From Terriglobus sp. (lineage in GTDB: Bacteria > Acidobacteriota > Terriglobia > Terriglobales > Acidobacteriaceae), in NCBI GenBank assembly GCA_026225595.1, contig JAMFTB010000284.1, forward strand, positions 1 through 35,214: a stretch of 35,214 nt of DNA, read 5' to 3'. Shown one piece after another: positions 1 to 35,214 of this stretch (its first letter is position 1; every line of letters begins with the position of its first letter). The notes under the pieces were generated by a model that saw only the letters and a program-made list of their open reading frames with translations, ran no database searches and was not told the DNA's origin. A program made the position numbers and the translations under genes.

Positions 1-132
1 GCAGAGGCAGCGGCTGATGCTGGCCGGCTCGTGCGGCTGCTTGAGACGCGCGGCGCTGCTCCGGATCACCCAGAGGTGCTGACGCTGCCGGAGACGGCTT
101 ATTTGAAGTGCCTGATTTTGCAAGTGGACTAA
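1..132 (+). CDS. C-terminal fragment of an unidentified protein
   Basis: An open frame runs from the first base to a TAA at 130-132 and encodes about 43 residues ending in [13 protein letters not shown]. The start lies outside the window. The composition (Ala, Leu and Glu rich, helical) suits the end of a globular protein, but I do not recognise the family. It is convergent with the TonB-family gene that ends at 164, and no hairpin terminator is visible in the 31-bp gap. Confidence 0.5.
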
Positions 133-163
133 AAATCGCTAAGCAATATGCAGCGCACGGCCA

Positions 164-1309
164 TCAGCGCATGGCGTAGCTGGCATTAATTGTGGTATCC
201 ACCTCTGCCGGGGCGCCGTTGAGCAGGTATGGCGTGTACGTCCACTGACGCACCACATCCATTGCCGCGTCGGCCAGGTAATCATCGGGTGTGGAGATCA
301 GTTCCAGGTCGCGTATGTGACCGTCTTTGCCAATGATGGCGTGCAGAACCACCGTGCCCTGTATCCGCTTCTTCTTTGCCATCTCCGGGTAATAGAGCGG
401 CACCTTGTTTTTGATTTGACCGGCAATCATGGCGCCGGGCACATACTGTGCGCCGCCCGTATCTTCCGTTGGAAGAACGATGTCCTCCTCGGAAAGCTCG
501 TGGTTGGCTATGATCGCGTCCACATGCAGGTGCGCGCGCATTTTTCCATTTTCCATCATGGTGATGTCGCCGGGAATGTATACCGATCCGAAACGAAGAA
601 TCCTGTTGAAGGTGAAGATCAGGCCGTGGTGCCCCTCCACCATGCGAATAATTTACGGATCCTTGTCGAGACAGTACGCTCCGTTTGGCGCGGCGATTGT
701 GGCCTTTGTAATTTCATTGCGGCTGAAGAGCATCCCTGGATGAAAATCCAGGTTCGCCGCACTCGAAGAATCTACGTATGGCAGTGATGCGACCACGCAA
801 TTGAGCGACGCCACGGAATTTTTTACCGTCGACATCGTAATGGAATAGCCCTTCAAACGATCCTGCGAAGGAATCGGCCCAAAGAGATCATCGATGACGT
901 GGCCCATGGGGAGGGTCGTCTGGTAATCCGGATCGGAGGTGATGCGGGTCTTCCCATCGACTGTGGTGATCTTTGAATGCTTATCGCGGTAAAGGATGGA
1001 ACGCTGCCAGTATCCTTCGCGCAGGTACACCTCGGTCATGATGCCTTTGCCATCTGGCGCGCCCTTGTAGTCATAAGTTTCAAAGCTTGCCTGCAGGCGA
1101 AAGGGCGATGTGCCGGTGCCATGAAGATTCGAAAGCTCGCGTGCCTTGTCCAGAGCTGCTGCGGCTGCAGGATCGGAAGCGGACTGCGCAGCGGACTTGC
1201 CTACCTCCAGAGAGGTGACAGCGGCAGAGGCATTTTGCTGGGCATTGAGAGCGGCAGTGAAAGTAGAAACGAGAGCAAGGCAAACAAACAGGCAGCGAAG
1301 GCGCATCAT
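164..1309 (-). pseudogene. TonB-family exported protein interrupted by an in-frame TAA
   Basis: The track shows two ORFs (653-1372 and 164-643), but they are in the same frame and separated only by TAA-ATT-ATT-CGC. Read through, they form one protein of about 380 residues. It has a signal peptide (MMRLRCLFVCLALVSTFTAALNAQ), an N-terminal domain containing ASFETYDYKG, and a C-terminal TonB-like domain (VPLYYPEMAKKKRIQGTVVL, then PYLLNGAPAEVDTTI). From memory, related acidobacterial proteins run continuously through this point as one chain, so a single base change (for example CAA to TAA) is the simplest explanation. I start at the ATG pair at 1304-1309 because it opens the signal peptide. The longer ORF start at 1372 lies inside the iscX terminator. 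Alternatives are a sequencing error, natural readthrough, or reinitiation at the ATG 9 nt past the stop. TonB-like C-terminal domains normally contact outer-membrane receptors in the periplasm. No ExbB or ExbD gene is nearby. Confidence 0.8.
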
Positions 1310-1353
1310 TTTATCCAATTTGAAAGATGACGGGAAGCATACCATCTCGCCAT

Positions 1354-1386
1354 AAAAAACAGAGCCACGCAATGCGCATAGCTCTG
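1354..1386 (-). terminator. Intrinsic terminator after iscX
   Basis: On the minus strand CAGAGC and GCTCTG pair across a 15-nt loop and are followed directly by six T residues. The structure lies 28 bp past the iscX stop codon, in the right orientation to end the fdx-iscX transcript. Confidence 0.6.
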
Positions 1387-1414
1387 GTTGAGTTCCAATT
1401 TGGATTTGGCGAAG

Positions 1415-1630
1415 TTATTTGGCGTCGTTGAACTCTTCCAGCCACGCCATCTGGATAGCTTCAAGAATGCCTTCGTTGGACTTTGCCGGGTCGCCGGTAA
1501 AGCCAGGCAGCTCGGTCACCATCTTGTGCATGTCCGTAAAGCGGACCGTGAGCGGGTCCGTATCGGGGAACTTTTCCTGCATCTGAATGCCAATCTCTTC
1601 GGCATTCTCCCAACCATATTCAAACGGCAT
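1415..1630 (-). CDS. iscX: Fe-S cluster assembly protein IscX
   Basis: A 71-residue acidic protein matching IscX (YfhJ) in length and motifs: VRFTDMHKMV in the centre, then DPAKSNEGILEAIQMAWLEE at the C-terminus. IscX binds the cysteine desulfurase IscS and is thought to modulate iron supply or sulfur transfer during Fe-S cluster assembly in the cytoplasm. The track ORF is longer (173 aa), but the real start is the ATG at 1628-1630, which has AGAGGAAG upstream and opens the family's conserved region (GWENAEEIG). The extension only shadows fdx. iscX follows fdx on the same strand after a 136-bp gap, the order seen in proteobacterial isc operons. The gap holds three evenly spaced GCGATCGC octamers. 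Confidence 0.93.
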   Translation of the reverse strand: MPFEYGWENAEEIGIQMQEKFPDTDPLTVRFTDMHKMVTELPGFTGDPAKSNEGILEAIQMAWLEEFNDAK

Positions 1631-1700
1631 CTGGATTCTTCCTCTATGCGACGAGCTGTGTGCAAACTTGCGGAGATGAGGCGAATAAAAACAGTACGCG

Positions 1701-1748
1701 GCGATCGCAAAGTTTCCGCCGCGATCGCTGCGAGACCATTGCGATCGC
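1701..1748. repeat. Three GCGATCGC octamers at 20-bp spacing
   Basis: The perfect palindrome GCGATCGC starts at 1701, 1721 and 1741, so the three copies share one face of the helix (about two turns apart). The last two are followed by TGCG. They sit between the fdx stop and the iscX start. A regulatory role is inference; slippage or repeat expansion could also give this pattern. Confidence 0.7.
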
Positions 1749-1766
1749 TGCGTTCCGTTTTTCGAA

Positions 1767-2207
1767 CTAAGCCTTGGCAGGAACCACGGCAGCAGGCTTG
1801 CCCTCCTGCACGTAGTTGCGGTTCCATGCAGGAATCTCAACCAGGTACGTGCCGGGCCCGGTAATGACGGCCTGGCAGCCCAGCCGCGAGTTAGTCTGCG
1901 GTCCGGCGGCAAGGTCAATGCGGTCCAGCTCGTCATCCTCGGGATCGTTCAGGCCCGGCTCGCCCGCCTTCACGTACACGTGGCAGGTGGTGCAGGCGCA
2001 AACACCGCCGCAGGCGTGGTCCATAAAGACGCCATAGTTCTCTGCAACATCCAGCAGGCTCATGGGCTGGCCGTGGCCGTCGTAGGGCAGTGAGCCGTAG
2101 ACGAACTCCACCGTCTTGCCCTCCGGCTGAAAGGTCACGCGGACAATGTTTTCCGCGGGTGGCTTGGAAAGGTCGACTTCGGGTAGTTCAACAGTGTGTT
2201 CAGACAT
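1767..2207 (-). CDS. fdx: ISC-type [2Fe-2S] ferredoxin
   Basis: A 146-residue ferredoxin of the adrenodoxin/ISC type. The cluster ligands fit C66-X5-C72-X2-C75-X35-C111, the exact spacing of Fdx from isc operons, with one extra cysteine at position 70. The motif HACGGVCACTTCHVYV surrounds the cluster, and acidic residues (DPEDDELDRI) form the usual partner-binding helix. Its expected role is to supply electrons for cluster assembly on IscU in the cytoplasm. It begins with about 20 extra N-terminal residues and ends with a short extension rich in Ala and Lys. It is followed by iscX on the same strand, and the next minus-strand gene upstream is hscA, three kilobases away. Confidence 0.93.
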   Translation of the reverse strand: MSEHTVELPEVDLSKPPAENIVRVTFQPEGKTVEFVYGSLPYDGHGQPMSLLDVAENYGVFMDHACGGVCACTTCHVYVKAGEPGLNDPEDDELDRIDLAAGPQTNSRLGCQAVITGPGTYLVEIPAWNRNYVQEGKPAAVVPAKA

Positions 2208-2375
2208 GGGTACGCTCTCCCGTCCATTCTATCGAACAGCATCGCGGACAAACGCCAGTACCGCACTAACGGCGGTGCAACTGCCCGAATGTGGTAGCAG
2301 TTTCTGTATCCGGCGATGGCTGCGATGTGTCATGCTGAACCCAGGTTTCAGCGTGCCTCCACTGAGGTTTTTCCA

Positions 2376-2768
2376 ATGCATAGCGTAATTATTGCCGCGT
2401 GTTTCCTGCTGATTGTCCTGGTTCCGTGTCTTGTTGCAATGCAAAGCGCCTCCAAGGAGGGCCGTAGCGGCAACACGGATGAACACGTGATCGCACCGCC
2501 TGTAACTCCCGCTGTTGAACGCCGAAAGGGAGACCGCAGGAAGGGGCCATCGCGTATTCGCATGGCTGCGGATGCCGCACTTGGCAAGGATGCACCGGTT
2601 GCGAACGCTGCGGGCCAACGGCCCTCACGTGTACGGCAGGTTGCGGCTGCACTGGTCCGCCGTCCGCCTGCACACAGTCCCATGGCTGCAGGCGATCCGG
2701 GTGAGCGAAAGCAGAGCATCCGCGAACTGCGCGCAAAGCACGCCGCCGCTAAGTCCGCCCGCAGCTAA
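2376..2768 (+). CDS. Small single-pass membrane protein, basic tail, unknown function
   Basis: I do not recognise this gene. The best start is the ATG at 2376, with GAGG about 9 nt upstream, giving 130 residues. Residues 1-22 are one hydrophobic segment (VIIAACFLLIVLVPCLVA). The rest is hydrophilic, low in complexity, and rich in Arg, Lys, Ala and Pro (ERRKGDRRKGPSR, ELRAKHAAAKSARS), so it is probably disordered. It is divergent from fdx and 159 bp ahead of the porin. Antisense ORFs of similar length exist, so it is a probable gene but not a certain one. Confidence 0.55.
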   Translation: MHSVIIAACFLLIVLVPCLVAMQSASKEGRSGNTDEHVIAPPVTPAVERRKGDRRKGPSRIRMAADAALGKDAPVANAAGQRPSRVRQVAAALVRRPPAHSPMAAGDPGERKQSIRELRAKHAAAKSARS

Positions 2769-2927
2769 AATCGCACTTTGGATCAAACTCCGTGTCGCGG
2801 ACGAAGCCTTTTTTTTTCAAGCCTCCAAGAAAACAGGCCACTTCCTTTTCGTTGCTCCGCCGATGTAGGCTGGTTCTCGTTACAAAAAAGCCAGCAGTTT
2901 GCCCACTGCAATAAAGTTGGATAAGGC

Positions 2928-4448
2928 ATGAAGTCTGGCAGGTTCCGGACGTTGCTCGCCGGGACTTTTGTCCTTGCTGGCACCGTTGTGTTTCCAGTTG
3001 TTGCTATGCGCGCGCAAACGCAGGTTGAGCAATTGCAATCTCCAAATTATCCATCACAGCCACTGCAGGATAACGGGGGCAGAAACGTTGCACCAGGCAA
3101 AGATTCAGTTTCTGAAAGTGCTGCGGCAGTCCCCGTAAGCGGCAGCTTCCTGCAACGACTGGGCCGCTATTACTGGGCAGACTGGCACGGCAAACTGCCC
3201 AGTGCCCCTGCGCCAGAACGGCGTGCGGTTGATTCGCCGTTGGACAGTCCTCCCTATCCTTCTGGTGACTGGAGCTACGGCGGATCCCCAACGATTGGCG
3301 CGCCGGATACGACGGCCTATCCGTTGATGACGGCAATGAAGCTGGACAATCACCGGACGAAAATCTACGGCTGGGCGAAGGGAACTTATAACTTCAGCAC
3401 CAGCAATCAGAGCAATTACCCGTTAATCTTCGCGTCCACACCCAACATGGCGCGGCTGCAACAGGTTGTGCTGTTTGTGGAACGGCTTCCGAACACGGTG
3501 CAGAACAAGCACTTTGACTGGGGTTATCACGTAACCGCCTTGTATTTCGGCGTAGATTCGTCATTCGCAGCGGCGAAGGGGTATGTCCTGCATGCGCCCA
3601 CCTCCTCCGCGCCGCGCTATGAATACCAGCCGCTGACGGAATACCTTGACATGTATTACCCGGTGAAGGATGGCTTGAATTTCCGCATTGGCCGGTTCAT
3701 AACACTGCCGGGACTCGACTCACCGCTTGCCCCCTCGAACTACACCATGACGCGTTCGCTTGCGTATGCCGCCTCTCCGGTAACGGAGACCGGTGTGATC
3801 GGCACGTTGAAGGTGAACCGGCAATGGATTGTTCAGCTCGGCGTATCTGCAGGGCACGATGTAGCTCCGTGGAGCAGCGATCGCAAAGCTTCATTGCATG
3901 CCTGCCTCGATTACTCGACTGCAACAAATCGCAACAATTTCTATGTCTGTGCGAATGGCATCAACGATGGGAAATACGCATACGACAACGTGCAGCACTA
4001 TGACCTGACGTGGTTCCACAAGTTCAATGCGAAGTGGCACACAGCAACCGAGGCATGGGTGATGTACCAACGTGATGTGCCGAATGTTGCCGGCAATGTT
4101 GAGAATCCGATTGCGGTCGAGCCGGGTACCTCTGGAGCCGTATGCGCCCAAGGAGAACTACGCTGCACCGCGCCGGCGTATGCGGTGGTGAACTACTTGA
4201 ACCGTGAGATCAACCCATTGCTCAACATAGGCTTTCGTTCCGACCTGCTTAACGATAAGAAGGGGCAGCGAACCGGCGTTGCGACAAAGTACACAGAGAA
4301 CACCTTGTACCTGGACAAGTTCTGGGGAAACACAGTCGAGTTACAAACCGATTTGCGCTTTGACCACTCGTGGGACAAGCGCGGCTACGACAACGACAAG
4401 GCGCGAAACCAGCTGATATTGGGGCTCAGCATGATCTACCGGTATTGA
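2928..4448 (+). CDS. Outer-membrane beta-barrel porin, BBP2/OmpL-like
   Basis: A 506-residue exported protein. Residues 1-29 are a signal peptide (LLAGTFVLAGTVVFPVVAMRAQ). After a Pro/Ser-rich stretch comes a barrel built of alternating aromatic and polar strands (YGWAKGTYNFST, HFDWGYHVTALYFGVD, LNFRIGRFITLPG, YDLTWFHKFNAKWHTATEAW). The chain ends in the aromatic YRY, typical of outer-membrane proteins. These features fit the OmpL-like BBP2 porin family, and the length is normal for it. The substrate cannot be told from sequence. An AAGG lies just before the start codon. The dipeptidase gene follows 112 bp downstream on the same strand, so the two may be co-expressed at the cell envelope. Confidence 0.82.
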   Translation: MKSGRFRTLLAGTFVLAGTVVFPVVAMRAQTQVEQLQSPNYPSQPLQDNGGRNVAPGKDSVSESAAAVPVSGSFLQRLGRYYWADWHGKLPSAPAPERRAVDSPLDSPPYPSGDWSYGGSPTIGAPDTTAYPLMTAMKLDNHRTKIYGWAKGTYNFSTSNQSNYPLIFASTPNMARLQQVVLFVERLPNTVQNKHFDWGYHVTALYFGVDSSFAAAKGYVLHAPTSSAPRYEYQPLTEYLDMYYPVKDGLNFRIGRFITLPGLDSPLAPSNYTMTRSLAYAASPVTETGVIGTLKVNRQWIVQLGVSAGHDVAPWSSDRKASLHACLDYSTATNRNNFYVCANGINDGKYAYDNVQHYDLTWFHKFNAKWHTATEAWVMYQRDVPNVAGNVENPIAVEPGTSGAVCAQGELRCTAPAYAVVNYLNREINPLLNIGFRSDLLNDKKGQRTGVATKYTENTLYLDKFWGNTVELQTDLRFDHSWDKRGYDNDKARNQLILGLSMIYRY

Positions 4449-4560
4449 TTCGCGCGGCGGTTATCTGCGCTCATGCCAATGGCTGCGGATCGTCCGAGGG
4501 GAAAACGCGGGGTGATGTGCCGGTTGCTGCTGGTGCCGGGCGCATGTCAGTATCGAATGC

Positions 4561-5283
4561 ATGAAGCGGAGCGCAGGCGGTTGTTTTGTATGGCTGCTGG
4601 CAGCGGGAGCGGCGTGGTCGCAAGCGGTGAATTCTCGCATTGTGCCGCTGCATCCCGTGGACGAGTTGCGGCTTACGGCGCTGGCCGCGAAACCACCGCA
4701 CGAGGCAGGAACGTTTCGGACACCTGACCTGGTTGAGCTTGTGACGCTGGACCCCACGATCAAGCTGGATATCCGTTACGCAACGTCAAATAATTTCCTG
4801 GGGACGCCGGTGTACACGCAGGCGCGTGCGTTTTTGCAGCGGCCCGCGGCAGAGGCTGTGGTGCGAGCCAGCGTGAACCTGCGCATCATGGGGTACGGGC
4901 TCATTATTCACGATGGCTACCGCCCCTGGTATGTGACACGCATGTTCTGGGATGCAACGCCGAACAAGCAGAAAATTTTTGTGGCCGATCCGAAGGAAGG
5001 GTCAAAACACAACCGCGGCTGCGCTGTGGATCTCTCTCTGTATGACCTGAAGACAGGCGCGGAAGTGGACATGCCGAGCGGCTATGACGACTTTACAGAG
5101 AAGGCCTACGCGAACTACGTCGGCGGCACGACCGAAGAACGCGCACGGCGCGCGCTACTGCGGAAGGTGATGGTCGAGCAGGGCTTCCAGGTGAACCCCA
5201 CCGAGTGGTGGCACTTCGATTACAAGGACTGGAAGCAGTACCTGATTGGCAATGTGCGGTTTGAGGATTTAGGCGCGCAGTAG
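4561..5283 (+). CDS. Exported D-alanyl-D-alanine dipeptidase, VanX/DdpX-like (M15D)
   Basis: A 240-residue zinc dipeptidase of the VanX/DdpX family. The expected zinc ligands are H150 and D157 in SKHNRGCAVD and H218 in EWWHFDY. E215 is the catalytic base and R121 in HDGYRPW fits the transition-state arginine. Members hydrolyse D-Ala-D-Ala. Residues 1-21 (KRSAGGCFVWLLAAGAAWSQ) look like a signal peptide, so the enzyme probably works in the periplasm, which suggests recycling or scavenging of peptidoglycan dipeptide rather than vancomycin resistance. No vanH, vanA, vanS or vanR genes are present. No strong ribosome-binding site precedes the ATG. Its stop lies only 8 bp from that of the convergent hscA, with no hairpin between them. 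Confidence 0.88.
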   Translation: MKRSAGGCFVWLLAAGAAWSQAVNSRIVPLHPVDELRLTALAAKPPHEAGTFRTPDLVELVTLDPTIKLDIRYATSNNFLGTPVYTQARAFLQRPAAEAVVRASVNLRIMGYGLIIHDGYRPWYVTRMFWDATPNKQKIFVADPKEGSKHNRGCAVDLSLYDLKTGAEVDMPSGYDDFTEKAYANYVGGTTEERARRALLRKVMVEQGFQVNPTEWWHFDYKDWKQYLIGNVRFEDLGAQ

Positions 5284-5291
5284 CACGCGTC

Positions 5292-7217
5292 TTACTTCGA
5301 GTCATCAATCTGCGCGGGCGCAAACGCGTGCGGGGCCGTGGGGCCTTCGCCCAGCTTTTCGCCTGCGCCGGTCATGGTCTGGCCGGTCAGCGCGGAGGAG
5401 ACAGCGGTATCCATCATCAGCTCTGCAAAGCGATGCGTCGCCTTGTCCAGCGTGTCAATCGCAGAGCGGATCGCCTTGTAGTCCTCGCCCTTCACGCTTG
5501 CATCCAGCGCGGCCATCGCTGTCTTGATGGTGGCAACTTCGTCGCTGGAAAGCTGCTGCCACGCGGCGTGGCTTTCGCCCTTCACTACTGCTTCACGGAT
5601 GGTCTGCGCTTCGTTCTTTGCTTCGATGAGTTGGCGCTGGTTCAGGTCATCTTCAGCGTGGTCGAACGAGGCGAGGATCATCTCCTCCACCTGGTCGTCG
5701 GTCAGGCCGTAGCTCGGCTTTACCTCAACCTCGGCGGCTTGGCCGCTGCGCTGCTCGCGCGCGCTTACCTGCAGAATGCCGTTGGCGTCGATGAGGAACT
5801 TCACCTCAATGCGCGGCAATCCCGCCGTCATGGGCGGAATGTTCTTGAGGTCGAACCTTGCGAGTGAGCGGCAATCCTTCGCCAGTTCGCGTTCGCCCTG
5901 CACCACATGGATGGCCACGTTCGTCTGACCGTCAACGCCGGTGGTGAAGTGTTCCGTTGCGCTGGCGGGGATGGTGCTGTTGCGTTGAATGATCTTTGCG
6001 ACCACGCCGCCAAGTGCCTCAATACCCAGCGACAGCGGAGTCACATCCAGCAGCAGCAGTTCGTTCGTCGCGGCTGATCCACCCGCAAGAATGTCTGCCT
6101 GCACGGCAGCGCCCAGCGCCACAACTTCATCGGGATTCAGATCGGTGTGCGCTGTTTTGCCGCGTGCTGTCAGGCCAAAAACGTCATTAACCAGCGCGCG
6201 CACCGCGGGGATGCGCGTGGATCCGCCGACGAGCACGACCTCGTCAATGGAGGCGGGATCGATGCCCGCATCCTTGATGGCCTGCTTTGACGGTCCAGCG
6301 GTGCGCGCAATTACCGGCGCAATCAGCGCCTCAAACTGCTCACGCGTAATCTCACGCTGGTAGCGTTTGCCTTGTGGCAGAGCGAGATCAAGCTTCGCGG
6401 AGTCCGCGGATGACAGCGCGATCTTTACCTCGATCACAGCCTTGCGCACGGCCTGAACAATCTCTGCTGTTGCAGGCAGGCCAAGGTCATTTGCAATCTC
6501 GTCCAGCGCAATGTGCATCAGCAGGTTGTCGATGTCGTCGCCGCCAAGGTGCGTGTCGCCGTTGGTTGCAATGACCTCAAAGATGCCGTCATGCAGCTTG
6601 AGGATGGACACATCAAAGGTGCCGCCACCAAAGTCATACACGGCAACGGTGCCTTCCTTCTTGCGGTCCAAACCGTATGCAAGCGCTGCAGCCGTTGGCT
6701 CATTCACAAGGCGCAGAACGTCCAGACCCGCAATGCGTCCCGCATCCTTGGTGGCCTGGCGCTGCGCGTCGTTAAAGTATGCGGGCACGGTAATGACGGC
6801 GCGCGTAACCGGCGCACCAAAGTAGCGCTCGGCATTCTTTTTCAACTGGCCCAGCACCAGTGCGGAAATCTCCGGTGGTGTCAGCGTGCGGTCACCCACG
6901 ACAAGATGCAGCACGTCATCTGCCTTCTGGTCGTCGGCAATGCGGAAGGGGAAGAGCGCAAGCTCATCGCGCACGTCGTCCATGCCGCGGCCCATCAGCC
7001 GCTTGGCGCTGTACACGGCGTTGCCGGGCGCTGTGAGCAGCGTGCCGCGCGCGCCGTTGCCCACGGTGACGTTGCCCCCTTCAATAGCGACAACAGAGGG
7101 CACCAGCGACGAGCCGTCCTCGCCGGGGATGACCACCGGCGTGCCACCCTGCAAAAACGCCACCAGTGAGTTGGTGGTTCCAAGATCAATGCCGACAACG
7201 CGGTTAATTTCTGCCAT
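5292..7217 (-). CDS. hscA: Fe-S assembly Hsp70 chaperone HscA
   Basis: A 641-residue Hsp70. The nucleotide-binding domain has the phosphate loops GIDLGTTNS (9-17) and [14 protein letters not shown] (about 195-208) and the [11 protein letters not shown] motif. The substrate-binding domain and helical lid follow from about residue 385. HscA rather than DnaK is indicated by [20 protein letters not shown] and by [15 protein letters not shown], both typical of HscA. The C-terminus lacks DnaK's EEVKKD-type tail. HscA, stimulated by HscB, acts on the LPPVK motif of IscU to promote Fe-S cluster transfer. fdx and iscX lie downstream on the same strand but 3 kb away, with plus-strand genes between. No hscB, iscU or iscS is in the window. 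Confidence 0.9.
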
Positions 7218-7312
7218 ATCAATACACTTTCGGATGCTGCTGGATGTCCTAAAGACGCAACTGTAATGCGCCTTGGGGGCGACTCTTCATTGTCTCATCG
7301 CACGGGAGTACT

Positions 7313-7747
7313 ATGTCCGCCATGAGCATCCCCGGCCAGACCGTCACCGTGATCCCATCCGTGCTGTACCGCGACGCAAACGCAGGTATTGAGTGGCTGA
7401 AAACCGCGCTTGGCTTCACCGAACACGTTGTCTATCGCAACGCCAGCGGCGCTATGGAACATGCGGAGCTGCTGTTTGGCAACGGCATGATCATGGTGGG
7501 CACCGCCGGTCTGAATAAGGAAGCGGCAGCGTGGCACGCTCTGCCGGGGGAGATTGGCAACCGCGTTACCGGCCTTGCTTACCTCATCGTGAAGGACTGC
7601 ACGCCCGTGTGGCAGCAGGCCCGGGCCGCAGGTGCAGAGGTGCTGCTGCCGCTGCGCACCATGAGCTACGGCGGCCAGGCATTCACCGTCCGCGACCCGG
7701 AGGGCCATGTGTGGTCGCTTGGTGAATATGACCCGTGGGCTGTGTGA
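7313..7747 (+). CDS. VOC-superfamily protein (glyoxalase/bleomycin-resistance fold)
   Basis: A 144-residue protein with the paired beta-alpha-beta-beta-beta modules of the vicinal oxygen chelate fold: IPSVLYRDANAGIEWLKTALGF at the start and AFTVRDPEGHVWSLGEYDPW at the end. This subgroup is usually annotated as glyoxalase/PhnB-like, and the substrate cannot be assigned. The ATG at 7313 has GGGAG 4-5 nt upstream. A second ATG at 7322 is possible. It is divergent from hscA across 95 bp and convergent with the large membrane protein, with a terminator-bearing repeat filling the gap downstream. Confidence 0.85.
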   Translation: MSAMSIPGQTVTVIPSVLYRDANAGIEWLKTALGFTEHVVYRNASGAMEHAELLFGNGMIMVGTAGLNKEAAAWHALPGEIGNRVTGLAYLIVKDCTPVWQQARAAGAEVLLPLRTMSYGGQAFTVRDPEGHVWSLGEYDPWAV

Positions 7748-7759
7748 ATTCGAAACATG

Positions 7760-7941
7760 TGTCCTGCCGGACGGGCCCGCTACGCGCGGTGCGGGCGTTT
7801 GCACGCCTTTTTGCTCCTTCGGGTGGCCCTTCCGTTGGTCGGGATGAATGTTCTAGCCGACCATCGGGAGGCCCACGGCGAAGCCAGTAAAAAGGTGCGT
7901 GAGCACCCGCCCCGCGCGTAGCGGGCCCGTCCGGGAGGACA
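7760..7941. repeat. Palindromic repeat PR1, copy 1, with terminators in both arms
   Basis: A 182-bp imperfect palindrome. The ends read TGTCCTGCCGGACGGGCCCG and its inverse. On the plus strand the left arm holds GGCGT-TTGC-ACGCC-TTTTT. On the minus strand the right arm holds GGTGC-TCAC-GCACC-TTTTT. Both are compact intrinsic-terminator shapes pointing inward. A central inverted repeat (CCGTTGGTCGG with CCGACCATCGG) closes the middle. It exactly fills the gap between two convergent genes, so it can end both transcripts. Copies 2 and 3 lie at 17668 and 19243. Confidence 0.85.
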
Positions 7942-7945
7942 AGGA

Positions 7946-9481
7946 TTACGGCAGTAGTTTGAAGTTGTTTACCTTCACCTTGGCGCCGGCCAGATTGCGG
8001 TGTTCGCTCAGCTTGATGCGCAGCGTGATCTCGTTGAAGTGCAGGCTGGCCACATCGTTGCGGATGGGGAAGTGCAGCACCTCATTCACGGGCGCGCGGT
8101 ACAGCGAAATCTTCTGCGGCAGGCTGGACGCGATTGGCACCGTTCCAAGGGAGCGCTCAACGGTTGTGCCGTTGGGCCTGATGTCCTTCAACACCATCTC
8201 CACATCCATGCGGCCGTAGCGGTTATCCGCATTGGTCAGCGCCAGGTCAATGGCGCGGCAGCAGCCTGCGTTAATGCGGTCGCCCAGCCGCTGATGCGCC
8301 TCCATCGTGAGGGGCGTTTCGTCGGCGGTGTGAATGTTCGCCTTCAAGGGATCGCCGCGGTGCGTCAACACTTCCGTGGCGCTGGCGCAGTCTCTGCAAT
8401 AGCCCGTCGTGGGCCTCATTTCAAAGTAGTGATAAGCGCCGTCAAACGGAATCACCAGCGGCTTTACTGGTCTGAAACCGCTGCCGGTGTGCAGACCGGC
8501 GGAGACCGGCACAATCTTGTCGCGTTTGGGCAGCGGTGGCGCCAGCAGCACAATGCCTTTGTAGGAATGCTTCAGCGTGGGCACGATCTTCGGTGGTGTC
8601 AGCACCTGTGCGCCCGCCATCACCGCATTGCTGAACATGCCACCATTCAGACCCGCCTGCAGCAGCGGCGTCAACGCCAGGCACGTCAGCAAAAAGCAGG
8701 GAGCCACGGCGGCACGGCGCGTACGGCTGCCTATGATTGTGGTCTCGCCGGGGACGGTGGGCGGCGTGGTGGTGAAGAACCACATCGTAGCCGCGGTTAG
8801 CACAATCAGCAGCGACTCCGCCAGCGCTGGCATGCCTGCCGCAAACGTGAATACTGCGGCCTGCAGTAGCAGCGCCAGTAACACTGCTGTTCCTGCTACG
8901 GGGCGTGATGCTGGCAGGGCTGCCGTTGCAAACAGCGCGCGGCCGCTTGCACGTTTTGTGATGACGACCGCAGCCTCGCCAAACCGCAGCGTCAGGATGG
9001 TGCCGGTCTTTGGTCCCGGCGAGGTGTAATCCAGCAGCTCTGGAGTGTCCTCGTCCAGAGCATCAAAATCCTCCGCAGCGTTGGCTGCCAGCACCTGCCT
9101 GCGGCTGAAGTGCGTGAGGATGGCCGCAATGGGCACGGGCGCGACAATCACCCACACCGCGTGCTCGTTCCATAAAACAAACAGCAGCGGCAGCCAGATG
9201 GCGGCGCTCCAAGCATAGGCGCGCAGCGCGCGTGTGGACACTCCCAGTTGCTGATGAAACGTGCGGCAGACCGCCCACACCATTCCCAGCACGGACGCGG
9301 CAGCAAGCAGCATCATGCCAGCGGAGCGCGACACCAGTCCCTGCCACGTAAGGTTGTGCGCCGGGCCGGGTACAGCCAGCGCCACCACCGTGGACGAGAA
9401 CACAAAGCCAACCGCCATGGGGATAACCCACGACTGCCATCGCAGAGACATCCGTCTCGACTTGAGTTCGGCAGAGATCAT
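7946..9481 (-). CDS. Large multi-pass membrane protein with C-terminal soluble domain, unknown
   Basis: I do not recognise the family. Starting at the ATG at 9479-9481 the protein has about 511 residues. The first 300 hold several hydrophobic helices (WVIPMAVGFVFSSTVVALAV, SAAIWLPLLFVLW, VLLALLLQAAVFTFAAGM, LTCLALTPLLQAG) with a cytosolic or periplasmic loop between. The remaining 210 form a soluble domain of beta-type sequence containing a cysteine cluster (GYCRDCAS, GCCRA). The track ORF starts further upstream at 9550, but those residues do not look coding. A start at 9451 (MSLRWQ) is also possible, and no candidate has a good ribosome-binding site. It lies 123 bp downstream of plsX on the same strand. 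Confidence 0.7.
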   Translation of the reverse strand: MISAELKSRRMSLRWQSWVIPMAVGFVFSSTVVALAVPGPAHNLTWQGLVSRSAGMMLLAAASVLGMVWAVCRTFHQQLGVSTRALRAYAWSAAIWLPLLFVLWNEHAVWVIVAPVPIAAILTHFSRRQVLAANAAEDFDALDEDTPELLDYTSPGPKTGTILTLRFGEAAVVITKRASGRALFATAALPASRPVAGTAVLLALLLQAAVFTFAAGMPALAESLLIVLTAATMWFFTTTPPTVPGETTIIGSRTRRAAVAPCFLLTCLALTPLLQAGLNGGMFSNAVMAGAQVLTPPKIVPTLKHSYKGIVLLAPPLPKRDKIVPVSAGLHTGSGFRPVKPLVIPFDGAYHYFEMRPTTGYCRDCASATEVLTHRGDPLKANIHTADETPLTMEAHQRLGDRINAGCCRAIDLALTNADNRYGRMDVEMVLKDIRPNGTTVERSLGTVPIASSLPQKISLYRAPVNEVLHFPIRNDVASLHFNEITLRIKLSEHRNLAGAKVKVNNFKLLP

Positions 9482-9604
9482 GCAAAGGATTTTGCCGCGC
9501 AGAGGGCACGGATGAAAAGCAAAATCGCAAACGATTTGGATAAGCTGCACCCGCTTAAAGCAGATCCCTCCGCTTCGCTGCGGGATGACAAGTTTAGGGG
9601 GAAG

Positions 9605-10675
9605 TTAAGCGGTCGCGGCTTCGGCTTTGGCTGCTTCAGCTTTGGCGGCCAGTATGGTCTCTGCGCGAGCACTCAATGCGCCTTCAATGTGGCGGCTTAC
9701 ATCTGCCTGCGCAAATTGCATGGCGACGCGGATGGCGTTGAGAATTGCAGTCTCATTCGACGATCCATGGCCAATGATGCAGGCTCCGCGCACACCCAAA
9801 AGCGGAGCGCCGCCGTACTCGGAGTAGTCGAGCCGGCGCTTGAAATTTTTGAATGCCTTGCGGCTCAGCAGAGCGCCCACCTGCGAGGTTACGGTAGCCT
9901 TCAGCGTCTGCTTCAGGCTGTCGCTTACCAGCTTGGCCAGGCCTTCGCTGGTCTTCAGCGCAACGTTGCCCACAAAGCCATCACACACCACAACGTCGCA
10001 GCGGCCGTTGAACAGGTCGCGACCTTCAACGTTGCCAATGAAGTGGTGAAGGATGGTGCCCTCAAGCTCGCGCAGCAGCGGCAGCGTCTCGCGCGTCAGG
10101 GTGTTGCCCTTGCTGTCTTCTTCACCAATGGAGAGCAGGCCCACGCGTGGCCGGGGCATGCCCAGCACGGTGCGTGCGTAGATCTGGCCCATCAGCGCAA
10201 ACTGCACAAGATTTTCAGGATCGCTGTCGACGTTCGCGCCCACATCCAGCAACACGCAGGGCGAGCCGGTTTGCGTGGGCAGCATGGTCGCCAGCGCGGG
10301 GCGTGCCACGCCATCCAGCGTGCCCAGCACCATCTTTGCGGTTGCCATGGCTGCGCCGGTATTACCAGCGGTCACAAAGCCGCGAGCCTTGCCCTCGCGG
10401 ACCAGCTTCAGGCCCACGCGCATGCTCGAATCTTTCTTCGTGCGTACGGAGGCGGCTGCCTTGTCATCCATGCTGATCCACTCAGACGCGTGCACCACCT
10501 CAATGGGCAAGTCTTCGCCCATCAGGTGGTCGCGCAGTGCGGGTGCAATCAGTTCTTCAGGCCCAACGACATGAATACGAACGGGGAACATCCGGCACGC
10601 AGCAATAGCGCCGCGGAGCTCCGGATCAGGGCTCTTGTCGGAGCCCATTGCGTCGAGAACAATGTCAGTCAGCAT
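9605..10675 (-). CDS. plsX: Phosphate acyltransferase PlsX
   Basis: A 356-residue protein matching PlsX, which converts acyl-ACP and phosphate to acyl-phosphate, the first step of the PlsX-PlsY route to phosphatidic acid. The diagnostic segments are IVLDAMGSDKSPDPELRGA at the N-terminus, FVTAGNTGAAMATA, LLDVGANVD, LLSIGEEDSKGN and YSEYGGAPLLGVRGACIIGH. The C-terminus ends in an Ala/Glu/Lys-rich tail that is slightly longer than usual. It is the third gene of the conserved yceD-rpmF-plsX operon, 21 bp after rpmF, and was probably followed in the ancestor by fab genes that are not present here. Confidence 0.96.
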   Translation of the reverse strand: MLTDIVLDAMGSDKSPDPELRGAIAACRMFPVRIHVVGPEELIAPALRDHLMGEDLPIEVVHASEWISMDDKAAASVRTKKDSSMRVGLKLVREGKARGFVTAGNTGAAMATAKMVLGTLDGVARPALATMLPTQTGSPCVLLDVGANVDSDPENLVQFALMGQIYARTVLGMPRPRVGLLSIGEEDSKGNTLTRETLPLLRELEGTILHHFIGNVEGRDLFNGRCDVVVCDGFVGNVALKTSEGLAKLVSDSLKQTLKATVTSQVGALLSRKAFKNFKRRLDYSEYGGAPLLGVRGACIIGHGSSNETAILNAIRVAMQFAQADVSRHIEGALSARAETILAAKAEAAKAEAATA

Positions 10676-10696
10676 GCCAGCGGCAGGTTTCCCTAC

Positions 10697-10882
10697 TTAT
10701 GCTTCTTTGGTAGCGGCTATCACGGCGCGGCCGCGGTACTCGCCACACTTGGGGCATGCATGGTGGGCAAGCTTGCGCTCGCCGCAGTTGGGGCAGTTAC
10801 CGGAGTTCGGCACTGTGAGGAAATCGTGCGAGCGGCGCTTAGCGGTCCGCTGCTTGGAGTGGCGACGCTTTGGATTCGGCAT
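10697..10882 (-). CDS. rpmF: 50S ribosomal protein bL32
   Basis: A 61-residue basic protein beginning MPNPKRRHSKQRTAKRRSH, diagnostic of bL32. It has the zinc-ribbon pair CPNCG and CPKCG of the cysteine-containing (C+) form, which would bind one zinc ion. An AAAGG lies upstream of the ATG. It is located between yceD and plsX, the widespread bacterial arrangement that links ribosome and membrane-lipid synthesis. The ORF on the opposite strand here is a shadow. Confidence 0.98.
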   Translation of the reverse strand: MPNPKRRHSKQRTAKRRSHDFLTVPNSGNCPNCGERKLAHHACPKCGEYRGRAVIAATKEA

Positions 10883-11015
10883 CGGTCTAACCTTTCAAAC
10901 AAAACTTGAACTTCAGCACAATCGCTCCCATTCACGCCAATTTGTTGCAGCGTGTCCGGAAGCACCTATGCGTCAAACTGTTGGGCCTCTCAGCGCTTTG
11001 TTGCCGCGCTTCGAC

Positions 11016-11573
11016 TTACTTGCCGTCTGCCCTTACCGCGCCTAATCCCTGGAGCGCACCCCACCGCGGATCGACAATTTCGTCGCTGCAGTTACAGGCT
11101 GTCTCATTCAGGTTTCCGCCGCAGTGTGCGCAGAGTCCTTTGCAATCCTCCCGGCAGAGCGAGCGATCGGGCAGGGACAATAACACCTGTTCGCGCACAA
11201 CGTCTTCCAGGAGAAGGCCGCTTTGTTCATAATACCCGATTTCTGTCTCCGCCTCACTGATTGCTCGTTCACCAGCTTCCGCATCATTGCCGGAGGGCCG
11301 GAAGATGAGGTCAAAGGTCTGGTCTGCGCGGTAGGCAATGGGGTCCAGGCAGCGTGCGCACAGCAACTCAAAGTCGCCTTTGAGAGTCGCGCGCAGGCGG
11401 ATGTCTTCGACGACCTGGCGGGGGCCAATGTGCTCTTCAATGCGGTCGGCTGCGCCGCGCACCTTCAGAGGACTGGTCTGGCGGACGTCCGGAGCAAAGT
11501 CAATGACGCCGGGCGCCAGCTGAAGGTCAAGCGAGAGAGGATCGGGAACGAGATCGGCAGGGGTAATGCGCAT
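11016..11573 (-). CDS. yceD: YceD/DUF177 family protein
   Basis: A 185-residue protein of the YceD (DUF177) family. It shows the family's LLCARCLDPI motif in the middle and the C-terminal cysteine-rich segment CKGLCAHCGGNLNETACNC. The role in bacteria is not settled, although the family is tied by gene order, and in plants by genetics, to 23S rRNA processing. The start codon has the excellent site GGAGGAG five bases upstream. It is the first gene of yceD-rpmF-plsX, with a TTGACA promoter about 80 bp upstream. The 133-bp gap to rpmF may leave room for an internal promoter. Confidence 0.93.
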   Translation of the reverse strand: MRITPADLVPDPLSLDLQLAPGVIDFAPDVRQTSPLKVRGAADRIEEHIGPRQVVEDIRLRATLKGDFELLCARCLDPIAYRADQTFDLIFRPSGNDAEAGERAISEAETEIGYYEQSGLLLEDVVREQVLLSLPDRSLCREDCKGLCAHCGGNLNETACNCSDEIVDPRWGALQGLGAVRADGK

Positions 11574-11631
11574 TTCTCCTCCATTATCGCAGTTACTGGT
11601 CGGTTACGGGGGCAGCTGCAGATCTGCACTT

Positions 11632-11660
11632 GTTATGGTGCAATCTGTTTTCTTTGTCAA
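11632..11660 (-). promoter_or_regulatory. Promoter of the yceD-rpmF-plsX operon
   Basis: On the minus strand a perfect TTGACA (11655-11660) is followed after 17 bp by CATAAC (11632-11637), four of six matches to the -10 consensus. Transcription would start near 11625, giving a 5' leader of about 50 nt. A second possible minus-strand -10, TATAAA, lies further upstream near 11680. Confidence 0.55.
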
Positions 11661-11689
11661 AGCGGTCTCTACAGATTTTTATAGATAGC

Positions 11690-12065
11690 ACGGTTCTGTT
11701 TTCAGAATTAGGGAGCGCCGGGTGGGAGTATCGCCCGAAAGTCCAGTAAAGACGCGGGTCTTTGGTTTGGCACGTCACCTGCTCTAATGTCCAGCGGGAA
11801 GAACGTGCGGATAGGTGCTGCTGCAACTTGCAGAAGTACCAATGCACCGGGAGCCGGTAGGGAACAGATCGCGCCAGGCAGCTGAATAAAGCTGGATTGA
11901 GCAAGCGGCGACCCTCTTGGTGGTACGACCTTTTAGGGAGGCCAGTGATGGCCATTTACGGTTCAGGGGCTGCACGCTGCCTCTGGCTGACAGTAACGGT
12001 GGCACACACGGCCTCCATCTACGAAACGGAAACAGCCACCCTAACCGGTGGCTGTTTTGTTTTGC
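11690..12065 (+). ncRNA. Candidate structured RNA ending at an intrinsic terminator
   Basis: Successive complementary segments are visible on the plus strand: AAAGAC-GCGG-GTCTTT (11748-11763); a nested hairpin GGTGC...CTGCA-ACT...TGCAG...GCACC (11814-11848); CAGCT-GAATAA-AGCTG near 11880; and a long stem closed by GGAGGCC (from 11937) and GGCCTCC (ending 12016) with inner pairing TCA/TGA and GGGGC/GCCTC. A strong terminator follows. There is no protein gene on either strand. The 5' end is a guess, and the lower half (11930-12065) is the best supported. I compared it by eye with RNase P RNA, tmRNA, 6S, SRP RNA and common riboswitches and found no match to their conserved motifs. Confidence 0.4.
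12031..12065 (+). terminator. Strong intrinsic terminator in the non-coding region
   Basis: AACAGCCACC and GGTGGCTGTT form a perfect 10-bp stem around the loop CTAACC, followed by TTGTTTTG. The T-rich tail is on the plus strand, so it ends a rightward transcript that contains no recognisable gene. Confidence 0.8.
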
Positions 12066-12777
12066 GCCAGATGTATTTTTTCAGCAGGTTTTGCGTCCCC
12101 GGTAAGTCCTTGCTTTTGTATACAATGCAGTTCGGTCAAACTTTGCCGCCCGGTTTTGCACCTGTCTGCAGGTCTGGCCGGATGAAACGTGCTTGCCAAT
12201 GTGCATCGTTGCGCGTAGGATGATTCTGCCTGACGTATCAGCTGATGCAGCATCCGCAAGGGTTGCGGATAAGCGCTCGCTGAGGATGGTTCCCGGTAGT
12301 CCCGGTTTGAATGCCCGGACAGCGCGGAGCCCGTAGGACGAACGACATCTGACACAGAAAGTGGATCCTTCCGCCCCCGTTTGCCTGATGAGGCATGGGT
12401 TGGAAGCAGAGGATCGAGGCGCGGAGGACAGCACACCCGGCTTGCAGACTTTCGCCAGCCCACGCTTCCAGCGCCTTCAGTAGCAGCTGCAACAGCCTAA
12501 AGTGATACTGCACAGGGAACCTGCTCAACCGATTTGCAGCAGATTCCTGAAACACAGCAGATACGCCCAAAGGCACACCAAAACGCAGAACGCCAGCGGC
12601 TTTCCCGGCTATGTGACCGGTACCTGGCAGGATTTCGAGTCAAAGGCTTGAGACGTACCTCCCTTCTTACCGCATCCCGTATCTGCCGGCCTGTCCGGCA
12701 CTCCCGCTGACCGGCTACCCCGGGCCAGCATGGCCGAGCGCGGCCAAACCGCGCCGTCCTTGAAAGAAAGAAGAAGC

Positions 12778-13824
12778 ATGAACGCAGAACAAAACCTTCC
12801 CGAGTCGCACGCTGCCATTGCGCCTCCTCCTTCGTCCTCTCAGGATGTTGAGGGCGGCTCCTCTGCTGGTTCCGCAGGTTCCGCACCCGGCAAAAGCCGC
12901 CGCCGCCGGCGCAAGCGCAAGAATCGCCCCGCGGGCGAAGCTGGCGCAGCGCCCGTAGCCGGTGGTGAAGGCGCTGAAGCTGCTGCTCCTACTGCCGCCG
13001 CAGAACCGCGTCCCCGCAGCAACAATGGCGGTGGTCAGCAACAGGGCGGCCAGCAGGCCAACAGCCAGTCGCAGGGCAAGCGCTGGAAGAAGAAGAAATT
13101 CCGTTCCGCCAGCAGCGATGGCCAGCCGCGGCCCGAGCCGGGCAACAGCCTGCAGGGTTCGCAGGCCGGGCAGGGCAATCGCGGCCGCAACCGCACCAAG
13201 CAGCAGCGTGGTCCTCGCTCGTTTGTGGGGCCCATGGATCACAGCTATCGCGAGGCCAACGGCAACTATGCTGAGGGCCCGGCCAGCACCATTGAGCTGC
13301 ATGGCAACGGCGGTCGCCGCCAGAGCAACCATCGCAACAACGGTCACGGGGGCCACAATGAAGACCGTATGCCGCCGGAGCTGATGACGAACCACCGCGC
13401 TATTGCTATTCCGGAAGACGCGCCCACGCACATCTACTTCTTCATTGAGGATCTGTTCTTTACCGCGAAGATTCAGGAGGCCGCGCGCCAGCAGGGCGTG
13501 AAGGTGGCCTTCATGAAGCCGGACAAGGACATCGTCGCGCACCTGTCAGAGCTGCACGATCACGAACATCCGTCGCTCATCGTGTTTGATCTGAACAATG
13601 TTGCAGCCAAGCCGCTCACGCTCATCCCCAAGCTGAAGAGCAAGCTGAAGAAGGGCACGTCCATCGTGGGTTTCCTCTCGCACCTGCAGGGTGACCTGAA
13701 GGCAAAGGCAATGGAGGCAGGCTGTCACTCGGTCATGCCACGCGCAGCCTTCTCGCAGAATCTGCCAAACCTTCTGCGCCGCTACGGTGCAGAAGACGAG
13801 CACGAGCCAAACTTCAACCAGTAA
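12778..13824 (+). CDS. Arg-rich disordered protein with C-terminal receiver-like domain
   Basis: The ATG at 12778 gives 348 residues. The N-terminal 210 are of low complexity: a Ser/Gly/Pro stretch, a strongly basic block (GKSRRRRRKRKNRPAG), then Gln/Gly/Asn/Arg-rich sequence (NNGGGQQQGGQQANSQSQGK). The last 125 residues look like a CheY-type receiver fold. HIYFFIEDLFF fits strand 1 with an acidic pair, PSLIVFDLNN fits strand 3 with the possible phospho-accepting Asp, and SIVGFLSHL fits strand 4. The usual strand-5 Lys-Pro is replaced by MPRAAF, so phosphorylation is uncertain. Basic disordered tails of this kind often bind RNA. Joining one to a receiver domain is unusual, and a regulatory RNA-binding role is inference. 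It has an unusually long upstream non-coding region and its own terminator, so it is probably monocistronic. Confidence 0.85.
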   Translation: MNAEQNLPESHAAIAPPPSSSQDVEGGSSAGSAGSAPGKSRRRRRKRKNRPAGEAGAAPVAGGEGAEAAAPTAAAEPRPRSNNGGGQQQGGQQANSQSQGKRWKKKKFRSASSDGQPRPEPGNSLQGSQAGQGNRGRNRTKQQRGPRSFVGPMDHSYREANGNYAEGPASTIELHGNGGRRQSNHRNNGHGGHNEDRMPPELMTNHRAIAIPEDAPTHIYFFIEDLFFTAKIQEAARQQGVKVAFMKPDKDIVAHLSELHDHEHPSLIVFDLNNVAAKPLTLIPKLKSKLKKGTSIVGFLSHLQGDLKAKAMEAGCHSVMPRAAFSQNLPNLLRRYGAEDEHEPNFNQ

Positions 13825-13841
13825 TTTTCCCGATTGAAATG

Positions 13842-13875
13842 GTGGGCACCGTAACGGGTGCCCACTTTACTTTTT
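13842..13875 (+). terminator. Intrinsic terminator after the receiver-like gene
   Basis: GTGGGCACC and GGTGCCCAC form a 9-bp stem around a 6-nt loop, followed by TTTACTTTTT. It lies 17 bp past the stop codon at 13824 and just before the cupin gene. Confidence 0.85.
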
Positions 13876-13898
13876 GAAGCAGCCTTTGGAGCATGCCG

Positions 13899-14258
13899 AT
13901 GCCCACGCACATTGTGGATACCACCAACGCCGAACACTACAAGTGGGGCGGCCTGCAGGGTACGGATTGCGACGGCTGGTACCTTGTGCAGTCAGACGGT
14001 CTGAGCGTGATTGAGGAGCTGATGCCGCCCGGCACCAAGGAAGAGCGGCACATGCATGCAAAGTCGCGGCAGTTTTTCTTTGTGCTTGAAGGCGAACTGA
14101 CCATGGAAGTGGAGCACCATGACTTTGCCGTTGCTGCGGGTAAGGGCATTGAGGTGTATCCGGGGCAGGCGCACCAGGCCATCAACCGCAGCGGCGCGCC
14201 GGTGCGGATTATGGTCACCAGCCAGCCGCCAAGCCACGGCGACCGCACGCCGGCGTAG
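13899..14258 (+). CDS. Cupin-domain protein
   Basis: A small single-domain cupin of 119 residues. Motif 1 is recognisable in ERHMHAKSRQFFFVLEGELTMEV (two His and a Glu-like position for a metal) and motif 2 in VYPGQAHQAINRSG with one His. Its function is unknown. Stand-alone cupins are often metal-dependent isomerases, dioxygenases or sugar-binding proteins. I prefer the second ATG at 13899, because GGAG at 13888-13891 is correctly spaced for it and only one base from the first ATG at 13893. It is preceded by a terminator and followed 47 bp later by dnaG, so it probably has its own promoter and may share a transcript with dnaG. Confidence 0.85.
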   Translation: MPTHIVDTTNAEHYKWGGLQGTDCDGWYLVQSDGLSVIEELMPPGTKEERHMHAKSRQFFFVLEGELTMEVEHHDFAVAAGKGIEVYPGQAHQAINRSGAPVRIMVTSQPPSHGDRTPA

Positions 14259-14305
14259 ATGTCCTTCTTTTCCACGGCGTGTGATTCGCTACGCTGAGTA
14301 CAGCT

Positions 14306-16081
14306 GTGTCCGACAATTTTGCCCAGACCGTAAAAGCTGCCACCGACATTGTGAAGGTGATCGGCGAATACGTGCGTCTGCGCAAGAGCGGCGCGCAAAA
14401 CTTCAGCGGACTGTGTCCCTTCCATCAGGAGAAGTCGCCGTCGTTCAGTGTTAACGCCGCGCACAGCTACTTCTACTGCTTTGGCTGCCACGCCAAGGGC
14501 GACGTGTTCACGTTTGTGCAGCGGATTGAGAACATCAGCTTTCCTGAAGCAGTGCGCACCGTCGCGCAGAAGAGCGGCATCCCGTTGCCCAAGCGCGAAT
14601 GGTCTTCGCCGGAGGAAGCGCAGCAGGCGGGCCTGCGCAAGCAACTTATCGACATCCATGAGGCAGCGACGCAGTATTTTCAGCAGGCATTGCAGTCGCC
14701 GCAGGCAGCGCGCGCGCGTGAGTACCTGAGCAGCCGCACCATGAGTGCGGAGACGGCAACGCTCTTCCGGGTGGGCTACGCGCCCGACGACTTCAACCAC
14801 ATGCGCGAGGCGCTGGGCAAAATCTTCAACGACGAGGTCATGCGGACCAGCGGCCTGTTCTCGTCAAAGGAGCAGAACGACGAAGGCCGGCCCCAAGGTC
14901 AGCTGTATGCGCGTTTTCGCAAACGCATTACCTTTCCCATCTGCAATGAGGCTGGCAAGACCATTGCCTTCACAGCGCGCGCTCTGGATAGCGATGACAA
15001 GAGCGGTCCGAAGTATATGAACTCGCCGGAGACGCCGCTGTATACGAAGGGCCAGGTGCTCTTCAATCTGGATAAGGCGAAGGCATCCATGCGGCAGCAG
15101 GATTACGCGCTGCTGGTGGAAGGGCAGATGGATTGCATCCGCGTCTTTTCGTCGGGCATTCAGCCGGTCATTGCCACCAGCGGCACCGCGTTTACTGAGC
15201 ATCAGGTGCGGCTGCTGTCGCGTTTTACCAAGCGCGTGTCCGTCAATTTTGATCCAGACATTGCGGGCGCGAATGCTGCGGAAAAATCGTTAGCTTTGTT
15301 AACTGAGGCAGAGTTTGAAGTGCGCGTAGTCACGCTTGAGGGCGGCCTGGATCCGGACCGCTTTGTGCAGGAGCATGGCATTGCAGCCTATGCCGATGCG
15401 GTGCGTGCGGCCAAGCCCTACGCGGAGTATTTGATCGAGCGCGCACGCACGCTGTTTCCGCAGCGCACGGCCGAGGCGAAGGTGAAGGCGGTAAATTTTC
15501 TGCTGCCGCACATTCGCCGCCTGCCCTCCAAAATTCATCGTGCGCAGTTTGTGGATGATGCTGCACAGAAGCTGGGCATTGACTCGTCACTGATGCGGCA
15601 GGAGCTGCAGGAGGCTGCGACGCATCGGCTGGAAAGCATCCGCAGCCAGACGCGTGAGTTGGGCGAAAACGAGCGCAAGTTGATCCGTGCCCTGATTTTG
15701 CCGGAGCATGACCCTGCACGGCAGCGTGTTGTAACGGAAGTCACCGCGCGGCCTGAACTGCTGGAAGGCATGGCGACTGCTGACCTGATTGAAGCGCTGG
15801 CTGCAAACGCAATTGGTGACAACCCGCTGGAATCGGCACCCGACGATCGAAGCCGCGAGATGCTGGCACGGCTGCTGAGCCAGGATTCGATGGGCGATCC
15901 GTCGATGATTCTGGTCGAGGCTGGCAACGCACTCCACACGCTGGAGAGAGATCGCCTTGCGCGGCGCAACACGGAACTCAAGATGATGATTGCCGAAGCA
16001 GAACGGCGTGGCGATCAAAGCATGGCGGACCAACTGTACGCGGAAGCGGTGCAGGTGAACCGCGCTCTGCGTACCTTGTAG
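14306..16081 (+). CDS. dnaG: DNA primase DnaG
   Basis: A 591-residue primase that makes RNA primers for lagging-strand replication. The N-terminal zinc-binding domain has C37-P-F-H40 and C58-F-G-C61 (CHC2 type). The catalytic core includes the SGPKYMNSPETPLYTKG motif. The TOPRIM domain contains LLVEGQMDCIRVF with the catalytic Glu and VNFDPDIAGANAAEKS with the metal-binding Asp pair. The last 150 residues are the less conserved helicase-binding region. The start is a GTG at 14306 that opens the family's conserved N-terminus. Unlike the classic rpsU-dnaG-rpoD macromolecular synthesis operon, it is flanked by a cupin and by Rid genes. The first Rid gene follows after 27 bp and may be co-transcribed. 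Confidence 0.97.
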   Translation: MSDNFAQTVKAATDIVKVIGEYVRLRKSGAQNFSGLCPFHQEKSPSFSVNAAHSYFYCFGCHAKGDVFTFVQRIENISFPEAVRTVAQKSGIPLPKREWSSPEEAQQAGLRKQLIDIHEAATQYFQQALQSPQAARAREYLSSRTMSAETATLFRVGYAPDDFNHMREALGKIFNDEVMRTSGLFSSKEQNDEGRPQGQLYARFRKRITFPICNEAGKTIAFTARALDSDDKSGPKYMNSPETPLYTKGQVLFNLDKAKASMRQQDYALLVEGQMDCIRVFSSGIQPVIATSGTAFTEHQVRLLSRFTKRVSVNFDPDIAGANAAEKSLALLTEAEFEVRVVTLEGGLDPDRFVQEHGIAAYADAVRAAKPYAEYLIERARTLFPQRTAEAKVKAVNFLLPHIRRLPSKIHRAQFVDDAAQKLGIDSSLMRQELQEAATHRLESIRSQTRELGENERKLIRALILPEHDPARQRVVTEVTARPELLEGMATADLIEALAANAIGDNPLESAPDDRSREMLARLLSQDSMGDPSMILVEAGNALHTLERDRLARRNTELKMMIAEAERRGDQSMADQLYAEAVQVNRALRTL

Positions 16082-16108
16082 TCAGCGAGTTTTTGGAGGG
16101 ATTGCGCA

Positions 16109-16555
16109 ATGAGTAAGTTGCTTACGCGGCGTTCGTTTGCGGGTTTTGTTTCAGCGGCGTTTGCACCGGTTGCAAGTGCGCAGTCAGCGCTACGCAAGCG
16201 CATCTTTCATGCGGGCGCACCTGCCAACCCGCCTGCGGTGTATTCGCCTGCAGTGGGTTGGGGCAACCTGCTGTTTCTTGCGGGGAAAGGGTCGGGCACA
16301 GCGCCCGATCCAGAGGACATTCGAAACTGCACGCATCATGTGCTGGAATCATTCGCGGTTGAGTTGAAGAATGCAGGCTCGTCGATGGACAAGGTTTTGC
16401 GAGTGACCGTGTACCTGCTCAATCCTGAGGACGTGCCTGCAATGAATGAGGTGTTTGCGCAGCACTTTCCAAAGGACCCGCCCGCGCGCACCACCATCAT
16501 TGTGCGCACGCCGCATCCAACGCTGGTTGAGATGGATTTGATCGCAGGCATTTAG
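16109..16555 (+). CDS. Rid-family protein 1 with twin-arginine signal
   Basis: A 148-residue Rid (YjgF/YER057c/UK114) protein. Residues 1-24 are a probable Tat signal with the twin-arginine segment LTRRSFAGF and a cleavable Ala-rich end (APVASAQ). The Rid domain shows PAVYSPAVGWGNLLFLAGKG, KNAGSSMDKVLRVTVYL, the substrate-carboxylate arginine in PPARTTI and the acidic residue in LVEMDLIAGI. Canonical RidA hydrolyses reactive 2-aminoacrylate imines in the cytoplasm, so an exported form must act on something else or serve another role. GGAGGG precedes the ATG. It is the first of three tandem Rid genes, 27 bp after dnaG. Confidence 0.9.
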   Translation: MSKLLTRRSFAGFVSAAFAPVASAQSALRKRIFHAGAPANPPAVYSPAVGWGNLLFLAGKGSGTAPDPEDIRNCTHHVLESFAVELKNAGSSMDKVLRVTVYLLNPEDVPAMNEVFAQHFPKDPPARTTIIVRTPHPTLVEMDLIAGI

Positions 16556-16578
16556 CGCGACATTCGTTTCCTCATGAT

Positions 16579-16718
16579 TTGTCATCCTGAGCGCAATGAA
16601 GCGAAGCGGAATGAAGTCGAAGGACCTGCATTCCGTTGGTTTGCCATGAAGTTTCCCGATAAGTCAGCAGAATGCAGGTCCTTCGACTGCGCACTTCGTG
16701 CTCCGCTCAGGATGACAA
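16579..16718. repeat. Long imperfect inverted repeat of the CATCCTGAG type
   Basis: Two arms face each other across 36 bp. The inner 18 bp GTCGAAGGACCTGCATTC (16616-16633) is perfectly complementary to 16670-16687. The outer 15 bp TTGTCATCCTGAGCG (16579-16593) is perfectly complementary to 16704-16718. The element fills the gap between the first and second Rid genes. It gives the second Rid ORF a false N-terminal extension in the track. Confidence 0.9.
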
Positions 16719-16783
16719 TTCTAAAAGCAGCTGCGCTATGCTCTGTGTATCCACAACAATCCACAAAAAAGAGAGACCGCCCT

Positions 16784-17236
16784 GTGCCCATGACACGCCG
16801 TATGCTTGCAAGCTCTGCCGTCGTGATTGGTGCGGCCGCCCTCGCTCCGTTTGCCCGCGCCGCCGAGAAGATGCGAAAGAAGGTGCTTGCCTACAACCCC
16901 AACGCAACGCCCAAGCCGCCGTATTCGCCCGCTGTGGCCTATGGCAGCTTGGTGTTCGTCTCCGGCAAGGCGAGCTATGCCGCGTCCGATCCAAAGGACA
17001 TTCGCGTGTGTACGAAGTATGCGCTGGACGAGCTTGCGAAGGAGCTGAAGAACGCCGGCTCCAGCATGGACAATGTGCTGAAGGTGCAGGTGTTTCTGCG
17101 CAACATCGATGACTACGCGGCCATGAACGAAATATTCTCCGCCACCTTCGTCAAAGAACCGCCCACGCGTACCACTGTGGCCGCGATCATTCCGCGCGAC
17201 AGCCTGGTGGAGATTGATGCCATCGCGTTTATCTAA
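16784..17236 (+). CDS. Rid-family protein 2 with twin-arginine signal
   Basis: The track ORF (220 aa) begins inside the inverted repeat, and the true protein is about 150 residues. GAGAG at 16771-16775 is well spaced for the GTG at 16784 (reading MPMTRRMLASS). The ATG at 16790 is the alternative. The TRRMLASSAVV segment followed by a hydrophobic stretch and FARAAE is a probable Tat signal. The Rid domain is complete: PPYSPAVAYGSLVFVSGKAS, KNAGSSMDNVLKVQVFL, the substrate arginine in PPTRTTV, and LVEIDAIAFI. It closely resembles its neighbours, so the cluster arose by duplication. The function outside the cytoplasm is unknown. Confidence 0.88.
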   Translation: MPMTRRMLASSAVVIGAAALAPFARAAEKMRKKVLAYNPNATPKPPYSPAVAYGSLVFVSGKASYAASDPKDIRVCTKYALDELAKELKNAGSSMDNVLKVQVFLRNIDDYAAMNEIFSATFVKEPPTRTTVAAIIPRDSLVEIDAIAFI

Positions 17237-17281
17237 CCTCGATTTGATTTACGAAAACCAAACAAGAGAAGAGTCCTATTC

Positions 17282-17668
17282 ATGTCGAACGAAAGCACGC
17301 CACTTACTCGCGAATTTTTCAGTGCGGCGCAGCCGTCGCCCAACGCGCACATCTACACGCCCGTGGTTGGCTTTGGCCAGCTGCTGTTTCTTGCGGGCAA
17401 AACATCTGCCAAGGCTCCAGACCCAGCGGATGTGCGTAGCTGCACGACGTATGTACTGGACGAGATTGAGAAGGAGCTGATCGCCGCCGGATCAAGCATG
17501 CAGCAGGTGGTGAAGGTGACCGTGTACCTGCGGCACATTGAGGAGTGGGCGGCGATGAACGAAGCTTACGTTGGTCGCTTTGGAGCGAACCCGCCGGCGC
17601 GCACCACCATCGCCGCCATTCTGCCGCATGAAAGCCGCGTAGAGATTGAAGTTATCGCGCATCGCTAG
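17282..17668 (+). CDS. Rid-family protein 3, cytoplasmic form
   Basis: A 128-residue Rid protein without a signal peptide, the usual length for cytoplasmic RidA. It has IYTPVVGFGQLLFLAGKTS, AAGSSMQQVVKVTVYL, the conserved substrate arginine in PPARTTI and the Glu in RVEIEVIAHR. It is therefore the best candidate in the cluster for imine/enamine deaminase activity, although subfamily assignment would need an alignment. AAGAGAAGAG precedes the ATG, and the gene follows the second Rid gene by 45 bp. Its TAG stop overlaps by one base the start of a terminator hairpin that belongs to repeat copy 2. Confidence 0.92.
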   Translation: MSNESTPLTREFFSAAQPSPNAHIYTPVVGFGQLLFLAGKTSAKAPDPADVRSCTTYVLDEIEKELIAAGSSMQQVVKVTVYLRHIEEWAAMNEAYVGRFGANPPARTTIAAILPHESRVEIEVIAHR

Positions 17669-17828
17669 GCGTTCACACGCCCTTTTCTGCTTCGCGTTGG
17701 CTCTCCCGATGGTCGAGATGAAATGCAGCGATGAACTTGATCCCCGACCAACGGAAGGGGCAAGGCGAAGCCAGTAAAAAGGTGCGTGAGCACCCGCCCC
17801 GCGCGTAGCGGGCCCGTCCGGCAGGACA
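17668..17828. repeat. Palindromic repeat PR1, copy 2, left end missing
   Basis: This 161-bp copy has the same orientation as copy 1. The right arm is nearly identical to copy 1 over about 50 bp (GTAAAAAGGTGCGTGAGCAC to GGCAGGACA). The left outer end is absent. The copy starts at the terminator hairpin GGCGT-TCAC-ACGCC-CTTTT, whose first base is the last base of the Rid 3 stop codon. The central inverted repeat (TCCCGATGGTCG with CCGACCAACGGA) is retained. Confidence 0.85.
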
Positions 17829-17873
17829 TGTTCATTTCACGATTCACAACGCAGAATCCGGCAGAATAAACGT

Positions 17874-18476
17874 ATGAGTGAGAGTGGAACCAAGCACGCA
17901 GAGCTGTGGCTGTTTCGCCATGGCGAGACGGAATGGTCGTTGAATGGTAAGCACACCAGCTACACGGAGCTGCCGCTGACCGCGCACGGCTGCGAACAGG
18001 CAAAGGCGCTCGCGCCGGTGGTGGCTGCGCAGCATTTTGATCTGGTGCTGACCAGTCCGCGCCAGCGCGCGCAGGAGACGGCAAAGCTGGCCGGAGCAAC
18101 CGGCGCGGTAATTGAGCCGAATCTACAGGAGTGGAACTACGGCGAGTTTGAGGGCCTGAGCACGCCGGAGATTCAGGCGACGCATCCGCACTGGAGCGTG
18201 TGGCAGAACCCCATCACCGGCGGTGAATCAGTGGATGAAGTGGCCGCGCGCGCGGCAGCGGTCATTGACCGCTGCATTCAGCACGGCGGCCAGTGCGCGT
18301 TGTTTGCGCATGCGCACATCTTTCGCATTTTGACGGCGGTGTGGGTGGAGCAGCCGGGCGTGTTTGGTCAGCGGCTGGCGTTGTCGACCGCGTCGGTCAG
18401 CGTCCTTGGGTGGGAGCACGGAACTCGCGTCATTAACCGCTGGAACGAGATGCCAGCGCCTGCGGCCGTAGAGTAA
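17874..18476 (+). CDS. Histidine phosphatase superfamily protein (phosphoglycerate mutase-like)
   Basis: A 200-residue member of the histidine phosphatase superfamily. The catalytic RHG motif is in LWLFRHGETEWSLNGKHTS, the second arginine is in LTSPRQRAQETA, the catalytic Glu region is LQEWNYGEFEGL, and the second His is in CALFAHAHIFRIL. The length and motifs fit the small GpmB/CobC-like branch, whose members dephosphorylate varied metabolites. The exact substrate cannot be told. It is separated from the Rid genes by the repeat and its terminator, so it probably starts a new transcript that may include the next small gene 27 bp downstream. Confidence 0.92.
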   Translation: MSESGTKHAELWLFRHGETEWSLNGKHTSYTELPLTAHGCEQAKALAPVVAAQHFDLVLTSPRQRAQETAKLAGATGAVIEPNLQEWNYGEFEGLSTPEIQATHPHWSVWQNPITGGESVDEVAARAAAVIDRCIQHGGQCALFAHAHIFRILTAVWVEQPGVFGQRLALSTASVSVLGWEHGTRVINRWNEMPAPAAVE

Positions 18477-18503
18477 ATCGCCTGCAGGCGTAAAATAAAT
18501 GCA

Positions 18504-18728
18504 ATGTGCAACTGCGGCCATGACGAACTGAACCAGGCGAAGGATCTGCAGCGGCGCGCACAGCGTGCCGTGATGATGGTCCTGTTCCTTGCGCCGATTC
18601 AGTTGATCGCTGGTAAGGGCCATACACCTGTGATCTGGACGGTGTTGGCGGTCCAGGTTGTATTGGTCTCACTGGCGTTTTGGTTCGCCGCACAACGCCG
18701 CCGCATCCTCTGCGGCGAAGCCCGCTAA
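18504..18728 (+). CDS. Small two-helix membrane protein, unknown
   Basis: A 74-residue protein beginning MCNCGHDELNQAKDLQRR. It has two hydrophobic segments (VMMVLFLAPIQLIAG and VIWTVLAVQVVLVSLAFWFA) and a basic C-terminus (AAQRRRILCGEAR). The CNCGH near the start may bind a metal. I do not recognise the family. It lies between the phosphatase and dut on the same strand with short gaps, which supports translation. There is no strong ribosome-binding site. Confidence 0.6.
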   Translation: MCNCGHDELNQAKDLQRRAQRAVMMVLFLAPIQLIAGKGHTPVIWTVLAVQVVLVSLAFWFAAQRRRILCGEAR

Positions 18729-18793
18729 AGTCCCCCACGATTTCCGCACAGCGGACGGCTTTTCAACTGCGGCGGATTGCCTAATCTGAAGTG

Positions 18794-19225
18794 ATGCCAC
18801 ACATTCCCACCAAGCGCCTGCACCCTGACGCCCGCATTCCCAAGTACGCACACACAGGCCCCTGGGGCGATCTTGCCGCTGACCTGTACAGCGTTCACGA
18901 AGCAACGGTGCAGCCGCGGCAGACGTCGCTGGTAGCCACTGGATTGGCAATGGCCTTTCCTGAGGACTACGGCGCGCTGGTGGAAGATCGCAGCGGACTT
19001 GCGGTGAAGGGCATCACCACGTTGGCTGGGGTGATTGACCCCGGCTATCGCGGCGAGCTGAAGGTAGTGCTCACCAACGTGACCGACGCACCCATTACGC
19101 TGGCCGCGGGTGACCGCGTGGCGCAGCTGCGCATTGTGCAGAAGCTGCAGGCGACGTTTGAAGAGGTGGACGACCTGGACGCGACGCATCGCGGCGACGG
19201 CGGCTTCGGTTCTACAGGCGCATAA
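18794..19225 (+). CDS. dut: dUTP diphosphatase (dUTPase)
   Basis: A 143-residue trimeric-type dUTPase that hydrolyses dUTP to dUMP and pyrophosphate, keeping uracil out of DNA and feeding thymidylate synthesis. All five family motifs are present in order: AADLYS, EDRSGLAVKG, GVIDPGYRGELKVVLTN, GDRVAQLRIV, and the C-terminal RGDGGFGSTG that closes the active site. The ATG at 18794 is preferred over the overlapping GTG at 18791. The gene ends 18 bp before repeat copy 3, whose left arm gives it a terminator. Confidence 0.96.
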   Translation: MPHIPTKRLHPDARIPKYAHTGPWGDLAADLYSVHEATVQPRQTSLVATGLAMAFPEDYGALVEDRSGLAVKGITTLAGVIDPGYRGELKVVLTNVTDAPITLAAGDRVAQLRIVQKLQATFEEVDDLDATHRGDGGFGSTGA

Positions 19226-19242
19226 AGACTCTGAAATACCTA

Positions 19243-19422
19243 GTCCTGCCGGACGGGCCCGCTACGCGCGGTGTGGGTGCTCACGCACCTTTTTACTGGC
19301 TTCGCCTCGCCCCTCCCGTTGGTCGGCAAGAAGATTTCATCCTGACCAACGGGAAGGCCACCCGAAGAGTAAAAAGGCGTGCAAACGCCCGCCCTCCGCG
19401 AAGGAGGCCCGTCCGGCAGGAC
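19243..19422. repeat. Palindromic repeat PR1, copy 3, inverted
   Basis: A 180-bp copy in the opposite orientation to copies 1 and 2. Its left arm, read rightward, has GGTGC-TCAC-GCACC-TTTTT directly after dut. Its right arm carries the other hairpin type (GGCGT-TTGC-ACGCC on the minus strand). The ends are GTCCTGCCGGACGGGCC and its exact inverse. One internal block differs from the others (CTCCGCGAAGGAG in place of CCGCGCGTAGCGG), which changes the bases but keeps pairing within the arm. Confidence 0.87.
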
Positions 19423-19465
19423 ATGCTTTCACAAGCGTTCGGAGCGGCAGTTTAGACTCAGACGC

Positions 19466-20500
19466 ATGAAGGCTGTTGGTTACAAGACACCGCTTCCCAT
19501 TGACAACCCCGAATCGCTCCTGGACATTGAGCTGCCGGACCCGATTGCGCGCGACCGCGACCTACTGGTTGAGGTCAAGGCGATCTCTGTAAACCCGGTG
19601 GACACCAAGCAGCGCAAAAGCGCCAAGCCCGACGAGGGTAAGGAGTACAAGGTGCTGGGCTGGGATTGCGCGGGCGTTGTGGTGGGCACGGGCAGCCTGA
19701 CGTCGCTGTTTAAGAAGGGCGACGAGGTGTATTACTCCGGCTGCATTGCGCGCCAGGGCACCAATGCGCAGTTCCACACGGTGGATGAGCGCATTGTTGC
19801 GCACAAGCCAAAGGAGTTGAGTTTTGCGGAGGCTGCAGCCATGCCGCTGACTTCGCTCACCGCGTGGGAGCTGCTGTTTGACCGCCTTGGTGTGGAGCAG
19901 CGGCGCATTGGCTACACCGGCTCAAACAACGACACCATCCTTATCATTGGCGGCGCGGGTGGCGTGGGCTCCATACTGACGCAGATTGCTTCGCGCCTGA
20001 CCACACTGAATGTGGTCGCGACCGCATCGCGGCCAGAGACGACGGAGTGGTGCCAGCAGATGGGTGCGCACTACGTCATCGATCACAATCGCGACATTCG
20101 CACGCAGATGCAGGAGCTGCGGCTGGGCGAGGTGCAATACATTGCGCTGCTCAGCGGCACAGACACGCACTACCCCGGCATTGCAGAGCTGCTGGCGCCG
20201 CAGGGCAAGATCGCCATCATCGATGATCCAAAAAATCCCGTGGATGCGCGTCCGCTGAAGCGCAAGAGTGCGTCCATCTGTTGGGAGTTCATGTTCACGC
20301 GGTCGTACTTTGAGACGCCGGATATCCTGCGCCAGCACGACTCGCTCGTTGAGGTGTCAAAGCTGCTTGACATGGGCACGCTGAAGACAACGATGACGGC
20401 AAACTACGGCACCATCAACGCAGCCAATTTGAAGACAGCGCATGCATGGATTGAGAGCGGCCGGTCCATCGGCAAGATTGTGCTTGAGGGCTGGGAGTAG
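19466..20500 (+). CDS. Zinc-type alcohol dehydrogenase / quinone oxidoreductase family protein
   Basis: A 344-residue medium-chain dehydrogenase/reductase. The N-terminal domain holds LVEVKAISVNPVDTKQR and YKVLGWDCAGVVVGTG. The NAD(P)-binding Rossmann fold has TILIIGGAGGVGSILTQIASR. The sequence resembles the subfamily annotated as zinc-binding alcohol dehydrogenase family protein, but I see no full set of catalytic zinc ligands, so a quinone or enone reductase activity is as likely. The track ORF starts at 19379 inside the repeat. The ATG at 19466 opens the conserved MKAVGYK and is preferred. It is probably transcribed alone. Confidence 0.9.
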   Translation: MKAVGYKTPLPIDNPESLLDIELPDPIARDRDLLVEVKAISVNPVDTKQRKSAKPDEGKEYKVLGWDCAGVVVGTGSLTSLFKKGDEVYYSGCIARQGTNAQFHTVDERIVAHKPKELSFAEAAAMPLTSLTAWELLFDRLGVEQRRIGYTGSNNDTILIIGGAGGVGSILTQIASRLTTLNVVATASRPETTEWCQQMGAHYVIDHNRDIRTQMQELRLGEVQYIALLSGTDTHYPGIAELLAPQGKIAIIDDPKNPVDARPLKRKSASICWEFMFTRSYFETPDILRQHDSLVEVSKLLDMGTLKTTMTANYGTINAANLKTAHAWIESGRSIGKIVLEGWE

Positions 20501-20531
20501 CTTTCGGTGTTCCGTGATCCTGCAAAAAGTA

Positions 20532-20576
20532 AAGCAGAACGTGGTGTTCGCGGTGTTGCTCGCGGTGTACGCAGAG
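20532..20576. repeat. Dispersed repeat related to the gyrB-rpmI palindrome
   Basis: GCAGAACGTGGTGTTCGCGG and the bases after it match, with few changes, the left arm of the inverted repeat at 34944. It lies in the gap between the convergent dehydrogenase and MFS genes. Here only one arm is clear. Confidence 0.6.
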
Positions 20577-20610
20577 TGGCTACCGCGAACCTTGTAGCTT
20601 GATCCCCGCG

Positions 20611-22317
20611 CTAGGCGTGCGGGTTCGTCACTTCCTTGGCATAGACCTGGTGCGTCACGCTGGGTAGCCGATCACCCTTGTGAATGCCGCGGACATTCTG
20701 CAGCAGGTCATAGTCTGACTCGGTCATGCGTTCGCGGCTGCGCAGGTAGTCCAGCCAGCTTTCCATGATGAAGCTCTCTTCGATGATCTCCGGGTCATTG
20801 GTATACCGGAAGACTCCCCAGCGGATAGCGCCGGTGCGCAGCCGCGCCTCGCGCAGATGGTGGATTGCAGTTACGAATTCGTTGTAGCGGTCAAGCGGCA
20901 CGCAGTAGCGCACGACGATGCGGACGGGGCCGTCCTCCGGCGCAGGCTCCAACAACAAGTGGGGTACGGGCCGCGATGGCAGATGCGGAGTCACGTTGGG
21001 CGCGCCACCGGGCAGCACCCGTAGGCGCAGGGTCAGCGGCAGGCACACGGCCATCATGGCGGCGCTTGCGGCCATGGCAACCGTGATGTTGGTGCGCTCT
21101 GCCAGTGCTCCCCATGTGAATGCGCCCAGCGCCATGCCGCCCTGAAAAACCATCTGGTACATGCCCAGAGCACGCGCCTGCACCCATCCCGGCGACGACA
21201 GCTGCACGCTGACGTTCAGCGTGGACATGGTGCTGGTCCAGGCAAACCCACCCGCAATGAGAAACAGCATGTCGAGCCACACGTTGTGTACAAACGCCAG
21301 CACCAGCAGCGTGGCAATGTACTGCAGGCTGGCCGCTGCAAGAATCTTGTCTGGAGAAAAACGCGCACGCACACGCGCCAGCAGCACCGCGGCAATCACC
21401 GCGCCCAGCCCCATCGATCCATTCAGAACGCCGTAACCAGTAGCGCCAGAGATGCGGCCGCTATGACCAAACTCCCGCGCTGCGACGACGGACAGCAGGG
21501 ACCACACCGCCGACACAGAGAAGGTGAACAGAAACGCGCGCAGGTAGATTGCCTGCATGGTTGGCGCGTAGCGAACGTAGCGCAGACCCGTGGTCACGCT
21601 GCCCAGGATGCGTTCCGCAGGCAGAGCGCTTTTGAACAGCGGCTTGCGCTTCCACACCACCAGCACCCAGATGACGGCGGCGAACGATCCTGCGTTCAGC
21701 GCAAACACCCATCCCGCGCCGGTGCTTGCGCGGACGAATGCAGCCACCATCAAACCGCCCAGCGCCGGACCCACCGCGCGCGCCAGATTGTTGCTGGCCG
21801 CGGCCAATGACACGGCATTGGGCAGCTCGTCCTTCGGTACCAGCTCAGGCACAATGGCCTGCCACGCCGGGCTGTTCATGGCAGAACCAATGTTCATGAG
21901 GAAGGTAAGCGACAGCAGCATGACCGGGCCAATGATGCCGCCCAGCGCCAGCACCGCCATCAGCGCAACGGCAATCATCTGCCACGTCTGCCAGAAGATC
22001 AGCAGCCTGCGCCGCTCAAAGATATCCGCGGTCGCTCCTCCAAACACACCCAGCAGCAGCACCGGCAGGCTGGCCGCGGTCTGCATCAGCGCAATCAGCA
22101 GCGGCGACCCGGTCAGCGCCGTCATCAGCCACGTGGCTGCGGTGTCCTGCATCCAAGTGCCCACATTTGAGATGGTCGATGCAATCCAGCGATCGCGGAA
22201 CAGGGGTATGCGCAGCGGCGCAAATCCGCTGACGGGATATGGGGGAACAGTCGGCTCTGCCACTTTCGCAGGCAGTGGTGACTCGTCCGTGTTTTCCTGT
22301 CCTGCTTCGGGATTCAT
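20611..22317 (-). CDS. MFS_3-type exporter with C-terminal ABM-like domain
   Basis: A 568-residue protein when started at the ATG at 22315-22317 (MNPEAGQENTDESP). The track start at 22404 reads into a repeat and has no ribosome-binding site. Residues from about 35 to 435 form a 12-helix major facilitator of the MFS_3 (EntS-like) group, with GTWMQDTAATWLMTALTGS and DIFERRRLLIF. The last 110 residues are a soluble ferredoxin-fold-like domain (VRIVVRYCVPLDRYNEFVTA, RTGAIRWGVFRY, SFIMESWLDYLRSRERMT) that resembles antibiotic biosynthesis monooxygenase domains. This fusion is a known variant of the family. The substrate is unknown. It is divergent from another MFS gene, so the pair shares a regulatory region. 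Confidence 0.88.
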   Translation of the reverse strand: MNPEAGQENTDESPLPAKVAEPTVPPYPVSGFAPLRIPLFRDRWIASTISNVGTWMQDTAATWLMTALTGSPLLIALMQTAASLPVLLLGVFGGATADIFERRRLLIFWQTWQMIAVALMAVLALGGIIGPVMLLSLTFLMNIGSAMNSPAWQAIVPELVPKDELPNAVSLAAASNNLARAVGPALGGLMVAAFVRASTGAGWVFALNAGSFAAVIWVLVVWKRKPLFKSALPAERILGSVTTGLRYVRYAPTMQAIYLRAFLFTFSVSAVWSLLSVVAAREFGHSGRISGATGYGVLNGSMGLGAVIAAVLLARVRARFSPDKILAAASLQYIATLLVLAFVHNVWLDMLFLIAGGFAWTSTMSTLNVSVQLSSPGWVQARALGMYQMVFQGGMALGAFTWGALAERTNITVAMAASAAMMAVCLPLTLRLRVLPGGAPNVTPHLPSRPVPHLLLEPAPEDGPVRIVVRYCVPLDRYNEFVTAIHHLREARLRTGAIRWGVFRYTNDPEIIEESFIMESWLDYLRSRERMTESDYDLLQNVRGIHKGDRLPSVTHQVYAKEVTNPHA

Positions 22318-22387
22318 CTCTGCAAGTTCTCGATGCAGCTGGAGGTTGTGGCGTTGCGCCAGATTTCTAATCGACCGTTCGGTGTTC

Positions 22388-22473
22388 TTGAACACAAAGT
22401 GCACGAAGTTGGCACGGAGTACACAGTGATTGATCTGTGCCCTCTATGGAACCTTTGTGAACTTCGTGTTCAA
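22388..22473. repeat. Imperfect inverted repeat between divergent MFS genes
   Basis: TTGAACAC plus ACGAAGTT (22388-22410, with a 7-bp insertion between) pairs with AACTTCGTGTTCAA at 22460-22473. Inner ACAG and CTGT segments can also pair. The element occupies the shared upstream region of two divergent MFS genes. Confidence 0.65.
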
Positions 22474-22531
22474 AAGCTTCTTTCACGTTTGGAAATCTTC
22501 TGTTTGGCCTCATCCGTGTGTGTCAACATAA

Positions 22532-23893
22532 ATGAAGCAGATGTCATCCACTAGCCAGGCAGGGGAGACCCCACTCCGCAAGCGTACGCCGCTCGACTCC
22601 GAAGGGCAGGACGGTGCGGCGTTTTCGTCGCGCAACTTCCGCCGCTACCAGATGGCTCGTCTGGTGGTTATCCTCGGTGCGGAGGCGCAGTCGGTCGCGG
22701 TCGCGTGGCAGATCTACCAGCTCACGCACTCTGCACTGCTGCTTGGCTGCACGGGCCTTGCGCTGTTTCTGCCGGGCATCCTGTTTGTGCTGCCCGCGGG
22801 CCACGCCGCAGACCGTTACGACCGCAAGACCATCATCATCATCTGCTATGTGATTCAGGCAGTGTGCACGGCGCTGCTGCTGTGGCTGTCATTGCACGGT
22901 GTCACCAACGTGCTGTGGGTCTACGCGATTCTGTTCTGCATTGGCGGCGGCAGGGCGTTCTCCGGCCCGGCCAGCTCTGCCATTCAGCCGCAGCTGGTGC
23001 CCAAGGGCGCGTTCGTCAATGCCATGACGTGGGGCTCCGCCGTCTTCCAGATAGCGAACATCAGCGGCCCTGCGCTTGGTGGAATTCTGTTCACCATCGC
23101 GCTGCCCGGCGCGGCTGCGCAGTGGAATGGCGCACCCATCGTCTACCTGGTTACGCTGATCAGCATGCTTGGGTTTATTGCGCTCATCAGCACACTGCGT
23201 CCGCGCAAAGAGGTTACTGAGAAAAAGGGCTTCAGCATCCAGACCATGATGGATGGCGCGCGTTACGTGCGTCACGCCAAGCTGCTGCTGGGTTCCATTT
23301 CGCTGGATATGTTTGCCGTGCTGCTGGGCGGCGCGGTGTCGCTGATGCCGATTTTTGCGCAGGACATTCTGCACGCCGGCCCGCGCGGCCTGGGCATTCT
23401 GCGTGCGGCTCCGGCCATCGGCGCGCTGTGCACGTCCATCACGCTGGCGCGCAGGCCCATCAAGGGCCACGCAGGCAAACTGATGCTGACTGCGGTCGCA
23501 ATCTTCGGCGTGGCCACGGTCGTGTTCGGTCTTTCGAAGTCGCTGCCGCTGTCGCTGGTAGCGCTCTTCTTCATCGGTGCGAGCGACAACATCTCCGTCA
23601 TCATTCGGCAGACCATTCTGCAGCTGGGCACACCGCCTGAGATGCGCGGCCGCGTCTCTGCCATCAACTGGCTCTTTCTCGGCGCATCCAACGAGTTTGG
23701 CGAGTTTGAAAGCGGCCTGACCGCGCGGTGGTTTGGAGCGGTGCGTGCCGTGGTCTTCGGCGGCATTGGATCGGTAATGGTCACAGGCCTGTGGAGCATC
23801 TTCTTCCCGCGCCTGCGCAACGTCAACACGTTGGACGCGGAAGCGCTGCTTGCCGCCAACTCCGCTTATGCGAACAGCGAACCCATCGACTAG
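22532..23893 (+). CDS. MFS_3-type transporter
   Basis: A 453-residue major facilitator with about 12 helices. The N-terminal part has NFRRYQMARLVVILGAEAQS and AGHAADRYDRKTIIIICYVI (the loop 2-3 signature), and a late loop carries TPPEMRGRVSAINWLFLGAS. It belongs to the same broad MFS_3 group as its divergent neighbour but lacks the C-terminal extra domain. The substrate is unknown; relatives export siderophores or drugs. Two starts 9 bp apart (22532 and 22541) are equally plausible and neither has a clear ribosome-binding site. The gene after it begins 60 bp downstream and may be co-transcribed. Confidence 0.88.
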   Translation: MKQMSSTSQAGETPLRKRTPLDSEGQDGAAFSSRNFRRYQMARLVVILGAEAQSVAVAWQIYQLTHSALLLGCTGLALFLPGILFVLPAGHAADRYDRKTIIIICYVIQAVCTALLLWLSLHGVTNVLWVYAILFCIGGGRAFSGPASSAIQPQLVPKGAFVNAMTWGSAVFQIANISGPALGGILFTIALPGAAAQWNGAPIVYLVTLISMLGFIALISTLRPRKEVTEKKGFSIQTMMDGARYVRHAKLLLGSISLDMFAVLLGGAVSLMPIFAQDILHAGPRGLGILRAAPAIGALCTSITLARRPIKGHAGKLMLTAVAIFGVATVVFGLSKSLPLSLVALFFIGASDNISVIIRQTILQLGTPPEMRGRVSAINWLFLGASNEFGEFESGLTARWFGAVRAVVFGGIGSVMVTGLWSIFFPRLRNVNTLDAEALLAANSAYANSEPID

Positions 23894-23953
23894 CGTTTAT
23901 CCTGCTGACTGAAGTTTGCGCCGCGCCTAACGATTGCACCGCGAAGGAGCCGT

Positions 23954-24724
23954 ATGTTCAACGACCAGCAGACCACACCGGACGAAGCGCCTGAGAGCAA
24001 AGGCTCCAACATGAAGGTGCTTGCAGCGGTCTTCACGCTGATCCTGCTTGCAGCCGTTGGTATCCGCATCTACCTCATCCATCGTGAGCGCGTGGAGGCC
24101 AATAAGCCCGCCGCTGCAGCGGAGGCGCCGGACTACACGGCAGATGAGCTGGTGCTGCCGCGCCGCCTGCACCAGATGGATATGAAGGATGCGCGCGACC
24201 TGAACGGCACGCGCATATGGGTGTGGGCAGCCGGCCAGTTGAACGCGTATCCCGCGACGGCCACGCACATGGACTACGCGCATCCCGGCCCGCTGCTGCT
24301 GGGCGTGGACCCGCTGGACGTGGTGAACTTTATTGAGGGCAAAGCTCCGGAGTCCGCCTTCAGCCGCATCCCCAAGGGAGATGCGCAGGTGTTCATGCTC
24401 TTCCATCGCAAGGATGACCCGGCCAAGCTGTGGGGCACCCCTGTGGGCTATCGCGAAGGCAAGATCTACACCTTCTTCATTGATGAGTGTTTCTTCTACG
24501 ACGATCCGCACACGCTGTACAAGCACTGGCCTGCGGCAACATGGCAGGCGATTGAATCCCATCAAGCCATCAAGGGCATGAACGAGCGGCAGGCCCAGCT
24601 GGCGCTGGGCCAGGTGAGCAAGCCAGGGCCGGGCATGCCGGGTGACCGAACCGTTGTGTTTGATAACGACGGCCACCCGGTGTCTGTAACCTTCGCGCAT
24701 GACAAGGCAACGTCGATCAGCTAA
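23954..24724 (+). CDS. Membrane-anchored protein with possible BamE-like tail, unknown
   Basis: A 256-residue protein with a perfect AAGGAG ahead of the ATG. Residues 20-42 are a single membrane helix (MKVLAAVFTLILLAAVGIRIYL) after a short polar N-terminus, so the bulk lies outside the cytoplasm. The middle (RIWVWAAGQLNAYPA, FEGKIYTFF-like strands around IYTFFIDECFFYDD) is beta-rich. The last 50 residues (IKGMNERQAQLALGQVSKPG, then VVFDNDGHPVSVTFAHDKA) have the helix-helix-strand order of SmpA/BamE domains. That similarity is my reading and is not proven. I know no assigned function. It follows an MFS gene by 60 bp. Confidence 0.75.
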   Translation: MFNDQQTTPDEAPESKGSNMKVLAAVFTLILLAAVGIRIYLIHRERVEANKPAAAAEAPDYTADELVLPRRLHQMDMKDARDLNGTRIWVWAAGQLNAYPATATHMDYAHPGPLLLGVDPLDVVNFIEGKAPESAFSRIPKGDAQVFMLFHRKDDPAKLWGTPVGYREGKIYTFFIDECFFYDDPHTLYKHWPAATWQAIESHQAIKGMNERQAQLALGQVSKPGPGMPGDRTVVFDNDGHPVSVTFAHDKATSIS

Positions 24725-24733
24725 GCATCAACC

Positions 24734-24898
24734 GTCGTCATCCTGAGCGCAGCGAAGGATCTCAGCGCAATCTAAAGTTGCGATGCGCTCGTGCACTTCC
24801 GCTGCACGAATGCAGTGGTTGGAAGATGCCATCGATTACGGCGTGTTGAGTGCCGTTGGGATCCTTCCCCTTCGGCAAGCTCAGGGTCAGGATGACGA
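24734..24898. repeat. CATCCTGAG-type inverted repeat pair
   Basis: The left arm GTCGTCATCCTGAGCGCAGC continues to GAAGGATCTCA. The right arm, read on the minus strand, is TCGTCATCCTGACCCTGAGC followed by AAGGATCCC. The two arms share ends but differ in the middle. The right arm overlaps the last codons and stop codon of the DUF3050 gene. Confidence 0.75.
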
Positions 24899-25681
24899 TG
24901 TCGTGAGGTGTGAAGACGTGGCGGCAATCTGTGCAGCGATGCCGTCCCACAACCTCAGCCGCGACTCCAGCGCGAAGACCGCGGCCTGTTCCGCCTCGGC
25001 CCACTTCGCGTGGTCGTCGCCACACAGCTCCGCAATCATGCGAAGAGCCATGGGTCCGTGCTCCTCGCCGTCCACTTCAATGTGGCGTTCCAGGTACCAG
25101 ATAAAGGTATCCAGATCGCCCGCAAGGGAACGGTTCACGTCACGCACAAAGCCTTTGAACATCGCAGGTATGAGGTCTTCGCGGCCAAAGGTAAACGCTG
25201 CTGCAATGCAATGCAGCTTGCCTTCGCTAATGATGTGAAAGGTGTCGCGCAGAAACAGCTTCGCTTCATCCGGAGCGCGGCTGCCGCGGATGGCTTCATG
25301 CAAGTCTGCGCCATCGCGCAGCGCAAACAGCAGCCGATCAACCGCCACGGTTGAGGCTCCGCACTGCTGCATGGCGATGCGGTACAGCTCAAAGTGGCTC
25401 ACGTGCTGGCCGTTGTAAGTGTCGCTCTCTTCGCCCAGCACAATCTCGTTGATGAGGCGGCGGCTCTCCGGCGTTGCGGATGGAAGCCACGGCACATCCA
25501 CGGATGTAAGGCCGCGCTGCAGTGCCTTCAGCAGGCTCATAAAATCCCACACGGCAAAGACGTGCGCCTCCATGAAGATGCGCAGATCATCGATGGTGCG
25601 AAACGATCCGTACAGCGCATGCGAAGCCAGCCGCGCATACAGCGGCTGCAGCTTTTCTTCCAATGCTTCCAGTTGCGTCAC
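24887..25681 (-). CDS. DUF3050 family protein (heme-oxygenase-like fold)
   Basis: A 264-residue, mostly helical protein with the DUF3050 signatures LRIFMEAHVFAVWDFMSLLKAL, VLGEESDTYNGQHVSHFELY and FWYLERHIEVDGEEHGPMAL-type segments near the end. Conserved His and Glu residues in these segments fit the iron-binding positions of heme-oxygenase-like enzymes, but no activity is established to my knowledge. It starts at a GTG that overlaps the TGA of the DUF971 gene (GTGA), so the two are translationally coupled. Its C-terminal SSS and its stop codon come from a dispersed repeat. Confidence 0.85.
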   Translation of the reverse strand: MTQLEALEEKLQPLYARLASHALYGSFRTIDDLRIFMEAHVFAVWDFMSLLKALQRGLTSVDVPWLPSATPESRRLINEIVLGEESDTYNGQHVSHFELYRIAMQQCGASTVAVDRLLFALRDGADLHEAIRGSRAPDEAKLFLRDTFHIISEGKLHCIAAAFTFGREDLIPAMFKGFVRDVNRSLAGDLDTFIWYLERHIEVDGEEHGPMALRMIAELCGDDHAKWAEAEQAAVFALESRLRLWDGIAAQIAATSSHLTTSSS

Positions 25682-26097
25682 TTAACCAAACCCTCATCCA
25701 ACCTACGCAGAAAGTCCCACGAGTAGATGCCGCTCTCGTGTCCGTCAGCCCATTTGAATTTGATGGCGTAGTTGCCAACGGGTTCGGCGCTCAGCGGCTT
25801 TGCGGGCGGCGTGTACAGCGGTAGCAGCTGCTTTGGTTGGGGTCGCGGCTCACCCACGGCGCGGCCTGTCTTCTCGCGCTCTTCGTGGCATGTGGCGCAG
25901 GGGCAGGCGTCGCGCAGGTAGGGGAACGTCCACTGCGAACGATGGCCGTCCTTCCACACAATCTCAACGCCGGTGCCCTCGCTGATGGCGATCTTCACCT
26001 TTGCGGGCGAGATGGAGGTGGGCGGCAGCGGCTTGTCTGCCTGCTCGGCGCGCTCACTCTCCTCGCGGCTGATCATGCGAATGCCTTCGTGACTCAT
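25678..26097 (-). CDS. DUF971 / gamma-butyrobetaine hydroxylase N-terminal-like protein
   Basis: A 139-residue protein with the DUF971 (GBBH-like N) domain. The diagnostic parts are VEIVWKDGHRSQWTFPYLRDACPCATCHEE, which includes the CPCxxC metal-binding segment, and IKFKWADGHESGIYSWDFLRRL. The same domain is found fused to Mrp/ApbC-type Fe-S carriers and at the front of carnitine hydroxylases. On its own its function is unknown. The start is uncertain: the ATG at 26076 has GAAGG seven bases upstream and may be better than 26097. It is 26 bp after the TauE gene and overlaps DUF3050. Confidence 0.88.
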   Translation of the reverse strand: MSHEGIRMISREESERAEQADKPLPPTSISPAKVKIAISEGTGVEIVWKDGHRSQWTFPYLRDACPCATCHEEREKTGRAVGEPRPQPKQLLPLYTPPAKPLSAEPVGNYAIKFKWADGHESGIYSWDFLRRLDEGLVK

Positions 26098-26123
26098 GAC
26101 TCTATTGTCTCAATTCCTGAAAA

Positions 26124-26912
26124 TCAATGCGCGGCGCGAAACTGCTGCAGAAAGAACCAGCCGCTCACCATGAAGCCGGCGGTCAGCACCAGCGCACGCA
26201 TTGCCTTCTGCGGCATGCGCCGGGCGTAGTGTGCGCCAATGTAGCCGCCCAGCCCTGCGAAGATCATCGCAATCAGGCAGTACTTCCACACCACCGCGTG
26301 CATCAGCACAAACGTCACTACGGCAGAGAAGTTTGCAACGCACGCCACCAGCACCTTCATGCTGTTCAGCTGGTGCATGTTGTCCACGCCCAGCACCGCC
26401 AGCACAGCCATAATGAGCAGACCGCCGCCTGCGCCAAAGTAGCCCACGTACAGGCACACCGGCAGCATCATGCCCACAAGGCCCGTCATCGATATGGGCT
26501 TCTGCACGTGCGGCTGCGCCGTCTCCTTACGCAACCATACGGAGATTTTTCCGGAGAAGAGAAACAGCACCGTTGCCAGCAGGATGAGCCATGGCAGGAT
26601 GAGTATGAACATCCGCTGCGGCGTATGCAGCAAAATCTCCGCTCCACCCACACCGCCCGCTACCGCGCATAGCAATGAAACAACTAGCAGGTCCCGTCGC
26701 AGGTCAGCGCGCAGGGCAAATACGCTGGTCAGCTGCCCCGGCCATATGGCAACGGTGTTGGTTGCGTTTGCCTGCACAGGCGGCACACCCATCGCCAGCA
26801 TGGCGGGGAAGGAGATGAATGATCCGCCGCTGGCCACTGCGTTCACCGTACCGGCAATCAGCGAGGCCGTTACCAGCCAGGCGTAGCGCGCGTGCGAGAG
26901 CAGATGGACCAT
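26124..26912 (-). CDS. TauE/SafE family membrane permease
   Basis: A 262-residue protein with about eight membrane helices and the TauE/SafE pattern: LIAGTVNAVASGGSFISFPAML at the start of repeat one, QANATNTVAIWPGQ, and GYFGAGGGLLIMAVLAVLG at the start of repeat two. Members move sulfite, sulfonates or related organic anions, and the substrate here is unknown. GAGGG lies four bases before the ATG. It starts 6 bp after the ATPase gene, and DUF971 follows, so it belongs to a compact minus-strand operon. Confidence 0.92.
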   Translation of the reverse strand: MVHLLSHARYAWLVTASLIAGTVNAVASGGSFISFPAMLAMGVPPVQANATNTVAIWPGQLTSVFALRADLRRDLLVVSLLCAVAGGVGGAEILLHTPQRMFILILPWLILLATVLFLFSGKISVWLRKETAQPHVQKPISMTGLVGMMLPVCLYVGYFGAGGGLLIMAVLAVLGVDNMHQLNSMKVLVACVANFSAVVTFVLMHAVVWKYCLIAMIFAGLGGYIGAHYARRMPQKAMRALVLTAGFMVSGWFFLQQFRAAH

Positions 26913-26918
26913 CGCCCT

Positions 26919-27701
26919 CTATTCTACGAGCGCGGGCGCGGTGAACTCCGGCGTTGCGGCGATTAACGACTGCGTATACGCCTCGCGCGGATGCTCGCAC
27001 ACGGCAACCGCATCCCCGGTTTCCACCAGCCTGCCGTGGTGCAGCACCGCAACGCGGTCGCACAGGTAACGCACCAGCGGCATGGAATGCGAGATGAACA
27101 GGCACGTAAGTCCACGCGTGCGCTGCAGCGTCCGCAGCAGGTTGATGACCTGCGCGCCCACGCTCACGTCCAGCGCGCTCACCGGCTCGTCCAGCACCAG
27201 AAACTCCGGCTGCAGCGCCAGCGCACGCGCAATGTTGATGCGTTGCCGCTGGCCTCCGCTGAACTGGTGCGGATAGCGTGGCAGCGCCGCTGCATCCAGG
27301 CCAACTTCCTCCAGCATGGCGGTCAGCTTCGCGTCCAGCTCTGCGCCGTGCAATTGCACATCGTTGTGGATGGCGAACGGCTCCGCAAGAATGTCGCGCA
27401 CACGCATCCGCGGATCAAGCGCGGCAAAGGGATCTTGAAAGACCACGCCCATGCGCCGCCGCAGCGCCTTCATCTGCGCGTCTGATGCGTGCAGCACATC
27501 GATGCCGTCAAAGTGGACGCTGCCTGCTGTGGGCTCAACCAGCCGCAGCACCATGCGCGCCACGGTGCTTTTGCCGCTGCCGCTCTCGCCCACCAGGCCA
27601 AGGATTTCGCCGCGCGCAATGCTCAGACTCACGTCGCTTACAACGCGCGAGGAGCCGTACTGCTTGACGAGACCTTCGGCAATGAGCAGCGGTGCAGCCA
27701 T
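26919..27701 (-). CDS. Orphan OppF/DppF-like ABC transporter ATPase
   Basis: A 260-residue ATP-binding subunit of the peptide/nickel type. Walker A is GESGSGKST (38-46), the Q-loop is VVFQDPFAALDPRMRV, the signature is FSGGQRQRINIARAL, Walker B is FLVLDEPVSALD, and the switch His is in FISHSM. The family normally works with a second ATPase, two permeases and a binding protein, but none of these is in the window. The terminal oligopeptide-transporter C-domain is short. Its direct partner is instead a TauE-type permease gene 6 bp downstream. It is divergent from lrgA across 44 bp. Confidence 0.9.
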   Translation of the reverse strand: MAAPLLIAEGLVKQYGSSRVVSDVSLSIARGEILGLVGESGSGKSTVARMVLRLVEPTAGSVHFDGIDVLHASDAQMKALRRRMGVVFQDPFAALDPRMRVRDILAEPFAIHNDVQLHGAELDAKLTAMLEEVGLDAAALPRYPHQFSGGQRQRINIARALALQPEFLVLDEPVSALDVSVGAQVINLLRTLQRTRGLTCLFISHSMPLVRYLCDRVAVLHHGRLVETGDAVAVCEHPREAYTQSLIAATPEFTAPALVE

Positions 27702-27745
27702 ACGCCGGATGCTATCACCGGCCCATTCGCGATAGCCTTATCCGC

Positions 27746-28132
27746 ATGGCAATCCTGCGCGCATTTCTGGTGCTGCTGCTCGCTCAACTCGTGGGCGAGG
27801 CGCTGCACCGCGCGCTGCATCTGCCGCTGCCCGGCCCGGTACTGGGCATGGCATTGCTCGCTGCCGTGTTGCTCCTCCGCAGGCGCGAGCCGGACGAAGC
27901 GCTGGTCACCACATCCAACGGCCTGCTTCGCTGGCTTGGATTACTCTTCGTGCCTGCCGGTGCAGGCGTGGTTGCAAACCTGCCGTTGCTGCGCTCTGCA
28001 TGGCTGCCTATCGTTGTTGCACTGGTGGTCTCAACGGTCCTCACAGCATCGGTCACGGCGCTTGTCATGCAGGCGCTGCAGCGCCGTGGCGAGCGCGTTG
28101 TGATGGAACCGTTGAAGGAGACGCAGCCATGA
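27746..28132 (+). CDS. lrgA: CidA/LrgA family holin-like protein
   Basis: A 128-residue membrane protein with four helices and the family motif LPGPVLGMALLAAVLLLRRR, followed by LRWLGLLFVPAGAGVVANLP. These proteins are described as holin-like and, with LrgB, affect murein hydrolase activity, cell lysis or export of small organic acids such as glycolate and pyruvate. The track ORF is longer, but the ATG at 27746 opens the first helix. It overlaps lrgB by four bases (ATGA), so the two are coupled. Confidence 0.9.
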   Translation: MAILRAFLVLLLAQLVGEALHRALHLPLPGPVLGMALLAAVLLLRRREPDEALVTTSNGLLRWLGLLFVPAGAGVVANLPLLRSAWLPIVVALVVSTVLTASVTALVMQALQRRGERVVMEPLKETQP

Positions 28133-28830
28133 TCAGCACGCTGCATGTCGAACCACTCTTCCTGTTGAGCTACACCATCGCCGCATATCTCATTGGCGTA
28201 TGGCTGCAACGCCGTACCAAGGTTGCATTGGCGAATCCGACGCTCATCGCCATCGTCTTTGTTGGCCTGCTGCTTTGGGTTACGCACATGCCTTATGCCA
28301 CCTACTTCGCGAATGTCCAGCTGCTGCACTTTCTGCTGGGGCCGGCTACTGTCGCGCTGGCCATCCCCATGGTGCTCTCGCTGGAGCATCTGCGCCGCGG
28401 CCTGGTGCCCACGCTGGCTGCACTGCTGGCAGGCTGCGTCACCGGCGCGGTCAGCGCGTACGCGCTCGTCCGCCTGTGCGGAGGCACCCCGCAGCTTGCG
28501 CTCTCCATGCTGCCCAAGTCGCTCACCACACCCATCGCCATGGGCGTGTCGGACGCCATCGGCGGCATCCCATCGCTCTCCGCGGTCTTCGGTATTACAG
28601 CGGGTATCCTGGTGGCGGTCATGCTGCCATCGCTGCTGAGACTGCTGCGTGTCACGGATCCCGCAGCCACGGGCCTGGCCGCAGGCACAGCTGGCAGCGG
28701 CATTGCAGCGGCTTCGGTCATCCCTCTTGGGCCCATCCCCGCAGCTTTTGCGGGAGTCGCCATCGGGGTCAACGGCCTGCTCACCGCGACGCTTGCGCCT
28801 CTACTGGCGCGTCTGTTTGCCCACTGGTAG
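28129..28830 (+). CDS. lrgB: LrgB family protein
   Basis: A 233-residue integral membrane protein of the LrgB/CidB family. It has PTLIAIVFVGLLLW, FLLGPATVALAIPM, the highly conserved LSMLPKSLTTPIAMGVSDAI, and a C-terminal GTAGSGIAAASVIPLGP-type helix pair. It is the partner of LrgA and is encoded directly after it with a 4-bp overlap. Its role (anti-holin or glycolate/pyruvate transport) cannot be decided here. No lytSR-type regulator is in the window. It ends 5 bp before the convergent TonB-family gene. Confidence 0.93.
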   Translation: MISTLHVEPLFLLSYTIAAYLIGVWLQRRTKVALANPTLIAIVFVGLLLWVTHMPYATYFANVQLLHFLLGPATVALAIPMVLSLEHLRRGLVPTLAALLAGCVTGAVSAYALVRLCGGTPQLALSMLPKSLTTPIAMGVSDAIGGIPSLSAVFGITAGILVAVMLPSLLRLLRVTDPAATGLAAGTAGSGIAAASVIPLGPIPAAFAGVAIGVNGLLTATLAPLLARLFAHW

Positions 28831-28835
28831 AGCGT

Positions 28836-29219
28836 CTACGGTGTGTTGGGGCGGCGCTCGACGTTCACGCGGATCACGGCCTTCGACGCAATCGCTTCAC
28901 CATCGCGCATTGCGGGCTTGAAGCGGTATCGCTGCACAGCCTCAACCGCGCGCGCGTCGATGCAATCGTTGCCGGAGCTCTTTGTCATTTCCACATCGGC
29001 TGCGGTTCCGTCGATGGTCACCGTCATCTTCAACAAAACGGTCGCGGGCTGGTCCAGCGCGGCTTTTCCGCAGCTTTTGAAGTCGGGCGCGGGATTCTCC
29101 ACAACGGCGGGCGGCGTCGCACCCTGTTGGGGAGCCGCCGCGCCCTGCTGGGCAACCGCAGCGGTAGAGTACAACAGCAAAGACAGCACGCAGGACCTGA
29201 TCATCCGGGGATGATACAT
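28836..29219 (-). CDS. Short exported TonB-family protein
   Basis: A 127-residue protein with a signal peptide (MIRSCVLSLLLYSTAAVAQQ) and a Pro/Gln/Ala spacer. Its C-terminal TonB-like domain contains VLLKMTVTIDGTAADVEMTKSSG and CIDARAVEAVQRYRFKPAMRDG. It lacks a membrane anchor, unlike classic TonB, so it may be a free or lipid-independent periplasmic relative. TGGAG eight bases upstream favours the first ATG (29219) over the one opening MIRS. Two cysteines (SCG and DCI) could form a disulfide. It is divergent from the MHS symporter and convergent with lrgB. Confidence 0.82.
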   Translation of the reverse strand: MYHPRMIRSCVLSLLLYSTAAVAQQGAAAPQQGATPPAVVENPAPDFKSCGKAALDQPATVLLKMTVTIDGTAADVEMTKSSGNDCIDARAVEAVQRYRFKPAMRDGEAIASKAVIRVNVERRPNTP

Positions 29220-29284
29220 ACGTTGTTCTCCATTTGAATTAACACTTGTGTGAAACGCCTTGCGCGCAGCATCATCAACTATCC

Positions 29285-30595
29285 ATGCCTAGCCCAAGTG
29301 ACAAGCCGCGGAACACACCGCGCCAGGTGCTCTTCGCCAGCCTCGTCGGAACCACCGTCGAGTTCTTTGACTTTTACATCTACGCCACAGCCGCGGTCAT
29401 CGTCTTTCCCAAGCTGTTCTTTCCAGCGACGGACGCCACCGCTGCAACGCTGGCCTCGCTGGCTACCTTTGCCATTGCGTTCATTGCGCGGCCCATTGGT
29501 GGCGTGCTGTTTGGCCACTTTGGCGACCGCATTGGACGCAAGGCAACGCTGGTGCTCGCGCTGTCGACCATGGGGCTTTCGACCGTAGCTGTGGGCGTGC
29601 TGCCCACGTATAAGACTGCCGGTGTAATTGCGTCCCTGCTGCTGGCGCTGTGCCGCTTTGGGCAGGGCATTGGCCTGGGTGGCGAGTGGGGCGGCGCGGT
29701 GCTGCTGGCGACGGAGAATGCGCCGCCGGGCAAGCGCGCTTGGTACGGCATGTTTCCGCAGCTGGGCGCGCCCATTGGATTCTTCCTCTCAAGCATGGTG
29801 TTTCTGCTGCTTTCCAAGTGGCTGACACCTGCGCAGTTCCTTAGCTTTGGCTGGCGGTTGCCGTTTCTTGCCAGCGGCGTTCTTGTGCTGCTGGGCCTGT
29901 ACGTGCGGCTCACCATTACGGAGACGCCGGTCTTTGCCGCTGCGCTGGAGAAGCGGCAGGCCGTGAAGGTGCCCATCGCGACGATTGTGACCAAGCACTT
30001 TGGAGTGCTGGTTGCCGCCACCCTTTCCTGCCTGGCAACGTTCGTTGTCTTCTACCTCATGATCGTCTTCACGCTCAGCTGGGCCACGGGAGCGCTGCAT
30101 TACAGCAAGAACGACTTTATTGAGATGCAGCTGATCGGCGTGGTCTTCTTCGCACTCACCATACCTGCTGCAGCGTTGCTGGCAGAGCATGGGCGCAAGC
30201 GCGTGATGATTGGCATCAGCGCGGCCATCGTTGTGTTTGGCCTGTTCTTTGCGCGGCTGTTTGAGGCAGGCCACGGCGGCGCGCTGGCCCTGCTCATCAT
30301 TGGCCTGTCGCTGATGGGTATGACCTACGGCCCGCTGGGCACGGTGCTGAGTGAGTTGTTTCCAACGCCTGTGCGTTACACCGGCAGCTCTCTGGCGTTC
30401 AGCATCGCGGGCATCCTGGGTGCGTCGCTTACGCCGTACATTGCAACGCGGCTTGCCACCACGTACGGCCTGCAGTCCGTGGGTTACTACCTTTCAGGAT
30501 CAGCGGTGCTCAGCATCATCGGCCTGCTGGCCATCCGCGAGACGAAGCATGAGGATTTTGGTGTTGTCGCGAGTACTGTTGCGGAAGCGCCATAG
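29285..30595 (+). CDS. MHS-family MFS symporter (ShiA/ProP-like)
   Basis: A 436-residue transporter of the metabolite:H+ symporter group. Diagnostic parts are VGTTVEFFDFYIYATAAVIV in helix 1, GHFGDRIGRKATLVLAL in loop 2-3, FGQGIGLGGEWGGAVLLATE in helix 4, and LSELFPTPVRYTGSSLAF late in the chain. Family members take up shikimate, proline/betaine, citrate or 2-oxoglutarate, and the substrate here is unknown. The track start at 29246 is a TTG, and the ATG at 29285 suits the family better. It probably forms its own transcript. Confidence 0.92.
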   Translation: MPSPSDKPRNTPRQVLFASLVGTTVEFFDFYIYATAAVIVFPKLFFPATDATAATLASLATFAIAFIARPIGGVLFGHFGDRIGRKATLVLALSTMGLSTVAVGVLPTYKTAGVIASLLLALCRFGQGIGLGGEWGGAVLLATENAPPGKRAWYGMFPQLGAPIGFFLSSMVFLLLSKWLTPAQFLSFGWRLPFLASGVLVLLGLYVRLTITETPVFAAALEKRQAVKVPIATIVTKHFGVLVAATLSCLATFVVFYLMIVFTLSWATGALHYSKNDFIEMQLIGVVFFALTIPAAALLAEHGRKRVMIGISAAIVVFGLFFARLFEAGHGGALALLIIGLSLMGMTYGPLGTVLSELFPTPVRYTGSSLAFSIAGILGASLTPYIATRLATTYGLQSVGYYLSGSAVLSIIGLLAIRETKHEDFGVVASTVAEAP

Positions 30596-30722
30596 TCCTG
30601 CGGCGTGTCGCAATTCATACTGAATCACCAAAATCGTTAAAATTTTCACGATAGCTGCGGCTTATGGCAGGCAACTGAAGGTCGCGGTGTGGGCGCAATT
30701 CGCGTCTAATGGAAAGAACCGC

Positions 30723-32075
30723 ATGATTCGCCTACGCCACCTCATCCCGATGCTTGCTGTTTGCCTGTGCGCGGGCCATGCTGTCTCGCAGGTGCCTGCG
30801 CCGGAGCGGGATGCCGTAGAGCGTGTGGCCTCACCGCATGTTCCAACCCCGCCTGCGGATGAGAAGAAGATGGAGCGTGCAGATGCTGTGCCGCGCACGG
30901 AGATTGTCGGCTACTTTCCGCAGTGGGGCGTCTACAACCGGCGCTATGTGCCGCTGGACCTGGTGAAGAGCGGCGCAATCAAGTCGCTGACGCAGATTGA
31001 TTACGCCCAAGGCAACATCAAAGACAGCGCGTGCGTCGTCGCCGATCCGCAGGCGGACATGAACCTCATCTACAAGGCAGAGGACTCTATCGACGGCAAC
31101 GCCGACGATCCGAATGCTCCGCTGCGCGGTAACTTCCACCAGCTGCAGCTGCTGCGCAAGCTCTATCCAAAGCTGCGCATCATCATCTCGCTTGAGGGCA
31201 AGAAAGGTCTGTTTGAAGAGGCGGCCAAGCCTGAGAATCGCGTGGCCTTTGTGCACTCGTGCATGGCGCGCTTTCTTGAGGGGCACCTGGCGCTGGGCGT
31301 GGAAGCCCCGCACCTCTTCGACGGTATTGATGTGGACTGGGAGTATCCCGACGCAGCGCATGCTGAGGATTTCTACGGCCTGCTGGCGGAGTTTCGCAAG
31401 CAGATGGATGCCATCGGCTACAAGAGCGCGGAGCTGCGCGCCGGCACTAATCGGCGCGGCTTTACTCTCTCCATTGCAAGCGGAGCGAATCATAAGGCGA
31501 TCGATCCCATCAACTGGGCGCGCGTGGCCGCCAGCGCAGACCAGATCGGCGTAATGACCTACGACTTCCAGGGACCGTGGTCGCACGACACAGGCTTCGT
31601 TGCGCCGCTGCGTTCGACCGATCCCCACGTGGACACGGTATCGACCGTGATCAGCGCCTACCTTGCAGGTGGAGCGCCGCCGCGCAAGCTGTTGCTGGGC
31701 CTGCCGTTTTACGCATACCAATGGCACAACGTTCCGGACAATCCAACGCACGGCCTCTACAGCAAGGGCGACCCGATCCACGGCAACCTGAACCAGTCCA
31801 CCGCTGCGTCGCTATTGCAGAACGAAGATGCAGAGCTGTACCGCGATCCCGCATCGCAGGCGCCGTGGATCTACGACGGTGACAACTTCCTGACCTTTGA
31901 AGACGCGGTGTCGCTGAAGGCGAAGCGCGAATACACGGAACAGCTCAAGCTGGGCGGCATGATGGTGTGGGAGCTGAGCGGCGACACCATTGACGCACAG
32001 CTGCTGCGCGCATTGACGAAACCAGCAGCACCTGAATCCGCACGCGGCGCAACGCATTCGCAGTCACCGGAATAA
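30723..32075 (+). CDS. Exported GH18 chitinase-like glycoside hydrolase
   Basis: A 450-residue protein starting at the ATG at 30723, with GGAAAG ahead of it. Residues 1-23 are a signal peptide (LIPMLAVCLCAGHAVSQ). The GH18 barrel has VGYFPQWGVYNRRYVP as strand 1 and LRIIISLEG (SxGG-like) as strand 3. The catalytic DGIDVDWE (200-207) has E207 as proton donor and all three Asp residues in place. VMTYDFQGPW and a late MMVWELSGD are also as expected. It should cleave chitin or related GlcNAc polymers outside the cytoplasm. No chitin-binding module is visible, and the N-terminal 35 residues after the signal are a Pro-rich linker. It is convergent with gyrB. Confidence 0.94.
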   Translation: MIRLRHLIPMLAVCLCAGHAVSQVPAPERDAVERVASPHVPTPPADEKKMERADAVPRTEIVGYFPQWGVYNRRYVPLDLVKSGAIKSLTQIDYAQGNIKDSACVVADPQADMNLIYKAEDSIDGNADDPNAPLRGNFHQLQLLRKLYPKLRIIISLEGKKGLFEEAAKPENRVAFVHSCMARFLEGHLALGVEAPHLFDGIDVDWEYPDAAHAEDFYGLLAEFRKQMDAIGYKSAELRAGTNRRGFTLSIASGANHKAIDPINWARVAASADQIGVMTYDFQGPWSHDTGFVAPLRSTDPHVDTVSTVISAYLAGGAPPRKLLLGLPFYAYQWHNVPDNPTHGLYSKGDPIHGNLNQSTAASLLQNEDAELYRDPASQAPWIYDGDNFLTFEDAVSLKAKREYTEQLKLGGMMVWELSGDTIDAQLLRALTKPAAPESARGATHSQSPE

Positions 32076-32098
32076 GTCCCGGCACAAGACAAACAAGA

Positions 32099-32140
32099 AG
32101 AGCTCGCTGGAATCCCCAGCGAGCTCTCTTCGTTTGTGTT
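32099..32140. terminator. Bidirectional intrinsic terminator between GH18 gene and gyrB
   Basis: AGAGCTCGCTGG and CCAGCGAGCTCT form a perfect 12-bp stem around AATCC. T-rich sequence follows on both strands (CTTCGTTTGTGTT on plus, TCTTGTTTGTC on minus), so it can serve both convergent genes. Confidence 0.85.
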
Positions 32141-32150
32141 GTGTCGTTTT

Positions 32151-34910
<2,760 letters not shown>

Positions 34911-34912
34911 TC

Positions 34913-34918
34913 ATTCTA
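34913..34918 (-). promoter_or_regulatory. Possible -10 element for gyrB
   Basis: TAGAAT on the minus strand lies 84 bp upstream of the gyrB ATG and matches five of six -10 consensus bases. No good -35 is seen at 17 bp. Confidence 0.3.
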
Positions 34919-34943
34919 CCATTTCGGGGCGGTGAAACGGAGT

Positions 34944-35034
34944 GCAGAACGCGGTGGTCGCGGAGTATCCCGCGGTGTTCGCAAAGTCGTCCTTCCGAGC
35001 CCTCCGCGAGGACACCGCGACCACCGCGTTCTGC
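34944..35034. repeat. Perfect 20-bp inverted repeat between gyrB and rpmI
   Basis: GCAGAACGCGGTGGTCGCGG (34944-34963) is exactly complementary to 35015-35034, with 51 bp between. The spacer keeps partial symmetry (GTGTTCGC and GAGGACAC). It occupies most of the 323-bp gap between the divergent gyrB and rpmI genes. A related single arm is at 20532. Confidence 0.88.
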
Positions 35035-35043
35035 CTTTTCTCG

Positions 35044-35071
35044 CTGAAAGTAACGGAATCTGCGCTACAAT
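35044..35071 (+). promoter_or_regulatory. Probable rpmI promoter
   Basis: CTGAAA (35044-35049) and TACAAT (35066-35071) are separated by 16 bp, giving a transcript start near 35078 and a leader of about 75 nt. The -10 is one base from consensus in its key positions. Confidence 0.45.
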
Positions 35072-35114
35072 TAGAGGGTTGTCCAGAACACCGGGCGGCG
35101 CACACAGCGAACCG

Positions 35115-35146
35115 GGTTCCTCCGCGTTCAGCTCAAGACAGGAACC
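35115..35146 (+). promoter_or_regulatory. Leader hairpin covering the rpmI ribosome-binding site
   Basis: GGTTCCT (35115-35121) is perfectly complementary to AGGAACC (35140-35146). The second arm includes the AGGA that serves as ribosome-binding site for rpmI, so the hairpin could limit translation. The loop is 18 nt. Confidence 0.45.
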
Positions 35147-35152
35147 ACCCCA

Positions 35153-35214
35153 ATGCCTAAGATGAAGACTCACTCAGGGGCTGCAAAGCGCTTCAGCAAG
35201 ACTGGTACCGGCAA
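35153..35214 (+). CDS. rpmI: 50S ribosomal protein bL35 (start only)
   Basis: The last 62 bases encode MPKMKTHSGAAKRFSKTGTG, the unmistakable N-terminus of bL35, and the gene runs off the window. AGGA lies 9 bases upstream of the ATG. In most bacteria rpmI follows infC and precedes rplT. Here no infC precedes it, and the neighbour is gyrB on the other strand, so rpmI seems to open its own transcript, presumably with rplT beyond the edge. Confidence 0.95.
   Translation, partial: MPKMKTHSGAAKRFSKTGTG

Follow-up and report, generated by a model that had tools for sequence, protein, structure and literature searches.

A tandem of Rid genes behind dnaG in a Terriglobus-related acidobacterium: two predicted Tat-exported imine/enamine deaminases and one signal-less copy

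Rid proteins are known to protect PLP enzymes in the cytoplasm, and across the superfamily they are built as homotrimers with the active sites between the subunits. Their closest described functional settings are of several kinds. An Arg at position 105 is the criterion for the imine-hydrolysing groups RidA and Rid1-3 (PMC4433059), and RutC exemplifies a Rid enzyme that accelerates a step within a catabolic operon (PMC8113886). Among PLP enzymes, DgaE removes ammonia via an enamine intermediate, the wild type releasing the imino product and the H163A mutant the free enamine (PMC9529869), and PvdN and PtaA of pseudomonads are established Tat-exported PLP enzymes (PMC6206403). Exported Rids are not described in the open-access papers searched; two candidate reports were set aside as unrelated, one listing L-PSP among released Asaia proteins without a signal, the other a TatC paper in which yjgF merely stands within a gene list.

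The Rid cassette and its setting

The window, by which we mean the whole stretch of 35,214 nucleotides that was analysed, corresponds to contig C163 in a draft genome of 3.08 Mb, about 81% complete, from a soil acidobacterium grouped with Terriglobus, the nearest named relative found being Terriglobus roseus DSM 18391. It contains three Rid (PF01042) genes in tandem, the first starting 27 bp 3' of the dnaG stop, in the order dnaG, rid1, rid2, rid3, histidine phosphatase and dut. The neighbours of this cassette are housekeeping genes, and dnaG itself is present in a single copy with 83% identity to that of T. roseus. The features are as follows.

14306..16081, + strand: dnaG (DNA primase), with the Pfam domains Zn_ribbon_DnaG, DNAG_N, Toprim and DnaB_bind
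16095..16100, + strand: likely ribosome binding site of rid1, GGAGGG, read in the sequence 8 nt 5' of the ATG
16109..16555, + strand: rid1, 148 aa, Rid protein with a predicted Tat signal (PF01042; AlphaFold model; R105, E120, Y17)
16109..16180, + strand: predicted Tat signal of rid1, MSKLLTRRSFAGFVSAAFAPVASA (RR, h-region, AxA)
16576..16721, no strand assigned: REP-like palindromic element (TGTCATCCTGAGCG...) between rid1 and rid2 (inverted repeats I1, I2)
16790..17236, + strand: rid2, 148 aa, Rid protein with a predicted Tat signal (PF01042; orthologues)
16790..16861, + strand: predicted Tat signal of rid2, MTRRMLASSAVVIGAAALAPFARA (RR, h-region, AxA; RR invariant across orthologues)
17282..17668, + strand: rid3, 128 aa, without a signal and predicted to be cytoplasmic (PF01042; signal-less clade with orthologues)
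17874..18476, + strand: histidine phosphatase (PF00300, 159 bits), downstream boundary of the cassette, which it also flanks in relatives
18791..19225, + strand: dut (dUTPase; PF00692), downstream neighbour conserved in synteny

A search for a sigma-70-type promoter in 15900-18900 found none, an absence that carries little weight.

The PF01042 scores of 60.5 (rid1), 76.1 (rid2) and 69.7 bits (rid3), against a cut-off of 27.3, place all three proteins in the superfamily, and together with the N-termini they bear out the preliminary description of three tandem Rid genes, two with Tat signals and one without. Identity to rid1 is 51% for rid2 and 47% for rid3. With an E. coli RidA sequence as the yardstick for residue numbering and identity, rid1 is 25% identical to RidA, and Arg105, Glu120, Asn88 and Tyr17 are present in all three proteins, so that the substrate arginine and late Glu read in them earlier are confirmed by alignment. 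Position 105 is likewise Arg in every exported relative aligned; by this residue rid1, rid2 and rid3 fall with the imine-hydrolysing groups, their deaminase activity itself being predicted. The three do not reach the subfamily models: they score 57.8, 75.3 and 66.5 bits against the cut-off of 106.25 for TIGR00004 (RidA subfamily), and 40.8, 55.2 and 34.1 bits against 169 for TIGR03610 (RutC). We rejected the view that they are ordinary RidA copies, given the TIGR00004 scores and a clade apart from the genome's own canonical RidA, which is located elsewhere, at C80. The AlphaFold model of the rid1 monomer (pLDDT 85) is matched by RutC/YjgF structures with E about 1e-11 and TM about 0.8, which points to a YjgF-type fold; the low pLDDT at residues 1-5 and 11-15 falls within the predicted signal.

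The setting of the cassette was surveyed in those 18 congeneric genomes that yielded a dnaG gene. Rid genes lie between dnaG and the histidine phosphatase in 6/18, of which three have rid1 with a rid3 relative, two have rid2 with rid3, and the window genome, alone among the 18, has all three. A pair of a signal-bearing and a signal-less gene is kept in 6/6 cassette genomes, as are intact reading frames and Arg105. These six are also the genomes with the highest dnaG identity, G133 and G134 standing at 79%. At the same place, G134 (L200:581-1477) and G133 (L201:3447-4343) carry an unrelated ORF of ~298 aa. The placement after dnaG, earlier called unusual, is a lineage-specific insertion, and there is no sign of a link with primase function, which we rejected because other genomes of the genus hold different genes at that site. 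Orthologues of rid2 that are 84% identical occur in T. roseus DSM 18391 (G123) and G124, and the neighbours of stand-alone rid2 orthologues are inconsistent, with an aminotransferase class IV gene in G031 and unrelated genes elsewhere.

Export signals and ancestry

Tat signals were called by a simple home-made rule (RR, an uncharged hydrophobic stretch and an AxA site), which the N-termini of rid1 and rid2 pass and that of rid3 fails; composition-preserving shuffles of the two N-termini pass it in 4.7% and 2.4% of cases, respectively. The leaders of rid2 orthologues (MTRRTLAS, MTRRMLAS, MTRRSLAA, MTRRWFAA, LTRRLFAT) have an invariant RR while the remainder varies, and the RR recurs in dozens of related proteins whose leaders otherwise diverge. 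Orthologues of rid1 keep TRRSFA with a weaker h-region, the leader being short and weakly hydrophobic in G031, G095 and G126. The start of rid2 was placed at or near 16790, since in the orthologues a stop closes the frame just 5-8 codons 5' of MTRR and the extra frame of the mechanical 220-aa ORF (back to 16574), which we rejected, consists of the REP-like palindrome, an element to which at least 65 genomic sites are related, against 0 for the reversed control. As for starts downstream of the signals, by which export might have been undone, rid1 has no alternative start codon between the RR and the Rid domain, and the Met at the internal ATG of rid2 (codon 28) is not conserved among orthologues.

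TatC is encoded in the window genome (PF00902, 230.7 bits, G000:C228), and with the signals it supports folded Tat export as the natural reading, as first proposed; export of rid1 and rid2 is likely. Two further Rids of the genome (G000:C189:17522-17887 and G000:C118:6474-6821) have Sec-type leaders and Arg105/Glu120-type motifs, which brings the proteins with predicted export signals to 4/6 of its Rids; the impression that exported Rids are exceptional in it was not supported.

A maximum-likelihood tree was built from the Rid domains with leaders removed, which left only 119 usable columns. In it the proteins of rid3 type group as a single clade (91/79), with rid1 as its sister (89/75) and then rid2 (91/89), and all three are nested within a large Tat-signal Rid clade of Acidobacteriota and Bacteroidota. 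The location label needs only two changes on this tree, whose inner-branch support is moderate. This nesting argues that the exported state is ancestral and that the cytoplasmic rid3 is probably, with moderate support, a derived copy that lost its signal once, an order opposite to the earlier picture of cytoplasmic Rids that were duplicated and then relocated outward, which the tree does not bear out. All three genes are under purifying selection, with dN/dS of 0.09-0.16 against close orthologues (dnaG, 0.10). Glu120 is lost in the rid3 orthologues of five other genomes and kept in rid3 of the window.

PLP enzymes beside the wider exported clade

A scan of species genomes with a family alignment gave 280 relatives; the best 80 of these are nearly all from Acidobacteriota, with a few from Bacteroidota, and most have an RR leader. 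In most of the Terriglobus operons found, a Tat-Rid of the wider clade is flanked by two Tat-signal PLP genes that resemble DgaE, and within the genus this Rid occurs in 10/12 DgaE-positive and 0/7 DgaE-negative genomes (Fisher 7e-4). At the level of the family, a Rid gene lies no more than 1 kb away from 23/47 DgaE-like genes, an adjacency whose chance occurrence, at 6-9 Rid genes per genome, we estimate at <1%; the remaining half of those sampled have none within that distance. The Rids near DgaE-like genes are of three kinds, namely two Tat groups and Sec-leader proteins in which the Rid domain occurs two or three times. Exported multidomain proteins of this build are encoded next to DgaE-like or Tat-Rid genes at L080:4872-5951, L240:5294-6523 and L241:6231-7487. 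Within the DNA examined, a DgaE-like gene is present in 20 of the best 80 loci, so this neighbourhood is not the sole context of the clade. A second context is seen at L075, L081, L084 and 13 loci besides, in genomes of Bryobacterales type, where the Tat-Rid lies near a putative nadD-like gene, often with a two-component system, and not near a DgaE-like gene.

These neighbours are called no more than DgaE-like, because they score 194 and 193 bits against the TIGR01437 cut-off of 385 and because, of the 81 aligned proteins, 81 keep the PLP lysine Lys213 and none keeps His162 or His163. Their loci recurrently contain exported amidohydrolases of the DgaE-partner type, RraA-like proteins, lactonases and FAD (BBE) enzymes. 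On plasmid pACIX902 of Granulicella tundricola (L307:3807-12180) the annotated row reads RraA, PLP enzyme, RidA-family Rid, PLP enzyme, amidohydrolase, lactonase and BBE oxidase, the last with no evident signal, and this row suggests an extracytoplasmic pathway for amino-sugar acids; its DgaE-like PLP enzymes adjoin WP_013582117.1. An operon of a Bacteroidota genome (Cyclobacteriaceae MAG, L132:2632-7672) holds an exported amidohydrolase, a transporter of the bile-acid-symporter type, an RraA-like protein, a Tat-Rid and a Tat DgaE-like enzyme.

The logic of the wider clade is not simply transferable to the triplet, since searches for DgaE-like genes gave no match in the window genome (81% complete) or the cassette carriers G095, G126 and G031. 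The window genome does encode three class-V aminotransferase-fold PLP enzymes with Tat leaders (C41, C10, C135), and in the relatives that carry the cassette there are one or two per genome; these enzymes may be the partners of the window Rids. In G095 and G126 (L266:804-2514, L269:1381-3046) a signal-less Rid gene lies directly 5' of a Tat-signal class-V PLP enzyme.

Proposed function and comparison with known systems

The best explanation, and one that we consider somewhat probable, is that rid1 and rid2 are Tat-exported imine/enamine deaminases acting outside the cytoplasm and that rid3 is a re-internalised copy. The exported Rid would fold in the cytoplasm and then be moved by Tat, and its RidA-type pocket, in which Arg105 would bind the carboxylate together with Tyr17 and Glu120, would turn an alpha-imino or 2-aminoacrylate-type product, by hydrolysis, into a keto acid with release of ammonia. 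This substrate would be supplied by an exported PLP enzyme, namely a DgaE-like ammonia lyase in the wider relatives and perhaps a Tat class-V PLP enzyme in the window genome, and rid3 would deal with this intermediate once it had leaked or been taken up. DgaE-like enzymes would release a reactive enamine outside the cytoplasm, the removal of which by the exported Rid could either speed the pathway, as has been argued for RutC (PMC8113886), or protect exported PLP enzymes; it may also be that another residue replaces His163 as proton donor, or that the DgaE-like reaction differs. Gene identities, signals, residues, synteny and the DgaE-like association in relatives were observed here, as was, with moderate support, the polarity of signal loss; actual export, deaminase activity, partner enzyme and substrate are inferences. 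The extracytoplasmic imine or enamine proposed in the preliminary description is supported as the best explanation because wider relatives adjoin Tat-signal PLP enzymes. The need for such a catalyst is not obvious, since for small imines and enamines spontaneous hydrolysis is a matter of seconds (PMC9529869).

Several other explanations start from the same observations. The imine might come from a non-PLP exported oxidase (an FAD amine oxidase or dehydrogenase), given that Rid genes elsewhere cluster with FAD amine oxidases (PMC4433059), that Rid proteins hydrolyse the imines these form (PMC5619798) and that FAD (BBE) genes occur within the relatives' operons, but the surroundings of the cassette revealed no exported amine oxidase, and we regard such a source as unlikely. 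A periplasmic holdase, activated by stress or chlorine and keeping envelope proteins soluble in acidic soil, would dispense with a small-molecule substrate altogether; RidA has been described as a holdase activated by N-chlorination and acidophiles have been noted for redundant ridA genes (PMC10490939), and the genome has many Rid paralogues. We hold this role to be decidedly unlikely, because a holdase would require neither the Arg105 that is invariant in every exported Rid examined nor the tie of the wider clade to specific PLP enzyme genes.

Two further accounts deny the cassette a specific extracytoplasmic function. That the triplet is what remains, in decay, of a DgaE-like operon since lost, its Rids hitch-hiking behind dnaG without a specific substrate, would fit the absence of DgaE-like enzymes from 4/6 cassette genomes, the differential loss of Rid copies among them and the loss of Glu120 in rid3 orthologues; it is very unlikely in view of dN/dS values similar to that of dnaG in all three genes, and of the frames, Arg105 and the pairing of a signal-bearing with a signal-less gene that persist in 6/6 genomes. 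We judge it highly improbable that the RR N-termini are non-functional and all three proteins ordinary cytoplasmic paralogues: 2-5% of shuffled N-termini pass our home-made rule, rid1 orthologues have weak h-regions and rid2 has its internal ATG, but the RR is invariant among rid2 orthologues and recurs across relatives with divergent leaders, and neither the rid1 frame nor the unconserved codon-28 Met of rid2 favours a start past the signal.

Beyond the explanation that we prefer, of exported deaminases and a re-internalised copy, a broader reading is possible and is offered tentatively: Acidobacteria and some Bacteroidota may run an extracytoplasmic PLP-lyase pathway, of which the dnaG triplet would be a spin-off with one copy back in the cytoplasm. 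Its parts would be an exported deacetylase, DgaE-like ammonia lyases and Rid, joined in some operons by an exported RraA-like aldolase and a lactonase, with Rid turning the enamine or imine into a keto acid, plausibly for amino-sugar acids. Within this broader reading, the loss of the proton-donating His163 would lead the exported DgaE-like lyases to release free enamine, and lyases without the His that prevents such release should depend on a Rid partner. If true, the control of metabolite damage, or the hydrolysis of imines as one step of a pathway, would extend to the cell envelope; the relatives, among which the exported branch is widespread and often adjoins exported PLP enzymes, suggest that this clean-up chemistry operates beyond the cytoplasm too. 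Fold, probable chemistry and Tat export are each already known; their combination in a lineage of exported Rids associated with exported PLP lyases is not described in the Rid papers and open-access literature searched.

PvdN and PtaA are folded PLP enzymes that are Tat-exported and active in the periplasm, but they serve siderophore tailoring, and the part of the source that describes them mentions no Rid partner (PMC6206403). The DgaE-like neighbours of the wider clade keep Lys213 of DgaE, from which they differ in their Tat signals, in the missing His162 and His163, and in scores below the family cut-off. RutC resembles the window Rids in the role proposed for them, in which the substrate comes from a neighbouring pathway enzyme, and is the best structural match of the rid1 model, but it is cytoplasmic and belongs to another pathway, and the window proteins score below its cut-off. 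The RidA subfamily (YjgF/UK114; E. coli RidA, TdcF; 2-iminobutanoate/2-iminopropanoate deaminase) has the fold and Arg105, Glu120, Tyr17 and Asn88 in common with the window Rids; unlike its members, rid1 and rid2 bear Tat signals, and the window Rids form a separate clade with scores below the subfamily cut-off.
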